Source: an uncultured Methanobrevibacter sp. (GTDB lineage Archaea > Methanobacteriota > Methanobacteria > Methanobacteriales > Methanobacteriaceae). From it: a stretch of 64,000 nucleotides of DNA. The notes under the pieces are model-generated. The model worked only from the letters and a program-made list of their open reading frames with translations, was not told where the DNA came from and made no database searches. Shown here in pieces: positions 1 to 64,000 of this stretch; position 1 is the first letter of the stretch; each line of letters opens with the position of its first letter. The translations under genes were made by a program, and so were the position numbers. The stretch spans positions 1 to 64,000 of the forward strand of contig NZ_CAMHFP010000005.1 in assembly GCF_946184425.1 (NCBI RefSeq). The letters are read 5' to 3'.

Positions 1-119
1 TGGAATGACAATCGCAAAAAGGATTTTGAAAATCAACAAAGTTTTTGAAAGAGTCCATTATCACATTTTTATTATATTAATTATTATATTATTTATTACT
101 TATTTTATATAAATCTTTA

Positions 120-1430
120 TTATATTTCAGTACCGCTTTCACTAACAATTCTCTCACCGACAGGCTGCTCCTCTTCAAAGTTACTGAGATAATTCTTATA
201 GATTTCATCACCTTCAGCTGAAAGCTCCATGACATATTTCACAACATCATCTCTTGAATAGCTGAAGTAAACATCATAAGTTTCTTTAATGCCCATTAAA
301 TCCCTCTGCCTTTTTAACAATTCATTGCAGTGTTTTAAAACCCATTTCTGGTCATTTGCCACATTAACAATGAATCCAGTAATAGCTGAATCGTTAATGT
401 ACTCGGCCACATTCTGGTTAGACCTTTCATTACCTGCTTGAGACTGAGGAGTTACAAAAGTCCTTAAAATATTATTTCTAAAGATTTCAGTCTGCCTAGT
501 ATAGTCTGACTGGTAGTTGTTACCCCCCAAAATTTTAGATTCAATACCTGGAGGCACAATAGCTACATTACTTCCAGCAGTTGTACCATAATCAGCATAA
601 AGATTTTCTTTAGCTGTGGATGAAAGCTCAGTAATGTAAGGCTGGCCGTTAGCGTCCATTGCAGGCTTTACTTCAATAATATTATCCTTATTAATTCTCT
701 CTACCTGGTTTCTTTCAAGATTGCACTTGTGATAGATATCGTCCAGGCAATTCAATATAATGCTTTGAGCTTCAGAATAGATTTCATTATACATGAAGTT
801 AATAACCTCATCCGGCTCGTATTGGACCGTTAATGTTCCCTCTTCAACACTAACGAAGTTATTGAACTCTTCAGGACTTCCATTAACAACATCCTTAGGC
901 ATTTCATGAAGATATAGCTGCACTTCATTATCATCATTAAACTCTTTCTTAAGGCCATAACCTGTGGCGCCGATTTCTAAAAATATAGGTTTAATGTATT
1001 TCCCAATATCCTTGTCCCATCGCTCTACAGGTTTAATAACACCCTCACCATCGACCATCCCTCCTTGCAGGATATTTTTAGCAACTTGGCTGATGTCAAT
1101 CTTTCTCGCCCACAGGATCAAAGTCAATTTCTGTTCAGCTGAAAGCTTGTTGTCCTTGTCCACCAGAACCAGATTTACATTAGCTTTATCAATTCTATTT
1201 TTCAAAATACCTGAAGTATAACCGTCAAGCTTAACAGCATAACGTGCATTAGCTATAGTTTTATTAATCACTGGAGGAAGTGCATCAATCAAATCAAGAC
1301 CAGTATTGATTCCATCAGTTCTAGGCTGCCTTTCATCCTCTCCCCAATAGCTACGCTTAGTATTATACTGTTCCACACGATTATTCAATAATCTAGTTTT
1401 AATATAATCAGTAAGTCCCATATCAACCAT
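120..1430 (-). CDS. phage portal-like protein (orphan prophage gene)
   Basis: I read this as a portal-type protein of a tailed virus, the dodecameric channel through which DNA enters the capsid. The support is general: about 435 residues, a soluble alpha/beta composition, acidic ends, and a central stretch around a QYEPDEVINFMYN motif like the part of portal proteins that precedes the stem helices, followed by a Q/N-rich segment. No signal peptide or membrane segment is visible. Two ATGs (1430 and 1421) are possible starts and neither has a clear ribosome binding site; an upstream TTG at 1436 is less likely. No terminase, capsid or integrase gene is visible on its right, where an hdrA-like fragment lies instead. 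It is therefore either the edge of a prophage continuing left of the window or a relic. The family call is by eye. Confidence 0.5.
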   Translation of the reverse strand: MVDMGLTDYIKTRLLNNRVEQYNTKRSYWGEDERQPRTDGINTGLDLIDALPPVINKTIANARYAVKLDGYTSGILKNRIDKANVNLVLVDKDNKLSAEQKLTLILWARKIDISQVAKNILQGGMVDGEGVIKPVERWDKDIGKYIKPIFLEIGATGYGLKKEFNDDNEVQLYLHEMPKDVVNGSPEEFNNFVSVEEGTLTVQYEPDEVINFMYNEIYSEAQSIILNCLDDIYHKCNLERNQVERINKDNIIEVKPAMDANGQPYITELSSTAKENLYADYGTTAGSNVAIVPPGIESKILGGNNYQSDYTRQTEIFRNNILRTFVTPQSQAGNERSNQNVAEYINDSAITGFIVNVANDQKWVLKHCNELLKRQRDLMGIKETYDVYFSYSRDDVVKYVMELSAEGDEIYKNYLSNFEEEQPVGERIVSESGTEI

Positions 1431-1561
1431 TTCCAAATAAGTGTTTCTATTGAATACACTTTTATTATTTTTTTTATTATATTATTTATATAAAATTAGT
1501 AATAAAATTAATGCATATGGAACAATGAAAAAATAAAATATTAATTTAAATTTTTAATTAA

Positions 1562-1630
1562 TTAATAAATACAGTGACAGACGTAAACACCTATCCTTAA
1601 TTCTTCATTATCTATTTTTTCTTCTGCCAT
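1562..1630 (-). pseudogene. hdrA: 5' fragment of hdrA (heterodisulfide reductase subunit A)
   Basis: A GGTGAATTAAAT leader is followed by ATG at 1630 and a reading frame that gives MAEEKIDNEELRIGVYVCHC before two unrelated codons and a TAA. The RIGVYVCHC block is the typical amino terminus of methanogen HdrA, the FAD- and iron-sulfur-containing subunit that splits CoM-S-S-CoB and bifurcates electrons. In HdrA it continues into a glycine-rich segment and about 630 further residues, which are missing here. The homology stops at about 1571, and AT-rich DNA leads on to the portal-like gene. A ribosome binding site, a TATA-like element near 1670-1684 and a palindrome upstream are retained, so the fragment probably still carries a working promoter. 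HdrA should be essential, so an intact copy is expected elsewhere. Confidence 0.7.
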
Positions 1631-1700
1631 ATTTAATTCACCTTGTACAAGTCGTGAAAAATATCTAATATATATAAAAAATTGCAATTTAAAATTAGTT

Positions 1701-1716
1701 TGTAAAAATTTTTACA
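1701..1716. promoter_or_regulatory. palindromic operator candidate, copy 1
   Basis: TGTAAAAATTTTTACA is a perfect 16-bp palindrome. It lies about 70 bp upstream of the hdrA-like start codon and some 20 bp upstream of the TATA-like run at 1670-1684 on the minus strand, a position suited to an activator or repressor site. The identical 16-mer is found at 5612-5627, upstream of tfrB. No bound protein can be named from the sequence. Confidence 0.5.
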
Positions 1717-1930
1717 TAGTATTAGATATACTAATGTAGTTAATACACATATATAAAGCTATCCATAAAAAGCTTGGAGTAAACTTTATATACTATGAGA
1801 GAAAATCTCTTTAAAATTAGCTTTAAATTTAAAATTAACGTGAAATTTAAAGTATTAAGTCAAATAAAGGATAATTTTCCTTTTTTGATTAAATGATAAA
1901 TTTAGGTTAATTTAAATTTATACTTTTTTT

Positions 1931-2836
1931 CTAAATTAACATGATTACTGCCGGCAGTGTAATCAAAGAGATTACAGTGTTGATCAATATGCAGTCCGAG
2001 GTCAACTCATAATCAAGTTTATATGTAATTGCAAGTAACAATGACATCATCCCTGCGGGCATTGCGGCCTCAACAATGGAAATTTTAAACTGAAGGTCAA
2101 CCAGCCCAAGCTGTGTTGCAACAACAAAGGCAACAATAGGGAAAAACATCAGTTTCATGATTGAAGTAAAAACAATCATGGATTTGCTTCTTTTGATAGC
2201 TGAAAAATCAATAGACAAACCCAAGGCAATCATGATTAAAGGAATAGCCCCCTGACCTAGATAATTAACAGTATTGTCAATGACAGGCCCTATAGGAATG
2301 TTGATAAAATTAAATACAAGCCCTAAAATCACAGCCCACAACGGCGGGAAAAATGTAATCTTTTTTACTGCAGTCTTGACTGTACCGCCAAACTTTAAAA
2401 TCAGCACAAAAGACAAGATTAGAAAAATGCATAATGTGGCAATATCACAGAATATGGCTCTTAAAAAACCTTCCTGGCCAAAAATACCTAAAGTAACGGG
2501 ATAACCCATAAATGCAGTATTCGCAATCATTACAGTTACCAATACACTCCACAGTGTAATATCATCTAATTTCAACTGTTTTAAAATAAAAAATGAAACT
2601 ATACCCGTAACAACTGAAGAAGCCAAAATAACTAGAGGCAATATTCCCAGTTTAGAGATTAATGATAAATCAGCAGAGTACAAAGCATGAAAAATCATGC
2701 AGGGAAGTAAAATATACATCACTATCTTATTGAATGGGTCTATGTCCTTTTCACTTAAAAAATCAATCCTTTTAAGGAAATATCCCAACCCAATCATTAT
2801 AATGATTGATAAAATAGTAACTGCAATTTCATTCAT
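1931..2836 (-). CDS. auxin efflux carrier (AEC) family transporter
   Basis: This is a 301-residue integral membrane protein of the AEC family (PF03547 type), secondary carriers that in prokaryotes export or exchange malate-like and other organic anions. About ten hydrophobic segments fill the length, arranged as two five-helix halves around a short hydrophilic loop. The NTAFMGYPVTLGIFG motif in the first half and the EAAMPAGMMSLLLA motif in the second are typical broken-helix signatures. The start ATG has no clear ribosome binding site, but a TATA-like TTTTTTATAC lies about 25 bp upstream, so the message may be nearly leaderless. Only 36 bp separate the start from the end of the insertion sequence at 2873, so the element may have replaced or separated upstream control sequences. 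The substrate is unknown. Confidence 0.88.
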   Translation of the reverse strand: MNEIAVTILSIIIMIGLGYFLKRIDFLSEKDIDPFNKIVMYILLPCMIFHALYSADLSLISKLGILPLVILASSVVTGIVSFFILKQLKLDDITLWSVLVTVMIANTAFMGYPVTLGIFGQEGFLRAIFCDIATLCIFLILSFVLILKFGGTVKTAVKKITFFPPLWAVILGLVFNFINIPIGPVIDNTVNYLGQGAIPLIMIALGLSIDFSAIKRSKSMIVFTSIMKLMFFPIVAFVVATQLGLVDLQFKISIVEAAMPAGMMSLLLAITYKLDYELTSDCILINTVISLITLPAVIMLI

Positions 2837-2872
2837 AAAATAATATTAGATAAAAAAAGTATAAAAAAGTTT

Positions 2873-2890
2873 GGGTTCCGCCAAAATTGA
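2873..2890. repeat. left terminal inverted repeat of the IS1182-type element
   Basis: This end pairs with 4640-4658 in inverted orientation. The shared core is TCCGCCAAAATTGA and the outermost bases are GGGT at both ends. Confidence 0.8.
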
Positions 2891-2915
2891 ATTTTGGCTG
2901 ACTTGTTGATTTTTT

Positions 2916-4412
2916 TTAAAATATTGTTACATCGAGTTTTAATTGGTTTTTTATGGATGTGCTTTCGCAGAAATCTTCTAGGTCTTCTGTTGTGTTTTCT
3001 ATTTCTTGTTTTATGTTATGTAGTCGTATTAAATTATATGCAAGTGCATCTAAGCATATTCTTTCTTCTGTTTTTACCATTCCGATGACTACTTCTTTTT
3101 CTATTTGGAATTGTTCTTTTAATATTCCAAATGGTCCTTCAACGCTTGATCTTTTGGCGTATTCGTCTTTATATTCTTGTTTTTCCATTTTTTGGTTCAT
3201 TGCTTTTTGCATTTCTGATCCGTATTCTGTGATGGTTCTGTGTGTTTGTGAGTCTGAACAGCATTTGTTTCGTGCAGGGCAGTGTTTGCATGCTTCGTAA
3301 TTGTTGTAGAGTCTTTTTATTTTGTCTGGTTTTTCTGGGTCTTTGTGTGGTTCGATATATTTTGCAAAAAAGTGCAAATAGTTTCCTTCTGGACATTTAA
3401 ATGCATCTAATTCGTAATCGTAGTCGAAATGGTCTTTGTGATATGGATTTTCGTTTAATTTTCCGATTTTTTCTTTGGATTGTTTTCTTGTTGGTATCAA
3501 TCCGTTAATTTTCTTATCTGCTAAGTATGATAAGCTTATTTGATTTAAGTATATTGTATCGGCGCTTATGTATTTTGGTGTTGTTTGTATGTTTCTTATT
3601 GCTCTTTCTGCGATTGGTGGGAGTTCATAATGGTCAGTAGGGTTTTGTGTGACGTTTATTGCACAGATTAATTTAGTGTCGTAATCGACTGCAGATTGGA
3701 TATTATAGGCAACCATGAAGTTTCCTTTCTTTCCTTTCATAAATCTTGCTTCAATATCGTTTACTGGTATTCTGTCTTGTCCTGTGAATGTGAACTGTGT
3801 TTCTATTCCATATAATAGTTCTAATTTATCTTCATCATTCATGTCTTTCTTTTCCAATAATCTTTGGGCTGGTTTATGGAGTTTTTCAAGGCATTGAGGG
3901 TCGATTGGTCGTCCTTCATAGTAATCGACTAATATTTGTGTTTCTTTTTTGGTGATTGTGTTGTTGTTGGAATTGTATGCTTTTTTGATGGTTCCATCAA
4001 TGGCAACGTGATTAAATTCTGTGAATCCTTCATCAAAGGCCTTTTTTAAGGTCATTTGCAATAATACTTCGAAATACTGGCCGTATTCTCTTCGATATCT
4101 TTGAATTGATCTCTCAGAAGGTCTGATATCATCACAAACGTATTTAAATATGTCATGGTATCTTGCCATGTCTGCAATTATTGATGTTCTATCAATATGT
4201 TGGATTTTAGCATAAATTAGCAATTTTAACATTGAATCTACTGGAAGAGAGTCTCTTCCTTTCTTTTTCTTCGGTTCTTTAATATTTAAAAGTGGAAAAA
4301 CTTCTTCAACAAATTCCACAACAAAATGAGAAATATGATTCTCTGGAACGTTCCAATCAAGAGTCTTAATACCCAATTTTGTCTGATTCCTATCAAATTT
4401 TCTTTTAACCAT
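2916..4412 (-). CDS. IS1182-family transposase
   Basis: This roughly 498-residue DDE transposase catalyses movement of the surrounding element. The amino-terminal third matches the DUF772 type of IS1182/IS5 transposases (the DSMLKLLIYAKIQ region, then PSERSIQRYRREYGQYF). The middle carries the first catalytic aspartate in HVAIDGTIKKA and the second near KYISADTIYLN. The carboxyl part has the DDE_Tnp_1_6-type cysteine cluster (ACKHCPARNKCC) and the catalytic glutamate region RSSVEGPFGILKE. The ATG at 4412 (MVKRKFDRNQ) is preferred over 4427 because a GGTG lies nine bases before it. No frameshift is visible, so the protein is probably functional. Confidence 0.92.
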   Translation of the reverse strand: MVKRKFDRNQTKLGIKTLDWNVPENHISHFVVEFVEEVFPLLNIKEPKKKKGRDSLPVDSMLKLLIYAKIQHIDRTSIIADMARYHDIFKYVCDDIRPSERSIQRYRREYGQYFEVLLQMTLKKAFDEGFTEFNHVAIDGTIKKAYNSNNNTITKKETQILVDYYEGRPIDPQCLEKLHKPAQRLLEKKDMNDEDKLELLYGIETQFTFTGQDRIPVNDIEARFMKGKKGNFMVAYNIQSAVDYDTKLICAINVTQNPTDHYELPPIAERAIRNIQTTPKYISADTIYLNQISLSYLADKKINGLIPTRKQSKEKIGKLNENPYHKDHFDYDYELDAFKCPEGNYLHFFAKYIEPHKDPEKPDKIKRLYNNYEACKHCPARNKCCSDSQTHRTITEYGSEMQKAMNQKMEKQEYKDEYAKRSSVEGPFGILKEQFQIEKEVVIGMVKTEERICLDALAYNLIRLHNIKQEIENTTEDLEDFCESTSIKNQLKLDVTIF

Positions 4413-4639
4413 AAATAACAACACCAAAACAACTTATACCTAATATAAAATATGTACAACAAAGTATATAAACTTAACTATCTTAAAATCATTAAAAACA
4501 AAAAATAAAAATAAAATAAAACCAAATAACAATTTAAAAAATAATAAACTTAAATTAAATAAAATAAATAAAAATTAGTTTAAAAATATGGAAAATAATG
4601 AAAATTAAGCCAAAAATTTTTTCGACAAAAAATTAAAAA

Positions 4640-4658
4640 TCAATTTTGGCGGACACCC
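4640..4658. repeat. right terminal inverted repeat of the IS1182-type element
   Basis: This end pairs with 2873-2890 in inverted orientation. It has one extra base relative to the left end between GGGT and TCCGCC. Confidence 0.8.
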
Positions 4659-4702
4659 TCCATTTAGAAAAAAAAAACAAAAAATAAAAGGAAAAAAAAG
4701 AA

Positions 4703-4984
4703 TTAAGGGAAAAGATTTACTCCACAAGCTTCAATCATGGACTGGAAACCTAAAATAATGATAACTACTCCACCGAATATTTCAATATAATCGGCATATT
4801 TGATAGCAACTTTAGTCCCATATGTTCCAAGCAGGAACCAAACGATTACTGCAATTAAACTTAATCCCCCTAAAATATACGGATTAACATGCGCAACTGC
4901 ACCTTGTGAAGCTAGGACTAAATTTTCTATGTTCCCAAAAATAATCAAACCAGAAAATGGAGCATAGTCTTTTAAATTAACCAT
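4703..4984 (-). CDS. small three-helix membrane protein, half-transporter-like (copy 2)
   Basis: From the ATG at 4984 the product is about 93 residues with three hydrophobic segments. It is a close paralogue of the gene just upstream: both share FGNIENLxLASQG, a GGLSxIAVIxW helix and a final GGxxIxxLGxQ helix. The glycine-rich helices with an acidic/asparagine motif in the first segment recall half of a six-helix carrier of the LysE, TerC or MntP kind, so the pair may form a heterodimeric transporter; that is inference. The start overlaps the upstream stop by eight bases (ATGGTTAA), so the two are translationally coupled. A longer frame starting at 5044 has a non-homologous lysine-rich leader inside the upstream gene and is rejected as the start. 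Confidence 0.7.
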   Translation of the reverse strand: MVNLKDYAPFSGLIIFGNIENLVLASQGAVAHVNPYILGGLSLIAVIVWFLLGTYGTKVAIKYADYIEIFGGVVIIILGFQSMIEACGVNLFP

Positions 4985-5285
4985 TATTCTCGCCTCTTTC
5001 TTTTTTTTCAATATTTTGGACAGCACCATGAATTGCTTGGACACCCAATATGACTATTGCAAGCCCCCCAATAAATGTAATATAGTTTGAATATTGGATT
5101 GCCACTTCGGTAGCTAAAGTCCCAATAGTTAACCATATTATTACAGCAATAATACTTAATCCACCTAATATTTTAGGATCAGCACCCTGAACAACACCTT
5201 GTGATGCTAGAATCAGGTTTTCAATATTCCCAAAAATAATTAAACCTATAAACGGCAAAAATGCTTCTAACAAAATTATCACCAA
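4977..5285 (-). CDS. small three-helix membrane protein, half-transporter-like (copy 1)
   Basis: The product is 102 residues with three predicted membrane helices and a charged, glutamate/lysine-rich carboxyl tail. It shares roughly half its residues with the downstream gene, including FGNIENLILASQG and the GGLSIIAVIIW helix. Each protein is half the size of common LysE/TerC-type cation or amino acid exporters, and the eight-base overlap keeps the two in equal amounts, as expected for a two-subunit carrier. No family can be named with certainty. The insertion sequence lies 45 bp beyond the downstream partner. Confidence 0.7.
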   Translation of the reverse strand: MVIILLEAFLPFIGLIIFGNIENLILASQGVVQGADPKILGGLSIIAVIIWLTIGTLATEVAIQYSNYITFIGGLAIVILGVQAIHGAVQNIEKKERGENNG

Positions 5286-5759
5286 AAGATTATTTATCTT
5301 TAATAGTATTTAAATGTAAAATATATTATTAAGTGAAATAGATGAAATATTTACAAATTAAATAATTTACAACTAGTTAATAAACAAAACAAAATAAATG
5401 ATACCGTATCAGTTTCAATATATTATTTTCCCCATTGTCATCTACTTGTCACATTTTATTAATCCCCATTAGTTTGGTGAATTGATTTTGATTTGTCAAC
5501 TGCATTTATTAAACTAAACCTAAATAATTTTTAAAAAATACATTGCTAAGGTTTTATTGAATTAACCGATATTTCTGCAAGTTATTGAATAAAAAAACAA
5601 AATTTATGAAATGTAAAAATTTTTACAAATTAAATAATAAATAGCCGAAATCATATGAGAGCAATATTTTTACAACAACAATAGTAAGTATAATATATTT
5701 GTTAGGATACAAATATTATATTATAATATTTTATAAGCTTTTAATAATGTTGGAGGGAA
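5286..5759. other. intergenic region with tfrB promoter
   Basis: This AT-rich stretch holds no convincing gene. It contains the 16-bp palindrome at 5612-5627 and several TATA-like runs between about 5690 and 5740, and ends with the GGAGG ribosome binding site of tfrB at 5751-5755. The divergent promoter for the small membrane protein pair must also lie here. Confidence 0.5.
5612..5627. promoter_or_regulatory. palindromic operator candidate, copy 2
   Basis: This is a second exact copy of TGTAAAAATTTTTACA, about 130-150 bp upstream of the tfrB start. The other copy is upstream of the hdrA-like fragment at 1701-1716. TfrB makes CoM-S-S-CoB and Hdr consumes it, so a shared regulator is plausible but unproven. 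Confidence 0.5.
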
Positions 5760-5762
5760 ATG

Positions 5763-7238
5763 ATGATTAAAGTATATGTTTCAAGGTTCAATAGCGAAAC
5801 TGACAAAGAACCTCATTTAGAGTGTTATGAAATCGAAAAAACACCTCAAATGAAAGTATTAGATGCACTTCAAGCTATTAACGAAAAATATGATGCAGAC
5901 ATCAGTTTTAGAAGTTCATGTAGAGCAGGACAATGCGGGTCATGTGGCATACTATTTAAAGGAAATGGTGCTCTTGCCTGTCAAAAAGAGATTAAAGATG
6001 GGGCAATAATTGAACCGTTGAATTTCCCAGTGATTAAAGATTTGATTGTTGATAAATCAAGTATTGAAGCTAAAGTTAAAGATTTGGAATTATCCCTTCA
6101 ATGTGACCATAAATGCAATGAGCTCGATACTTCAATAACAAAAGAAGACACAAAAGATACCAAGAAAGTGAGAAGCTGTATAGAATGTTATTCCTGCCTT
6201 TCAACATGTCCGGTCGTCAATATAGCAACTGAAGAGTTTGGTGGACCATACTTGATGAGATACATAAACAAATTCGAAACCGACCCTAGAGAAAACTTCG
6301 ACAGACTCAAGGAGGCACTCGATGAAGGATTATATAACTGTACCAGTTGCGGAAAATGTTTGTCTGTTTGTCCTAAAAACATAAACACATTTGGTGATGC
6401 AATCGAAAAAATGAGAGCAATTGCAGTCGCTAACGGTTCAGGACCTCTTCCAGAACATGTGGCCTTTAAAGAAAACATCTTAAAAAGTGGAAGATCTGTA
6501 AAAACGGATAAAATTCCATTCATTGAACAGGTTGAAAACTACAAAGGTTCAAAAATTGCATTCTTTACCGGATGTATGGTTGACTACAAATTCCCGGAAA
6601 TCGGCGAAATATTAATTGATGTTTTAAATGAAAATGGAATTGATATTGATGTTCCGGAAGGTCAGGTTTGTTGCGGTTCCCCACTTCTAAGAACCGGACA
6701 AACTGAAATAGTTCAGAACCTTGTCGATAAAAATAAAGAAGTTTTTAAGGATTACGATACAATCATTACAATATGTTCAGGCTGTGGATCCACACTTAAA
6801 AATAACCACCCCGAATTCGGTTCAAAACTGCATGTAATGGACATTAGTGAATTTTTAGTGGACAAACTGGACACCAGTAAATTAAAAGAAGTTGACATGA
6901 CTGTTACTTATCATGACCCATGTCATTTAGGCAGAGGACAAGGCATAAAAGACCAACCCCGTGAAATTATAGAAATGATTCCCGGAGTCGAGTTTAATGA
7001 AATGAAATATCCATGTCAATGCTGCGGAGCCGGAGGAGGGATAAAATCAGGAAAACCTGAAATTGCAATGGATTTATCAAAATCCAAAGCAGAAATGATA
7101 AAAGAAACTGGTGCAGATGCAGTTATTACCATCTGTCCATTCTGCAAATTAAATATTCAAGACGGATTAAATGAAATCGGCTGTGAAAACATACAAACAA
7201 TGCACATGCTTGAATTACTGAAAAAATCTTACGAATAA
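5763..7238 (+). CDS. tfrB: CoM/CoB thiol:fumarate reductase subunit B
   Basis: TfrB carries the thiol-oxidising site of the cytoplasmic fumarate reductase of Methanobacteriales, which couples oxidation of CoM-SH and CoB-SH to reduction of fumarate to succinate for biosynthesis. The 491 residues hold a 2Fe-2S ferredoxin domain (SCRAGQCGSCG plus a later Cys, about residues 50-80), two 4Fe-4S motifs (CIECYSCLSTCP and CTSCGKCLSVCP, about 140-210), and two HdrB-like CCG domains (VCCGSPLLRTG and CQCCGAGGG, each with its partner Cys, about 270-470). The flavin subunit TfrA is not adjacent, as is known in other Methanobacteriales. The second ATG (5763) is six bases after GGAGG and fits better than 5760. 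It lies at the head of a co-directional run to glyS. The flanking CCG domains argue against ordinary succinate dehydrogenase. Confidence 0.95.
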   Translation: MIKVYVSRFNSETDKEPHLECYEIEKTPQMKVLDALQAINEKYDADISFRSSCRAGQCGSCGILFKGNGALACQKEIKDGAIIEPLNFPVIKDLIVDKSSIEAKVKDLELSLQCDHKCNELDTSITKEDTKDTKKVRSCIECYSCLSTCPVVNIATEEFGGPYLMRYINKFETDPRENFDRLKEALDEGLYNCTSCGKCLSVCPKNINTFGDAIEKMRAIAVANGSGPLPEHVAFKENILKSGRSVKTDKIPFIEQVENYKGSKIAFFTGCMVDYKFPEIGEILIDVLNENGIDIDVPEGQVCCGSPLLRTGQTEIVQNLVDKNKEVFKDYDTIITICSGCGSTLKNNHPEFGSKLHVMDISEFLVDKLDTSKLKEVDMTVTYHDPCHLGRGQGIKDQPREIIEMIPGVEFNEMKYPCQCCGAGGGIKSGKPEIAMDLSKSKAEMIKETGADAVITICPFCKLNIQDGLNEIGCENIQTMHMLELLKKSYE

Positions 7239-7250
7239 CCAAATTAGGAG

Positions 7251-8159
7251 TTGATTAATATAGGAGATACTGCTGTAAGTGAACAAAAAGTCGTGGAAAC
7301 CAATGCAATAAGTTCACCAGAAAAAAAGGAAGAAAGCGAAGCAGAAAAAAAATCAACTTCTACAAAAAAATCCAAAGGAAGGAGTCAGTCCCGAGGAACT
7401 GCAAGAGCAAAACTTACACGTGAAAATGAAGAAAAAGAAGTGAGTTTTTTCAAGGAAAATATTTATATTGTTTTTGTGGAATGTGAAACTCCTGGAAATG
7501 TTGGATTTCTTGCAAGAACTATGGCAAACTTTGGATTGAAAAATTTAGTACTTATAAATCCTCCAAAATTAACAAATGAAGCATATTATCAAGCCACACA
7601 TGGAAAATACATTGTTGAAAATGCGAAGATTTATAAAACTTTGGATGAATTTTACCAATCAAAAAGGATTGATTTTAAAGTTGCGTCTACAGGAATGGCT
7701 GGTGGAAGTTATAATCTTTCTAGAATACCTATAAAACCGGAAGAGTTAGGAAAGTCCTTGAATGTCTCAAATAAGATAGCAATATTATTTGGAAGAGAAG
7801 GGGACGGGCTTTCAAATAAAGAAATTGATGACTGCGATATCTGTGTTTCCATTCCTACAGATCCCACCTATCCAATAATGAACATATCCCATGCAGCAGC
7901 AATAATATTTTATGAATTATTTAAAAATAAGCACGAATATGGAGTGGAAGGTTTAAATGAAAGCACACCTCTAGAAAAAGATTACTTATTAAATGATATG
8001 AAGGAAATAATTGATTTCTTGAATATTCCAGAACATAAAAAGAAAAATGGATTGAAAACATTTAATAACATTATCTCAAGAGCCTTCATAACAGGTAGAG
8101 AAGCACACACATTCAAAGGCATTTTAAGACGAGTAAAAAATAAGTTGGGTGAACAATGA
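7251..8159 (+). CDS. SpoU/TrmH-family RNA 2'-O-methyltransferase (TrmJ-like)
   Basis: The carboxyl 230 residues form a SPOUT (alpha/beta-knot) methyltransferase that would use S-adenosylmethionine to methylate ribose, most likely in tRNA at position 32 as TrmJ does. The three SpoU motifs are clear: ETPGNVGFLARTMANFG, LFGREGDGLSNKEID and SIPTDPTYPIMNISHAA. The first 60 residues are a low-complexity Lys/Ser/Glu-rich extension. The start is uncertain. AGGAG at 7246-7250 directly abuts the TTG at 7251, leaving no spacing, while in-frame ATT (7254) and ATA (7260) are better placed and a GTG follows at 7293. The stop overlaps the next gene's start by four bases (ATGA), so the two are coupled. Confidence 0.85.
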   Translation: MINIGDTAVSEQKVVETNAISSPEKKEESEAEKKSTSTKKSKGRSQSRGTARAKLTRENEEKEVSFFKENIYIVFVECETPGNVGFLARTMANFGLKNLVLINPPKLTNEAYYQATHGKYIVENAKIYKTLDEFYQSKRIDFKVASTGMAGGSYNLSRIPIKPEELGKSLNVSNKIAILFGREGDGLSNKEIDDCDICVSIPTDPTYPIMNISHAAAIIFYELFKNKHEYGVEGLNESTPLEKDYLLNDMKEIIDFLNIPEHKKKNGLKTFNNIISRAFITGREAHTFKGILRRVKNKLGEQ

Positions 8160-8983
8160 GAAGAATAAGTTTTGCGGACATCAGCATATTTGTCCTTAAG
8201 TATATTTTCAATTGGAGATTTAGGATAGCTGAAATCACAAAAAAATCAAGAATTTATAAAAAGTTCATAGATAAACTTCTCTTTGAGGACGATGAAATTG
8301 TAGTAATTCCCAATACAATCAATATTAATAAGAAAATTGAATCAGAAGGTTCCGAATTTCTGCCAACTGAAGTTATTAAGGACGTCATCAGACGTTGCGA
8401 CGACATTGTAATCATGAATTCCTGCTTATGCAGAACTTCAAATAAATGTGAAGACTATCCACGGGATATAGGATGTATTTTCCTTGGACCGACTGCCAAA
8501 AAAATTCCAAAAAATATTGGAAAATCTGCAACTGTGGAAGAGGCATTGGCTCAAGTAGATAAAGCTGATGCAGCAGGTTTAAGTCATATTATTGGAAGAA
8601 ATAAAATTGATACCGTTTGGATGAATGTGAGACCTGGAAAAGGATTACTTACAATATGCCACTGCTGTCCATGCTGCTGTCTTTGGAAAGTCTATCCGAA
8701 TTTAGATACGGACATAAGTGACAAGCTAGAGAAACTTGATGGAATAACAGTCCAACTTCATGAAGAAAATTGTAGAATGTGCAAGAAATGTTTAAAAGAA
8801 GTTTGTATGTTCAAGGCAATTAGTTTAAAAGACAATAAAATTTCCATTGATTATGATAACTGCAAAGGCTGTGGTCTTTGCGTTAATGCATGTAAATTTG
8901 ATGCAATCACAATCGATTATACTGATAAAACTATTGAAAATGTAGTCAATAGAATTGATAATTTATATGAAAAAGAATTATAA
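8156..8983 (+). CDS. cysteine-rich 4Fe-4S ferredoxin-domain protein
   Basis: This 275-residue protein ends in a two-cluster ferredoxin domain ([12 protein letters not shown], with one extra residue before the last Cys, and [11 protein letters not shown]). Before it lie additional cysteine groups: [18 protein letters not shown] at about residue 90 and the dense CHCCPCCC at about 165. That arrangement suggests three or more metal clusters and a role in electron transfer or as a redox subunit. I know of conserved methanogen proteins with this layout but no assigned reaction. The amino terminus is basic and hydrophobic without a clean signal peptide. It overlaps the methyltransferase stop by four bases. 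Confidence 0.75.
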
Positions 8984-9000
8984 ACTACTTGTGTGAAAAT

Positions 9001-9588
9001 ATGGCAATTTTAAGTGATAAAACTATAAAAGAATATTTAAATGAGGAAAAAATAGCTATTGAACCTCTTTTAGATGAAAAACAAATACAACCATCTTCTG
9101 TTGACATGAGACTTGGAGATGAATTTAAAGTATTTAAAGTTATTAGAAAACCTTATATTGATCCGAAAGATGAAGAAGACATTGCTTCATATATGGAATC
9201 AACAACCGTTAAAGAAGGCGAAGCATTTATAATACATCCTAATGAATTTGCACTTGCAACAACATTGGAATATGTTAAAGTGCCGGAAGATTTAGTGGCA
9301 AGAGTTGAAGGCCGTTCCAGTATGGGACGATTAGGAGTTACAATGCACGTCACTGCAGGTTTTATAGATCCTGGATTTGAAGGAAAAATCACCCTGGAAA
9401 TTTCCAACATCGGTGCAATGCCTGTAGCACTTTATCCCGGACAAAGAGTGTGTCAGATAGTATTTGAAACAATGACAACACCTTCAGAAGTGCCATATGG
9501 ACATCCAGATAGAAATAGTAAATATATGGGTCAGACTCGTCCCGAAAGCAGTAGAGTTAAATTAGATTATGAATTAAAAAAAGATTAG
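9001..9588 (+). CDS. dcd: dCTP deaminase (probably bifunctional, dUMP-forming)
   Basis: Dcd converts dCTP towards dUMP, supplying thymidylate synthesis and keeping dUTP low. The protein of 195 residues starts MAILSDKTIKEYL and carries the trimeric dUTPase/Dcd fold signatures PSSVDMRLGD, RVEGRSSMGRLGV and TAGFIDPGFEGKITLEISN. The latter holds the catalytic glutamate and the dUTPase-like loop. Methanogen Dcd (studied in M. jannaschii) is a deaminase and diphosphatase in one, which I infer here. The ATG at 9001 is chosen over the in-frame TTG at 8989, which would add four odd residues. It sits between the ferredoxin-like gene and glyS with short gaps. Confidence 0.93.
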   Translation: MAILSDKTIKEYLNEEKIAIEPLLDEKQIQPSSVDMRLGDEFKVFKVIRKPYIDPKDEEDIASYMESTTVKEGEAFIIHPNEFALATTLEYVKVPEDLVARVEGRSSMGRLGVTMHVTAGFIDPGFEGKITLEISNIGAMPVALYPGQRVCQIVFETMTTPSEVPYGHPDRNSKYMGQTRPESSRVKLDYELKKD

Positions 9589-9600
9589 GAGATAAAGTTT

Positions 9601-11295
9601 ATGAATCATGATAAAATGACCAATATTAGTGCAAAAAGAGGATTTTTATGGCCTTCTTTTGAAATTTATTCAGGAGTGTCCGGTTTTACTGATTACGGAC
9701 CTCTTGGAGCAAGTTTGAAAAATAATATTATGCAAAAATGGAGGAAACAATATGTTTCCGGTGAAGGATTTTATGAAATTGAAGGTCCTACCGTAATGCC
9801 TAAAGAAGTTCTAAAAGCATCAGGACATGTTGACAACTTTACTGATCCCATGTGCAAATGTGAAAAATGTGGAGAAGTGTTCAGGGCAGACCACATCATT
9901 GAAGAGGTAATTGGTGAAGATGTGGAAAGCCTTGAAAATGAAGAGCTTGACCAAATTGTTATTGACAATAACATAACCTGTCCCGAATGTGGCGGTAAAT
10001 TATCAAATATCTGGAACTATAACCTAATGTTTAAAACTGAAATTGGTGCGAAAGGAGATAAAGTAGGTTATATGAGACCTGAAACCGCTCAAGGAATATT
10101 TATTTTATTCAAACGTTTGGAAAGATTTTTCAGAGGAAAACTCCCATTCGGAGCAGTTCAACTTGGAAAAGCATATAGAAATGAAATTTCACCAAGACAG
10201 GGAGTTATCAGACTAAGAGAATTCACACAAGCGGAAGCTGAAATATTTTTAAATCCGAAAGATAAAACCCATCCTAAGTTTGCACAGATTGAAAATGAGA
10301 TTTTAACATTAAACTCACAGGAAGTTCAGGAAAACAACACTGAACCTATACAGATTACTGCACGTGAAGCACTAGACAAAGGTATTGTAGCTAATGAAAT
10401 GCTGATTTATCAATTATACTTAGCCCGTAAATTTTTAAATGAAATAGGCATTCCAAATGATGTTTTAAGATTCAGACAACATTTAAAAGGAGAAATGGCA
10501 CATTATGCTCTTGACTGTTGGGATGTTGAAGTGAAAACCGATAAATACGGTTGGGTTGAAATCATTGGAATTGCAGACAGAGGAGATTACGATTTATCTT
10601 CCCACTCAAAATTCAGTAATGATGAATTAAATGTATTCGTGGAATATGACGAACCTAAAAAAGTTCAAAAAACAATCGTCAAACCAAATTTATCAAAATT
10701 CGGACCTATCTTCAAAGGAGATTCCCCTAAAGTAAAACAGGCAATCGAAAGTGCAAATCCCAAAGATATAAAAGAAGCTCTTGAAAAAGATGGTAAATTC
10801 ACTGTTGAATTGGATAAAGTTTATGAAGTGGATGAGGAATTGCTCATTTTTGAAGATGTGGAAGAAGAAATTACCGGAGAAAAGATTGTTCCCCACGTAA
10901 TAGAACCATCATTCGGTATTGACCGTATTGTTTATTCCGTATTATTGCATTCATTTACCGAAACTGATGAAAAAGACTATTTTAAATTTAATAAGACCAT
11001 AGCTCCAGTGCAAGTTGGAGTATTTCCTCTTGTGAATAAGGAAGGACCTCGTGAAATAGCTCAGGAATTAACTGAAAAATTAAGAATGTCCGGATTTAGA
11101 GTTGAATATGATGCAACAGGAACAATCGGTAAAAGATATGCAAGAGCTGATGAAATCGGTATTCCACTCGCAGTTACTGTTGACTTTGACACCCTTGAAG
11201 ACCATCAGGTCACTGTAAGAGACAGGGACAGTGAAGCTCAAGAAAGAATATCTATCGATGAATTGAATGAATATTTAGAAAAATATTATAAATGA
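9601..11295 (+). CDS. glyS: glycine--tRNA ligase
   Basis: This is the class II alpha2-type glycyl-tRNA synthetase of archaea, 564 residues, charging tRNA-Gly with glycine. Motif 1 lies in SFEIYSGVSGFTDYGPLGA. A zinc-ribbon-like insertion has Cys pairs CKCEKCG and CPECG (residues about 80-130). Motif 2 is in YRNEISPRQGVIRLREF, and motif 3 is the PSFGIDRIVYSVL region. The carboxyl 100 residues are the HGTP anticodon-binding domain (APVQVGVFPLVNKE). GGAG lies well placed before the ATG. The stop codon lies inside the terminator hairpin shared with the convergent regulator. Confidence 0.96.
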   Translation: MNHDKMTNISAKRGFLWPSFEIYSGVSGFTDYGPLGASLKNNIMQKWRKQYVSGEGFYEIEGPTVMPKEVLKASGHVDNFTDPMCKCEKCGEVFRADHIIEEVIGEDVESLENEELDQIVIDNNITCPECGGKLSNIWNYNLMFKTEIGAKGDKVGYMRPETAQGIFILFKRLERFFRGKLPFGAVQLGKAYRNEISPRQGVIRLREFTQAEAEIFLNPKDKTHPKFAQIENEILTLNSQEVQENNTEPIQITAREALDKGIVANEMLIYQLYLARKFLNEIGIPNDVLRFRQHLKGEMAHYALDCWDVEVKTDKYGWVEIIGIADRGDYDLSSHSKFSNDELNVFVEYDEPKKVQKTIVKPNLSKFGPIFKGDSPKVKQAIESANPKDIKEALEKDGKFTVELDKVYEVDEELLIFEDVEEEITGEKIVPHVIEPSFGIDRIVYSVLLHSFTETDEKDYFKFNKTIAPVQVGVFPLVNKEGPREIAQELTEKLRMSGFRVEYDATGTIGKRYARADEIGIPLAVTVDFDTLEDHQVTVRDRDSEAQERISIDELNEYLEKYYK

Positions 11296-11318
11296 GTTTA
11301 AAACTCATTTATTTTTAT
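11291..11318 (+). terminator. hairpin terminator after glyS
   Basis: ATGAGTTT-A-AAACTCAT forms an eight-base-pair stem followed by TTTATTTTTATT. The glyS stop codon is inside the left arm and the stop of the convergent regulator is in the right arm. Confidence 0.65.
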
Positions 11319-12081
11319 TCTTAAAATTTTCAAATAGGTTTTCTGCCCATTTGATTGAATCTTTATTTTTAGAAACCAGTAACCTGTTTTGATCAAAAAA
11401 ACCATCTTCCTTAAACAAACCCAATATCATCACACTATCTGTAAGAATCAGTAAGAAATTATTTTCTTCATTAAAAGAAGATAAGTTCTCAATGTTTGAA
11501 TCCTCTTTAAAAATATGAAAAATGTTTTTATATACAATGGCTTCAACATACTTGTCTCCTTCAACCAGATTATCCAACTGTTTATTGAACTTCTCATAAT
11601 AAAATGGTAAAATACACCTAACTGAATTTGCCTGTTGTAAAATATTTTCAATATAATTATATGTCCTGTATGCATCAATATCATTTGACTCAATCAAAGT
11701 TGCCTGACCAAGAAGATACAATTCCGCTATTGAATCATTAGGAATCATTTCAACCAAATGCTTGTCCAGTATGTTGAAAAACTTGTTTAAAGTATGGATA
11801 ATTTCATTTAACTCCAATATATTTTCTATCTTTAATTTCATGCAGTTAGATAAATAATATTTACTTGATTCCCGATAAACATAATTATCCAATTCCAATT
11901 TATGCATATTACTTGATACAGAACTATAACTTAATCCAGTATCCTGAGTTAGATCTTTCATAGTTTTTGGACATTCGTATAACGTAGCCAATATTTTTAT
12001 CCTTGATAATGAATTTGTCAAGTGTTTTAGCTCTTCTGAAATTGATTTATAACTTTCTAAATAATTTTTATTTTCGACCAC
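11305..12081 (-). CDS. winged-helix transcriptional regulator, FilR1 (DUF1724) type
   Basis: The 258-residue product has an amino-terminal ArsR-like winged helix (about residues 15-85, with MKDLTQDTGLSYSSVSSNMHKLELDNYV as helix-turn-helix and wing). It is followed by the carboxyl domain typical of methanogen regulators first described with FilR1, which senses an unknown signal. The last part (LLILTDSVMILGLFKEDG) is a recognisable core of that domain. The start is a GTG seven bases after AGGTGGT. It is transcribed away from the TatD-like gene, with 186 bp between them, so it may control that gene and itself. Its target is not evident from the sequence. Confidence 0.75.
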   Translation of the reverse strand: MVENKNYLESYKSISEELKHLTNSLSRIKILATLYECPKTMKDLTQDTGLSYSSVSSNMHKLELDNYVYRESSKYYLSNCMKLKIENILELNEIIHTLNKFFNILDKHLVEMIPNDSIAELYLLGQATLIESNDIDAYRTYNYIENILQQANSVRCILPFYYEKFNKQLDNLVEGDKYVEAIVYKNIFHIFKEDSNIENLSSFNEENNFLLILTDSVMILGLFKEDGFFDQNRLLVSKNKDSIKWAENLFENFKNKNK

Positions 12082-12267
12082 TGTAAGACCACCTATTAGT
12101 ATTACTTATTCTATTATTTTTATTACTGAAAATATAAAATCTATTGAAGTGAACAAATGCAAAAAGTAACACTACCAAAAAGTATAAAAAGATATGAATT
12201 TTGAGATATTTTTTTAAAATATAATATACATACTAAAAAGCAGATAAAAAACACAAGGAGGATAAAA

Positions 12268-13032
12268 ATGATTGATACACACATGCATGCAGATTCAAGA
12301 AGTGGAGAAGATTTTGAAAAAATGTATTTATCAGGCATAGACACTGCAATTACATGCAGCTACTATCCTTACAAAATAGAACATGAAATGATTCTTTTAA
12401 ACCATCTGAATAGGATTCTTGAATTGGATACCTCAAGAGCTAAGGAACATGGCCTTGAGCTGAAAGTAGCATTAGGAATTCATCCAACCAATTCAAATGT
12501 AAATCCTGAAAAAATTTTTGAAATGCTATACCAATGGATAGAAAATGAGCAAATTATCGCCATTGGCGAAATAGGCCTTGAAGACTTGACAAATACTGAA
12601 CTAAACATATTCAAACAGCAATTGGACATTGCAGATGAAACAAAATCAAAAGTTATCATCCATACACCAAGAAAAAATAAAAAAGAAGTCATTGCCGAAA
12701 TTTTAAAAATATTGCCCCAACATCTTGATGAAAAACAGGCAGTTATCGACCACATTAATCCAAAGGTCATAAAAGATGTGATAAATACCGATTGCATGCT
12801 TGGTTTAACTGTGCAACCACAAAAAATGGACAAAACAGAAGCAATATCAATATTAGATGAATACGGCTTTGACAAATTCTTGTTAAATAGTGACATAAGC
12901 AATAAACCTTCTGACCCCCTTTCAGTTCCAAAAACAATACGGGAACTGCAGAAAAAAGGATACGAAAAAAAAGAAATAGCTAAAATATCCCATAAAAATG
13001 CTGAAAATTTCTTTAATCTAAATAATATATAA
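12268..13032 (+). CDS. TatD-like metal-dependent hydrolase
   Basis: This is a 254-residue TIM-barrel hydrolase of the amidohydrolase superfamily, in the TatD branch. The metal ligands are all present: the HxH near the start (DTHMHAD), the glutamate in GEIGLE, and the histidines in VIIHTPR and VIDHINP. The aspartate is in LLNSDI. Its overall sequence is distant from the bona fide TatD at 26867, so it is a separate methanogen subfamily with unknown substrate. The ATG follows AAGGAGG with ideal spacing. A TATA-like run is about 60 bp upstream. It is followed 75 bp later by the TDT permease. Confidence 0.8.
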   Translation: MIDTHMHADSRSGEDFEKMYLSGIDTAITCSYYPYKIEHEMILLNHLNRILELDTSRAKEHGLELKVALGIHPTNSNVNPEKIFEMLYQWIENEQIIAIGEIGLEDLTNTELNIFKQQLDIADETKSKVIIHTPRKNKKEVIAEILKILPQHLDEKQAVIDHINPKVIKDVINTDCMLGLTVQPQKMDKTEAISILDEYGFDKFLLNSDISNKPSDPLSVPKTIRELQKKGYEKKEIAKISHKNAENFFNLNNI

Positions 13033-13107
13033 TCACAAAAAATACTATTTGTTGGCAATCAGATTTCCAACAATACTTTTTTAATTTTTAAAAGATAATA
13101 TACAACC

Positions 13108-14001
13108 ATGATTGAAAAAATACCAATCCCCATTTGCGGATTAATTCTTGCATTGTTTTCCCTCGGAAATCTTTTAAATGACTATAACCCTTATTTTAAG
13201 GTAATATGTGGTACAATTGGAGGGATATTCTTAATATTGATACTTGCCAAACTAATTTTATACCCCGGTAAAATAAAAGAAGATTTCAAAAATCCGATTA
13301 TTGCAAGCAATTCAGGTACTTTTTCTATGAGTTTAATGATTTTATCTACATATCTCATATCATTCATGCCGAATTTTGCATATGGTGTTTGGATATTGGG
13401 AATATCATTGCATATTCTACTAATGATTTATTTCACTTATCATTTTATAATACATAACTTTGATATTTCAACAGTCTATCCGAGTTACTGGATAGTGTTT
13501 GTGGGAATAACAATGGGAGCAATAACAGCACATGCACACAATCTTGATGAAATAGGATTTATATTTTTCATTGCTGGTTTTATAGGCATGCTGATTACAT
13601 TGCCTCTAGTAATATACCGATACTTAAGATACAGAGAAATTCCGGAAAGCAACAAACCATTAATCTGCATTTTTACTGCTGTTTTAAGCATATTAATTGT
13701 AGGATATATCAATTCATATAATAATATATCAATTGAATTCTTACTGATAATGTACATTTTTGCTTGCATATTCTACATATTTGCATTGTCCAAATTCATA
13801 GAATACAGAAATTTAGAATTTTATCCGAGTTTTGCGGCATTTACATTCCCTTTCGTTATAAGCGGACTTGCAACTAAAGGAGTTTTAGCAAAAATAGATT
13901 CTAATATCTTATTAAATAACATTTTAAATATAGAAATAGTAATAGCTACAGTAATTGTAGCATATGTTTTAGTAAAATATATAAAATTTTTAAGTAGATG
14001 A
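13108..14001 (+). CDS. TDT family permease (TehA/SLAC1-like)
   Basis: This 297-residue protein consists of about ten hydrophobic segments and matches the tellurite-resistance/dicarboxylate transporter (TDT) family, whose members include TehA anion channels and malate carriers. Diagnostic features are the start IPIPICGLILALFSLGNLL and the ITMGAITAHAHNLDEIG segment, with regularly spaced glycines. The substrate cannot be deduced. The start has no strong ribosome binding site; a 75-bp gap containing a short inverted repeat separates it from the TatD-like gene. Its stop codon is inside the terminator hairpin shared with sepF. Confidence 0.75.
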   Translation: MIEKIPIPICGLILALFSLGNLLNDYNPYFKVICGTIGGIFLILILAKLILYPGKIKEDFKNPIIASNSGTFSMSLMILSTYLISFMPNFAYGVWILGISLHILLMIYFTYHFIIHNFDISTVYPSYWIVFVGITMGAITAHAHNLDEIGFIFFIAGFIGMLITLPLVIYRYLRYREIPESNKPLICIFTAVLSILIVGYINSYNNISIEFLLIMYIFACIFYIFALSKFIEYRNLEFYPSFAAFTFPFVISGLATKGVLAKIDSNILLNNILNIEIVIATVIVAYVLVKYIKFLSR

Positions 14002-14020
14002 AATCTACTTAATTTTTCTT
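13991..14020 (+). terminator. hairpin terminator after the TDT permease
   Basis: TAAGTAGAT-GAA-ATCTACTTA forms a nine-base-pair stem followed by ATTTTTCTT. It overlaps the stop codon of the permease. The convergent sepF stop begins at 14009, in the right arm. Confidence 0.65.
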
Positions 14021-14575
14021 AACCAATTTCACTTTCTTTGGTGAAATAATAATTAAATTTTTTTCTTCTGAACGTGCAAGCAATAATGCCTGAGCACCAT
14101 ATCTTTCTCTCATTTTTTTGATTTTATCTCCAGCCAATCTAAAATTAGCAGGACTTTCCTTTTCTAAGAAAGATAAATCCAATATGACCGGATTTTTTTC
14201 CTCAATAACCTGATCAACAACATAGTTAACATCATCAAGTGATTTTGGTCTTATAAGAGCAATTTCATAATATGACTGTTCAGGAGTTATAACATAATCA
14301 AAATCATCATAAACCGGAGTGGATCTCGGCATAGAATTATGATTTGTATTATAATTAGGATTATACTGTTCACGAGGATTATAATCCTGTGAAGGCATTG
14401 AACCTTGAGAATCATTTTGCAGGGAATTTTGCAAATTAGAAACTCCAGATTTTATATTATCACTTAAATCATGAAATATTTCTGTAATACTAGAACCATC
14501 ATCGTTTTTTTCATTATCAGATGATTCTGTTTCTTCGAATCCTAAACTTCTTTTCAAATTATCAGTGAAACCCAT
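14009..14575 (-). CDS. sepF: archaeal cell division protein SepF
   Basis: SepF anchors FtsZ to the membrane at the division site in archaea that lack FtsA, and has been studied in Methanobrevibacter smithii. The 188 residues show the expected order: an amphipathic membrane-binding start (MGFTDNLKRSLGF), a long Asn/Ser/Asp-rich disordered linker (about 15-95), and a carboxyl SepF/DUF552 domain (YYEIALIRPKSLDDVNYVVD to IIISPKKVKLVKK) that dimerises and binds the FtsZ tail. It lies five bases after the DUF1611 gene and is probably cotranscribed with it. ftsZ is not in the window. Confidence 0.92.
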   Translation of the reverse strand: MGFTDNLKRSLGFEETESSDNEKNDDGSSITEIFHDLSDNIKSGVSNLQNSLQNDSQGSMPSQDYNPREQYNPNYNTNHNSMPRSTPVYDDFDYVITPEQSYYEIALIRPKSLDDVNYVVDQVIEEKNPVILDLSFLEKESPANFRLAGDKIKKMRERYGAQALLLARSEEKNLIIISPKKVKLVKKN

Positions 14576-14580
14576 TATAA

Positions 14581-15642
14581 CTACTCCTCCAAATATTCAA
14601 AAATAGCATCCAATAATTTATCAGCGCCATTGTTATATACATCCTCAGCAGGCAATCCAAATTCAGTTTCGAAAGATTCAATAGTCATGTCTGAATCTGC
14701 ATTTTTGAGGTTGACTGATAAACCTACAACTTTAGTTGGTTCAACAGATTCAATAGCTTTAATTTCTTCAGCGATTCCTCTTGGTTCCCTATAAGGATGA
14801 TTTGGCCTATGTCCAACAATAACCGCATCAGGAGCAGAACCTATCAATATTGCTGCAGATAAACCTCTAGGATGAGGGTTTCCATCTTCAGTTAAGCTAG
14901 ATTGACCTTCAATAAAAATAATATCCGGATTTTTTGTCTCTTCCACATATTTAATAGCAGATAATACTGCTGCTGGAACATCCATTGCAGATAAACTTCC
15001 AGCTCTAAAATTAAAATCAGTTGGCTCTTCCAATCCCATTTCATCAGTAGAAATTATTGCAGGAGTTAAATTTCTTTTAATACATGCTTTACCTAATTGT
15101 TTTGTAGTGGTTCTTTTTCCACATTCCTGAGAGGTCCCCCCTACAAAAATTACTGGAGCTTTAGGAGTATAGGAAATTTTCGGTAAAACTTCACATGACC
15201 TTTCAGGAGCAGTACCAGCTATCATTTCAACAACATCCAACCTAGGACCTATTTCCTTAATAACAACATTTTTTGAGGATGCAAATTTTTTTAATGATAA
15301 GTTTTCATTTACTGACAAAGACCTGAAAGAGGTTATTACATTCAGACCTGCATCGATAGCCTGAACTGCATATTTTAATGCTGCACCTTCAGCACCTATC
15401 GGCAACATGATGACAAGAGATTTTGCATCTGGAGCCTGCTTTAAACATTCATCAAGACTCCCCACCACATTATGTCCACAAAAATCTTTTCCTTGTTTAT
15501 TTACATTATCATCAATGAAGCCAATAGCTTCAATTCCTTCAAGATTGGAGAATTTTTCTCCTCCTCCCCCACAACCCACTACAATGAATGGATTTAAATC
15601 TTGAATATCTTTAACTGATTTTACTGAATACAACAATTTCAC
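14581..15642 (-). CDS. DUF1611 P-loop family protein (DgcN-like)
   Basis: The 353-residue protein has an amino-terminal Rossmann-like domain (about 15-130, [13 protein letters not shown]) and a carboxyl P-loop-type domain with [17 protein letters not shown] at about 170 and [20 protein letters not shown] at about 240. This is the DUF1611 family. One bacterial member, DgcN, acts as a D-glutamate N-acetyltransferase, but archaeal members have no assigned role, so I make no functional claim. The tight linkage with sepF suggests a connection with the envelope or division. The ATG follows a weak ribosome binding site, and the gene is divergent from the kinase at 15821. Confidence 0.85.
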
Positions 15643-15820
15643 CCCTATAAGTTATAATTTATAATTATCCCTGTAATTTATTATCCTACTATTTTTGAAA
15701 AAATCATAAAAATAATATTATATTATTAAATATAATTTTTCATATTAATAAATGTAAATGTTTTAAGAATAATAATTTATAAATATAGTATCACTAGAAA
15801 AAAATAAAGGAGAAATTCGG

Positions 15821-16765
15821 ATGAAAAAACCTTATGTTATTTTGATTGGCAGTGCATCTGGAATTGGAAAGTCTACAATTGCTGCAGAACTAGCCAAACA
15901 ACTAAATATCAAACATTTAATTGAAAGTGACTTTATTAGAGCTGTTGTTCGTGGAATTATTGGAAAAGAATATGCTCCAGCTCTTCACAGTTCATCTTAT
16001 GACGCATATAAACATTTAAGAAATAAAAATCGTTTCAACAATTATGATGATCTGGTATCTGCAGGATTCGATGAACATGCAGCATATGTAATTCCTGCGC
16101 TTGAAAAAATAATTCAAAGGGCAATAACCGATTACGATGACCTCATAATTGAAGGAGTACATTTGGTTCCGGGTTTAATAGATACTGAACAGTTCAAGGA
16201 ATATGCAAATATTTACTTTTTCGTATTGAGTTCAGATGAGGAATCACATAAAGAAAGATTCGTTAAACGGGCAGTCCAAATCCATAGAGGAGGAAAACAA
16301 CTGGATTTCTTTAAAGAAAATAGAATTATCCATGACCATTTGCTGAAACAAGCGGAAAAAAATAATGTTGAAGTTATTAACACAGAAACAATTGAAAAAT
16401 CTATCGACAGCATATTATCCATAATCAATCAGGCCTGCACAACAATAAAACTAATTAACAACGTTGATGAGCTTGAAGATGTTATAAACATTATCATTAA
16501 GGAAAATAATGGCTCAATTGAGAAAATAACATACAATATCTCCGGATTTAAAGAACCGTTAGTCAGAAACATTAAAGTTTCTGATGTTAAATCCGCTGAA
16601 AAGTTTATTAAAACTATCAGTGAAAATGAAGATAGAAAAGAGTATTTAAATAAATTATATGAATTATCAGACTACAGATCTACTGTTATCTGTGCTTCAA
16701 ATCAAGAAAAAATAGATAAAATTACAAACAAATTAAAAGAAAAAGGGTATGTTTTAAATGAATGA
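15821..16765 (+). CDS. 2-phosphoglycerate kinase-like P-loop kinase
   Basis: The 314-residue protein has a Walker A motif GSASGIGKSTIA at residues 9-20 and the following helices of the 2-phosphoglycerate kinase family, which makes 2,3-diphosphoglycerate for cyclic 2,3-DPG synthesis in Methanobacteriales. The segments DFIRAVVRGIIG and LIIEGVHLVPGLI are characteristic. The known enzymes start with an ATP-cone domain, which is absent here; instead there is an extra carboxyl region of about 100 residues (210-314) that I do not recognise. The substrate may therefore differ. AAGGAG is nine bases before the ATG. The end overlaps the ZPR1 gene by eight bases. Confidence 0.7.
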   Translation: MKKPYVILIGSASGIGKSTIAAELAKQLNIKHLIESDFIRAVVRGIIGKEYAPALHSSSYDAYKHLRNKNRFNNYDDLVSAGFDEHAAYVIPALEKIIQRAITDYDDLIIEGVHLVPGLIDTEQFKEYANIYFFVLSSDEESHKERFVKRAVQIHRGGKQLDFFKENRIIHDHLLKQAEKNNVEVINTETIEKSIDSILSIINQACTTIKLINNVDELEDVINIIIKENNGSIEKITYNISGFKEPLVRNIKVSDVKSAEKFIKTISENEDRKEYLNKLYELSDYRSTVICASNQEKIDKITNKLKEKGYVLNE

Positions 16766-17339
16766 AGAAGAAATTAATGAAATGATTATTAAATGTCCTG
16801 CATGCGGTATTGAAGGCGTAGCAAAATCAATTATGAAAGAACTTGAAATTCCTCATTTTGGTAAAGTTTTAGAAACAACAATACAATGTCCACATTGCGG
16901 ATTCAGACATAGTGACGTCATAGCATTGGAACAAAATGACCCTGCAAAATATGTTATTGAAATAAATAAAAACACTTTATCAGTAAGAGTTGTAAGGTCC
17001 CAATCAGCGACTGTTTCAATACCTGAAGCAGGAGTTAAAGTGGAACCCGGTCCAAAATCAGAAGGATATGTGACAAATGTTGAAGGTATTTTGACACGTT
17101 TTGAAAGTGCTGTGAAAAAAGCATTAAACCTGTTTGATGATGAAGAATCACAAACAAATGCTAAAAACACCTTAAAACATATTCAAGAACTAAAAAAAGG
17201 AAATGGTACTGCAACCTTAATTATTTTGGATCCGTTCGGACAAAGTAATATTGTGAGTGAAAATGTAGAAATATCAGAAATTCCCGAAGAGGAATTACAT
17301 GAATTAAAAACAGGTTTTATTCATATTGAAGATGATTAA
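16758..17339 (+). CDS. ZPR1 zinc-finger domain protein
   Basis: This archaeal ZPR1-related protein of 193 residues has one zinc finger (CPACGIEG then CPHCGFRH, residues 14-51), followed by the double-stranded beta-helix domain with the family signature SATVSIPEAGVKVEPGP. Eukaryotic ZPR1 binds and helps fold translation factor eEF1A; archaeal single-module proteins probably act as similar chaperones, but that is inference. The start ATGAATGA overlaps the kinase stop, so translation is coupled. The stop is in a short hairpin (AAGAAGA/TCTTCTT at 17339-17356) shared with the convergent gene. Confidence 0.88.
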   Translation: MNEEEINEMIIKCPACGIEGVAKSIMKELEIPHFGKVLETTIQCPHCGFRHSDVIALEQNDPAKYVIEINKNTLSVRVVRSQSATVSIPEAGVKVEPGPKSEGYVTNVEGILTRFESAVKKALNLFDDEESQTNAKNTLKHIQELKKGNGTATLIILDPFGQSNIVSENVEISEIPEEELHELKTGFIHIEDD

Positions 17340-17345
17340 AGAAGA

Positions 17346-17786
17346 TTATTCTTCTTCAATTTCTTCATCATTGTTTGCTGAAAAGTCAGTGAATGAATCC
17401 TCTTCAACAACATCTTTTAATTTTAAAGTTTTTTGAACATCCATAGCTAATGCATTACAGTCAGCTTTAATAGCTTCTAAATGCAATAAGATTCTTTCTT
17501 TTTCTTGATTAATCCTTTCAATATTTGTGTAAGGATAAGTAGATTCCTTAAGCATTTCGTATTCAATTGTAGTGTATGGATAATCATTTAATTGTTTACA
17601 TACATTTTTTAAAACATCACCTAAGAATTTGTTCATTTCAACTTTTACTCTTTCCCTAATCATTTTGTCATCGTCCAAGTTTTCTTTCATTAAACGGACA
17701 ACTTCTGCTTTAGCGAAAGGTAATTTTTCTTCATCTTCATCAACAAACTCTTCAGAAGTCTCTTCAATCATTTCTTCTTCGGACAT
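17346..17786 (-). CDS. acidic protein with histone-fold-like core and C-terminal coiled coil
   Basis: I do not recognise an established family name. The 146 residues consist of an acidic start (1-20), a helical core and a long carboxyl helix ending in an acidic tail. The core (about 21-85) can be aligned by eye with archaeal histones: [14 protein letters not shown] corresponds to the LPxAPVxRIIK start, [18 protein letters not shown] to the central helix, and TTIEYEML to the TIKAEDI strand-turn. The carboxyl part (about 92-130) has heptad-like leucine/isoleucine spacing. If this is right it would be a histone variant with a coiled-coil extension rather than a compact DNA-wrapping histone. The resemblance is weak and needs structure prediction. 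It stands alone with its own promoter. Confidence 0.5.
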
Positions 17787-18009
17787 AATTACACCTCGTT
17801 TGATTAATTAAAAATATTGAATCTATATGCAATTTTTAAAAAAAATTATCAATACATCAATATCTAATTAAATATTTGTCAAAAGTTTTATATAAATGTA
17901 TTGATTAAATTGGAAAAATGAAGCAGTATTTAGGCATTTAATAACGCAAGTAATAAAATAATGATAGTAAAAATTAATAATTTTGATACTTACAAATTTT
18001 TGAAAAATC

Positions 18010-18047
18010 GTTTGAAAAAAATAAAAAGTAGTAGCATAAAAGCTACT
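18010..18047 (-). terminator. terminator of the adhesin-like gene
   Basis: On the minus strand AGTAGC-TTTTAT-GCTACT forms a six-base-pair hairpin followed by ACTTTTTATTTTTTT. It begins six bases after the stop of the adhesin-like gene. Confidence 0.6.
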
Positions 18048-18052
18048 TTAAA

Positions 18053-21000
18053 TTATCTTTTCTTTGAGAATGTACCTCCTACAAATACTAATGAAAACAA
18101 GACGGAAATTACTAAAAATACTAAAGGATTACCAGTAACATTAGCTTTTAATAAATTTAAACTTTCCCCATCTATTTTATCTCCATTAGATATTTTATAA
18201 CTAGAATTTGGATTATTTAATTTAGGAGTATCGTTTTTAGGAACTTTTTCCTTTTCAGTGACATTTACAATAGAAACATCATCATTATTCTCCAAATTAT
18301 AATCGAATGTTTCACTAATTGCTGATACTGCATTTTTCACAATGCCCTTAGATGTTGCTACAGCTTTAATTAACAATTCTGCTGATTCACCCTTATCCAA
18401 TTCATCAATTGACCAAGAGTTAGTCATTTTATTAAAATTTCCTTTTGAAATCCTGAATGATTTCAATACTAATGAATCATCAGAAACTTCAGAAACTTCA
18501 ATATTTTTGGCTTTATCAGGCCCATTATTAGTCAATTTTATTGAATATTTTATAATATCACCAACAGAGTAAAAATATTTAGAAGCTGTTTTTGTTATAA
18601 TCAAATCACATGCCGGAGGGACAAAAATTGACTCTTCATCATTATTATTAATTAATTCAGGGTCAAATTCGTTTCCTTGAATGCTTACAACATTTTTATA
18701 AGTTCCAGTAGCCACAACTTTACAAATTATATCCAATTTTTTAACCTCTCCCACGGAGAGTTCACCAACATACCAGGTCCCATCAGAGTAAATAAAGTCA
18801 CTAGCTTCAAGTAAAGTCAATCCTTTAGGCATATTATCTCTTACAAAGACACCTGTAGCATTATTTGGACCATTATTTGTAATGGTTATTGTCCATTTAA
18901 TAATTTCACCATAATTAGGTGTAGATTCATTGACTACCTTAATAACTGATAAATCGGCAACAGAAACCGCATCAATAAATTCAGTATCATTATTGTTTGA
19001 CATGTCCAAATCAAATTGGTTGCAGTTTGCAAAAGCATAATTATGAATTCTGCCAAGACCATCAACATTACAAGAAATATTTAAATAAGCAGTTTCTTTA
19101 CTGTTCAATTGATTTATAATCCATTTGTTTTCTGCAAATATTCCGATAGATGCTTTATAACTATTGAATATTAAATTATCATCCAATACATCATATAACA
19201 CAACATTTGTTGCATTATCAGGACCATGATTTTTAATAGAAATGAACCAGATAATATCTTCACCATAATACGGTTTTTTATTTGAGACCTGTTTAATTAC
19301 CTCTAAATCAACTGTTAATGGAACATCAACTGTTTCATTATCATTATTATTGATAATATTCGGATCATACTCTTCAGCACTGATGGAAGCGAAGTTAGTA
19401 ATCTTTCCAGTCTTATTGACTTCACAAACAATTTCCAAAGATTGCTCTTCACCATTTTCCAAACAGCAAACACTCCAAATACCATTATCATAAAATCCTT
19501 TAGTTGCCACAGCATCAACTAAAATTAAACCATTAGGCAAGACATCCTGAACTGATACTGCAGTAGCCTTATTAGGACCGTTGTTTTTAGCGATCAAAGT
19601 CCACTTGATAAGATTACCATAATATGGATTTAAGTCATCGACAATCTTAACGATTGAAACATCTGCAGTTTTATTTACTTCAATAATGTCTGAATCATTA
19701 TTATTTGACAAATCATAATCAAACTCACTGGATGAAACTGAAACATTATTCTGACTTATACCGGTTGCATTTACCAATGTGATGATATTTAACTGGACAA
19801 ATGCATCAGAATTTAATTGTCCGATTGTCCAATAACCAGTTTTTGGGTCATATTTACCATTGCTGTTATCACTTATCCAAATCAAGGATTCGGGAAGAAC
19901 ATCGAGAGCCACAACATCATGTGCCACATCAGGACCGTTATTTCTAACAATTATGCTCCAGACCACATAATCACCAAATATAGGATTGCTTTCATTAACT
20001 GTTTTTTCTACTTCTAAATCAGAAGCAGGATTTATTAATATTGATTTATTATCCTGATTATTAGATAAATTAGGGTCATATTCGTTTCCAGTGATATTTG
20101 CAAAATTAATCAATTTTCCAGTAGTTTTAACTTTAGAAATTATCTCCAAAGTCACTTTTTCACCAACAATTAATTTACCAATGCTTATAACACCATTGGA
20201 ATAACTGCCTTTTTCCAATATGGAATCAACATAAACAAAACCTTCAGGTAACATATCAGTCACAACAACACCAGTTGCATCATTAGGACCATTATTTGAG
20301 ATAACTAATTTCCATCTAACCAAATCATTAAAATCCGCCTGAGAAACGTTGACTGATTTAATAATAGACAAATCTGAAGCAGGAGATACTTTAATTATTT
20401 CAGAATCATTATTGTTTGACAAATCATAATCAAACTCACGGGATGAAACTGAAACATTGTTTGTTATTAACCCTGTAGAGTTTACACGACATATAACATT
20501 TAATCTAGCTTCCTGATTAATGCCAAGAGTTCCAATATTCCAAATTCCAGATATATGGTCATAATTACCATCATCACTAATCCAAATTAAAGATTTTGGA
20601 AGAATATCATTTGCTACAACATCATGTGCCACATCAGGACCGTTATTTCTGACGACAATAGTCCATTTGACAAGATCATTGAAATTTGGAAAAATTGTAT
20701 TTGCGATTTTTTTCACTTCCAAATCACAGGTTGGAGGAATATTAATTTTTGCTTCATCATGATTATTGGTTAAATTAACATCATATTCCTTAGAAGTAAC
20801 GTTTACCTTGTTTGATATTTCCCCAGTTTTATTGACAACAGTGAAAATATTAATAATTTTTTCTTCACCCACATCCAATTCGCCAATGTTTAAGATACCT
20901 GTTGCGGCATCATATTTTCCGCCGCTATCATCACGAATATAAATCAATCCATCAGGCAATATATCTCTTACTACAACCCCTGTTGCTTTATTTGGACCAG

Positions 21001-23029
21001 CATTAGTAATGTTTAATGTCCAAACAACGACATCTTCGAAATTATAACTATCTAAAGAAGGAGATTTTCTGACTTTACTGTCAATTTTAGGAGTGACTGT
21101 AAAGGTTGTCCTATTGGAAATTGCCTTATAGTATGTATCTTCATAATGTCTTGCGGTCACATAATATTTTCCAGGCTGCAAATTGTTTAATACATCTGAA
21201 ACCTCACCAAGATAATTGGAGTTCAATGTTTTGTTATAAACTACTGCACCACCATCTTTTTCCACAATTAACTCAATTTCCATATTATATTCACGGTCAT
21301 CCTGATATAATCTTCCATCATTAGTTGCTCCGTTAATAGGATTTTCATTGTCAATTTTTATTTTTGAATAGCTAGCGGCATTGTATATTGCATTTGAAAC
21401 CGCCAGATTATTATATTTAGCAATATTGTTTCCTCCATGTATGATAGATTTTATGATTTCACTATCACCATAATAAATATCTTTGGCGAAAATTGGTAAA
21501 GCATATACCCATGCCTGATTTTGATACATAGTATTGTTTAACAGTATTGATTTTTCACTGGATTTATCCAGATAGATAGCACTGCCGTTTCTTGCAGTAT
21601 TATAATAAAAATCATTGTTTTCAATGTTTGTATTGGTACTTTTTACATAGATTGCTCCACCTAAACCTTCATTATATTTATTAACATCGGGAATTGCACT
21701 GTTGTTCATAAATGATGAATTGGCAATTAATGTGTTTTTTCCTTTAGTAAAAACTGCACCCCCATTAATTTCGGCAATATTACCTTTAAAAGATGATTCT
21801 TTTAAAGTAACAGTTGTAGCTTCCATATTTATAGCTCCACCATAAGTAGATGCATAATTATCATTGAAAATTGAATTGTCGATTTCAATGTTTGATCCGC
21901 ATAACTGAACTGCACCGCCCAACGGTGCTTCATTTTCAATGAAAGTACAATCTTTAATTTTCAAAACCATTGACGCAAAATTTACAAGTCCAGTAGATAA
22001 TGCACCGCCAAATTCAGAAGCGGTATTGGCGATGAAAACACAATTATTTAACTTTCCAGAAGCATGATATGTTAATGCACCACCTTCATCAGCAGAGTTA
22101 TTTATAAATCTGCATCCGGAATATTCCACCCCATCACGAATGCATCCAGCACCGCCATGAGTATGGCCAACTTTTGAAGATACATAATTATTAGTGAAAT
22201 TGCAGTCTAAAACATAAGCTTTGCAATTAGGTTCATCCATACCAATCTGAATAGCACCACCGAAACAATCTCTTCCGACTGTATCAACTACCCGATTCAA
22301 ATTAAATGAACAATTTATCACTTTAGAATTCTTACCGAACAAACCTAAAGCACCGCCTGCCAAATTTGCAGTATTCCAATTGAATTTACAGTTTTTAACA
22401 ACAGTATTTAATGCCATTGAAGAATCGTAATAACTACTTATACCACCACCACCGATTGGAGCGTGGTTATTTTGAATAATACAATTGTCTATAACGACAT
22501 TATCACCCAATATTAAAATTGCTCCTCCACGATATCTCTCACCATTGAAAAAATTTATATTACTTATAACCGAACCTGATCCACCCTTTTCAATCATGAA
22601 AATTCCTACTTCATGCCGGCCATTTAGAATAGCTGAAGATGACGAGGTTATTGTCAATCTTTTGTTTATAACAATGCCATCATTATCATTTTTAGATAAA
22701 AAAACACCCTTTAAAATAATTTTATCACCTGTAACTGCCTTATCCACAGCATTCTGAATATCTGAAAAACTTCCACCATTTAATGTGTATGATTTTGCCT
22801 CTAAAATTTCATCATCCTGATTATTTACCACACCCAACACTTCATTTTGAGAATTTTCTAGCTTATCTTCAACATCCAAACCAATTTCCATTTCATCACC
22901 AGTTTCATTTAAATCTGCAGCATAAGAATGATCCATGTCAAATCCCAATGTTGCACATACCAAACAAACAAATAGCAATGAAATTAGGAAATTTTTGCTA
23001 ATCATTATCTTTTGAATTTTATTCAACAT
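18053..23029 (-). CDS. adhesin-like surface protein, beta-helix plus eight DUF11 repeats
   Basis: This is a very large (1658 residues) secreted, membrane-anchored protein of the adhesin-like class that is expanded in gut Methanobrevibacter. Residues 1-37 are a signal peptide. About 75-560 form a right-handed parallel beta-helix of the polymorphic outer membrane protein/pectate-lyase type, with repeated GGAI, GGAL and FxxNxA turns. From about 650 to 1590 there are eight DUF11 (Ig-like) repeats of about 117 residues, each with a VxWxIxxxNxGPxxA core. A short TGNP motif and one hydrophobic helix followed by KKR anchor the carboxyl end. Many N-glycosylation sequons (Asn-X-Ser/Thr) are present. 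AGGTGATTAA precedes the ATG. A role in attachment to host, bacterial partner or plant fibre is inferred from the class. Confidence 0.9.
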   Translation of the reverse strand: MLNKIQKIMISKNFLISLLFVCLVCATLGFDMDHSYAADLNETGDEMEIGLDVEDKLENSQNEVLGVVNNQDDEILEAKSYTLNGGSFSDIQNAVDKAVTGDKIILKGVFLSKNDNDGIVINKRLTITSSSSAILNGRHEVGIFMIEKGGSGSVISNINFFNGERYRGGAILILGDNVVIDNCIIQNNHAPIGGGGISSYYDSSMALNTVVKNCKFNWNTANLAGGALGLFGKNSKVINCSFNLNRVVDTVGRDCFGGAIQIGMDEPNCKAYVLDCNFTNNYVSSKVGHTHGGAGCIRDGVEYSGCRFINNSADEGGALTYHASGKLNNCVFIANTASEFGGALSTGLVNFASMVLKIKDCTFIENEAPLGGAVQLCGSNIEIDNSIFNDNYASTYGGAINMEATTVTLKESSFKGNIAEINGGAVFTKGKNTLIANSSFMNNSAIPDVNKYNEGLGGAIYVKSTNTNIENNDFYYNTARNGSAIYLDKSSEKSILLNNTMYQNQAWVYALPIFAKDIYYGDSEIIKSIIHGGNNIAKYNNLAVSNAIYNAASYSKIKIDNENPINGATNDGRLYQDDREYNMEIELIVEKDGGAVVYNKTLNSNYLGEVSDVLNNLQPGKYYVTARHYEDTYYKAISNRTTFTVTPKIDSKVRKSPSLDSYNFEDVVVWTLNITNAGPNKATGVVVRDILPDGLIYIRDDSGGKYDAATGILNIGELDVGEEKIINIFTVVNKTGEISNKVNVTSKEYDVNLTNNHDEAKINIPPTCDLEVKKIANTIFPNFNDLVKWTIVVRNNGPDVAHDVVANDILPKSLIWISDDGNYDHISGIWNIGTLGINQEARLNVICRVNSTGLITNNVSVSSREFDYDLSNNNDSEIIKVSPASDLSIIKSVNVSQADFNDLVRWKLVISNNGPNDATGVVVTDMLPEGFVYVDSILEKGSYSNGVISIGKLIVGEKVTLEIISKVKTTGKLINFANITGNEYDPNLSNNQDNKSILINPASDLEVEKTVNESNPIFGDYVVWSIIVRNNGPDVAHDVVALDVLPESLIWISDNSNGKYDPKTGYWTIGQLNSDAFVQLNIITLVNATGISQNNVSVSSSEFDYDLSNNNDSDIIEVNKTADVSIVKIVDDLNPYYGNLIKWTLIAKNNGPNKATAVSVQDVLPNGLILVDAVATKGFYDNGIWSVCCLENGEEQSLEIVCEVNKTGKITNFASISAEEYDPNIINNNDNETVDVPLTVDLEVIKQVSNKKPYYGEDIIWFISIKNHGPDNATNVVLYDVLDDNLIFNSYKASIGIFAENKWIINQLNSKETAYLNISCNVDGLGRIHNYAFANCNQFDLDMSNNNDTEFIDAVSVADLSVIKVVNESTPNYGEIIKWTITITNNGPNNATGVFVRDNMPKGLTLLEASDFIYSDGTWYVGELSVGEVKKLDIICKVVATGTYKNVVSIQGNEFDPELINNNDEESIFVPPACDLIITKTASKYFYSVGDIIKYSIKLTNNGPDKAKNIEVSEVSDDSLVLKSFRISKGNFNKMTNSWSIDELDKGESAELLIKAVATSKGIVKNAVSAISETFDYNLENNDDVSIVNVTEKEKVPKNDTPKLNNPNSSYKISNGDKIDGESLNLLKANVTGNPLVFLVISVLFSLVFVGGTFSKKR
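18240..21090 (-). repeat. eight tandem DUF11-coding repeats, period about 350 bp
   Basis: Repeat starts lie near 21085, 20735, 20380, 20030, 19670, 19315, 18965 and 18615, each coding for a segment beginning with a DLxVxK-like strand. The copies have diverged in sequence. The second and fourth share NNGPDVAHDVV, and the second, third and fourth share the spacer ending VSSREFDYDLSNNND or a close variant, which suggests block duplication within the array. Confidence 0.85.
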
Positions 23030-23490
23030 TTAATCACCTACACGAGGACGATGACAAATACTATTAATTAACAAAAGTTATTAACCAGCAATTAAACTTT
23101 TTACCTTAATTAAAACTCTAAAAAGAATAAATCAACATATAAAATTTAACCGTAATTCCAAAAATCTCTAGAAAAGCTATATAGTAGCATTCCAACACAA
23201 TATATTTTCAGGAAATATCTGCACAAAATTCAGAACCAAAATAATTTTATAAACTAAAATAAACTTTTTTAAAATCTTGCTAAATTTACCTTAAAATAAA
23301 AGATAACCTCCTTTAAATCCTCAAAATAATTATTAAATCATTATTTATTTAAATTTTTCCATATAAAGGCCTACAATTTGATATTATTAAAAAATATTCT
23401 GTTGAAAAATAAAAAAATACAGAACACCAGAAAAAAATATTTTATTGATAAAAGAGAAATAAATGTATACAATTAGTTAAGGTAATAGAC
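23030..23490. other. divergent intergenic region between two surface-protein genes
   Basis: This 460-bp, very AT-rich stretch separates the adhesin-like gene (minus) from the PMBR-like gene (plus). I see no gene in it. It must carry both promoters. A TATA-like region for the plus gene lies around 23440-23460, and a GGTAAT ribosome binding site precedes the ATG at 23491. Confidence 0.5.
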
Positions 23491-24621
23491 ATGAGAAAAA
23501 AGATTGCAATATTAATTATGGCATTGTTATTAATTGCACCAGTTATACAGGATGTAACTGCAACAAAAACTGTTTTCATTACAACTGACAACATTGTTGA
23601 CCATGATTTTGACGTAGGATTAATAACTTCCATTAAAAACTATATACAGGAACTTAGTGGTGGAGAACTACAAGTAGTAATAGATAACCAAGCCCCTGCG
23701 GCAGGGGAAGGATATCGATCAATAGCCGTTACAAGCGATGTAAGTATAGATCTGGCAGCATCAGACGCCGGAAACTATATACAATTAGCCAATTACAGTG
23801 CAAATTCCGATAAACAAATTGTTTTTGTCAATATTGGAGATTATGATTTGGATAACTCTTCAAACTATCTCAGAAGAGCATGGGATGACAATTACACAAA
23901 TGAAAGTCTTGCAGGAGTTCATGACCCTGGAACCCTTCTTAGAAATGCAGGAATATTCTATGTTCAGCCAGCAAAAGAATATCCAAATAACTACAGAGAC
24001 GGTGTTTTAGATAACTACGATGACGAAATGACAAAACAAATTGCTCAGGAAATTGTAGACATCATAAATACACATGATAATGATACCAAAGTATTTTCCG
24101 ATGAGTTAGTAGTGAAAAACAAGATTTCTCCAAAAGGAATGGCTGATGCAAGTAAAGAGGTAGTAAACAGTGATGATAAAGAGTTAAAAGGCCCATTTGG
24201 AGCTTATAGCGGCCCACAATTATTATATCAGACCAGTTCCTATTTAAATGGTAATGGATTGGATATTCCTAAAACATTTAACGAACCTGAAAATCCAATG
24301 GGAATATCATTATTTACCAGAGACACATATTCAATTTCAGACTACTTTAAAATGGGAGGAATAGTCAGAAATTATATGGACGAACATGGACAAGCTCCAG
24401 ACTCAATTGAATACGAAGGAGCTAGAATAGGATATTATGATTTACTGTATAACTTTGCAAAAATAACACAAAACCATACTGATACTGCAAATATGGGCTT
24501 TGAAAATGAATATCATTTCGATAGAGTTAATGATTCATTCTTACTCCACGCATTCCCATTCATATTAATATTATTCATATTATTCTTAGTTTATTTGGTT
24601 TATAAACGAATAAGAAGGTAG
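23491..24621 (+). CDS. membrane-anchored surface protein with pseudomurein-binding-like repeat
   Basis: The 376-residue protein has a signal peptide (MRKKIAILIMALLLIAPVIQ, about 1-26), an extracellular domain of about 310 residues and a carboxyl membrane helix followed by YKRIRR. Near residues 285-330 the pattern SDYFKMGGIVRNYMDEHG, then APDSIEYEGARIGYYDLLY, resembles the PMBR (PF09373) repeat that lets methanogen proteins bind pseudomurein. The large amino-terminal domain is one I only know as a conserved methanobacterial region of unknown activity; a peptide or wall-processing role is possible but not shown. Several Asn-X-Ser/Thr sequons support surface location. It is divergent from the adhesin-like gene. 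Confidence 0.7.
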   Translation: MRKKIAILIMALLLIAPVIQDVTATKTVFITTDNIVDHDFDVGLITSIKNYIQELSGGELQVVIDNQAPAAGEGYRSIAVTSDVSIDLAASDAGNYIQLANYSANSDKQIVFVNIGDYDLDNSSNYLRRAWDDNYTNESLAGVHDPGTLLRNAGIFYVQPAKEYPNNYRDGVLDNYDDEMTKQIAQEIVDIINTHDNDTKVFSDELVVKNKISPKGMADASKEVVNSDDKELKGPFGAYSGPQLLYQTSSYLNGNGLDIPKTFNEPENPMGISLFTRDTYSISDYFKMGGIVRNYMDEHGQAPDSIEYEGARIGYYDLLYNFAKITQNHTDTANMGFENEYHFDRVNDSFLLHAFPFILILFILFLVYLVYKRIRR

Positions 24622-24696
24622 TCATTAAATATAATGAAAAACAAATTTAACATATTCATTTTAAAATGAATAAATATAAAATAGAAGGGAAAATTT

Positions 24697-25380
24697 ATGA
24701 AAAGATATATTGCAGAATTGATAGGAACAATGGTTCTCGTCCTATTTGGATGTGGAAGTGCTGCTATAGCAGGTTCCGTTCTAGGTAACTTAGGCATTGC
24801 AATGGCATTTGGATTATCAATTGTAGCCATGGCATATGTGATTGGAGACGTATCTGGATGTCACATCAACCCTGCTGTTTCAATAGGCATGTGGATTGAT
24901 GGAAGAATGGAAACAAAAGATTTAATCATGTACATTGTTTTCCAGTGTATTGGTGCAATCATAGGTATTGCACTTCTTGTTGCAATCATTAACTCCGCAC
25001 CAAGTCTCGGAGGATATGCAATGACTGGATTAGGACAAAATGGTTTCGGAACTGCATCAAGTGTTGGTCTTGGTGTTGTAGGTGCAATCATTGTAGAAAT
25101 TATCTTAACTTTCGTATTTGTATTCACCGTTCTCGGTGTTACTAAAAAAACAGAAAATGCTGCTGTTGCAGGTATTGTAATTGGTTTAACATTAGCATTT
25201 GTACATATTATGGGAATTCCATTAACAGGAACCTCAGTCAATCCAGCACGTAGTTTAGCTCCTGCATTATTCATGGGCGGCCAAGCTCTCCAACAAGTTT
25301 GGGTATTCATTTTAGCACCGATTGTAGGTGCAGTAATTGCAGGATTATTATACAAAGGTTTAATATCAGAGGATGCTTAA
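24697..25380 (+). CDS. aqpM: aquaporin (AqpM/AqpZ type)
   Basis: This is a 227-residue MIP-family channel for water and perhaps small neutral solutes. It has six membrane helices and the two half-helices with the NPA signatures CHINPAVSIG (about 60) and TSVNPARSLAPAL (about 185); the arginine of the second NPAR is part of the selectivity filter. The start MKRYIAELIGTMVLVLFGCGSAA is typical of archaeal aquaporins. AAGGGAAAATTT precedes the ATG. The gene is monocistronic and ends in a hairpin terminator that includes its stop codon. Confidence 0.93.
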   Translation: MKRYIAELIGTMVLVLFGCGSAAIAGSVLGNLGIAMAFGLSIVAMAYVIGDVSGCHINPAVSIGMWIDGRMETKDLIMYIVFQCIGAIIGIALLVAIINSAPSLGGYAMTGLGQNGFGTASSVGLGVVGAIIVEIILTFVFVFTVLGVTKKTENAAVAGIVIGLTLAFVHIMGIPLTGTSVNPARSLAPALFMGGQALQQVWVFILAPIVGAVIAGLLYKGLISEDA

Positions 25381-25402
25381 GCCCTCTGATTTCTATTTTT
25401 TT
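25365..25402 (+). terminator. hairpin terminator after aquaporin
   Basis: ATCAGAGG (25365-25372) pairs with CCTCTGAT (25383-25390), and the loop contains the aquaporin TAA stop. A TTCTATTTTTTT tract follows. The convergent nitroreductase-like gene ends at 25401. Confidence 0.75.
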
Positions 25403-26093
25403 AAATTCGGACACTTCCAATATAAGTGTGTCCTTTAAGATTTTCAAAATTGCTTTTTACTTCAAATTTAAAAGTATTTTCATTGGTGACATACAAATGA
25501 GCCAAAGCAATACCTACATCAATAGGATTCCATTTTTTAAGAATTTGACGTTTTAAAATATTCTGTTTAACTTGATACACATCAAATCCTTCATCCGTAC
25601 GTGTAAAATACCATGGTTGAGAATTAATAGCTGAAGGCGCCAATTGTGCAGGCATTAATCTTTCATCAACAACATTACAGATTTCACTTAATTTTTTTCT
25701 TTTAAAATCAGATATATCTCTTGTTTTATTATCAGATTTTCCAAAAGCAATCAAAATAATAAATTCAGGATCATCATTTTTTATTGAACCCATTCCAACC
25801 CAGCAGCTACCAACATCAATGCTTTGTAAAAAAAGGGAAACCTGCTGAAAGATAAATCCTATATTTACAAGATAATTCTCTTTTTTCTCAGAATATAATG
25901 CCAAATAATATGGGGCACTCCAACGAGTTTTTAAATTAACATTATCTTTTTCTAAAATTTCATATCTATAGTTAATATCTTCATTCAAAGGTTTGACCTG
26001 TGCTATAAATTCATGGATAGGACCCATATCAATAAACTCATCAACATATTTTCGACAGGATTTCCTAAGATATATCTGTTTTGCCAAATTCAC
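25401..26093 (-). CDS. nitroreductase-like protein, TM1586 type
   Basis: About 230 residues. The sequence fits the TM1586-like branch of the nitroreductase fold, which binds flavin: YLRKSCRKYVDEFID at the start, then DVGSCWVGMG in the middle and LAPSAINSQPWYF later, where the order of the two half-domains differs from that in classical nitroreductases. The reaction is unknown. I place the start at the GTG at 26093 because AGGTGATTTTT sits directly before it; the longer frame starting with TTG at 26126 lacks a binding site and adds a dozen hydrophobic residues absent from this family. It converges with the aquaporin gene. Confidence 0.75.
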   Translation of the reverse strand: MNLAKQIYLRKSCRKYVDEFIDMGPIHEFIAQVKPLNEDINYRYEILEKDNVNLKTRWSAPYYLALYSEKKENYLVNIGFIFQQVSLFLQSIDVGSCWVGMGSIKNDDPEFIILIAFGKSDNKTRDISDFKRKKLSEICNVVDERLMPAQLAPSAINSQPWYFTRTDEGFDVYQVKQNILKRQILKKWNPIDVGIALAHLYVTNENTFKFEVKSNFENLKGHTYIGSVRI

Positions 26094-26180
26094 AAAAATC
26101 ACCTTGTTTATTAAATAGAATTTCAAAGGATATAAAATTTAAATAATATTGAAATGATACATTATATATAAGGTGAATTT

Positions 26181-26858
26181 ATGAAAATTGTTGTTGCAAT
26201 TGGAGGATCAATTTTATTGAAAGAATATGATTGTAAAAAATTCCAAGAATATAGTGCTATCTTGAAAGACTTATCCAATGAACACGAATTATTCGTTGTT
26301 GTAGGTGGTGGAAGACCTGCAAGAGATTATATTGGAGTAGTTCGTGATTTAGGTGCTGGTGAAGCACAATGCGATGATATTGGAATAGAAGTTACAAGAA
26401 TCAATGCTAAACTGTTACTGTCTGCTCTTGGTGATGCGGCATATCAAAGAGTGCCTCATAACTTCCAGGAAGCTTTAGAATTCTCAGCTAGTGGGAAAAT
26501 TATTGTTATGGGTGGAACTGAACCGGCTCACAGTACTGATGCAGTCTCTGCAATACTTGCAGAATACATTAATGCAGACAAATTAATTAATTTAACTTCC
26601 GTTGACGGAATGTATACCAAAGATCCAAATAAATTTGAAGATGCTGAACTCGTCCCAGAAATTTCAGCTACTGATTTGCTTGAATTTTTAAGCGGAAAAG
26701 ATGTTAAAGCTGGAACTTACGAATTTTTCGACACAACAGCAGTTCAAATGATTAAAAGGTCAAATCTGGAAACTGTAATCACCAATGGTTTTGAACCTGA
26801 AAACCTGATTAAAGCTGTCAATGGCGAAAAAATTGGTACTAAAGTTATAAATGAATAG
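26181..26858 (+). CDS. pyrH: uridylate kinase (archaeal type)
   Basis: PyrH phosphorylates UMP to UDP in pyrimidine nucleotide synthesis. The 225-residue protein belongs to the amino acid kinase family, with an amino-terminal [10 protein letters not shown] nucleotide-binding loop, a [10 protein letters not shown] motif, [17 protein letters not shown] for substrate binding and the [14 protein letters not shown] signature of UMP kinases. The start ATG follows AAGGTGAATTT. It leads a co-directional run (pyrH, tatD, DUF2116, YbjQ, membrane YbjQ, small membrane protein) to 29262. Confidence 0.95.
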
Positions 26859-26866
26859 GTGATAAT

Positions 26867-27655
26867 GTGGAAAATCTCATTGATATCGGTTTGAATTTAA
26901 TGCACTCCTCTTTTAAAAAAGATAGAATTGAAATAATAGAAGATGCTAAAAAAGTTGGAGTGAATCAATTCATAATTACCGGAACCAATGTACATTCAAG
27001 CCATATGGCCGCAGAATATACATCAAAATATCCTGAAACATTATTTTCAACATCAGGAGTTCATCCTCACGATGCAAAAACTTGTAATGGACACACAATA
27101 AATGAATTGGAAAAAATTGCGGGAAATGATAGTGTGGTGGCTATTGGTGAATGTGGTCTTGATTACAATAGAAATTTTTCACCGCAGGATTTGCAAAGAA
27201 AATGGTTTGAAGCTCAAGTAGAATTGGCTGAAAGATTAGACATGCCATTATTTTTGCATGAAAGAGAAGCACACAAAGATTTATATGATATATTGAAAAG
27301 GCATGAAGATATCGTTGAAAAAGCAGTTGTTCATTGTTTTACAGGAACAAAACAAGAAGCACAAAATTACGTTGATTTAGGTTGCAGCATAGGTGTTACC
27401 GGATGGATTTGCGATATGAAAAGAGGAAGAGACCTGCAGGAAGCTGTAAGTGTTATTCCTCCAGAAAAACTGATGATTGAAACTGATGCTCCGTTTTTAA
27501 TACCTAAAAACTTTGATAAAAAACCTAAAAAGAACAGGAACGAACCGAAATATTTACCTCACATCCTCGAAACAATTGCACTATGCATGGGCCTTGATGC
27601 AGAGGAACTTGCAATTCAAGTTACAAAAAATACTAAAGAATTTTTTAAAATATAA
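26867..27655 (+). CDS. tatD: TatD family deoxyribonuclease-like hydrolase
   Basis: This 262-residue TIM-barrel metal hydrolase is unusually close in layout to bacterial TatD, a 3'-5' exonuclease: DIGLNLMHSSFKKDR, ITGTNVHSS, GVHPHDAK, GECGLDYNRNFSP, FLHEREAHKD, VVHCFTGT and IETDAPFLIPK are all in place. The first HxH of the superfamily is replaced by GLN, as in TatD itself. The GTG start lies just after AGGTGATAAT. The gap to pyrH is eight bases, so the two are cotranscribed. Archaeal function is inferred from the family. Confidence 0.9.
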   Translation: MENLIDIGLNLMHSSFKKDRIEIIEDAKKVGVNQFIITGTNVHSSHMAAEYTSKYPETLFSTSGVHPHDAKTCNGHTINELEKIAGNDSVVAIGECGLDYNRNFSPQDLQRKWFEAQVELAERLDMPLFLHEREAHKDLYDILKRHEDIVEKAVVHCFTGTKQEAQNYVDLGCSIGVTGWICDMKRGRDLQEAVSVIPPEKLMIETDAPFLIPKNFDKKPKKNRNEPKYLPHILETIALCMGLDAEELAIQVTKNTKEFFKI

Positions 27656-27670
27656 AAAGGAGATGAAAAA

Positions 27671-27862
27671 ATGGCAGTAGAACCTCATAAACATTGTCCC
27701 ATCTGTGGGACTCCAATACCTTTAAATGAACTTGTATGTTCACCAGATTGTCAAAAAGTATGGGATGCAAGATTAAACCAAACTAAAAAATCAAGAATAA
27801 TATTATACATTGTTATTGCAATCTTTTTAATTATTTGGGCAATAATGACATTCATGAAATAG
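27671..27862 (+). CDS. DUF2116 zinc-ribbon membrane protein
   Basis: The 63-residue protein has a zinc ribbon (HCPICGTPIPLNELVCSPDCQ, with four cysteines) followed by a basic stretch and one carboxyl membrane helix. This is the DUF2116 family, common in methanogens, with no known role; the soluble zinc domain would face the cytoplasm. AAGGAGATGAAAAA gives a good ribosome binding site. It lies 15 bases after tatD. Confidence 0.85.
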   Translation: MAVEPHKHCPICGTPIPLNELVCSPDCQKVWDARLNQTKKSRIILYIVIAIFLIIWAIMTFMK

Positions 27863-27870
27863 GGATAATC

Positions 27871-28194
27871 ATGATTTTAACATCTTCAAATACCCTTGAA
27901 AATAAAGAAGTTATAGAATATATGGGATTGGTTACAGGAGAAGCGTTAATTGGTTCAAATATTTATAAAGATTTATTTTCCGGTGTTCGTGATGTTGTAG
28001 GTGGAAGAACCACTAGATATGAAGAGGAAATTCAAAAAGCCCGTGACATTTCATTAAACAGTATGATTGAAAAAGCTGAAAATTTAGGTGCAAATGCAAT
28101 CATTGGGCTTAAAATTTCTTATGATAATCTTGGGGGCACCATGGGAAATACCATCCTTGTAACGGCTTATGGTACTGCTATAAAATTTGAATAA
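27871..28194 (+). CDS. YbjQ/UPF0145 family protein
   Basis: From the ATG at 27871 the product is 107 residues and a full-length YbjQ (PF01906) domain: MILTSSNTLENKEVIEYMG, GEALIGSNIYKDLFSGVRD, then GANAIIGLKISYDNL and a LVTAYGTAIKF end. Family members form pentamers and have been called heavy-metal-binding-like, but no activity is firmly known. A start at 27835 would put twelve extra residues inside the DUF2116 gene and is rejected. The following gene carries a divergent copy of the same domain fused to membrane helices. Confidence 0.88.
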   Translation: MILTSSNTLENKEVIEYMGLVTGEALIGSNIYKDLFSGVRDVVGGRTTRYEEEIQKARDISLNSMIEKAENLGANAIIGLKISYDNLGGTMGNTILVTAYGTAIKFE

Positions 28195-28195
28195 C

Positions 28196-29047
28196 ATGGA
28201 TTCAAAAGACAAAGAACTTGATAAAAAAGAAAAAAGAAAAGCAATTCTCTGTGTAAGTTTTGGTACAGCAGTCGGGCTTGTTGTTTATGGAATTTTCTTA
28301 TATTTCAAAATAGCCATATTCGGATGGAATTTGGGATTGATTTTTGCACCATTGGCAGCAGGTTATGCCGAAACCATCTTAGCAGATCGACTTATTGGCC
28401 AAAATGTAGGGGCAATAAGTGCTTTCATTCTTTTTATCGACACTACTTTTTACAGTTTTATTTTAAAAAATCCTACATTGGGTTTTAATCTGATTACTGC
28501 AGGATCAATTTTTGTTATTTTACAGGCAGCATTCCCCACATTAATCAATTATATCATATTAGTTGTAATTGGTGGAATTATAGCCAATTTCATAAATACT
28601 CTCAAAAAGTACTGGAGACAAATTAGATCAGCCCTTAGAAAGCAGCAATATGTGAAATGGGATGGACCAACAGTTGAAATAGACATCGATTCCATTGTAA
28701 AGTTTAATGAAGATGAAAGCAATGAAAGACTCAATAATTTGGATTTTTACTTTATAACCAGCACAGATATGGTAAATAAAACATATAATATTGTAGGACT
28801 TTACCAAGCTGAAATCATCTTAGAAAAAGACACCAGCTTGATAGAACTGGAACCTGAAAAAGCTGAAATCAAACAACTCTACAACTTAAAAAAGGAAAAA
28901 GACAATTGTTTAATTCAATTAGCTAAAACAATTAAATCCAATGGAGGAAATGGAGTTTTAAATTTATCCATAAACTACAATTTAGTAGGATTAAAAGGAG
29001 ACAATATTCAGATTACTGCAAAGGGAATGGGAATAAACATTGAATAA
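28196..29047 (+). CDS. membrane protein with C-terminal YbjQ-like domain
   Basis: The 283 residues start with a charged segment, then four or five membrane helices (about 20-135), a basic loop and a soluble carboxyl domain (about 180-283). That domain looks like a divergent YbjQ module: NLDFYFITSTDMVNKTYNI, YQAEIILEKD, then GGNGVLNLSINYNLVGL and a final ITAKGMGINIE, parallel to GANAIIGLKISY and VTAYGTAIKFE in the protein just upstream. The ATG is one base after the upstream stop, with no ribosome binding site of its own, so it depends on translational coupling. A membrane-tethered partner for the soluble YbjQ protein is a reasonable inference. Confidence 0.7.
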   Translation: MDSKDKELDKKEKRKAILCVSFGTAVGLVVYGIFLYFKIAIFGWNLGLIFAPLAAGYAETILADRLIGQNVGAISAFILFIDTTFYSFILKNPTLGFNLITAGSIFVILQAAFPTLINYIILVVIGGIIANFINTLKKYWRQIRSALRKQQYVKWDGPTVEIDIDSIVKFNEDESNERLNNLDFYFITSTDMVNKTYNIVGLYQAEIILEKDTSLIELEPEKAEIKQLYNLKKEKDNCLIQLAKTIKSNGGNGVLNLSINYNLVGLKGDNIQITAKGMGINIE

Positions 29048-29064
29048 AAAAAAGGAGTTATAAT

Positions 29065-29262
29065 ATGGGACGAGGAAATATCATCATACCTATCATTGGA
29101 TATGTTATTGCAATAATCTCCCCATTAATTGGTTTGGTCTATGGCGCAATACTATTCTTTACACAAAAAGACATTTATCTTTACAGAAAGCATGGCAGAC
29201 TTTTAATTTACTTTTCAATAGTAGTATTTGTCGTAAGTTGGATAATTAGACTTCTACTTTAA
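29065..29262 (+). CDS. small two-helix membrane protein
   Basis: The 65-residue protein has two hydrophobic helices (IIGYVIAIISPLIGLVYGAI and LLIYFSIVVFVVSWII) joined by a basic loop (FTQKDIYLYRKHGR). It has an AAAGGAG ribosome binding site. I recognise no family. It is the last gene of the pyrH run and ends before a hairpin. Confidence 0.7.
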   Translation: MGRGNIIIPIIGYVIAIISPLIGLVYGAILFFTQKDIYLYRKHGRLLIYFSIVVFVVSWIIRLLL

Positions 29263-29278
29263 AAAAAAAAAATGAATC

Positions 29279-29305
29279 GAATCTTACGAAGATAAGATTC
29301 ATTTA
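29279..29305 (+). terminator. hairpin at the end of the pyrH run
   Basis: GAATCTTA-CGAAGA-TAAGATTC forms an eight-base-pair stem followed by ATTTAATT. It lies between two convergent genes and may serve both. Confidence 0.55.
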
Positions 29306-29306
29306 A

Positions 29307-30596
29307 TTAAAATTGATTATACTTTAATTGTAGGTCAAATTTTGCAAATTCAGTTTCATTTAGGAATTTTTTCATATCTTTATCTAATTTCATTGCCAAA
29401 TCAACAACCACACCTAAAAAATTATCGAAATCTTCCTCAGATTGTGATTCAAGGCCGTGAGCTAAAATAGAATTATTTCTCTTTTGAGTTAAATCCTTAA
29501 TCCTGTTTTCATTTTCCTTATAATATTTGCCTAAATCATCACCTAATTCGTTAAGCAATAAGAAATCTGCAATTAAACCAATTTTTATTTTTCCGTCATC
29601 ACGCATCTTTTCAAGATAATCAATGAACTCTTGAGAAATATTATTCTTTAAAAGTATGGACACATCAATATCTGAACTCAGGAGGTTATATTTGGACAAC
29701 CTAATTTGAGCAATTAATTCAAATGATCTATATAAACGAGCAATTGCATCATCATATTTATATTCAGCAGCTTTTCTTTTAGAATTATTAATCAAACTTG
29801 CAAGAATATAACAATTTTTCAGATTTGCAGATTTTGAATTGACCATAATTCCCAAAGCATTTAAATTTTTCTTTAATTTGACCTTAACTTCCAAAAATTC
29901 CATATTGTTAATATTAACTTTAGTCAAATAATCATAAGCTTTTTCAAAATCCATTGTATCCCAGTAATAATAGGATTTGCACAAATTCAGAAAAGATTCC
30001 TTATGTATACTCAAATCAACAATATAATTTAAAATATCAATACAAGGCATGAAACGGTTTGCATTGAAATTGTTTCTTGCTCTCATTATAGCAAACCTAT
30101 CATAAATCTTGTAGAGATTTTGATAATTGATAATTTCTGTTCCTGCAGAAACTTGACCTCTGGACCTATCACCACTTACGGAAATTAGATCTTTATTATA
30201 AAACATACCACAACATGCCATTGCAGCAGACATTGTTTTAGTTCCAGAGGTATAGTCCATAATAATCTGATATTCTTTTGTTATGTCCATATCAAATTCC
30301 CAAATTTTAGATTCAAATGCTTCAAAACAAGTATTAAAGTCATCTATAGCATAAAGAGGAACAATTTGATAGTCTTCACCTTCAATAAACTCATCATTAT
30401 CATTTTTAAATAAATTCTCAATATATCCAATAGTTTCTCGAGATTCTTCGGATGCAAAAAAGACCACATGATTCGGATAAATTTTAGTAATAGTGGAAAA
30501 TAATTTTTGAGCAAGTAATCTAAAACCCTCATCACTGGAATCTGAATTGATACCTGTTCCAACAATCATGAATAATATAACATCTTTTCGTTTCAT
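29307..30596 (-). CDS. CARF-HEPN protein of the Cas02710/Csm6-like family
   Basis: The 429-residue protein fits the TIGR02710 (Cas02710, PF09670) CRISPR-associated family. The amino-terminal half (about 1-190) is a CARF domain: a beta strand VILFMIVGTGIN, then IIMDYTSGTKTMSAAMACC, whose TSGTK loop is the usual ligand site for cyclic oligoadenylate. A GDRSRGQVSAGTE turn follows. The middle is helical. The carboxyl half carries an HEPN-type RxxxxxxH motif, RNNSILAH (about 385-392), the expected metal-independent RNase site. In type III CRISPR systems such proteins are switched on by cyclic oligoadenylate and degrade RNA. No cas gene or CRISPR array occurs in the window, so it is an orphan here. 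It converges with the pyrH run. Confidence 0.82.
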   Translation of the reverse strand: MKRKDVILFMIVGTGINSDSSDEGFRLLAQKLFSTITKIYPNHVVFFASEESRETIGYIENLFKNDNDEFIEGEDYQIVPLYAIDDFNTCFEAFESKIWEFDMDITKEYQIIMDYTSGTKTMSAAMACCGMFYNKDLISVSGDRSRGQVSAGTEIINYQNLYKIYDRFAIMRARNNFNANRFMPCIDILNYIVDLSIHKESFLNLCKSYYYWDTMDFEKAYDYLTKVNINNMEFLEVKVKLKKNLNALGIMVNSKSANLKNCYILASLINNSKRKAAEYKYDDAIARLYRSFELIAQIRLSKYNLLSSDIDVSILLKNNISQEFIDYLEKMRDDGKIKIGLIADFLLLNELGDDLGKYYKENENRIKDLTQKRNNSILAHGLESQSEEDFDNFLGVVVDLAMKLDKDMKKFLNETEFAKFDLQLKYNQF

Positions 30597-30662
30597 AATA
30601 TCACTTAATATTTTATAACTTTTAATTAAAAAAATTTGTGAAAATTCAGTTATTATCTAAAA

Positions 30663-31478
30663 TTATGGAAGAATACCCAACATTTTTAATGCCATGTATA
30701 ATACCAAAACAGAAAACACAATTTTTAGTTTCTTTTGAGGTACCATATGTGCTAATTTTGCACCGACTGATGCCAAAGGAACAGAAAAAGCAGCAATAAA
30801 AATAAAATTAATTACACTAACATAACCAATGGAATATGGAAATGTATTAACTCCCCAACCTGAAATAATATAAGACAGGAACCCTCCAATGGCTGTAAGT
30901 GCAATAAAAATAGATGACGTTCCAATTGCTTCAATCATGGAAAATCCTAAAAGAGAGGTTAAAATAGCTATTAAAAATACACCCCCTCCAATACCTAAAA
31001 GACCAGATAAAAATCCGACAACTAAACCTATAATCACTGTTGAAGCCAAACTGAATGAAATCCTTACCTTTTCCCGTTCCTTGTTAAGATTTAGAATATT
31101 ATTTATCGCTATGAAAAGCAAGAGACATCCGAAAATTATCTCCAAAATTCCTGAAGGCAATGCCGATGCTGCAAATCCTCCTAATGCACCTCCAATTATT
31201 CCAAAGATTCCTAATCTTAAGCCTGGACTAACAATATTGTCCATTGATTTCATGTGCCTATAGGCACCACTTAATGATGTAGGAATAATAATCGCCAAAC
31301 TTGTTGCTAAAGAAATAAGCATTGCAAGATCTGATTCAACACCAATGTGCTGCAACAGGAAATATTGCAGGGGAACAATTATGAAACCACCACCGACACC
31401 CAAAAGACCTGATGCGAATCCCGCACAAATACCTATTAAAATCAAACCTATGAAATATTCAATTGTAAACATAAACAT
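30663..31478 (-). CDS. TauE/SafE family permease
   Basis: The roughly 271-residue membrane protein belongs to the TauE/SafE (UPF0721) family, putative exporters or importers of sulfite, sulfonates and related anions. Two similar halves each start with a conserved glycine-rich loop: GFASGLLGVGGGFIIVPLQ and GFLSGLLGIGGGVFLIAIL. Eight helices are predicted. The precise start is unclear (ATGs at 31478 and 31472), with no evident ribosome binding site; the divergent neighbour begins 37 bp away. The substrate is unknown. Confidence 0.9.
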   Translation of the reverse strand: MFMFTIEYFIGLILIGICAGFASGLLGVGGGFIIVPLQYFLLQHIGVESDLAMLISLATSLAIIIPTSLSGAYRHMKSMDNIVSPGLRLGIFGIIGGALGGFAASALPSGILEIIFGCLLLFIAINNILNLNKEREKVRISFSLASTVIIGLVVGFLSGLLGIGGGVFLIAILTSLLGFSMIEAIGTSSIFIALTAIGGFLSYIISGWGVNTFPYSIGYVSVINFIFIAAFSVPLASVGAKLAHMVPQKKLKIVFSVLVLYMALKMLGILP

Positions 31479-31514
31479 CAATTTATTTAAACTATTAATA
31501 CTTAAATTATTGTA

Positions 31515-32588
31515 ATGAAAGTTAATAAAACTATCTTAGTTGGATTTATATTAATTGTTTTTTCAGGGATAATTTTTGTAACTGATGCTTTTAATCCAAT
31601 CATAAGACCTATAACATATATATTTTTAATGGGATCATCTAAAGGAAAAGATATAATGTTTTTTTTCCTTCTAGGAATATTCTTAATATTATCCCAAACA
31701 ATTAAAAAAGAAATTGATTCAACAAGATATCTCAAGATATCCATCATCATAGGCTCAATTTTATTGATATTAGGAATTTTAATTGAAATCCTTTTTAGAT
31801 TGCAGATGGGAATAGCTTTAAACAACATCTTTGCATCAATGAACCATGGAATGAGTACCACAAGCATTTTACATACTCATCTTTTAAAGTCAATTTTAGG
31901 AGAGATACTGACTGCAATTATGGGACCATTTATCCAAAGCAACATAAATACTGGCGTCGGATTATATTCATATGTTCCAAACTTTGCAAAACTAGTCATT
32001 TTATTGATTCCTATACTATTTGTAACCTGCGTTTTAGCAAGCCAGAAAAGGCCATGGCCGACCAACTTCATACTGGCAGTAGCTTCAAGTTGTCTAATCA
32101 TTGGAGCGATTGATGGAGGAATGTTTGGAACTCCAGCAATTGTTGGAATTTGCGGACTTTATCTTGTATATAGAAACGGTTATTATACTAACTGCATTAT
32201 GGGCTTCCTGATAAATGATAAAAACCTGCTTGAAAAAAATGAAGAAATTCAGCCACCCTACAAAGTTCATAGCTTAAGGAAAATGAGAGATTTATTTAAC
32301 CTGTCGATTTATTTATTTGTAATTGGAGGTATAATTCTTTTAAGATTTACAGTAGCTTTTGCTGGAGCTGAACCTGATTATTATACCGTTGAAATTGCGA
32401 ATATGGAAGATAATGTTACATTTGGAAAAATTCCTCTTGAAAAGATTAGTCAAACAAAAAACATCACAACATATCATGTGACCTCGGAATATAATGAAAT
32501 GGAATTGTTGAATGACTTGAAAGTTCCTTTAAATAATTCGTGTGAGTACTATACAGTTAGTTGGAATATTTATTCATATTTAGATTAA
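31515..32588 (+). CDS. conserved multi-helix membrane protein of unknown function
   Basis: I do not recognise this 357-residue protein. Seven or so hydrophobic segments occupy residues 1-285, a cytoplasmic loop lies around 220-260, and after the last helix (about 265-290) a hydrophilic carboxyl domain of about 70 residues would lie outside the cell. That domain carries sequons NVT, NIT and NNS. No catalytic motif is obvious; HTHLLKS and DGGMFGTPA are the only polar patches inside the membrane region. The stop and the next gene's ATG are one base apart, so it is cotranscribed with the EamA permease. Confidence 0.6.
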   Translation: MKVNKTILVGFILIVFSGIIFVTDAFNPIIRPITYIFLMGSSKGKDIMFFFLLGIFLILSQTIKKEIDSTRYLKISIIIGSILLILGILIEILFRLQMGIALNNIFASMNHGMSTTSILHTHLLKSILGEILTAIMGPFIQSNINTGVGLYSYVPNFAKLVILLIPILFVTCVLASQKRPWPTNFILAVASSCLIIGAIDGGMFGTPAIVGICGLYLVYRNGYYTNCIMGFLINDKNLLEKNEEIQPPYKVHSLRKMRDLFNLSIYLFVIGGIILLRFTVAFAGAEPDYYTVEIANMEDNVTFGKIPLEKISQTKNITTYHVTSEYNEMELLNDLKVPLNNSCEYYTVSWNIYSYLD

Positions 32589-32589
32589 C

Positions 32590-33480
32590 ATGAAAAGATT
32601 ATACTTGATTTTACCAATTTTAGCGGGTTTCATGTTCGGATCAAGCGGAATATTCGTTCGAACAATGACTCAAAACGGAGTAGACCCGACAACATTATTA
32701 TTTTTAAGGTTTTCAATAGCAATCATTCCCATTGCTATAGCTATCCTCCTAACAGACAGAAAATTATTCAAAATCAAATTAGATGACATTCCATTATTTA
32801 TCATATGTTCAATATGTATAATTGGACTTAATTTATGTTATAACAATTCAATGAATACAATCCCCCTATCACTTGCAGCAGTCCTACTTTCAACTGCACC
32901 TATTTTTGTATTGGCATTAGCATATGTATTTTTTGGAGAAAAAATTACTCAAAAAAAGTTAATTTGCATGCTGATTGCAATATTCGGATGTCTTTTGATT
33001 ACTGGAGTTCTAGAAGAAAATACCATAAGCATCCCATTATCAGGAATACTTTCAGGTATTGGTGCTGCACTATTCTGGGCAGTTTATCTTATTGCCTCAA
33101 AAAAATCAATTGACTCCGGAAAACATACATTTACAATACTGTTTTATTCCGTTATATTCATATCAATTGTTTTAATACCATTTACAAGCATTTCACAGAT
33201 TACTCAGTTTGTTTCAATCAACCCCCTACTGGCAACAATATTCCTGGTAGTTCACTCGACATTTTCATTTGCCCTTCCATATATTTTATCTACAGTGAGT
33301 TTGAACTATATGGACTCTGGAATTTCGTCAATATTCTTATCCGGAGCAGAACCATCAGCAGCATTAATATTTGGATTCATCCTTTACTCAGAACTGCCTA
33401 CACCATTAATGTTCTGCGGATTCATTTTAACAATCATGGCAATGATAATGTTAAGCAAATATGACAATGCCAAACAGTGA
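32590..33480 (+). CDS. EamA/DMT family transporter
   Basis: This is a ten-helix drug/metabolite transporter of 296 residues with two EamA repeats: the first begins LPILAGFMFGSSGIFVRTM, the second GILSGIGAALFWAVYLIAS. The signature glutamate-rich motif FGEKITQKKLICMLIAIFG closes the first repeat, and GAEPSAALIFGFI lies in the second. Family members export amino acids and many other metabolites; the substrate here is unknown. The start follows the previous stop by one base, without a separate ribosome binding site. Confidence 0.9.
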   Translation: MKRLYLILPILAGFMFGSSGIFVRTMTQNGVDPTTLLFLRFSIAIIPIAIAILLTDRKLFKIKLDDIPLFIICSICIIGLNLCYNNSMNTIPLSLAAVLLSTAPIFVLALAYVFFGEKITQKKLICMLIAIFGCLLITGVLEENTISIPLSGILSGIGAALFWAVYLIASKKSIDSGKHTFTILFYSVIFISIVLIPFTSISQITQFVSINPLLATIFLVVHSTFSFALPYILSTVSLNYMDSGISSIFLSGAEPSAALIFGFILYSELPTPLMFCGFILTIMAMIMLSKYDNAKQ

Positions 33481-33928
33481 CATTAAAAGAGAGATATATT
33501 TCAACTGTAAATAGCTTAAAACATGAAATAGATTATTTAAAAGCTATTTTAAAAAAATAACTAATTATTATAAATATTTAATTAAACCAACATTAATAAT
33601 TATGACAAATTGCAAATATGTAAAAAATATTGAGTTACTCGGAAATATTTCCGATACAGTAAACCTGAGAAAATATGTTAAATTAAAAAATTCCTACTCT
33701 CCATTTCAAATTTTAAAAATATATCACATAAATTAAATATTCAAAACTTAAAAGAAAAACAGAAACTTACATGAAAAAAATTAAAATTTTTAAAAAAAAT
33801 CAATTTTTTGCAAAGTTCATATTATCTTAGAATATAATCCCATTCAAGAAAATGAACATAATCAATTGAAATAAGAAAAAAGACTATTATTACAAAAATT
33901 TATAAATTTAAAAAATAAATTTAAACAT
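33481..33928. other. intergenic region with one doubtful 44-codon frame
   Basis: The stretch is AT-rich and mostly featureless. A 44-codon frame runs from 33602 to 33736 (starting MTNCKYVKNIELLGNISD), with a TATA-like TTATAAATATTT about 30 bp upstream but no ribosome binding site and no recognisable homology. A second TATA-like run near 33898-33910 probably serves the glycosyltransferase at 33929. Confidence 0.4.
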
Positions 33929-35824
33929 ATGATTCTAAGCATTATTATTCCCACATATAATGAGGAGGAATATCTTCCAATTCTTTTAGAAAGTATTAAA
34001 ACTCAAAGTTTTACTGATTATGAAGTCATAATTGCTGATGCCAATTCTACTGATAAAACTAGAGAAATAGCTGAAGAATATGGATGTATAATTGTTGAAG
34101 GCGGTCTTCCAGGAGTGGGCAGGAATAATGGTGCAAAAGTAGCGAAGGGTGAATATTTATTGTTCCTGGATTCAGATTTAAAGCTTACTGATGACTATTT
34201 GAGAGATGTGTTATATGAATTTAGGATGGAAAAACTTGGAATTGCAATTACTCAGATGTTACCTCTCTCAGATAAAGTTCAAGATAAAATATTTCACGAT
34301 TTTGCCAACTATTTTATGATTAGTGTTGAAAAAATCAAACCTCATGGTGCAGGATGTTACGGGATAATTGCAAGAAAAGAATTGCATGACAAATGTGGAG
34401 GGTTTGATGAATCACTGACCTTCGGTGAAGATACCGATTACATTGAAAGATTAGCTAAAAAAGAAAAATTTCGAGTTTTGAGAAATGCAAAAATAGGTGT
34501 TTCCACCAGACGTCTTGAAGAAGAAGGTCTTGCAACATTAATAAGACAATATGGGAAAAGTACCATTAATGATTTTTTAGGAAAAAGAACAGATGCGAGT
34601 GATTTGAACTATAACTTTGGTCATGGGAAAGAAAAATTGACTACAACCAAATTATCAAGATTAGAAAGAACTACCGAACAAATAAATAAACTTAAAGGAA
34701 GTTATGACGAATCCCTTCAAAAAATACAAAATACCCGAACAAGGTTAAGGATAAATATGAAAAAAAGAAACAAAAAAGTTGTTTTTTATTGTGTTTGCGG
34801 AGAAGGAATGGGGCATGCAATAAGAACCGGAGTTATAGTAGATAAAATTAAAGACAAGTATGATGTCTACATTTTTTCAAGCGATAGAGCGTACAAATAC
34901 TTAAGTTCAAAATTTGATCATGTTTACGAAATTGGCGGGTTCAATACAGTATACATTAACAACAAGGTGAATAACCTAAAAACATTATCTAATGCATTGA
35001 AAAGAAACCCTACAAATATTAAAACTGGATATGAAACTTTATATAAAAAAGCAAGGCAACTTCATCCCGACATTATTGTGACTGACTTTGAAATTTATGC
35101 TACAATGGTTTCCAAACTTCTGGATATCCCTTTAATCAGCCTGGACAACATCCACATGATTACCCAAACAAAAATTGATTATCCTAAAAACCATTATGTT
35201 GAAATGATTAAAGCCAAAGGTGTTATCAAAACATATGTTGTAAAACCTAAAATTCATATATTGACCAGTTTCTTTTATCCAAAAATCAAGGCAGGTAAAA
35301 AGGCAGTAATCTATCCCCCAATAATACGTGAAGATATCTTGAAATTAAAATCGACTGATGGAAATCACATTATTGTTTATCAAACAAGTAAGGAAAGTAG
35401 AAAACTTGTTCGCAAATTGAAAGATATCAAAGATGAAAAATTTATTGTCTATGGATTCAATGTAAACAAAAAAGATGGAAATTTAACATATAAAGAATTT
35501 AATGAAAATGAATTCTATGACGATTTGGCTTCATCAAAAGCAGTTATCAGCAATGGAGGATTTACTTTTATCTCTGAAGCGATTTATCTTAAAAAACCAA
35601 TTTATTCTGTTCCTGCTAGGGGAAACTTTGAACAGACATTAAACGGATTTTACGTTCAAAAATTAGGATATGGAGAATACCACGAATCAATGAATGCTGA
35701 AAGAGTAAAATCATTTTTAACCAGACTTCCAAAATATCGAAAAATGCTTCAAAAAGTAAAAAATTCAAATAATGATGGAATTGTCAATGAATTAATTTAT
35801 AGAATAGAAAAATATTCCAGATAA
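33929..35824 (+). CDS. fused GT2 glycosyltransferase and MJ1255-type GT-B glycosyltransferase
   Basis: The 631-residue protein joins two glycosyltransferases. Residues 1-230 are a GT-A/GT2 domain: the opening SIIIPTYNEEEYLPILLESI, then IIADANSTDKT, and LLFLDSDLKL with the DxD metal motif. FGEDTDYIERLAK also fits. A basic helical linker (about 230-280) leads to a GT-B domain of the TIGR00661/MJ1255 kind, with CVCGEGMGHAIRTG near 288, PDIIVTDFEIYA, and the sugar-nucleotide loop ISNGGFTFISEAIYLKKP near 540. Such enzymes would build a polysaccharide, glycolipid or protein glycan; two active sites in one chain suggest consecutive additions. No membrane helix is visible. The start has only a TATA-like run close by, so the message may be nearly leaderless. 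Confidence 0.88.
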   Translation: MILSIIIPTYNEEEYLPILLESIKTQSFTDYEVIIADANSTDKTREIAEEYGCIIVEGGLPGVGRNNGAKVAKGEYLLFLDSDLKLTDDYLRDVLYEFRMEKLGIAITQMLPLSDKVQDKIFHDFANYFMISVEKIKPHGAGCYGIIARKELHDKCGGFDESLTFGEDTDYIERLAKKEKFRVLRNAKIGVSTRRLEEEGLATLIRQYGKSTINDFLGKRTDASDLNYNFGHGKEKLTTTKLSRLERTTEQINKLKGSYDESLQKIQNTRTRLRINMKKRNKKVVFYCVCGEGMGHAIRTGVIVDKIKDKYDVYIFSSDRAYKYLSSKFDHVYEIGGFNTVYINNKVNNLKTLSNALKRNPTNIKTGYETLYKKARQLHPDIIVTDFEIYATMVSKLLDIPLISLDNIHMITQTKIDYPKNHYVEMIKAKGVIKTYVVKPKIHILTSFFYPKIKAGKKAVIYPPIIREDILKLKSTDGNHIIVYQTSKESRKLVRKLKDIKDEKFIVYGFNVNKKDGNLTYKEFNENEFYDDLASSKAVISNGGFTFISEAIYLKKPIYSVPARGNFEQTLNGFYVQKLGYGEYHESMNAERVKSFLTRLPKYRKMLQKVKNSNNDGIVNELIYRIEKYSR

Positions 35825-35870
35825 CCAAAAAAAAACTAATTTTTATAAAAAAAAAAGAAAAAAAGGTTAA

Positions 35871-36581
35871 TTATAACTCAGAATATAATAATCCTGTAGC
35901 CCTATAATAGAAGAATATTGTATAAACTCCGAAGATTCCCCATAATATTCCTCCAACTGTTTGATTGTAATACATAATTACTGCAGTAATAGTATTTATT
36001 ACAAACCAACTAACAATCAGGATAACAAAGGTTATTGCAATCTTAGTTAATCCAACCCTAAAAATATCATTTATAGCTTCCCTAATAGCTAATGCCTCAC
36101 CCAAATTATCATGTTTAGCCAATCTGCATTTTGCCATAATTTCTGCCAAACCAAAAATGACAAACAAAATTATGGTTATTAATGAAGTAAGCCATGGCTG
36201 GAAAAAAATTCCTAAAATAAAATAACAAATAAATGGGATAGCGAAATAAACTATTATAACAATTATCTGTTTGATTGCATTAGAAACTTGCCTTACAATA
36301 TCAAGATTAGGAGAATCAGTTCGACAATTAATTCCCCATTTTACAATATCTAACATATAACCTAAAATCAACAGTAGAACAATTGAAAAAAGGATTATTT
36401 TTATTATACTCAATCCACCATTAATTATATCATTTAGGCCTATTAAAGTAAAAAGAAAATCCATAATGGATAATCCACCTATAACTCCTGCAATAATTCC
36501 CAATATAATAAATATTACTAATGCTTTAATATTCTGCAATGGATATAATAAAGCACCACTTACAATATCCCTAACGTCCAT
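35871..36581 (-). CDS. DUF4013 membrane protein
   Basis: This roughly 236-residue protein with six to seven hydrophobic helices matches the DUF4013 family, abundant in Methanobrevibacter and of unknown role. The amino-terminal DVRDIVSGALLYPLQNIKAL and the FGLAEIMAKCRLAKHDNLGEAL stretch are typical. The ATG at 36581 is six bases after AAAGGTG and is preferred to the GTG at 36590. It is followed on the plus side by the end of the glycosyltransferase gene, in convergent orientation. Confidence 0.85.
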   Translation of the reverse strand: MDVRDIVSGALLYPLQNIKALVIFIILGIIAGVIGGLSIMDFLFTLIGLNDIINGGLSIIKIILFSIVLLLILGYMLDIVKWGINCRTDSPNLDIVRQVSNAIKQIIVIIVYFAIPFICYFILGIFFQPWLTSLITIILFVIFGLAEIMAKCRLAKHDNLGEALAIREAINDIFRVGLTKIAITFVILIVSWFVINTITAVIMYYNQTVGGILWGIFGVYTIFFYYRATGLLYSEL

Positions 36582-36771
36582 TTGCCGCACCTTTTAGTTA
36601 AATACTTTCACCTATAAAGTTCGGATAAGTGAAAATTTCTAATAAAAACTATATAATAATCTATTTGCATTACTATTTAAATATTAAATCAATACAAAAA
36701 TAATCAAAAAAGTTTTAAAAAAAAAAATAAAAAAGTGATTAATTAAAAAATTTAATTAATCCAAAAGGCAA

Positions 36772-37764
36772 CTATAAAGTAACGCCCATTTCTAGTTGTT
36801 CAGTTAATTCCTTGTACCTATTACGGATAGTCACTTCAGTCACACCTGCAATATCCGCAACATCTCTTTGGGTTTTTCTCTCACCAAGCAAGACAGATGC
36901 AATATATAATGCAGCCGCAGCAACTCCTGTAGGGCCTCTTCCTGAAGTCAAACCTTTTTCCATAGCCTTTTCAATGATTTCAATAGCTTTGGATTGTGCT
37001 TCACCAGAAAGACCTAATTCAGATGCAAATCTTGGAACATAATCAACAGGAGAAGTAGGTGGTAATTTAATATTCAATTCACGAGTTAAGAATCTGTAAG
37101 TTCGACCAACCTCTTTTTTAGTTACTCTTGAAACTTCTGCTATTTCATCTAATGTACGAGGCACATTACAACGACGACATGCAGCATACAATGAAGCGGC
37201 CACTACACCCTCGATACTTCTTCCTCGAATTAATTTATTATCTACTGCACTTCTGTAAACAACTGATGCTGCCTCCCTTACACTTCTTGGAAGACCTAAT
37301 CTTGAAGAATCACGATCAAGTTCACTTAATGCGAATGCTAAATTTCTTTCAGTTGCACCAGAAATTCTGATTTTCCTTTGCCATTTTCTTAACCTATACC
37401 ATTGAGCACGGTTTCTAGCAGGAATATCACGACCGTAGATATCTTTGTTTCTCCAATCAATCATAGTACTTAAACCTTTATCGTGAATAGTGTAGGTAAT
37501 TGGAGCTCCAACTCTAGTACGTTTATCTCTTTGCTCATGATCGAACGCTCTCCATTCCGGACCCATGTCCACAAGGTTTTCATCAATAACCAAACCGCAA
37601 CGAGCACAAACTACTTCTGCTCTTTCATAATCCCCAATCAATTCTTCAGAACCACATTCAGGACAAACAGTCTGTTTATTATCATCAAAAACTTTTTCTT
37701 GTTGAGGTTCTCTTCTTACTCCCCTACTTCTTCTACTTGGAGTTTGTGTTACTTCTTGTGTCGT
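36772..37764 (-). CDS. tfb: transcription initiation factor TFB
   Basis: TFB binds the BRE and TATA-bound TBP and recruits RNA polymerase. From residue 40 on it shows the zinc ribbon (CPECGSEEL then CARCGLVID), the B-reader/linker ([21 protein letters not shown]) and two cyclin-like repeats with [22 protein letters not shown] and a carboxyl helix-turn-helix [20 protein letters not shown]. The start is a puzzle. The frame is open back to a TAA at about 37783-37785 but contains no ATG, GTG or TTG before the TTG at 37641, and starting there would remove the first Cys pair of the zinc ribbon. AAAGGAGG points to an ACG at 37764, giving about 330 residues; I use that as the provisional start. The ATG beside the ribosome binding site is in the gar1 frame. 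Overlaps gar1 by 16 bases. Confidence 0.9.
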
Positions 37765-38036
37765 GCTTTCATCCTCCTTTTTTTAGATTTTTTGGATTTT
37801 GGTTTAGATACAAATAGTTTTTCACCACAATTTTTTGCAATACGATCTCTATCTGCTGATTTAAATAAACGAATAGAAACGTATGGTTGTTTTGTTGGTC
37901 CAAAAACATAACTAACCTTCCCAATTTTGTTTTTATTACTGTCAAAAACAATACCACCTGGTGACGGTGTTTTAGAAGATCTAGCTATCAGTTTACCAGA
38001 ATTTGCAATATGCAAACTATTTCCTAAGAATTTCAT
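37749..38036 (-). CDS. gar1: H/ACA RNA-protein complex component Gar1
   Basis: The 95-residue protein is archaeal Gar1, a subunit of the H/ACA guide-RNA pseudouridylation complex with Cbf5, Nop10 and L7Ae; it helps substrate release. The six-stranded barrel is visible in [18 protein letters not shown], then [18 protein letters not shown], and a Lys/Arg-rich tail ends the protein. It has its own promoter (a TATA-like run upstream near 38085-38100) and is followed without a gap by tfb, a conserved gene pair in euryarchaea. Its last codons run through the ribosome binding site used by tfb. Confidence 0.92.
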
Positions 38037-38153
38037 ATAATCAATCTTAAAATCAAATCTGTATCGTTTTTATATTATAAAAAAAGTAGTATATAAATAT
38101 ATCGGTAATATTTATATACATAATAGAGTTTATATTTAAATGTTTTTCTATTT

Positions 38154-38891
38154 TTATTTAAGTCCAGTAATCTGTGCTAAAGTCATGCCACTATCCAACT
38201 TATCAACAATGACTGACTCTGCCAATTTCACTTCAAGAGCTGAAATCATTACTCTGCTGAACAATTTCTTAGGGATGACAATAATTCCAGTTTCATCTCC
38301 AAAGAAGAAATCACCAGGACAAATATTATTGTCTTCAATTTCGATTGGTTGATTTAAAGTTCCCAACCCTAGAGCCAAACCAGCATTAGGAACAAAATTA
38401 GATGCGAAGATTGGATAATCCATATATAATAGAGCATCCAAATCGCGAACAGATCCATAGATCACAGTTGCTTTGATTCCATTATTTTTTGCAGAGGTGG
38501 AAGCTAATTCACCCCATATTGCCTTTTCATCATCATCAACTTTAAAAAATAAAATATCCCCATCGTCTGCAGCATCAATAGCCAAAGCTGAAGTTCCCCA
38601 ATCATCACTGGTTGTCTCAACAGTGAAAATACTTCCCCAAACTTTCAAATTATTAATTGGTTTAATGGATTTGATTGTACCTGAACGATGTGAAATGCCC
38701 TTATAGGCATCTGAAATTTGACAAGCAGATATATTTTCAAGTAAAGAGACAAGATTAATATATTTTTCATAATTGTTTCCATTAAATTTTAAATCATCAA
38801 TAGTTACATTTTCTAAATTAATATCTTCAACATTAACTCTTTTATCTAAATTTTTATTCTTATTTAAAATATCTTTTGGAGTTACAGACAT
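38154..38891 (-). CDS. RraA-like family protein
   Basis: The 245-residue protein belongs to the RraA/dimethylmenaquinone-methyltransferase-like fold (PF03737), which includes HMG/CHA aldolases and the RNase E inhibitor of bacteria. GTSALAIDAADDGDILFFKVDD, IYGSVRDLDALLYMDYPIFA and PGDFFFGDETGIIVIPKKL are the family blocks; the Arg-Asp in GSVRDLD and the DETG region would hold the metal/pyruvate site in aldolase members. There is an additional amino-terminal region of about 45 residues. Methanogens have no RNase E or menaquinone, so the annotations sometimes transferred to such genes are not meaningful; an aldolase-type or hexulose-phosphate-related reaction is possible. Confidence 0.8.
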   Translation of the reverse strand: MSVTPKDILNKNKNLDKRVNVEDINLENVTIDDLKFNGNNYEKYINLVSLLENISACQISDAYKGISHRSGTIKSIKPINNLKVWGSIFTVETTSDDWGTSALAIDAADDGDILFFKVDDDEKAIWGELASTSAKNNGIKATVIYGSVRDLDALLYMDYPIFASNFVPNAGLALGLGTLNQPIEIEDNNICPGDFFFGDETGIIVIPKKLFSRVMISALEVKLAESVIVDKLDSGMTLAQITGLK

Positions 38892-39341
38892 TACCTCACC
38901 ATTTTTCTTTTATATATATATTTAATATTATATGTACAATGTTAAAATATTTTTTCAATATAACAGATTTTATATATTAGTTTTATCAAAATTAATACAT
39001 GTAGTATTAGAAAAAATACTTAAATTTATTATATGCTCATAGAGCTCATTTACATTAATCATTTATTATAATTATTATTAATTAATTCACAGACAGGAGA
39101 AAAATCAAATATTAAGGAATCAAAGATTGGCGAGTTTTATAAAGTTCAAATTAAATCATATGGAATGAATTAATAAACCCTTAATAGTGTGACACTCCGA
39201 ATGTATTGGCTCTTTTTTTAGTGTATAATAGGTAAAAATATGTTTATCGTATAATTTATGCAAGTTTATTGCCTAAAAATAATTAAATTTTTAGTTATTA
39301 CATAAATTATCCCGATTAAATTAAGCTTAGGAGGCTTAAAG
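38892..39341. other. divergent intergenic region upstream of dnaG with a short frame and hairpins
   Basis: A 33-codon open stretch (39072-39173) lies on the plus strand; its last 20 codons, from an ATT at 39111, read KESKIGEFYKVQIKSYGMN after the first, and AGGAG lies at 39095-39099. It ends just before a small hairpin plus T tract (about 39196-39224, ending CTCTTTTTTT) that could terminate a short transcript. Closer to dnaG, nested inverted repeats occur (outer arms 39251-39260 and 39301-39310, inner arms 39273-39280 and 39287-39294). The short frame may be a gene remnant or a leader peptide. Confidence 0.4.
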
Positions 39342-40583
39342 ATGGGAAAAGGTGAAGAATTAACTACAACAAAATATTTAATTCATGCACAAATTACTGC
39401 TAATGGTATTGTTGAAAAACCAGATGTCGTTGGTGCAGTGTTTGGGCAAACTGAAGGTTTACTTAGTAACGATTTAGATTTAAGAGAACTTCAAAGAACT
39501 GGAAGAATTGGAAGAATACAAGTAAATATTCATTCCAACAGCGGAAGAGCAAAAGGTGAAATCGTTATTCCATCCAGTTTAGATCGAGTTGAGACAGCCA
39601 TTCTCGCTGCATCTCTTGAAACAATTAATCGTGTTGGACCTTGTGAAGCTGAAATTCAAACTTTAAAAGTTGAAGATGTTAGAGCTGTAAAAAGAGAACA
39701 AGTCGTAAACCGTGCTAAAGAAATTTACAAAAACATGGTTGAAAGCGTTGGTCCTGCCAGCATGAAAATGATTGAAGAAGTAAGAGAAGCAATGAGAGTT
39801 CATGAAATTTCCGAATATGGAGATGATCGCTTACCTGCTGGTCCTAGCATCCACACATCAGATGCAATAATTGTAGTGGAAGGACGTAGCGATGTTTTAA
39901 ACTTACTCAAGTATGGAATTAAAAACACCGTTGCTGTTGAAGGAGTTAGTGTTCCTCAATCAATTGGTGAATTAAGTAAAAAAAGAACCACCACTGCATT
40001 TGTTGATGGAGATAGAGGTGGAGAATTAATCTTAAAAGAACTCTTACAAATTGGAGATGTTGATTACATTACCCGTGCTCCTAAAGGAAAAGAAGTTGAA
40101 GACTTGGAAAAAGATGAAGTTTTAGTCGCACTTAGGGATAAAGTCCCAACAGCACAATTTTTAGCTACACACAACATCCTAAATGAATCTAACAGTTCCA
40201 ACAAAAAAGACAATCATAAAAGATACCAAAATAAACATTCCAGAAAACAAAAATTCACCCCACGTGAAGAAGTTGTTGAAGAGCCAGTTGTCGAAGATGA
40301 TGAAGTTAGCCTAATGAAAGATATGCTAAAAGAATTTGAAGGAACCGGCAGTGGAGCAATATTGGATGAAGCATTAAATATGACTAAAGAAGTTGAAGTG
40401 GAAAATATTTACGAAGAAATTAAATCCATTGAAGGAACTGCAGACAGTGTCATATTTGATGGTGTAATCAGTCAAAGATTAGTGGATGTGGCTTCTCAAA
40501 AAGGAATTAAAAGACTAGTTGCATTCAAATCCATGAATATAGTTAAAAAACCACATGATGTGAAATTAATAACTATAGACTAA
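39342..40583 (+). CDS. dnaG: archaeal DnaG-like primase
   Basis: This is archaeal DnaG, 413 residues, which has primase activity and is also found with the exosome. An amino-terminal domain (1-165, GKGEELTTTKYLIHAQITANG) is followed by the TOPRIM domain: VVEGRSDVLNLLKYG with the catalytic glutamate and FVDGDRGGELILKELL with the DxD-type aspartates. An acidic Lys/Glu-rich linker (about 280-320) and a carboxyl domain ending VKLITID follow. TTAGGAGGCTTAAAG is a strong ribosome binding site. It appears monocistronic, with a hairpin downstream. Confidence 0.95.
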   Translation: MGKGEELTTTKYLIHAQITANGIVEKPDVVGAVFGQTEGLLSNDLDLRELQRTGRIGRIQVNIHSNSGRAKGEIVIPSSLDRVETAILAASLETINRVGPCEAEIQTLKVEDVRAVKREQVVNRAKEIYKNMVESVGPASMKMIEEVREAMRVHEISEYGDDRLPAGPSIHTSDAIIVVEGRSDVLNLLKYGIKNTVAVEGVSVPQSIGELSKKRTTTAFVDGDRGGELILKELLQIGDVDYITRAPKGKEVEDLEKDEVLVALRDKVPTAQFLATHNILNESNSSNKKDNHKRYQNKHSRKQKFTPREEVVEEPVVEDDEVSLMKDMLKEFEGTGSGAILDEALNMTKEVEVENIYEEIKSIEGTADSVIFDGVISQRLVDVASQKGIKRLVAFKSMNIVKKPHDVKLITID

Positions 40584-40598
40584 TTAAATTCAAAAAAA

Positions 40599-40632
40599 GG
40601 AAATGGAATTTCTATTTCCTCAATTTCTTATT
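40599..40632 (+). terminator. terminator after dnaG
   Basis: GGAAAT (40599-40604) pairs with ATTTCC (40614-40619), followed by a T-rich tract. Confidence 0.5.
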
Positions 40633-40806
40633 TTTTAAAAATCTTCTTAAAAATTTTACAAACAGCAATTATGCAATTCTTTTTATATATTTCAGAAAAA
40701 AATAAACTGAAAAATAGTTTTAATTTGTTAAAACATCATAATTGCACAAATAATATATAATATAACTAACAGATTAATTATAGAATATGGAAATTGGAGG
40801 ATGAAA

Positions 40807-41415
40807 ATGAATATCAATATTGATAATTACTATCGTACTAGAAAAAATGTTTTCGAAAGAATTGAAGATGCTAGTACCGCAACTAAAATTCTCATGTCAT
40901 TAATGATGGCATGTTTCACAGGGATAATGGCTCAAATTATTATACCTCTCCCATGGACTCCAGTTCCTATAACTGCACAAACTTTCGCGGTTTTAAGTTC
41001 TGGTTTACTATTAGGTAGAAAATATGGATGTTTAAGCCAAATTTTATATGTTATTTTAGGTATTGCATTTATTCCTTGGTTTGGAGGAATGACTGGAGGT
41101 ATTGAAACATTTTTAGGATCAACCGGAGGATTCTTTATCGGATTTATAATTGCATCCTATTTCATTGGAGCAATTAGAGACAAATATGCACATGCACGTA
41201 ACTTTGGAAAAATGACACTGGTTATTGGTGTAGCAAACTTTGTATGTATTTATATTCCTGGTCTTGCAGGTCTTGCATTATGGTCTGCTAATTCAGGAGC
41301 TCCTTTAGGAATTGTTGATTTATTAATGATGGGTCTTATACCATTTATTGCTGGAGATATTGTTAAAATTTTAGCAGCAGCTTCAGTATCAAAAATATTC
41401 TTACCAAAAGACTAA
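40807..41415 (+). CDS. bioY: biotin transporter BioY (ECF S component)
   Basis: BioY is the biotin-binding membrane component of an energy-coupling-factor transporter. The 202-residue protein has six helices and the family features PLPWTPVPITAQTFAVLSSG, GRKYGCLSQILYVILG and GFIIASYFIGAIRD. No ATPase or EcfT gene is nearby, so it probably uses a shared module elsewhere or works alone. The second ATG (40807) is six bases after GGAGG; the first (40801) directly abuts it and is rejected. A hairpin terminator overlaps the end. Confidence 0.93.
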   Translation: MNINIDNYYRTRKNVFERIEDASTATKILMSLMMACFTGIMAQIIIPLPWTPVPITAQTFAVLSSGLLLGRKYGCLSQILYVILGIAFIPWFGGMTGGIETFLGSTGGFFIGFIIASYFIGAIRDKYAHARNFGKMTLVIGVANFVCIYIPGLAGLALWSANSGAPLGIVDLLMMGLIPFIAGDIVKILAAASVSKIFLPKD

Positions 41416-41443
41416 AAAAGGTTTTAAACCTTTTCTTTTTTTA
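41416..41443 (+). terminator. terminator after bioY
   Basis: AAAAGGTTT-T-AAACCTTTT (41416-41434) forms a nine-base-pair stem, followed by CTTTTTTTA. It starts immediately after the bioY stop. Confidence 0.75.
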
Positions 41444-41457
41444 TTTATTTAGATATT

Positions 41458-41844
41458 ATGAAACTTGTTTTAAGAGGACATCACTTATTATGTCTTCAAG
41501 GTTTTCAAGGTTATGGTTATGATGAAAATTTTGTCAAAAATATGACAGAAATTAACCAGACCAGAACATCTGAAAATACTTCCATTTCACTGACAGATTC
41601 TCCAGATGATATTTGTAAATCCTGTCCTAATTTAAAAAATAATTTATGTCAGAATGCCACACAAAATAAAATCATAGTATCAATGGATAACGAAGTACTA
41701 TCAAAATTAAACCCTGAAATGGAATATGAAAGTGTAGAGTTATTTGAAAAAGTTCAAAATATATTTAATTCGAAAGAAAGCGTGAATAAGATATGTGATA
41801 ATTGCATGTGGCATGACAAATGTTTATTTTATCAGAAACTTTGA
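41458..41844 (+). CDS. DUF1284 cysteine-rich protein
   Basis: The 128-residue protein begins KLVLRGHHLLCLQGFQGYGY, the hallmark of DUF1284. Conserved cysteines are in CKSCPNLKNNLC and CDNCMWHDKC, which suggests an iron-sulfur or zinc site. Its role is unknown. The gene starts 24 bp after the bioY terminator hairpin with no strong ribosome binding site, and is followed by tRNA-Gln. Confidence 0.85.
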   Translation: MKLVLRGHHLLCLQGFQGYGYDENFVKNMTEINQTRTSENTSISLTDSPDDICKSCPNLKNNLCQNATQNKIIVSMDNEVLSKLNPEMEYESVELFEKVQNIFNSKESVNKICDNCMWHDKCLFYQKL

Positions 41845-41904
41845 ACCGATACTTTTAAATACTACATAATAAATATATATTAAATGTTGTAATACAACAA
41901 ATAT

Positions 41905-41976
41905 AGTCCCGTAGGGTAGTGGTAATCCTTCTAGGCTTTGGACCCGGAGACGGCGGTTCGACTCCGCTCGGGACTA
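41905..41976 (+). tRNA. tRNA-Gln (anticodon TTG)
   Basis: The acceptor arms AGTCCCG and CGGGACT pair completely, with A as discriminator base. The T arm is GGCGG-TTCGACT-CCGCT, the D arm has GGGT/ATCC, and the anticodon loop is CTTTGGA, which reads TTG. The anticodon stem CTAGG/CCCGG contains one A-C mismatch and a T-G pair. No CCA is encoded and there is no intron. A TATA-like ATATATATTA lies about 30 bp upstream. Confidence 0.93.
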
Positions 41977-42006
41977 TTTTAATTAACTATTTTTTACTGA
42001 TATTTT

Positions 42007-43191
42007 ATGGAAAAGCTATTACTTATTGGAATTGATACAAGAAGTATGCTTAATAGTGCATTAAAATTAGATTATGATATTTATTCTACAAGCTATTTTT
42101 CAACATCAGACACACCCGCAATTAAAAACCAAAAAATCATTCTAAACGAGGAAGACGGACTTAGCTGCGGTGTTTTCGAAGAAGAATTTAACAGCGAAAA
42201 ACTTATAGAAATTTCAAAGGATTACATTGATGAAGTTGACTACATCATACCGATTTCAGGAATTTCGCCAACAGAGTTTTCAAGAAAGGATCAAAAAAAG
42301 ATTTTAGGAAATACAAATGTTAAACACATTGAAAACAAATACAAATTTTATCAAAAAATTAAATATGAATTTAAAACTCCTAAGACTTTTTATATAAGTG
42401 ATGTAGATGAAGCTTATGAAATAAATAATAATCATCCGGAGAGTCAATTTATTTTAAAACCCGTGCAAGGAAGTGGCGGGTATGATATCAACATATTAAA
42501 TAATAATGAAGATATTCAATTTAATAAAGGAGATTTCATTCTTCAAGAATATGTTCATGGAATCAATTTAAGTTCATCTGTTCTATCAACAAAAAATGAT
42601 GCAAAAACTATAATGAATTCAAGATTACTGACTATTCATGACTTTGAAAAAAACAATAGTTTCATATATGTGGGAAACATTTTGCCATTAACCGAAAAAT
42701 CAATAATGTCCAATATTAATGATATCGATAAAATTAACAATCTTATGATGGAAACATCAGAAAAATTATCTCATAAATTTAATTTAATCGGATCAAATGG
42801 TGTGGATTATATTCTTAATGAAACTGGATTATATGTAATTGAAATTAACTCCAGACTTCAAGGAACATTTGAGTGCATTGAAAAGTCACTTGGAATAAAC
42901 ATGCTGGATGCACATATAAAAGCATGCATGGGAGAAATTGTTGAAATTCCTAAACCTAAATATTACTCCTATAAGAAAATCATATATTCACCAACACGAA
43001 TGAAATACGAAAAAATAGACTTGAACAATATTTTTGACTTGCCCCATATAGGATCAATTACCGAAAAATCAGAACCGTTACTAACAATTATTGATAAAGA
43101 TAAAAATTTTGAAAAATTATATGAAAAAGTTGAAATAGCCAGTAAAAAAGTAAATGATGCAGCTATAAGATACCAACAAGGTATAGAATAA
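42007..43191 (+). CDS. ATP-grasp family ligase (COG2232-like)
   Basis: The 394-residue protein has an amino-terminal Rossmann-like part (1-105) and an ATP-grasp domain (about 115-310): FILKPVQGSGGYDI is the glycine-rich ATP loop, FILQEYVHGI follows, and GSNGVDYILNETGLYVIEINSRLQG carries the metal-binding Glu and Asn. This is the type of archaeal carboligases related to biotin carboxylase and PurK; substrates are mostly unknown, though some relatives add amino acids to cofactors. The carboxyl 80 residues are a small beta-rich domain. It follows tRNA-Gln by 30 bp. Its last 29 bases overlap a small antisense gene. Confidence 0.8.
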   Translation: MEKLLLIGIDTRSMLNSALKLDYDIYSTSYFSTSDTPAIKNQKIILNEEDGLSCGVFEEEFNSEKLIEISKDYIDEVDYIIPISGISPTEFSRKDQKKILGNTNVKHIENKYKFYQKIKYEFKTPKTFYISDVDEAYEINNNHPESQFILKPVQGSGGYDINILNNNEDIQFNKGDFILQEYVHGINLSSSVLSTKNDAKTIMNSRLLTIHDFEKNNSFIYVGNILPLTEKSIMSNINDIDKINNLMMETSEKLSHKFNLIGSNGVDYILNETGLYVIEINSRLQGTFECIEKSLGINMLDAHIKACMGEIVEIPKPKYYSYKKIIYSPTRMKYEKIDLNNIFDLPHIGSITEKSEPLLTIIDKDKNFEKLYEKVEIASKKVNDAAIRYQQGIE

Positions 43192-43312
43192 ACAATATCA
43201 ACCCAATTGTTATCATAAATGTAGTTATAATCATCCCATGAGTTATCCAAACAAATAATTTCGCCTTATTATCAGGGTCTTTCATAAATTGGTCAATTGG
43301 ATTTCTTTTCAT
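43163..43312 (-). CDS. 49-residue single-helix membrane protein
   Basis: This short frame, starting MKRNPIDQFMKDPDNKAKL, reads as a basic/acidic cytoplasmic start followed by one or two hydrophobic stretches (LFVWITHGMIITTF and MITIGLILFILYLVGIL), with a stop at 43163. The composition and abrupt end are those of a genuine small membrane subunit rather than chance. It is on the same strand as the ATP synthase operon, 146 bp downstream of atpD, and its end overlaps the convergent ATP-grasp gene by 29 bases. No strong ribosome binding site is seen. I do not recognise the family. Confidence 0.65.
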   Translation of the reverse strand: MKRNPIDQFMKDPDNKAKLFVWITHGMIITTFMITIGLILFILYLVGIL

Positions 43313-43458
43313 TTTAAACACACTTTCTTGAAATTTCTAGTAAAAAAAAATTTTACAATAACTAACTTAAATTTAAATTTTTAAAAAATAAACACATTTT
43401 AAATCATTAATTTAAAAAATAATAAAAAATAAAGAAAATGAGAAGTATTAAGAAAAAT

Positions 43459-44145
43459 TTAAGCTTCTGCATTTTCAGCTGCTTCAGCTGCAGCAGCTGC
43501 CTTTTCATTTTTCTCAATAGTGGACCTAATCATTTTCAATCTTACGAAGTTTTCCCTTTCCATTTCTTGGAGTCTCATATCAATATACTTTTCAGTATTT
43601 TGGAATCTTGGAATCATAATATGTTCCAAAGCATTTACTCTACGTTTAGTAGCTTCGATTTCTTCAGCGAGTAAGAAAATTGTTTTTTCTACTTCACCCA
43701 GTTCGATTAAGTACTTTACAGATTCCTCGAATTTTTTAGCAGCTTCGTCTAATTGAATAGTAGTATCAGAAAATCCATAACCCCTATCAATAATGGATCT
43801 TTCACCCATTTTGACATCAGTGACCGGTACTGATACACCCATAACACTTCTTGAAGTAATTTCAACATCAATAGATTCTTTTACAGATAAAGCAGCTTTT
43901 CTAACTGCTAAATCTCCCATTGCAATTTGAGCTTCAAGTAAAGCATCATTAGCTTCTTTTAAACTTTTTTCTGCGTTTTCACGAATACCTTTGACACGAT
44001 CCAAGATATCAAAAAACTCTTTAATTAAAGCGTCCCTTTTCTCTTTAAGTAAACCATGCCCTTTAACAGCAAGTTTAGTCCTATTTTTAAGAGATAATAA
44101 TTCCATACGAGTTGGATTAATTCCATCTATAATATCTTGTGCCAT
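43459..44145 (-). CDS. atpD: A1Ao ATP synthase subunit D
   Basis: Subunit D is the central-stalk coiled coil that turns inside the A3B3 hexamer. The 228 residues start with the conserved [22 protein letters not shown]. Two long helices flank a short globular part, and the second ([21 protein letters not shown]) is diagnostic. The tail is alanine/glutamate-rich ([14 protein letters not shown]). It is the last recognised gene of the operon H-I-K-E-C-F-A-B-D, 27 bp after atpB, with GGTGATTAA before its ATG. Confidence 0.95.
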
Positions 44146-44172
44146 TTAATCACCTACATTACTGTAATGAGA

Positions 44173-45564
44173 TTAGTCATCTTTTGGAAGGTATTGTTCA
44201 ATAAATTCTTCTTTAACCCTTTTAAGTTCAGATTTAGGTAAGATTTTGAGTAAACTCCAACCAAGATCTAAAGTTTCAAAGATAGTTCTGTCTTCATCTT
44301 TACTTTGGGTAATGAATTGGTCTTCAAATGCTTGAGCAAATTCTAAGAATTTTTGATCCCTTTCAGTAAGTGCTTCTTCCCCTACAACCGCAACGAGGTC
44401 TCTTAATTCACGACCTTCTGCATATGCAGAATAAAGTTGGTCAGATACACCACTGTGATCATCCCTAGTTTTTTCTCCACCAATACCACCACTCATCAAA
44501 CGAGAAAGTGAAGGAAGTACGTCTACAGGAGGGTAAATACCTTTCCTTGAAATTTCCCTACTTAATACAATTTGTCCTTCGGTAATATAACCGGTTAAGT
44601 CAGGAATTGGGTGAGTAATATCGTCTTGAGGCATAACTAAGATAGGCATCTGAGTAATTGAACCTTCTTTACCGTCAATACGTCCTGCTCTTTCATAGAT
44701 ACCAGCAAGGTCAGTGTACATGTAACCAGGATAACCTCTTCTTCCAGGTACTTCTTCCCTTGCTGCAGAAATTTCCCTTAAAGCTTCACAGTAGTTGGTC
44801 ATATCTGTTAAGATAACCAATACTTGCATACCTAAGGTAAATGCGTAATATTCAGCAGTAGTCAAAGCCATTTTTGGAGTTAAAATCCTTTCAATAGCAG
44901 GGTCATCTGCTAAGTTCATGAATACTGTTAATTTTTCTAAAGCACCAGTACGTTCAAAGTCTCTCATAAAGAAGTTAGCTTCTTCGTTGGTAATACCCAT
45001 TGCAGCAAAAATTACTGCGAACTCATCGTCAGCACCTAATACTTTAGCTTGTCTTGCAATTTGTACAGCCAAATCGTTGTGAGGTAAACCAGATCCTGAG
45101 AAAATAGGAAGTTTTTGTCCTCTTACTAATGTGTTCATTCCGTCAATGGTAGAGATACCAGTTTGAATAAATTCTTCAGGGAATTCACGAGAAGCAGGGT
45201 TCATTGGTGCTCCGTTAATATCTAATTCTTCATCAGGTATGATTTCTGGTCCACCATCAATAGGTTTACCGATACCGTTGAAGATACGGCCCATCATGTC
45301 CCTGGACACACCGATTTTAGCAGTTTGACCAGTAAATCTGGTTTTAGTATCTTTAGTGTTTAAATCGTTAGTTCCTTCAAAAACTTGAATAACAGCAACA
45401 TCTTTAGTTACTTCTAGAACTTGTCCACTTCTTTTTTCACCAGTAGGTGTTTCAATATCTACAATTTCATTGTAACCAACGCCTTCTACTCCTTCAACAA
45501 CCATCAAAGGACCTGAGACTTCAGATACAGTAGTATATTCTCTAGTTTTAATATTTGTATTCAT
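44173..45564 (-). CDS. atpB: A1Ao ATP synthase subunit B
   Basis: This is the non-catalytic nucleotide-binding subunit, 463 residues, alternating with A in the A3B3 head. It lacks a Walker A lysine, having [19 protein letters not shown] in its place, as expected. The [17 protein letters not shown] barrel, [19 protein letters not shown] and the [16 protein letters not shown] segments are family landmarks. GAGG is six bases before the ATG. It starts within a few bases of the atpA stop. Confidence 0.97.
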
Positions 45565-45566
45565 TT

Positions 45567-47309
45567 TTAAGCCTCACTGCATTGTTTAGTAATTGCGGAT
45601 TGAATTTCTTCAATTTTTGCATCAAATTCGTCTTGTGGTATGTATTTCATTTTACCGATTTCTTCTTTAACAGGTAATGCTACAATGTTAGCAATTGGTG
45701 CACCTCTGTTAACAGCTGCAAGAGATTCTTTGTAGAATAATAAAATGGTTTTTAACATTTTGTACTGTTTATCAGGAGCACAGTATGTATCTACTTCATC
45801 AAATGCATTTTGTTGTAAGAAGTCTTCTCTTAACATACGGGTAGTTTCTAAAGTAGCTTGGTCAGTTTCTGGTAATGCATCAGGACCAACTAATTGTACA
45901 ATTTCTTGTAACTCAGATTCTTTTTGTAATAATCCCATAGCTTGGTCACGAGTTGCTCTCCAATCTGCTGCTACATTTTCAGCCCACCATCCTTCAATAC
46001 TGTCCACATATAAGGAATAACTTTGTAACCAGTCAATTGAAGGGAAGTGACGTTTATCCGCAAGGGATGCATCTAATGCCCAGAACACTTTACAGATACG
46101 TAATGTGTTTTGAGTAACAGGTTCTGATAAGTCCCCACCAGGAGGAGATACTGCACCGACTACAGAAATAGATGCAACATTTGGTTCAGTACCAATAGTT
46201 TTTACTCTTCCAGCTCTTTCGTAGAATTGTGCTAATCTGGATGCTAAGTATGCAGGGTAACCTTCTTCCCCAGGCATTTCTTCTAATCTTCCAGAAATCT
46301 CCCTCATAGCTTCAGCCCATCTTGAAGTTGAGTCTGCCATGAGCGCTACATCGTAACCTTGGTCACGGTAATATTCAGCAATAGTAATACCTGTGTATAC
46401 ACATGCTTCACGAGCTGCTACCGGCATGTTTGAAGTGTTAGCAATAAGAACAGTTCTGTCCATTAATGGATTACCGGTTTTAGGGTCATCAAGGAATGGG
46501 AATTCAGTAAGTACTTCAGTCATTTCGTTACCACGTTCTCCACATCCAATATATACAACAATATCTGCGTCAGCCCATTTAGCTAATTGTTGTTGTGTAA
46601 CAGTTTTACCGGATCCGAAAGGACCTGGAATAGCTGCTGCTCCTCCTTTAGCTACGGAGAAGAAAGTGTCTTGTGCTCTTTGACCAGTTACTAATGGTAT
46701 ATCTGGATCTAATTTTTCAATGTAAGGACGGCTTCTTTTTACAGGCCATTTTTGGAGCATTTGTATTTTTTCACCGTCAACAGCTGCAATATCTTCTAAT
46801 ACAGTGTATTCTCCTTCAGCTGCAATTTCAGTAACTTCACCTTCCATAGCTGGTGGAACCATAATTTTGTGTAAAACTGCAGTAGTTTCTTGTACTTCTC
46901 CGAGTACATCTCCGCCTTTTACTTTGTCCCCAACTTTAGCTACAGGTTTGAAAGCCCATTTTTTCTCTTTGTTGATGGAATCTACATCAATACCTCTTGC
47001 AATGAAGTCACCAGATTCTTCTCTGATGATTCTTAAAGGTCTTTGAATTCCGTCAAAAATAGAACTCATTACACCAGGACCAAGTTCTACAGACAATGGA
47101 CCACCAGTACATTCTACTACTTCACCCGGTTGAATACCGGCTGTTTCTTCATATACTTGGATAGTTGCGGTGTCACCTTCTAACTCAATGATTTCACCGA
47201 TAAGCTTTTCGTCACCTACCCTAACCATCTCAAGCATCTGAGCCCCTCTCATACCATCTGCAATAATAACAGGCCCAGCAATCTTAATAATATTTCCTTC
47301 AATAATCAT
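45567..47309 (-). CDS. atpA: A1Ao ATP synthase catalytic subunit A
   Basis: Catalytic subunit of 580 residues. The P-loop [17 protein letters not shown] is at about 230, followed by [15 protein letters not shown]. The non-homologous region of about 90 residues typical of A/V-type catalytic subunits lies between about 110 and 200. [24 protein letters not shown] and [15 protein letters not shown] complete the active site. No intein is present. It overlaps the atpF stop by four bases. Confidence 0.98.
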
Positions 47310-47623
47310 TTAACCATCTCTACCCCAATAACTCTTTTAATAAGGTCATTTATTTGTTCAGATGAACCTTCTGAGGACCCATCTTTATCTGGTATTTCAA
47401 TTATCATTGGTAAAACATTTGAACCAATTTTTCTATCAATGTGATTTCTTATTTCATTAGCCATTAATTGGGTAATGATAATAATTGAAATTTCTTCATC
47501 TAAAAATTTATCAAAAGCTGCGATAGCTTCTTCAGGAGTATTAACTACTTCTGCTTTTTTGACACCACCTAATCTAAATCCGGAAACAGTGTCAATATCA
47601 CCTATAACTGCTACTGAACTCAT
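47306..47623 (-). CDS. atpF: A1Ao ATP synthase subunit F
   Basis: Subunit F is a small (105 residues) CheY-like central-stalk protein. It begins [19 protein letters not shown], the family signature, and ends in a flexible helix. It overlaps atpC upstream and atpA downstream by four bases each, which links translation of these subunits. Confidence 0.94.
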
Positions 47624-48774
47624 ATTAACATCTCCATGATTTTAGAATTAGGGAAGTCTGCTTCTCTTTTTGCTCTTGCAATAATTTTTAAATTTTTAAT
47701 TTCATTTTCTTTTTGACTTAAATAACCAATAATTGGACCAATTCCTAGTGGTTTTTTAGAAGCTAAAGATTTTGAATAGTCGGAAGCATATTTATCTAAT
47801 GCTTTTTCAAATAGAGCGACTGAGCCAGTTTCATTATACATTGGCATCACATCAGTCAAAGCTTCAGCATATTTTGTTCCTTCCAGACCAGAAACTACAT
47901 TTGTAACATCTGGAGATTCCATTAAATCTTTAAGTTTCCATTCACGTAATTGGTACCCTTCTTCTAATATATAAGGAGAGATTGCATCATAATCTAGACC
48001 ATCTTCTTTAGCCCTTATAATTAGTTTAAGATTAGCTACATCAACCTGTGTTCCAACATATGAGTATAAAATTTGTTTGTTTTCATCTGAAGGAACATCA
48101 GTAGAACGTAATAATTTGCCTAAATAATATTTGTCTAAAGCTGATTCTAATGGAAGAATCATTTTAGTATCTTCATATTGTGGAAGAGCATCTTCTAATG
48201 CTGTTGAGTATTCAGTACCATCCAAACTTGTTACAATATCAGTTACACTATCTGAGTCAGCTAAAGCATCTAACTCTTCATATAATGATCCACAAGGAAT
48301 TAATAATTCCCTTGTTTCTTCTGGAGTAAGACCAACTTCTTTAGCGGTTAAAAGACTTTTGATGTTGTCCACATCAGTTTTTCTAGACATGACAGCAAAA
48401 GGTTTTTTAATTTCTTTAGGAGCCAATCTTGCAACAAAGTCATAAGTGTTAGCACGTTCAACATCTAATGCTTTATCGAGTGGATATTCATCTAAAACAT
48501 CAGCATAGTCAGGGCTGCCTCTGAGATAATTTTCAACTTCATCAACATTGTTGGTTTCAACAAGTTCAGAAATTTGTTTTTCATCAAAGAGTCTTCCTTT
48601 TCTAGCTCTTACTCTTGAACTTGGGTTAAGATAAGGATAAACGTCCAAAATTGGTCTAGATGTAATGATTACAACTACTGCACCTACAACAAGTATTGCG
48701 ATAACACAAAAGACAAGAAATGTGTCTTGTGTAAGTCCCATTGAACTTATTAAGGTAGCAATTTCATCTGCCAT
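47620..48774 (-). CDS. atpC: A1Ao ATP synthase subunit C (V-type d-like)
   Basis: This 384-residue funnel-shaped protein couples the central stalk to the proteolipid ring. After a hydrophobic segment at residues 16-38 (FLVFCVIAILVVGAVVVIITS), which many family members lack, the three repeated helical units characteristic of subunit C/d follow (DYADVLDEYPLDKALD and similar). GGAGGATAAATT precedes the ATG. The amino-terminal helix, if real, would add a membrane anchor. Confidence 0.93.
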   Translation of the reverse strand: MADEIATLISSMGLTQDTFLVFCVIAILVVGAVVVIITSRPILDVYPYLNPSSRVRARKGRLFDEKQISELVETNNVDEVENYLRGSPDYADVLDEYPLDKALDVERANTYDFVARLAPKEIKKPFAVMSRKTDVDNIKSLLTAKEVGLTPEETRELLIPCGSLYEELDALADSDSVTDIVTSLDGTEYSTALEDALPQYEDTKMILPLESALDKYYLGKLLRSTDVPSDENKQILYSYVGTQVDVANLKLIIRAKEDGLDYDAISPYILEEGYQLREWKLKDLMESPDVTNVVSGLEGTKYAEALTDVMPMYNETGSVALFEKALDKYASDYSKSLASKKPLGIGPIIGYLSQKENEIKNLKIIARAKREADFPNSKIMEMLI

Positions 48775-48789
48775 AATTTATCCTCCTAA

Positions 48790-49407
48790 TTATTTAAATA
48801 ATATTTCAGCAACTTCACTACGTAAGATACTTTTAAATCTATCTAATCTAGCTTCAATTGTATTATTTACTTCAATATCTCCATTAACGGTCTTTAAAAT
48901 AGCTCCACCCATAGCGTCAATAGGTTCACCTAATGTGAACTTGATATCTTCTAATTGGAAAGAGTCTGAACCACTTGCAGATAATTCTTCTTTAATTTTT
49001 TTAGTATCAGCTTCATTTAATTGAATAATTAAATCATTTCCGCCAATTTCATCAGCAGCTTCTTTAATCATTTTACTTAATGAATCTTCATACTCGTCGT
49101 CGCCTGAAGAAGCTTTAGTTTTTAACTGATCGACTGCTTGATTGAAAGCAGCATCAATTACTTCTTCTTTAGCGCCTAATTCTGCTCTACGAGCATTCAT
49201 CTTAGCTTCAGAGATAATTTGCTGATATCTCATATCAGATTGTTTTTTACCGTTATCTAAAATTTTAGTTTTTTCAGCTTCAGCGGTTTTTTCAGCTTGT
49301 GCTTGAATTGCTGAAACTTCAGCATTGGCATCTTGAATGATTACATCAGCTTTCCCTTGGGCTTCAGACATAATGCTTGAAACAATTTTATCTGTGCCTG
49401 AGCTCAT
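48790..49407 (-). CDS. atpE: A1Ao ATP synthase subunit E
   Basis: Subunit E forms the peripheral stalk with H. Residues 1-100 are a long Ala/Glu/Lys-rich coiled coil (SIMSEAQGKADVIIQDANAE), and the carboxyl 100 residues are the globular domain that binds the head (FTLGEPIDAMGGAILKTVNGD). Length (205) and position in the operon are normal. AAGGAGGC precedes the ATG. Confidence 0.94.
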   Translation of the reverse strand: MSSGTDKIVSSIMSEAQGKADVIIQDANAEVSAIQAQAEKTAEAEKTKILDNGKKQSDMRYQQIISEAKMNARRAELGAKEEVIDAAFNQAVDQLKTKASSGDDEYEDSLSKMIKEAADEIGGNDLIIQLNEADTKKIKEELSASGSDSFQLEDIKFTLGEPIDAMGGAILKTVNGDIEVNNTIEARLDRFKSILRSEVAEILFK

Positions 49408-49420
49408 ATAAATTGCCTCC

Positions 49421-49906
49421 TTAACCTAAGATTCCACCGAATACCATAAGTAAAATAGCAATCAAGAAACCGTAAATAGCTTGTGTCTCTGGTAATGCAG
49501 AGAAAATAATACCACGAGCGAACATATCATTATCTTCTACGATTGCACCAACAGATGAGGATGCAGCAATACCTTGTCCCATACCGGAACCTAAACCAGC
49601 GAAACCAATGGATGCACCTACACCAATAGCTACAATACCTGCTTCAGTAGGTAATCCTTGTCCTCCACCTAATAATCCTGAGAATACTAATAATAAGATT
49701 GCAACCAAGAAACCGTAAATAGCCTGAGTTTCTGGTAATGCAGAGAAAATAATACCTCTTGCAAACATGTCATTGTCTTCTGCAACTGCACCTACAGATC
49801 CAGCAGCTGCCATACCTTGCCCTAAACCGGAACCTAATCCAGCAAATCCAATTGCTACTCCAGCACCAATAGCTGCTAAAGCAGTACCTAAAGCAATTTC
49901 TACCAT
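49421..49906 (-). CDS. atpK: A1Ao ATP synthase proteolipid subunit K, duplicated hairpin
   Basis: This is a 16-kDa proteolipid of 161 residues built from two fused, nearly identical two-helix hairpins. Each has GFAGLGSGxGQG in the first helix and ALPETQAIYGFL in the second, so each hairpin keeps its ion-binding glutamate. The Gln in helix one and the ETQ group in helix two form the kind of site known to bind sodium in related rotors. The ATP synthase of Methanobrevibacter ruminantium is reported to be sodium-coupled, so sodium coupling is likely here. The two halves are so alike that an internal DNA direct repeat is visible (about 49421-49650 against 49660-49900). Confidence 0.96.
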   Translation of the reverse strand: MVEIALGTALAAIGAGVAIGFAGLGSGLGQGMAAAGSVGAVAEDNDMFARGIIFSALPETQAIYGFLVAILLLVFSGLLGGGQGLPTEAGIVAIGVGASIGFAGLGSGMGQGIAASSSVGAIVEDNDMFARGIIFSALPETQAIYGFLIAILLMVFGGILG

Positions 49907-49970
49907 ATTTAATTCACCTTTGAAATAATATTGATTTTATAATTTAATTTAAGATATAAATGAAAAATTT

Positions 49971-51998
49971 TTAATTTTTAATTTTAGTAAATGTCCTTTT
50001 TGCTTTAAAAGCATCAAATTTACCTTTACCTTCCATGAAGAATTGAGAGAAGAATTCCACATAGTTAAGACGTAAAGAGTTAATGAATGCACCTAATACT
50101 TGGAAAGCAAAGTTTGCTATGTGTCCACCAATGAATATGATAACTCCTAGAACAATACCAATAACTGGAATCATGTCTCCAACTAAGTTAGTTAAGATGT
50201 TAACAGTCATAGCGATACCACCAGTAGCTAAACATAATGCTAAAAGACGTGCGTAGGATAAAACATCTCCCATGAATCCGAAGATATCCATTACACCATA
50301 TGCACCGTTAGCCCATACTAACATTCCAATAGTTGCAATTATTAAAACCGCACCTATAGCTATACCAACAATACCTAATGAAGGAAGAGCTATTCCCATA
50401 ATAGGACCATTAAGTACACCTAAAGCGAGGAAAATAATACCTGCTTCCAATACAAACCAACAAATTTGAGAACCAATTGCATCTTTCTTATTACCATATC
50501 TTAAATTGTTAATAGCACCAATAAGGAATCCAATATTAGTGTAAATAAGACCAATAGCAATAGCAATTAATAAGATATTTTGAGGATTTTTGAATGATTC
50601 AACAGCAGCAATAACTGTTGGTAATTTGAAACCTAACATTCTTTCTGGGAAATCTCCCAGGAAACCATTAGTAATTAAACCCAGTATAACGGACCACAGT
50701 CCTGACCAGATTAAAATCCAACCAAAGGAATGCATTGACTCTTTGATTTTTCCAAGACCCAGTAATAATACTACACCAATAAGAGAAACAATTAACCCGT
50801 AAACTGCATCGGTTAAACAGAAACCGAAGAAGAGTGGGAATGTAATTGCAACAAAAATTGTTGGATCAATTGCATTGTAACGTACTGGAGAGTACATATC
50901 AACAAGGTATTCGAAAGGTCTAGAATACCATCCATTTTGTTGTAGGATAGGAACATTTTCATCATCTGTACCTTCAACCTCTATTGTTTCAAAGGCACAA
51001 TGTCCATCAGAACTTTTTTCAACCAATTGTTCAACTTTTTCAGTGTCCTTTTCAGGCACCCAACCTTCAAAGACATATGCATCTTTAGTTTGAACAAAAG
51101 ATGAAAGGATTTCGTTCTTATCTTTTTCATTTTCCAATTGTTCTTTGAGAGCTAATATATCATCGTCCCATTGCTCAGCAACTGCTCTTAATTCTGATTT
51201 AACAGCAGCGCGTTCTGATTCAATGGTCAATAATCTTGAATCTGCATTTGAAATAATTTGTTGAGGAGTACCTTCGACATCTCCAATTTCAATTTTCTCA
51301 AAGTCAAATTTACGAAGTGTTGAATAAACTTCGTCACCTAATTCTTTTAATGTTACTACGACGATAATTTCTCCCGCTTTATCATCCATAGGAACAGTAA
51401 ATATATCTAATTCGTCTGTCAATTTACTTAATTCATTTTTGATTTCTGAAGTAGATCCAGCATCAATCCTTCCAACAGTAGTAGAAGTGTACTTTGAATC
51501 CTTTAAAAGAGCTAAATCCATGTCAAAATTAGATAAACGATTAGCCAAACTTTTATTAGACTGTAGTTCACTTGTTTCAGTGTCGAGTGCGGCTAGTTTT
51601 CCTTCAATGACACTAGTTTTGGACTCAACTTGAGCCAATGTATCTTCAGCCTTTTCAATAAAGGCAGGAGTGTCTAATTTCTCCACTTCTTTTTGAACTG
51701 GCATGTCTGGACTAATAAAAGACATTAAAGTGTCTTTTAACCCATGGCCTTCTGATAAAGAATTTCCTAATAGTTCAGATATACCATTTGTTTTCATAAG
51801 AAGAGAAGATAATTTACCAGTGTACGGAGTTGCTTTCGCAGGAGCAACTAATTCCGCCAATTCAGGATCTTGCTGAATGCTTTCAGAAATATCACTGACT
51901 TGTATAAGCCCTGATTCATGGAGAGCATCCACTGTAGGAGCTACATACTTATCAAGTGTAACTATTCTTATTTTACGCATTCTAGCTGTCTTGAACAT
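49971..51998 (-). CDS. atpI: A1Ao ATP synthase subunit I (a-subunit homologue)
   Basis: The 675-residue stator subunit contains the ion half-channels. Residues 1-370 are a cytoplasmic coiled-coil part that contacts the peripheral stalks. From about 375 on there are eight hydrophobic helices, and SLRLNYVEFFSQFF near the end holds the essential arginine. FPLFFGFCLTDAVYGLIVSL marks the first helices. The ATG is eleven bases after the atpH stop. Confidence 0.95.
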   Translation of the reverse strand: MFKTARMRKIRIVTLDKYVAPTVDALHESGLIQVSDISESIQQDPELAELVAPAKATPYTGKLSSLLMKTNGISELLGNSLSEGHGLKDTLMSFISPDMPVQKEVEKLDTPAFIEKAEDTLAQVESKTSVIEGKLAALDTETSELQSNKSLANRLSNFDMDLALLKDSKYTSTTVGRIDAGSTSEIKNELSKLTDELDIFTVPMDDKAGEIIVVVTLKELGDEVYSTLRKFDFEKIEIGDVEGTPQQIISNADSRLLTIESERAAVKSELRAVAEQWDDDILALKEQLENEKDKNEILSSFVQTKDAYVFEGWVPEKDTEKVEQLVEKSSDGHCAFETIEVEGTDDENVPILQQNGWYSRPFEYLVDMYSPVRYNAIDPTIFVAITFPLFFGFCLTDAVYGLIVSLIGVVLLLGLGKIKESMHSFGWILIWSGLWSVILGLITNGFLGDFPERMLGFKLPTVIAAVESFKNPQNILLIAIAIGLIYTNIGFLIGAINNLRYGNKKDAIGSQICWFVLEAGIIFLALGVLNGPIMGIALPSLGIVGIAIGAVLIIATIGMLVWANGAYGVMDIFGFMGDVLSYARLLALCLATGGIAMTVNILTNLVGDMIPVIGIVLGVIIFIGGHIANFAFQVLGAFINSLRLNYVEFFSQFFMEGKGKFDAFKAKRTFTKIKN

Positions 51999-52009
51999 AT
52001 AATCTCACA

Positions 52010-52324
52010 CTACAAAATATTTTTGACAATAACTGAAGCAGCTTCATCTACATTTGCCATTGCAGCATTTTTAATAGATGCAACGTCCTCATCGGACTTT
52101 TTAGCAATAGATTCTGCTTCTACTTTAGCTTTATCTTCTGCATCAAAAACAGTTTTTTTTGCTTCTTCTTCTGCTGCTTGTTTAGCTTGAGAAATAACTT
52201 CTTCAGCTTTTACTTTTGATTCAGCAATTAAGTCTTTAGATTGAGACTCTGAATCAAGAATAAGTTGTTCAGCATCAAATTCAGCTTTTTTTATCATTGC
52301 GATTGCGTCTGATATCTCTGCCAT
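52010..52324 (-). CDS. atpH: A1Ao ATP synthase subunit H
   Basis: This first gene of the operon encodes the 104-residue peripheral-stalk subunit H, almost entirely an Ala/Glu/Lys-rich coiled coil (ISDAIAMIKKAEFDAEQLIL and onward). GGTGATTAATT precedes the ATG. A TATA-like run near 52360-52372 is the likely promoter of the whole nine-gene operon. Confidence 0.92.
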   Translation of the reverse strand: MAEISDAIAMIKKAEFDAEQLILDSESQSKDLIAESKVKAEEVISQAKQAAEEEAKKTVFDAEDKAKVEAESIAKKSDEDVASIKNAAMANVDEAASVIVKNIL

Positions 52325-52354
52325 AATTAATCACCATGGTACACTTATTTTTAT

Positions 52355-52375
52355 TGTGCAATATATATATCTTTT
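52355..52375 (-). promoter_or_regulatory. candidate promoter of the ATP synthase operon
   Basis: An AGATATATATATTG run on the minus strand, about 40 bp upstream of the atpH start codon, is placed as an archaeal TATA box. This is by inspection only. Confidence 0.4.
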
Positions 52376-52489
52376 ACTATTTAATATAAGTAAAAATAGC
52401 TGAAATTTAATTTAAATTAAAAAAATCTATTCAAATGACAAAATTTACATGAAAAAATTTAATAAAAAAAAGAATAAAAGATAAATAAT

Positions 52490-52840
52490 TTATCTATAAA
52501 ACCATTTTAAAATACTAGGCGGTAATTTTTGCAAATAAGCAAGAATAGCAATTATTATAATAATTAAACCTACAACAGCCAATTCAATATTATAAGGATA
52601 ATCCAATAACATATATCCACTTACACCAATTACAATTCCTTCAAAAAAGAAAACTGCTTTTGTCCAGGAAGGATTAAACATTATCACAAAGTATGCAATA
52701 GCAATCAATATTAAAATAATTGCAGTGGCCAAAACATCATTAGTTAATGGTTGATGCCTTAAAATTGGAGCAATACCCCAAACGATTAGCATCACAGCCA
52801 ACATCACACCCAATAATTTAAACATCTTTACATTTGCCAT
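52490..52840 (-). CDS. four-helix membrane protein of unknown function
   Basis: The 116-residue protein is nearly all hydrophobic: four helices separated by short loops (RHQPLTND, NPSWTKAV, YPYNIE) and a basic end (KLPPSILKWFYR). I recognise no family. It is separated by 165 bp from atpH downstream and is divergent from the gene at 52902. Confidence 0.65.
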   Translation of the reverse strand: MANVKMFKLLGVMLAVMLIVWGIAPILRHQPLTNDVLATAIILILIAIAYFVIMFNPSWTKAVFFFEGIVIGVSGYMLLDYPYNIELAVVGLIIIIIAILAYLQKLPPSILKWFYR

Positions 52841-52901
52841 AATAACACAAATTTTAATATCAACTTCATAATATTTATATCATTTTATCTAATGAATATA
52901 T

Positions 52902-53231
52902 ATGGAACGAGCAGTTTGGATTATTTTAAATAAAAACTTTTCAATTACAATGGACAGCGAAATAAAAAACGGCAAAATCACCGATAAAAAATTTTCTCCC
53001 GGAGAAGATATCTGGACAGATGAACTTCCAAGATTAGGTTTCAGCAGCGAAAATATTCAAAAAGATTATGATGAATTCATAATGGACATTATTTCCTTAT
53101 TTAGTGAAGTTGATGCCGATAAAGTATTCATTGATGCAAAACTTGGCGAAGAATCTGAATACGTAAATGCAAAAAGTCCATTATTAATAAGAAAAATAGA
53201 AGAATATAGCGTCGATGAAATTATAGAATAG
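52902..53231 (+). CDS. conserved hypothetical acidic protein
   Basis: The 109-residue soluble protein is acidic, with an amino-terminal beta segment (ERAVWIILNKNFSI), a loop FSPGEDIWTDELPRLGF and a helical carboxyl half. No motif is recognised. Its last eleven bases overlap the convergent gene at 53221. It has no clear ribosome binding site, and a TATA-like run lies upstream near 52868-52880. Confidence 0.6.
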   Translation: MERAVWIILNKNFSITMDSEIKNGKITDKKFSPGEDIWTDELPRLGFSSENIQKDYDEFIMDIISLFSEVDADKVFIDAKLGEESEYVNAKSPLLIRKIEEYSVDEIIE

Positions 53232-53559
53232 CATTTGCCTTATCTAATACCTCATCCATGCTATTAAATTCAAGTTTTTCACCATCTTCCCCTACTTTTT
53301 CTGTTGTAATCAGTACATGAGGGGATGCCCACAAATATGAATATGTGAAATAAATCAGATTAATGGCCAAAAATAATACTGATACGCTTAATGCCAATAA
53401 TAAACAAACAATCTGAATCAGTATATTTCCAAATCTTCTCTTTTTCATTAAGATAAATTTGTCACCATTTTCAACAGTTATAAATTTTTTTTCAGATAAT
53501 TCTTTAGAAATTTCATCCATTTCCTTAGAATTATCCGCACTAAGAATAAAAAGTTTCAT
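53221..53559 (-). CDS. hypothetical membrane protein
   Basis: The 112-residue protein has a soluble start (KLFILSADNSKEMDEISKEL), a basic stretch KKRRFG, then a long hydrophobic region (about 47-75, one or two helices), and an acidic carboxyl tail. I do not recognise a family. The start is one base after the stop of the nitroreductase gene, so it is the last member of the minus-strand cluster. Its end overlaps the convergent gene by eleven bases. Confidence 0.6.
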   Translation of the reverse strand: MKLFILSADNSKEMDEISKELSEKKFITVENGDKFILMKKRRFGNILIQIVCLLLALSVSVLFLAINLIYFTYSYLWASPHVLITTEKVGEDGEKLEFNSMDEVLDKANAIL

Positions 53560-53560
53560 T

Positions 53561-54070
53561 TTAATCTACATACACAACAAATTCATCTAACTCTTTTCTT
53601 GGAGTTTCTCTTGGTTCAGCATTTCCATAGCCTAATGGAGTAAATAATACTGCTTCCTCATTTTCTTCCAAGTTTAAAAATTTATGAGCTTTATTTTTCT
53701 TAAATGCACCAATATAACATGTACCTAATCCCACATCAGTAGCTGCAAGAATAATATGATCCATGACAATAGTTGCATCAATGTCAGCGATGTTTTTACT
53801 ATCCCATGGCCTGGTCCATGCTTTATCCCTTAAAGCGACAACACATAATACATAAGGAGCTTCAACAAACCATTTTGCACCATAAATTTCAGACAATTCC
53901 TGCTTATATTTTTTTGCATCTATTACAAATACCTTGAATGGCTGAGCATTGACCCCTGTTGGAGCTATTGTGGCTGCTTTTAAAACATATTCCAGTTTCT
54001 CTTTTTCAACTTCCTTATCCAAGTATCCTCTGACACTATATCTTTCATTTATTACATCAATAAATTCCAT
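53561..54070 (-). CDS. nitroreductase family protein
   Basis: This is an FMN-dependent nitroreductase-fold oxidoreductase of 169 residues. INERYSVRGYLDKEVEKEKL at the start is the classic FMN-binding block, followed by ATIAPTGVNAQPFKVFVI, DIDATIVMDHIILAATDVGLGTCYIGAF and TPLGYGNAEPRETPRKEL. The substrate is unknown. It starts five bases after the citryl-CoA-lyase-like gene, so it belongs to that transcription unit. Confidence 0.9.
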   Translation of the reverse strand: MEFIDVINERYSVRGYLDKEVEKEKLEYVLKAATIAPTGVNAQPFKVFVIDAKKYKQELSEIYGAKWFVEAPYVLCVVALRDKAWTRPWDSKNIADIDATIVMDHIILAATDVGLGTCYIGAFKKNKAHKFLNLEENEEAVLFTPLGYGNAEPRETPRKELDEFVVYVD

Positions 54071-54075
54071 CTAAA

Positions 54076-54873
54076 TCACCTTCCGTGATATTCAATATCA
54101 TCTAAATCACAAAATCGTCTAAATTCATCCTCTTCCATTCTTTCTTCATTAATATGGGCCACAATACCAGGAACCCTGCCTATGATAAATACTCCTAAGC
54201 CGGACTCGGGATCAAAACCCAAATCAGATAAGATAGCTGCATTTGCACCATCAACATTCAGCCGGATTCCTTTCTTTTGATATGCCAAATCTTCAACTGC
54301 CAGTGCAAGCTTAACATGAGGGCCAACAAAACCTTCCTTAATGACTATGTCCATAAGTTTATCAGCCCTTGGATCAACATCATGATACCTATGGCCAAAA
54401 CCAGGTATTTTTTTATCACCCAATATATACTCAGTGTAAATATCAATGGCAAGACTTGCAATTTGTTTATTGTCAAGATGTGAATCTTCAGTTAAATAAA
54501 GGGAATCAATTTTGGACTGATATAATTCCATAGCCTGTTGAATTGCACCTGCATGCTTATGCCCAAAGGACAATAAAGCACCTGCAACAGCGGCATTAAT
54601 TGGAGATCCTGAAGAAGCAATCAAACGAGCAGTCTGAGTGCTTGGCGGAGTAACACCATGATCACAAAAGGAAACCAATACATGATTAAAGATTTTTCCT
54701 TCTTTTATTGAGGGCAATCTTCCTTTTAAAAGCAGATAAACCATATCACTGTATCTTATTTTTTCTATCAAATCTCTCTGATTATATCCTCTAGTTATAA
54801 TCTTATCGGTTTCGACTTTAGAAATAGCAGTTTTCAATGAACGAGGATTGACCCTAAAATTATTTTCTCGCAT
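54076..54873 (-). CDS. citryl-CoA lyase/citrate synthase-fold protein
   Basis: This 265-residue protein is a short member of the citrate synthase superfamily, the size of citryl-CoA lyases rather than full citrate synthases (about 370-430). The catalytic residues are present: histidine in SFGHKHAGA, histidine in IPGFGHRYHDVDPRADKL and aspartate in LNVDGANAAILSDLG. It could cleave a citryl-CoA-like thioester, or condense an acyl-CoA with a 2-oxo acid. The association with PrpD-, fumarase- and permease-type genes upstream suggests a tricarboxylate pathway. No separate CoA ligase is in the window, which leaves the thioester step open. It is 56 bp from the fumarase-like gene and five from the nitroreductase. 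Confidence 0.82.
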   Translation of the reverse strand: MRENNFRVNPRSLKTAISKVETDKIITRGYNQRDLIEKIRYSDMVYLLLKGRLPSIKEGKIFNHVLVSFCDHGVTPPSTQTARLIASSGSPINAAVAGALLSFGHKHAGAIQQAMELYQSKIDSLYLTEDSHLDNKQIASLAIDIYTEYILGDKKIPGFGHRYHDVDPRADKLMDIVIKEGFVGPHVKLALAVEDLAYQKKGIRLNVDGANAAILSDLGFDPESGLGVFIIGRVPGIVAHINEERMEEDEFRRFCDLDDIEYHGR

Positions 54874-54929
54874 GATTTTCTTTTCCTTTTTTAATTAATT
54901 AAAAATAATATCGATAAAGTATATAAATT

Positions 54930-55802
54930 TTACAATTTTAAACAAGAAACCCTAGGTTCAACAAAACAAGACGGTCTAACGGAAACAATTCTAACACCAC
55001 TTGCCCTTTGATTTCCAATATTTACATATGAACCTAAAACCGTGGTTTTTCCCCCAAAACCTAACGGACCAATATTGCTTTCATTTAATTTTGTTGACAC
55101 ATATTTTTCAACATCACTCTGATTATCCAAATTTCCATATGCAATTGCTTTTAATAAAAGGGATGTTGCCTCGAAATGTGTTCTTCCAATGCCCACTGCA
55201 GGTATTGAAGGAGTACATCCCAACATTTTTAAAGAATCATTTAGCCAGCCAACTGCAGTGTCAATAACATTATAAAAAGAACGTTTATGATACACTCTGA
55301 ATGTTTTGGCCCTTATCTCAGGACCTCCCCCTTCAAGCAAAAAGTGAATATTTAAAGTATCAGGTGAAATATCTCTTTTATATGACGATTGATCACAATG
55401 AGAATCAATCAAAATTGGAGCGGGTTTAAGCATTCCAGGTTTTTCAAATAATCCTCTGCTTTGTTCAACTCTTTCAATTTCATTTCCCTTTACAGCCATA
55501 GGCCTTGCAGGAAGATTATTTAATCCCAATTCAATTCCTTCATAAATTTGGCCAATAAGCTGACCTGATATCTCCCTTTCCTTTCCAACTTCAATAATTA
55601 CATGAGCAATACCCGTATCATCACATAAAGGAAAATTGATACTTTGAGCAACATGATAGTTTTCTAAAATTTGAGATAAACACCAGGAAGCATTTTCATT
55701 AGTTTCTATCTCAATGGCTCTTTTTAATGCATCCAATTTATCATCAGTCAAATTTGTTGAAGCTTCAATAATGGAATTAGAAACAGAATCAATTATATCC
55801 AT
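54930..55802 (-). CDS. class I fumarase/tartrate dehydratase alpha-like protein
   Basis: The 290-residue protein is an alpha-subunit of class I, 4Fe-4S hydro-lyases (fumarate hydratase, tartrate dehydratase). Cluster cysteines are recognisable in PLCDDTGIAHV and LGCTPSIPAVGIG, and the last conserved block is IGPLGFGGKTTVLGSYVNIG. The ATG at 55802 is taken because GGAGTGAT lies just before it; a longer frame from 55874 would run through the upstream gene. No beta subunit is adjacent, although both are normally needed, so it either shares the cellular fumarase beta or acts differently. The linkage to MmgE/PrpD suggests hydration of an unsaturated tri- or dicarboxylate. Confidence 0.85.
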   Translation of the reverse strand: MDIIDSVSNSIIEASTNLTDDKLDALKRAIEIETNENASWCLSQILENYHVAQSINFPLCDDTGIAHVIIEVGKEREISGQLIGQIYEGIELGLNNLPARPMAVKGNEIERVEQSRGLFEKPGMLKPAPILIDSHCDQSSYKRDISPDTLNIHFLLEGGGPEIRAKTFRVYHKRSFYNVIDTAVGWLNDSLKMLGCTPSIPAVGIGRTHFEATSLLLKAIAYGNLDNQSDVEKYVSTKLNESNIGPLGFGGKTTVLGSYVNIGNQRASGVRIVSVRPSCFVEPRVSCLKL

Positions 55803-55806
55803 AAAA

Positions 55807-56709
55807 TCACTCCGGAATTGATAAATAACCGGAATCTTTTGGAGAAGGAACAGCGTCAGACAAATATTCATCAATTACTCTTTTGACTAATTTCACTTGT
55901 TTAATGCGAGCAATAGCTTCTTTTTCTGTTGTATCCCAATTATGATTGGCCGCAACAGATCCTCCAGTTTTTAAATATACCGGAGATGCAACTTTAATAA
56001 AATCAGGGACTTCATAATGTCTTATGAATCCGCCAGTAGATTTAGGATTTTCAGTGTGTAAATCAATAGGAATGTTAATAGCCCTGCGAATAGCTGCAAT
56101 CATAGGAATTTGTAAATCTCGAACAGGATTTAATGAATTAAGACCTATACTTTCAAGTAATTTTGCAGAAGCCGGATTAGAATGGCCTGCATGAGCTGAC
56201 AATTTAAAATGAACGTTTAATGGTATTTCACAGGATTTTCTCAATTTATTTAAAACCCAAAGCAAACCTTCATCATACAACAATATTCCCCTAACACCCA
56301 ATTTGCATGCTCTTTTAACATCTTCAATAGCATAGACAAGATTATCATAACCTCTCAACCTGTACCCTATTCGACTACCTTCTTTGGTATGAACTGTAGC
56401 TGAGGTATCATAAGTTGCTCTTGGACCTACAGATAAAAACAATTCACAACCATAATCCTTAGCCAGGTTAACCATTTCTGAAATCTCCTCATCAGTCAAC
56501 ATCATTATTCCTTTTGTTTGTGTAACCCTATGAATAAAAATGTCATTTTTAACTGATTCATTTAGAAGCGCATCCATAGTTTTTGGAGATTGAATTCCAG
56601 GAACTTCAAAACGATACTGGCCGCCATCCTTAAATCTTTTATCAGATAGAAAATCCCTGTCAGTTTCTTCAATTCCTATTTTTTTAAGAAAATCCTTTGT
56701 ATCATCCAT
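55807..56709 (-). CDS. U32-like TIM-barrel protein
   Basis: The 300-residue protein reads as a TIM barrel related to the U32 peptidase/hydroxylase group: FIHRVTQTKGIMMLTDEEI, GCELFLSVGPRATYDTSA, a middle strand with GVRGILLYDEGLLW, and IGLNSLNPVRDLQIPMIAAI. The hydroxylation or peptidase chemistry of U32 relatives depends on cysteines that are not evident here; histidines in VHFKLSAHAGHSNPAS and DLHTENP may form a site. Members of this subgroup have no role I know of. The gap to the PrpD-like gene is five bases, and its stop is four bases from the next start, so it is part of the operon. Confidence 0.6.
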   Translation of the reverse strand: MDDTKDFLKKIGIEETDRDFLSDKRFKDGGQYRFEVPGIQSPKTMDALLNESVKNDIFIHRVTQTKGIMMLTDEEISEMVNLAKDYGCELFLSVGPRATYDTSATVHTKEGSRIGYRLRGYDNLVYAIEDVKRACKLGVRGILLYDEGLLWVLNKLRKSCEIPLNVHFKLSAHAGHSNPASAKLLESIGLNSLNPVRDLQIPMIAAIRRAINIPIDLHTENPKSTGGFIRHYEVPDFIKVASPVYLKTGGSVAANHNWDTTEKEAIARIKQVKLVKRVIDEYLSDAVPSPKDSGYLSIPE

Positions 56710-56714
56710 ATTAT

Positions 56715-58124
56715 CTACCTATTCAATTTTTCAACAACATAATCCATAGAATAATCTTCCAAATTATCAATAACTGTTAAATTTTTCACATTATAATAAG
56801 GGTTTAATCCTTTGAATTTATCAATCAGTTCCCTTAACTGAAGAGGATTTTCAAAATCACCTTTAGGAATCAATGTTAAATTTTGGAACAGTCCATTTCT
56901 GAATTGTTTATCCAACTTAATAATTACATTTGAAGGCCTTTTATCAGGATACAATTTATTTAAATCATCATCTGAAATCAAAATCATCCTATTGGCAATA
57001 TTCTTAATGCTTTTTACAACATCTACACTAGAATAGTTATCCAAAAGACCATATTCCAGTAACTGGTTAATTCCATCTACACTTATCTCTCCAACCACCA
57101 GAGATATTGCAACAGCATAAGGTAAACTCTGTTTAAGTTCTTCCAAATTCTTTGGATTAAAATTATCATGTTCAGCGGCGATTTTATATGTTTTGACGGC
57201 AACATTCTCAATATGATCATATTCCTCCCCAATACTTGCCTTAAGTTTCAGTGCAGTGTCAATTGAGGAATGCAAATGCCTGCAAAAAGGATATTTTTTA
57301 AAGTAAATATCTCTTACTCTGACTTTGCCTACTTCCTTCAGGGCATTTTCAAAAGAAAAATCATCTACATCATAATCTGGATTATCCATAACCATTGTTT
57401 TTAAAAATCCTTCATCGCCTTCAAAAATTGTTTCACTACCAGTAAACCCATTTCTGGCCAATAATGCTGATAATAATCCATTATATGATGCTTTACCTGC
57501 ATGTAATGCTTTACCCATAGATCCACCATGGTCAGATTCTAAAAGACCTGCCGCCTGTGTTCCACATAAACCTAAAGCATTGGTAATCTGATTTTCATCA
57601 AGTTTCAATAATTTAGAAGCAACAGCCCCTGCAATAAAAGTGCCGATAGTTCCAGTAGTGTGAAAACCCTTATTCCTATGCTCAGGATTTACCAACTTTC
57701 CAAGCAAAATTCCTACCTCATATCCGACAATTACTCCTTCCAGAAATTCCCTGCCACTTAACTTGTGGCTCTCTGAAATTGCCAAAGCAGTTGGAAAGAT
57801 AACTGCACCCAAATGAACCTGAGCACCCCTATGACCATCATCCAATTCAAGCACATGAGCTGCAACACCGTTTATAAAAGCAACACTTAACATGTCAGTT
57901 TTTGTTTTTCTACCTAAAATAGACGCTTTTAAATTTAAATTTAAGTTTCCAGAAAATATTTCTTCAACTGTGTTGAAAGCTATATTTGAAGCATTCTCGG
58001 ATGCACCCCTATAAGTTACTCCGAAAAAGTCTAAAAAAGCGGCTTTAGCAGTAGTGATGGATTCTACAGTTGCTTGCTCATACCTATAGTTTGAAATAAA
58101 TTTAGAAATATTTTGTAAAAACAT
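56715..58124 (-). CDS. MmgE/PrpD family protein
   Basis: The 469-residue protein belongs to the MmgE/PrpD family, which includes 2-methylcitrate dehydratase, cis-aconitate decarboxylase and iminodisuccinate epimerase. Typical segments are AAFLDFFGVTYRGASENAS, AHVLELDDGHRGAQVHLG, the ALGLCGTQAAGLLESDHGGS helix and KKYPFCRHLHSSIDTALKL. The family name alone does not tell dehydratase from decarboxylase or epimerase. AAGGTGTTTT precedes the ATG. It is the first of the enzyme genes, 134 bp after the permease pair, and probably draws its substrate from them. Confidence 0.9.
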   Translation of the reverse strand: MFLQNISKFISNYRYEQATVESITTAKAAFLDFFGVTYRGASENASNIAFNTVEEIFSGNLNLNLKASILGRKTKTDMLSVAFINGVAAHVLELDDGHRGAQVHLGAVIFPTALAISESHKLSGREFLEGVIVGYEVGILLGKLVNPEHRNKGFHTTGTIGTFIAGAVASKLLKLDENQITNALGLCGTQAAGLLESDHGGSMGKALHAGKASYNGLLSALLARNGFTGSETIFEGDEGFLKTMVMDNPDYDVDDFSFENALKEVGKVRVRDIYFKKYPFCRHLHSSIDTALKLKASIGEEYDHIENVAVKTYKIAAEHDNFNPKNLEELKQSLPYAVAISLVVGEISVDGINQLLEYGLLDNYSSVDVVKSIKNIANRMILISDDDLNKLYPDKRPSNVIIKLDKQFRNGLFQNLTLIPKGDFENPLQLRELIDKFKGLNPYYNVKNLTVIDNLEDYSMDYVVEKLNR

Positions 58125-58258
58125 AAAACACCTTAATTAATATATGTAAAAAGTAGTATTAAATAGTTAACTTACACTGTAAAACAATTTTTCAAAATGA
58201 ACTACCACAACTTATAGAAATAGAGTATTCCTGCACAAATTAGATAAAATAAAAAAAG

Positions 58259-58753
58259 CTAAACTGCTGGAACTCCAGTGGCAACCAATACAATATGAGC
58301 CACAATAGCAGCACCATAATAAGTAGCGGCAATTACTAAAACTGTTACAACAATAGCTCTCCATCCTAAAGCTTTGAATTCATCCCAGCTTTTACCCATA
58401 CCTATACCAACATAAGCTAAAAATACTGTAACAATAGATAAAAGTTCCACATGGGAAACATAATACAGCACAGTTGATGAGGTAGGCATTCCAGGAAATG
58501 CCAAAACAATACCAAATACACTGATATATAAAATTGAAGAAATATTAAACGGCAAATATCTTTCCATCCAAACTCCGGCAAGAGTAATAAGAGATAAAAT
58601 TCCCATACCCACAAAGGAATCATATAATGGATGCTTATATCCTAAGTAGTTACCTATAACAGTAATTATGGAAAATATTGTCAACAATAAAATCCAATTG
58701 AAAATTCCATGAACGGAAACATTTTCAGATCCATCTATTAAGTCCGGCATCAT
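58259..58753 (-). CDS. small permease subunit partnering DUF3100 (copy 1)
   Basis: The 164-residue protein has five hydrophobic helices. It is about three-quarters identical to the gene at 59809: both share VHGxFNWILLLxIFSIITV near the start and KSWDEFKALGW before the last helix. It overlaps the DUF3100 gene stop by four bases (ATGA), so the two are made together, as for a two-subunit carrier. The substrate is unknown; the linked enzymes suggest an organic acid. Confidence 0.75.
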   Translation of the reverse strand: MMPDLIDGSENVSVHGIFNWILLLTIFSIITVIGNYLGYKHPLYDSFVGMGILSLITLAGVWMERYLPFNISSILYISVFGIVLAFPGMPTSSTVLYYVSHVELLSIVTVFLAYVGIGMGKSWDEFKALGWRAIVVTVLVIAATYYGAAIVAHIVLVATGVPAV

Positions 58754-59640
58754 TCATCACCCTTTTTAGCAATGGAGTCTTTACCTATTTTAGGCTCCAA
58801 CCAATTATACATCTTTTCAGTCAGTGGAATTGCAACAAATATTACAATATAAATTCCCACACAGAAGGACAGCAGATTACTAAATCCTGCAAATGCTTCA
58901 ATTTGAGACTCCAAACCTGGAAATGCCGCAAGAGTAGGACCAATAGCCGCAGCATTCATACTCGCACTACCCACACCACTTGCCATAGCAAAAGCATAAG
59001 GATGCAAAGGTAAAAATGATAATGACATTGTCACAAGAAAACTGATGAAAATAGTACCTATAACAGTACCAATAATAAATATTGCAAAAACACCTCTGGA
59101 TTCCGGAGAGTTAAATCCATACTTATCAACAACAACAGCAACATTCGGTTCACGACCAATGGAATTAGTCATACCAATAGCTTCTTCTTTAAATCCTAAA
59201 AGCAAAGCAATAGGAAGAACTAAAATAGTTGCCAAGTGCCCTAATTCCTGTAATATTAAAGCAGGACCCATTTCAAAAATCAAATGAATTGATTGACCAC
59301 TAGAAACAGCCAATTTAGCAATCAAAACACCAATAAAAAGCATCATGGCCCCTTCAGCAATACGTGCTTGTTTTCTTTGAATCCAAGTTATAGGCTTAGC
59401 CAAATAAAATACCAAACCAAGAACAATCGTATAAATTAAAGGCATTATAGTGATTGCAACATCCCCAGTTATAGGAATTTTTTGAGTACCAATCAGTTCA
59501 GCAATAACTACCAAAATCAGTACAGTTACATGTAATCTATAATCTCGCCACGGATTTTTCTTTAAAATCCTTTTATCAGTTTTTTCACGATAAATATGCT
59601 CAACTTGTCCATCATCATCTTTCAATGGAATAATCGCCAT
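58750..59640 (-). CDS. DUF3100 membrane protein (copy 1)
   Basis: The 296-residue protein has a charged start, then about eight helices, and matches DUF3100, a family of probable carriers. The conserved FAMASGVGSASMNAAAIGPT near 225 looks like a substrate-binding broken helix. The Gly/Ser-rich composition and AKLAVSSGQSIHLIFEMGPA also suit a secondary transporter. The ATG at 59640 directly abuts GGGGAG, leaving no spacing; an in-frame ATT at 59634, six bases on, lines up with the second copy and may be the real start. The cluster carries two such pairs in tandem. Confidence 0.8.
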   Translation of the reverse strand: MAIIPLKDDDGQVEHIYREKTDKRILKKNPWRDYRLHVTVLILVVIAELIGTQKIPITGDVAITIMPLIYTIVLGLVFYLAKPITWIQRKQARIAEGAMMLFIGVLIAKLAVSSGQSIHLIFEMGPALILQELGHLATILVLPIALLLGFKEEAIGMTNSIGREPNVAVVVDKYGFNSPESRGVFAIFIIGTVIGTIFISFLVTMSLSFLPLHPYAFAMASGVGSASMNAAAIGPTLAAFPGLESQIEAFAGFSNLLSFCVGIYIVIFVAIPLTEKMYNWLEPKIGKDSIAKKGDE

Positions 59641-59739
59641 CTCCCCAATAAAAATAAAAACATGAATATATATGCTTAATTAATAATACATTTCTTAAAA
59701 CATATTATATAAATTATTAAGATTAAATTTTTAAAAATT

Positions 59740-59807
59740 CACAAAAAGAGAATAAAAAATTAATGGCTTAAAAAAAATAACACAAAAAGAGAATAAAAAA
59801 TTAATGG
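59740..59807. repeat. 27-bp direct repeat behind permease copy 2
   Basis: An identical 27-base segment occurs at 59740-59766 and again at 59781-59807, 14 bases apart; the second copy ends one base before the stop of the permease gene at 59809. It contains a CACAAAAAGAGAATAAAAAA core, similar to the tiaS terminator at 61344-61370. It looks like a duplicated terminator region. Confidence 0.7.
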
Positions 59808-59808
59808 T

Positions 59809-60297
59809 TTAAACTGGAACACCAGTCATGACCAAAACAATATGAGCCACAATAGCAGATCCAAGATATGTAGAAGCAATAACTAATACTGTAACGATTA
59901 TTGCTTTCCATCCAAGCGCTTTGAATTCATCCCAACTCTTACCAATACCAATTCCCACATAAGCTAAAAATACTGTAACAATTGATAAAAGCTCTATCTT
60001 TGAGACATAATACAGCACAGTTTCAGATGTTGGAACTCCAGGGAAGGCTAAAAAAATCCCAATCAGACTTATATAAATAATTGAAGAAATATTTAATGGA
60101 AGTCTACGTTCCAACCAAACTCCAATTAAAGTAATTCCAGATAAAATAGCCATACCAATTAAAGAATCATAAATTGGATGCCTATAACCCATATAGTTAC
60201 CGACAACTGTAATTATGGAAAAAATTGACAACAACAATATCCAATTAAAAACACCGTGGACTGAAACATCAACTGGTTCATCAATTAGTTCAGGCAT
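59809..60297 (-). CDS. small permease subunit partnering DUF3100 (copy 2)
   Basis: The 162-residue paralogue of the gene at 58259 has five hydrophobic helices and the same KSWDEFKALGW loop. It begins directly after the stop of the larger partner. Divergence from copy 1 is mostly conservative (Ile/Val/Leu exchanges), which indicates maintained function in both copies and perhaps different substrate preferences. Confidence 0.75.
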   Translation of the reverse strand: MPELIDEPVDVSVHGVFNWILLLSIFSIITVVGNYMGYRHPIYDSLIGMAILSGITLIGVWLERRLPLNISSIIYISLIGIFLAFPGVPTSETVLYYVSKIELLSIVTVFLAYVGIGIGKSWDEFKALGWKAIIVTVLVIASTYLGSAIVAHIVLVMTGVPV

Positions 60298-61230
60298 TTA
60301 TTTACCTCCTGCAGTATTTTCATCAATCTGAGAGTCGTCATCATCGGAAGATCTTCCTATTTTCGGTTCCAAAATGTAATATAACTTTTCAGTTAAAGGA
60401 AGAGCAATAAATATCACAATATAAATTCCTATGGAGAATGAAAGTAAATTACTGAATCCCGCAAATGCTTCAATACTTGTTTCCAATGCAGGGAATGCTG
60501 CAAGAGTAGGACCTAATGCGGCTGCATTCATACTCGCACTACCCACACCACTTGCCATAGCAAAAGCATAAGGGTGTAATGGTAGCAATGAAGTACTTAA
60601 ACTTGCTAAAAAACTTATAAACACAGTACCAATCATAGTACCAATGATAAATAATGCAAATATTCCCCTTGATTCGGGAGAATTAAAACCATACTTATCA
60701 ACAACAACAGCAACTTCAGGTTCACGACCAATAGAGTTAGTCATTCCAATAGCTTCTCGTTTAAATCCTAAAAGTATAGCAACAGGAAGAGCAATGAGCA
60801 ATGTTGCCAAATGCCCTAATTCTTGTAATAATAATGCAGGACCCATTTCAAAAATCAAATGAATTGATTGACCACTAGAAACAGCCAATTTAGCAATCAA
60901 AACACCAATAAATAACATCATAGCCCCTTCAGCAACACGAGCCTGTTTTCTTTGAATCCATGATATCGGTTTTGCCAAATAAAATATCAAACCCAAAACC
61001 ATCGAATATAACAGAGGCATTATGGAAACTTCTATACTTTCTGACAATGGAATTTTTATTGGACCAATAAGCTCAGCAATGATTACTAAAAACAACACTG
61101 TGATATGTAACCTATAATCCTTCCAAGGATTTTTCTTTAAAATTCGTTTATCCGTTTTTTCACGATAAATATGATTAATCTGATTGAAATCTTTATCATT
61201 ATCTGAAATAATACCAACTCTCCCCCACAT
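60298..61230 (-). CDS. DUF3100 membrane protein (copy 2)
   Basis: The 310-residue paralogue of the gene at 58750 has the same helices and FAMASGVGSASMNAAALGPT motif. The two differ mainly at both ends; copy 2 has an acidic carboxyl tail (SSDDDDSQIDENTAGG). An ATG at 61230 gives MWGRVGIISDNDKD, but the GGGGGAG lies after it, so an in-frame ATT at 61212 is a better-placed start and would make the start match copy 1. It is the first gene of the minus-strand cluster. Its promoter should be in the 190 bp before tiaS ends. Confidence 0.8.
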   Translation of the reverse strand: MWGRVGIISDNDKDFNQINHIYREKTDKRILKKNPWKDYRLHITVLFLVIIAELIGPIKIPLSESIEVSIMPLLYSMVLGLIFYLAKPISWIQRKQARVAEGAMMLFIGVLIAKLAVSSGQSIHLIFEMGPALLLQELGHLATLLIALPVAILLGFKREAIGMTNSIGREPEVAVVVDKYGFNSPESRGIFALFIIGTMIGTVFISFLASLSTSLLPLHPYAFAMASGVGSASMNAAALGPTLAAFPALETSIEAFAGFSNLLSFSIGIYIVIFIALPLTEKLYYILEPKIGRSSDDDDSQIDENTAGGK

Positions 61231-61343
61231 GAATAAATGGACAATATAATTTTTAGTTATTTAAAACTAGTATATAAATTAATATGCCTTAGTTCTCAAA
61301 AGTTCTAAAAATATGAATAAAAATAAGTAAAAATTATCTAAAA

Positions 61344-61370
61344 ATTCACAAAAAGTGAATAAAAAAATAT
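61344..61370 (-). terminator. terminator of tiaS
   Basis: On the minus strand ATTCAC-TTTTT-GTGAAT is a six-base-pair hairpin followed by TTTTTAG. It lies 60 bp after the tiaS stop. Confidence 0.55.
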
Positions 61371-61419
61371 TGATTAAAACTATTAAAAATAAAAATAAAA
61401 GAATTAAATAGTTTTTTTA

Positions 61420-62691
61420 CTATAAATTCATACGACAAAGTGGTTTTGATAAATGACGCCTTGCAGAAACTGGTGTTTCGTAAAATTGAGAATTTTTTAA
61501 ATTACGAGTGATTTTAATAGGAACTTTTTCATTAGAATCAATTTTATTTCCGCATTTTTTACATTTGAATCCTTTGTTTTTGCCAGCAGATGTCATTCTT
61601 TTTCCACATTCACATATAGGATTGTGATATTCAACATCATTTAATTTCAGCACCTGAAATTTTTCAATATTAAATGTGTTCTGTTCACCAATTCCCCCAA
61701 AGACTTTAACAACATCTCCAGGAATTAAATTGGATACAACATTCCTAAAATTTTTTGTTGGTTCATATGCCCCACATTCAATCTCCCCAGATTTATCAGA
61801 GATGAAAAAGAACATATGCCCACCACTAATGATCTTAGGTTTATTTTTAACTTCACCTACCACTTCATAACATCCAAATTGCACCATATCTAAAATACAA
61901 TCTGCTTTTTGAATATGCATGTCCGTATGTTGATTTGTTTTAAAAATACACCAATCAACAATAGGTTCATCGACTTTTACAATATCCTTTGCAACATGCA
62001 AAGCTTCCACATTATTAGATCTAATCCCATATAATACAGGGCATGGTGTCTTGGGTTCGATTGCAATATAATCCTCAGAGTAATCTATATTTTCAAAAGT
62101 ATCCGGAAATGTTTTTTTATCCATCAAATAAACAGAATCATAATCAATTTTACGTTTTGTTCCATAATTTTCAGAACTTCTATATGCAAGCAATTCAAAA
62201 GTAAAATCCTCTAAAGGCAAACTAATTGCAGCAATTGAACCAATAATGCCCCTTCCTTTCTTGAATTTATGAATTTCACAACCCACGGATTTTCCAAAAT
62301 CTTCCGCCTCATCAATAGTGATAAACTCATGAATAGCTTTAAATGCATAATCTTTCATTTCGTCAGTTATTTCCCCATTATAAAAAATAACACCCGGATT
62401 GGTATTATCACAGTCAAACATGGATAATTTTTCCACTTCATTCAACACAATTTTGCGGGCCAGATTGGCTTTATCATCATTTAAAATTTTTAAACTAACT
62501 CCACCGTTCCCCCTAGTCTTAAATCTTGCAAAAGGATTTAACCTTATCAGTCTAGGATAATCAACCAACTCAATGCCATTATCCTTAAATTTATTGATAA
62601 TCTGACTTGCCAGATATGTAGTGCACATCCCATCAGGAGAATCTGTATCATCTATTCCAATATATAAATACTTAATTACAATCACCTTCAA
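61420..62691 (-). CDS. tiaS: tRNA(Ile2) 2-agmatinylcytidine synthetase TiaS
   Basis: TiaS attaches agmatine to C34 of tRNA-Ile2 so that it reads AUA, an essential archaeal modification. The roughly 420-residue protein shows the opening YIGIDDTDSPDGMCTTYLA, the THUMP-like/kinase-type middle (FKKGRGIIGSIAAISLPL, then RSSENYGTKRKI), an OB-fold domain (DWCIFKTNQHTDMH to IPGDVVKVFGGIG) and a zinc ribbon at the end (CECGKRMTSAGKNKGFKCKKCG). The start is uncertain: TTG at 62691 and GTG at 62685 fall before or in the GGTGAT binding site, and an ATT at 62676 just after it gives the compact start seen in the family. Confidence 0.94.
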   Translation of the reverse strand: MKVIVIKYLYIGIDDTDSPDGMCTTYLASQIINKFKDNGIELVDYPRLIRLNPFARFKTRGNGGVSLKILNDDKANLARKIVLNEVEKLSMFDCDNTNPGVIFYNGEITDEMKDYAFKAIHEFITIDEAEDFGKSVGCEIHKFKKGRGIIGSIAAISLPLEDFTFELLAYRSSENYGTKRKIDYDSVYLMDKKTFPDTFENIDYSEDYIAIEPKTPCPVLYGIRSNNVEALHVAKDIVKVDEPIVDWCIFKTNQHTDMHIQKADCILDMVQFGCYEVVGEVKNKPKIISGGHMFFFISDKSGEIECGAYEPTKNFRNVVSNLIPGDVVKVFGGIGEQNTFNIEKFQVLKLNDVEYHNPICECGKRMTSAGKNKGFKCKKCGNKIDSNEKVPIKITRNLKNSQFYETPVSARRHLSKPLCRMNL

Positions 62692-62747
62692 ATATATAAC
62701 ATATATTATTGTATAACAATATATAGTTTACAAAGAGGTAAGTTACT
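62692..62747. promoter_or_regulatory. divergent tiaS/HTH promoter with palindrome
   Basis: The 56-bp region between two divergent starts contains TATTGT-ATA-ACAATA, a 15-bp palindrome at 62707-62721, embedded in TATA-like sequence. It is a possible operator for the neighbouring HTH protein. Confidence 0.45.
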
Positions 62748-63686
62748 ATGCTGACTAGAAGCCAATTGCTGCATAATATTGAAAATCTGTTAAAATCCCA
62801 AGGTTATAAAACTTCAGACATTTATGATCAGGGGTCATTTGACATTGTTGCGCGTAAAAATTTACTTATCTTACTTTTAAAAACATTTCAAAATATAGAC
62901 AGCATTAACGAGAGCAATGCCCATGAAATGAAACAGTTAGCAAATATATTCCTTGCTTCCCCCATAATCATTGGTGAAAAATCAAGGAACGGATTTTTAG
63001 AAGAAGGAGTAATTTATGAAAGATATGATATTCCAACCATTGGCTTTGAAACCCTTAAAAATATGATTTTATATAATGAATATCCTGAAATCCTAGCAGA
63101 TAGGGGAGGATATTTTGTTAAAATTGACGGCAATGTTATAAAACAGTACCGTGAAGAATATTCTTTATCTTTAAAGGAATTGGCGGATTTGGCTCATGTA
63201 TCACGTGCAACAATGTATAAGTACGAAAATGAAATTGTCCGTGCAAATGCTGAAACTGCAATGATTTTAGAAGAAATATTAAATACAAAAGTAACTCTTG
63301 ATATTGATTTACTGAAACAACCAAAAAAGGAAGATATTGAATTCAGTAATGGTGATGATACCCTTGATTTATCAAAATTAGGATATGGTGTTGTTTCAAC
63401 TAATAAAAGTCCATTTGATGCAGTTGCTAAAATGAAAAGTTCTGATAATCAATCCCCATTAATGGCTAATGTTGAAAAAAATAGAACTGAAAAAACTTTA
63501 AAACGAATGGCTGTTCCATTAAAAGACTTGTCAATGGTTACAACTTCAGAACCGGTATTCATCATAAATAATGAAAAAATAAAAGAATCAATCGGAACAA
63601 TACCTGTGATTAAATCATGGGAATTGAAAGAATTTGAAAATTCAAAAGAATTATTGAAAATGATTAGAGAGAGAAAGGAAAATTAG
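62748..63686 (+). CDS. archaeal HTH (XRE-type) transcriptional regulator
   Basis: The 312-residue protein matches the conserved archaeal family annotated as putative HTH-type transcriptional regulator. Residues 1-115 resemble a nuclease-like or sensor fold (GSFDIVARKNLLILLLKTFQ). A Cro/XRE helix-turn-helix follows at about 130-185 (REEYSLSLKELADLAHVSRA, then TMYKYENEIVRAN), and the carboxyl part is of unknown fold. AGAGGTAAGTTACT precedes the ATG. It lies divergent from tiaS with a palindrome between, so autoregulation is likely. Targets are unknown. Confidence 0.85.
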   Translation: MLTRSQLLHNIENLLKSQGYKTSDIYDQGSFDIVARKNLLILLLKTFQNIDSINESNAHEMKQLANIFLASPIIIGEKSRNGFLEEGVIYERYDIPTIGFETLKNMILYNEYPEILADRGGYFVKIDGNVIKQYREEYSLSLKELADLAHVSRATMYKYENEIVRANAETAMILEEILNTKVTLDIDLLKQPKKEDIEFSNGDDTLDLSKLGYGVVSTNKSPFDAVAKMKSSDNQSPLMANVEKNRTEKTLKRMAVPLKDLSMVTTSEPVFIINNEKIKESIGTIPVIKSWELKEFENSKELLKMIRERKEN

Positions 63687-63695
63687 GTGGCTAAA

Positions 63696-64000
63696 ATGGA
63701 AAACTTAAGTATTGATGGATTGGAAGACTATCCTATTAAATGGGTTTGTAATTATGCAGGTCAAAAAGCTATCGGAATATGTGGAAAAACACAAAAAATA
63801 GCAATGTTCGCATCCGATGAAAGAGTATCCAGAATATTAGAGGACATCGTAATTGGAACTGATGAAAGTCAGGAAGGATACGGATGTGAAGAAAAGGACA
63901 GGTGCTGCAACTTTGAATGTGACTACTGCAAAATTAGCCCAAGACAATATCTGCAAATAACAGGTAAAAAACCGTCAAATAAAAATATAAAAGATTTAAT
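63696..64000 (+). CDS. cysteine-rich protein, cut by the window end
   Basis: The frame starts at ATG 63696, after AGGTGG, and is still open at the window edge, giving about 101 residues. A GTG start at 63687 in the same frame is also possible. Cysteines occur in a dense group, GYGCEEKDRCCNFECDYCKI, suggesting a metal site. I do not recognise the family. It directly follows the HTH regulator by nine bases and is probably cotranscribed. Confidence 0.7.
   Translation, partial: MENLSIDGLEDYPIKWVCNYAGQKAIGICGKTQKIAMFASDERVSRILEDIVIGTDESQEGYGCEEKDRCCNFECDYCKISPRQYLQITGKKPSNKNIKDL

Follow-up and report, generated by a model that had tools for sequence, protein, structure and literature searches.

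Five genes of the Methanobacteriales appear to form a module that handles citrate-type acids. They encode a PrpD-family protein, a U32-like barrel, both subunits of a divergent class I fumarase-type enzyme (FumA' and FumB') and a short citryl-CoA-lyase-like protein (Ccl). The most likely purpose of the module in this order, to which we give a probability of about 0.42, would be to assemble the acid tail of methanofuran, 1,3,4,6-hexanetetracarboxylate (HTCA), out of C5 units derived from 2-oxoglutarate. Methanofuran is the first carrier of carbon from CO2 in CO2-based methanogenesis, and its core biosynthesis is known; we know of no genes for the HTCA tail. Gene content, synteny, co-occurrence, co-loss, gene neighbourhoods and family and fold assignments define the module. 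The conserved unit is smaller than first described, consisting of PrpD, U32-like, FumA' and Ccl between tiaS and ahaH.

ORF reading and profile searches place every gene in the inventory of the initial annotation on the minus strand of the window (the whole 64,000-nucleotide stretch analyzed) with unchanged coordinates (Table 1). The intergenic gaps are 5 bases for PrpD-U32-like, 4 for U32-like-FumA', 56 for FumA'-Ccl and 5 for Ccl-nitroreductase, and 1 base separates the nitroreductase gene from the next. The TTTATATA box in the 56-base gap is a possible separate promoter for ccl and the nitroreductase gene. The same box lies upstream of both DUF3100 pairs (59706-59713 and 61271-61278), and the motif is over-represented in the window (28 observed versus 12.7 expected). 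Because these boxes precede ccl and both DUF3100 pairs, the stretch probably contains several transcription units.

Table 1. Positions of the module genes and their neighbours in the window
Feature	Position	Strand	Remarks
DUF3100 N-terminal half, copy 1	60298..61230	-	Pfam E 2e-85; outside module
DUF3100 C-terminal half, copy 1	59809..60297	-	weak Lys_export similarity
DUF3100 N-terminal half, copy 2	58750..59640	-	Pfam E 4e-84; 79% identity to copy 1
DUF3100 C-terminal half, copy 2	58259..58753	-	
PrpD (MmgE/PrpD family)	56715..58124	-	469 aa; core; candidate dehydratase of a citrate-type acid
U32-like TIM barrel	55807..56709	-	300 aa; core; candidate aldol lyase/synthase, 2-oxoacid + carboxylate
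FumA', divergent class I fumarase-type alpha subunit	54930..55802	-	290 aa; core; likely start ATG at 55802
TTTATATA box	54920..54927	-	in the FumA'-Ccl gap; consensus match only
Ccl, short citrate-synthase-fold citryl-CoA-lyase-like protein	54076..54873	-	265 aa; core
Nitroreductase-family protein	53561..54070	-	Pfam Nitroreductase 6e-26; optional neighbour, not core
Small membrane protein, family unassigned	53221..53559	-	optional neighbour

The four-gene unit is found in 18 of 19 Methanobacteriales genera plus Methanothermus, in the order PrpD-U32-like-FumA'-Ccl and flanked by tiaS and the ATP synthase operon. Almost all loci read, spanning Methanothermus through Methanobrevibacter, keep this order, so the arrangement is above chance. 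Methanosphaera is the single genus without the unit. Presence was compared between 27 genomes with the unit and 9 Methanosphaera genomes, and loss of the U32-like gene was checked in 20 Methanosphaera genomes, all of which lack it and have an empty site. PrpD (27/27 versus 0/9), Ccl (26/27 versus 0/9) and FumB' (27/27 tested versus 0/9) follow the same pattern, and the second, divergent fumarase alpha is missing from 9/9 Methanosphaera. In four Methanosphaera genomes tiaS directly adjoins the ATP synthase genes, and the complete M. stadtmanae chromosome carries none of the five genes. The distant fumB' was lost along with the four-gene cluster. All of this concerns one genus only and counts as just one independent event, which tells against the HTCA role. 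The initial annotation claimed a conserved carboxylic-acid module, and the neighbourhood comparison bears out its linkage throughout the order, with the reactions predicted from sequence; none of the observations it had listed as contrary, such as a lack of conserved linkage, was made for the four-gene core.

PrpD contains the MmgE_PrpD_N (9e-68) and MmgE_PrpD_C (3e-23) Pfam domains and scores far under the NCBIfam prpD equivalog cut-offs (33-45 bits versus 458-950). Its closest solved structures are the B. subtilis IRG1-like protein 7bra and the IDS-epimerase 2hp3 (E about 3e-33). Ccl passes the curated NCBIfam model NF004866 (415 bits, cut-off 245) and matches the solved citryl-CoA lyase 6hxp with an E value of 3e-52. 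It resembles 6hxp in length, fold and the conserved GHRYH-DPR and NVDGA motifs but has no ATP:citrate/citryl-CoA synthetase partner alongside, and cleavage of citryl-CoA by Ccl is putative. These matches agree with the earlier suggestion of a citrate-type lyase that forms or cleaves the acid, the substrate and direction being predicted.

FumA' matches Pfam Fumerase (3.6e-48), falls slightly below the ttdA/fumA subfamily cut-off and retains three Cys. The gene was first taken for a fumarase alpha without a beta subunit; this is incorrect, as all 27 unit-bearing genomes encode FumB', which in the window's genome is located on another contig (C12). The alpha and beta pair of a class I fumarase is therefore complete at the genome level, and the two genes are adjacent in Clostridia. 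FumA'B' shares both subunit folds and the three alpha Cys with the two-subunit class I fumarases and L-tartrate dehydratases, but its pocket is changed in both subunits. FumA' has lost the fumarase pocket residues Q65 (now D61), N148 (I163), M154 (R169) and H255 (R266) and gained basic positions relative to the canonical alpha subunit (R164, R169, H172, R207, R266, R271 and R276), and the GPTTSxRM motif of fumarase beta is altered in FumB'. A canonical fumarase accompanies the divergent one in 26 of the 27 genomes. The families found are consistent with the earlier idea that PrpD and a fumarase-like Fe-S enzyme may act in place of aconitase.

The U32-like protein was assigned no role in the first reading. 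Its predicted model (pLDDT 86.6) has as best fold match the U32 protein MK0906 (5d88; about 16% identity over the match), followed by class II aldolases and 2-methylisocitrate lyase. Weak U32 profile matches occur in 20/20 members, and the window protein misses the Pfam PF01136 gathering score (17.4 versus 22.4 bits). No invariant Cys of the kind that ligates Fe-S clusters in UbiU/UbiV or TrhP is present in the two alignments of U32-like proteins (A1 and A3). A true peptidase U32 is rejected on the sub-threshold score and the lack of conserved Cys.

The module shares a citrate-synthase fold, a PrpD-family dehydratase, an Fe-S hydratase and a TIM barrel with the methylcitrate cycle (PrpC, PrpD, AcnB or PrpF-AcnD, and PrpB), a likeness that refers to one cluster and to matching chemistry carried by different families with putative activities. 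The module has a short Ccl where the cycle has a full PrpC, a class I fumarase-type heterodimer instead of aconitase, a PrpD far from the prpD equivalogs, and a U32-like barrel instead of PrpB; the barrel is closest to the U32 fold, and PrpB (ICL/PEP mutase family) is only a generic, lower-ranked match. Gut Clostridia encode a U32-like protein with 64-67% identity, which rejects a methanogen-only pathway; it lies beside PrpD, FumA', FumB' and, instead of Ccl, another C-C lyase, either a PF15617 lyase or, in one set, a complete citrate lyase (CitD/CitE/CitF). The same genes beside exchanged C-C lyases point to methylcitrate- or glyoxylate-type roles with substituted enzymes. In such a scheme Ccl would join an acyl-CoA to, or cleave it from, the carbonyl carbon of a 2-oxoacid. 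Water would be taken off and put back by PrpD together with FumA'B', an Fe-S hydratase, where aconitase would otherwise act. The U32-like protein would do the work of 2-methylisocitrate lyase or isocitrate lyase by making or breaking the aldol bond from a 2-oxoacid to a carboxylate alpha-carbon.

The neighbourhood of fumB' connects the module to methanofuran and 2-oxoglutarate synthase, a link absent from the first reading. fumB' lies downstream of the methanofuran biosynthesis gene mfnA (TIGR03812, about 550 bits versus a cut-off of 299) in 10 loci from 8 genera, directly after it in most genera examined; in three thermophile-type genomes the two genes lie 5 or 18 bases apart or overlap by 4 bases. 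The window's genus and its closest kin instead have fumB' divergent from korDABC-sucC, which encodes 2-oxoglutarate synthase. The known methanofuran genes (MfnA-F) yield only the APMF-Glu core and not the HTCA tail. Assembly of HTCA from C5 units is our chemical proposal and is reportedly in line with White's work. Order-wide synteny, co-loss of fumB' with the cluster, adjacency to mfnA or kor and the basic residues of FumA' favour the HTCA role. M. stadtmanae retains ppsA-mfnA and mfnB without fumB', and mfnB is kept in 9/9 Methanosphaera; co-loss with the whole methanofuran pathway is thus rejected, leaving at most a tail-specific loss. Because MfnA and MfnB are retained, Methanosphaera would have methanofuran without HTCA or make HTCA otherwise. 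The formyl-methanofuran dehydrogenase structure from Methanothermobacter wolfeii contains 4,5,7-tricarboxyheptanoyl methanofuran (PMC13397495), and about 7 methanofuran proteins have been listed as unidentified (PMC3087415). Among the papers searched, none was found that assigns genes to the tetracarboxylic tail in Methanobacteriales methanofuran, none on HTCA with methanofuran or on MTH96x locus names, and nothing relevant on citryl-CoA lyase with Methanobrevibacter.

We infer the reactions, their direction and the HTCA product from these assignments. One doubtful route, proposed with low confidence, would begin with condensation of 2-oxoglutarate and acetyl-CoA to homocitrate by Ccl, followed by conversion to homoisocitrate by PrpD and FumA'B' and cleavage to glutarate and glyoxylate by the U32-like protein. 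Glutarate and 2-oxoglutarate would then be joined by the U32-like protein or Ccl to hydroxy-HTCA, which would be dehydrated and reduced by a further enzyme. No alkene reductase or HTCA ligase was found linked to the module.

The alternative that fares best, though we consider it unlikely, is a central-carbon function unconnected to methanofuran, in which a glyoxylate- or citrate-type shuttle feeds anabolism by interconverting acetyl-CoA and oxaloacetate with glyoxylate and succinate, or by a propionyl/pyruvate version. The mfnA locus also carries ppsA, so general carbon metabolism could be its theme; fumB' adjoins kor-sucC or ppsA, and Ccl is nearest to true citryl-CoA lyase. In Clostridia, the set with complete citrate lyase beside U32-like, FumA'B' and PrpD also has glycolate-oxidase-like and Etf genes nearby, and locus L172 has a glyoxylate-type aminotransferase. 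To our knowledge Clostridia make no methanofuran, so the chemistry would not be methanofuran-specific. Against a shuttle stand the canonical fumarase kept besides the divergent one, the altered FumA'B' pocket and the adjacency to mfnA, which it leaves unexplained, and we know of no need for glyoxylate or citrate in hydrogenotrophic Methanobacteriales. We reject recent acquisition from another species by the window's genome, as archaeal U32-like proteins form a single group apart from clostridial ones (support 92/94 and 99/97).

Less probable again is another special polycarboxylate, for example one that decorates the cell envelope. Clostridial copies do belong to polysaccharide clusters that also encode ATP-grasp, DegT and sugar transferase proteins, but neither a ligase nor a sugar gene occurs in the methanogen cluster, and methanogen fumB' adjoins mfnA or kor instead. 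Some clostridial clusters contain phosphonopyruvate decarboxylase, and a phosphonate route is rejected because other clostridial variants and the methanogen cluster lack this enzyme; no PEP mutase family member was identified among the clostridial cluster genes examined.

The initial annotation's own module, in which DUF3100 pairs import or export a citrate-type acid processed by the enzymes, is very improbable, and its transporter part is largely refuted. DUF3100 adjoins the unit in this window, as it does in several loci of the Methanobrevibacter type, but is absent beside it in most of 20 loci, a lack of linkage that tells against the carriers; each pair has its own TATA-like box, and unit-less M. 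stadtmanae retains DUF3100 and nitroreductase homologues. Nitroreductase adjoins the unit in only part of the family, so neither belongs to the core. The two DUF3100 genes with small partners exist as described, but each "pair" is one protein in two pieces, since relatives have a fused ORF of 421-472 aa. A literature search on DUF3100 found no paper.

More tentatively than the HTCA role itself, the five proteins may constitute the HTCA-tail pathway with the U32-like protein as a new carboxylate aldolase family, the clostridial sets serving sugar decorations or organic-acid catabolism. The five-gene candidate set makes tail biosynthesis testable. If correct, the HTCA assignment would account for the second, divergent fumarase of these methanogens and predict a different methanofuran tail in Methanosphaera, and U32-like proteins, annotated as peptidases, would gain a metabolic role common to gut Clostridia.

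Pfam and NCBIfam profiles assigned two copies of DUF3100, MmgE/PrpD, a class I fumarase alpha subunit (FumA') and a nitroreductase (NR) in the window cluster, and the gene content matched the minus-strand positions of the initial annotation. The short citrate-synthase-fold protein, Ccl, scored 415 bits against a curated citryl-CoA lyase subfamily cut-off of 245 (NCBIfam). PrpD lies at a large distance from the 2-methylcitrate dehydratase equivalogs, and a B. subtilis IRG1-like protein and IDS-epimerase are about equally near to it. The U32-like protein of the window reached no Pfam cut-off, and the Peptidase_U32 profile matched weakly in all 20 of its relatives. Its model (pLDDT 86.6) matches the U32 protein MK0906 best, followed by class II aldolases and 2-methylisocitrate lyase, at TM-scores of about 0.5, so the assignment is secure for the barrel class only. 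Lys169 and several arginines are invariant throughout the family alignments. The archaeal TATA-like TTTATATA occurs 28 times in the whole window versus 12.7 expected.

A search across the Methanobacteriales located the U32-like protein in 127 of 150 genomes and 18 of 19 genera. Twenty of the 23 genomes without it belong to one genus, which we take to be Methanosphaera, and the remaining three are at most 72% complete. Among 36 chosen genomes, PrpD (27/27) and Ccl (26/27) are found outside Methanosphaera versus 0/9 within it for both. The order tiaS-[DUF3100]-PrpD-U32-FumA'-Ccl-[NR]-ahaH-ahaI was seen wherever the stretch was complete (20 genomes, stretches up to 19 kb), and this recurring core bears out conserved linkage of the proposed module across the order. 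The unit genes touch or overlap in G150 (1,243,342 bases), presumably Methanothermus fervidus; genomes G008 and G025 are likewise taken to be M. smithii and M. ruminantium. PrpD, U32-like, FumA', Ccl and the divergent fumarase beta subunit FumB' are all absent from the complete chromosome of G020 (one contig of 1,767,403 bases), presumably M. stadtmanae, on which DUF3100, a nitroreductase and canonical fumarase were found. tiaS immediately adjoins the ATP synthase genes in four Methanosphaera genomes. Module loss in Methanosphaera is a single event. The DUF3100 carriers, initially proposed as the module's transporters, and NR lie beside the unit in only part of the family and are kept by M. 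stadtmanae without it, which argues against their membership. In related genera the DUF3100 protein is a single ORF of 421–472 aa, which each "pair" carries in split form; the two copies in the window are 79% identical in both halves.

The initial annotation described a fumarase alpha subunit lacking a beta subunit, but the window's genome has two alpha and two beta fumarase genes. FumB' occurs in all 27 module-bearing genomes and in 0/9 Methanosphaera, which keep canonical beta only, and the second fumarase alpha shows the same split. This shared occurrence, together with the adjacency of the two genes in Clostridia, makes FumA' and FumB' very likely subunits of one enzyme. In alignments with canonical fumarases, FumA' retains three cysteines and has acquired Arg and His at several sites, and the GPTTSxRM motif of FumB' is altered, changes that would fit a larger, more acidic substrate. 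Genome G072 (91% complete) has FumA', and canonical fumarase alpha was not found in it.

FumB' is paired with mfnA, the tyrosine decarboxylase gene of methanofuran biosynthesis, at 10 loci in 8 genera. In three thermophile-type genomes FumB' follows mfnA (about 550 bits versus a cut-off of 299) after 5 bases (L204), after 18 bases (L206) or with a 4-base overlap (L205); the gaps are larger at L207, L208, L209, L303, L304, L061 and L062. In the genus of the window and its closest relatives, FumB' and the korDABC-sucC operon (2-oxoglutarate synthase) are arranged divergently. The ppsA-mfnA pair of M. stadtmanae is not accompanied by FumB'. A second Ccl paralogue occurs in Methanothermobacter-type genomes (table) and likewise in Methanobacterium-type genomes.

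A scan of 84,980 species identified 377 places related to the U32-like protein. The 80 top-ranked places come from Methanobacteriales and from gut Clostridia, the clostridial ones being 64–67% identical; as this covers the top 80 of the 377, weaker relatives may also occur in other archaea. The protein is found in 11 of 391 genomes of class Clostridia and so is an accessory trait there, and in a tree archaeal and clostridial members fall into two groups. Its clostridial neighbors are PrpD, FumB', FumA' and a C-C lyase that differs in type from Ccl, either a PF15617 barrel within polysaccharide clusters or citrate lyase CitD/CitE/CitF with a GlcD/Etf set, in which CitD and CitF exceed curated cut-offs. 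The citrate lyase sets (L168, L169) possibly represent a reverse glyoxylate- or methylcitrate-type fermentation. A more distant group (L170, L171, L172), with true fumarase, malic enzyme, PrpD and organic-acid transporters, is an uncharacterised catabolic cluster. Recurring 2-oxo/2-hydroxy acid genes are Ldh_2, D-2-hydroxyacid dehydrogenases, GlcD, a BhcA-like aminotransferase, and phosphonopyruvate decarboxylase (above its curated cut-off in L135, where this was checked) with an aldo-keto reductase. The last two adjoin the module in the polysaccharide clusters L135, L141, L142 and L164, and no PEP mutase was seen among the examined genes of these four loci.

Coordinates of features in the window, its genome (G000) and loci of other genomes (L)
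Location	Coordinates	Feature
Window	58259-61230	DUF3100 pairs
G000, contig C12	15172-15660	FumB', divergent beta; very likely partner of FumA'
L168	6536-11690	CitD/CitE/CitF by U32-like, FumB', FumA' and GlcD/Etf genes
L169	6524-16565	CitD/CitE/CitF by U32-like, FumB', FumA' and GlcD/Etf genes, with PrpD and an Fe-ADH-like gene
L173	7973-9846	Distant U32-like protein (36%) by PanB-like and folate C1 genes
L201	12866-13804	Second Ccl paralogue near canonical fumarase alpha and pst-like genes
L202	4515-5432	Second Ccl paralogue near canonical fumarase alpha and pst-like genes

The methylcitrate or glyoxylate route has four roles, which a Claisen-type lyase, PrpD, an Fe-S hydratase and a barrel would together supply, but each role is taken by a different family in the module. 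In Clostridia, Ccl is exchanged for other lyases of the citrate type, and this is the strongest argument that the putative lyase step is real. We place the probability of a citrate-type module logic at roughly 0.65. The Methanobacteriales neighborhood points to methanofuran and 2-oxoglutarate. To our knowledge, 1,3,4,6-hexanetetracarboxylate (HTCA), the acid tail of methanofuran, is the sole special polycarboxylate of Methanobacteriales. A 2011 inventory named MfnA alone and counted about seven methanofuran proteins as unknown (PMC3087415), and a 2024 paper regards the route to the methanofuran core as settled, through MfnA-F, and gives five types of side chain (PMC11365854). The structure of formyl-methanofuran dehydrogenase from Methanothermobacter wolfeii contains 4,5,7-tricarboxyheptanoyl methanofuran (PMC13397495). 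HTCA is a tentative candidate for the product of the module in Methanobacteriales.
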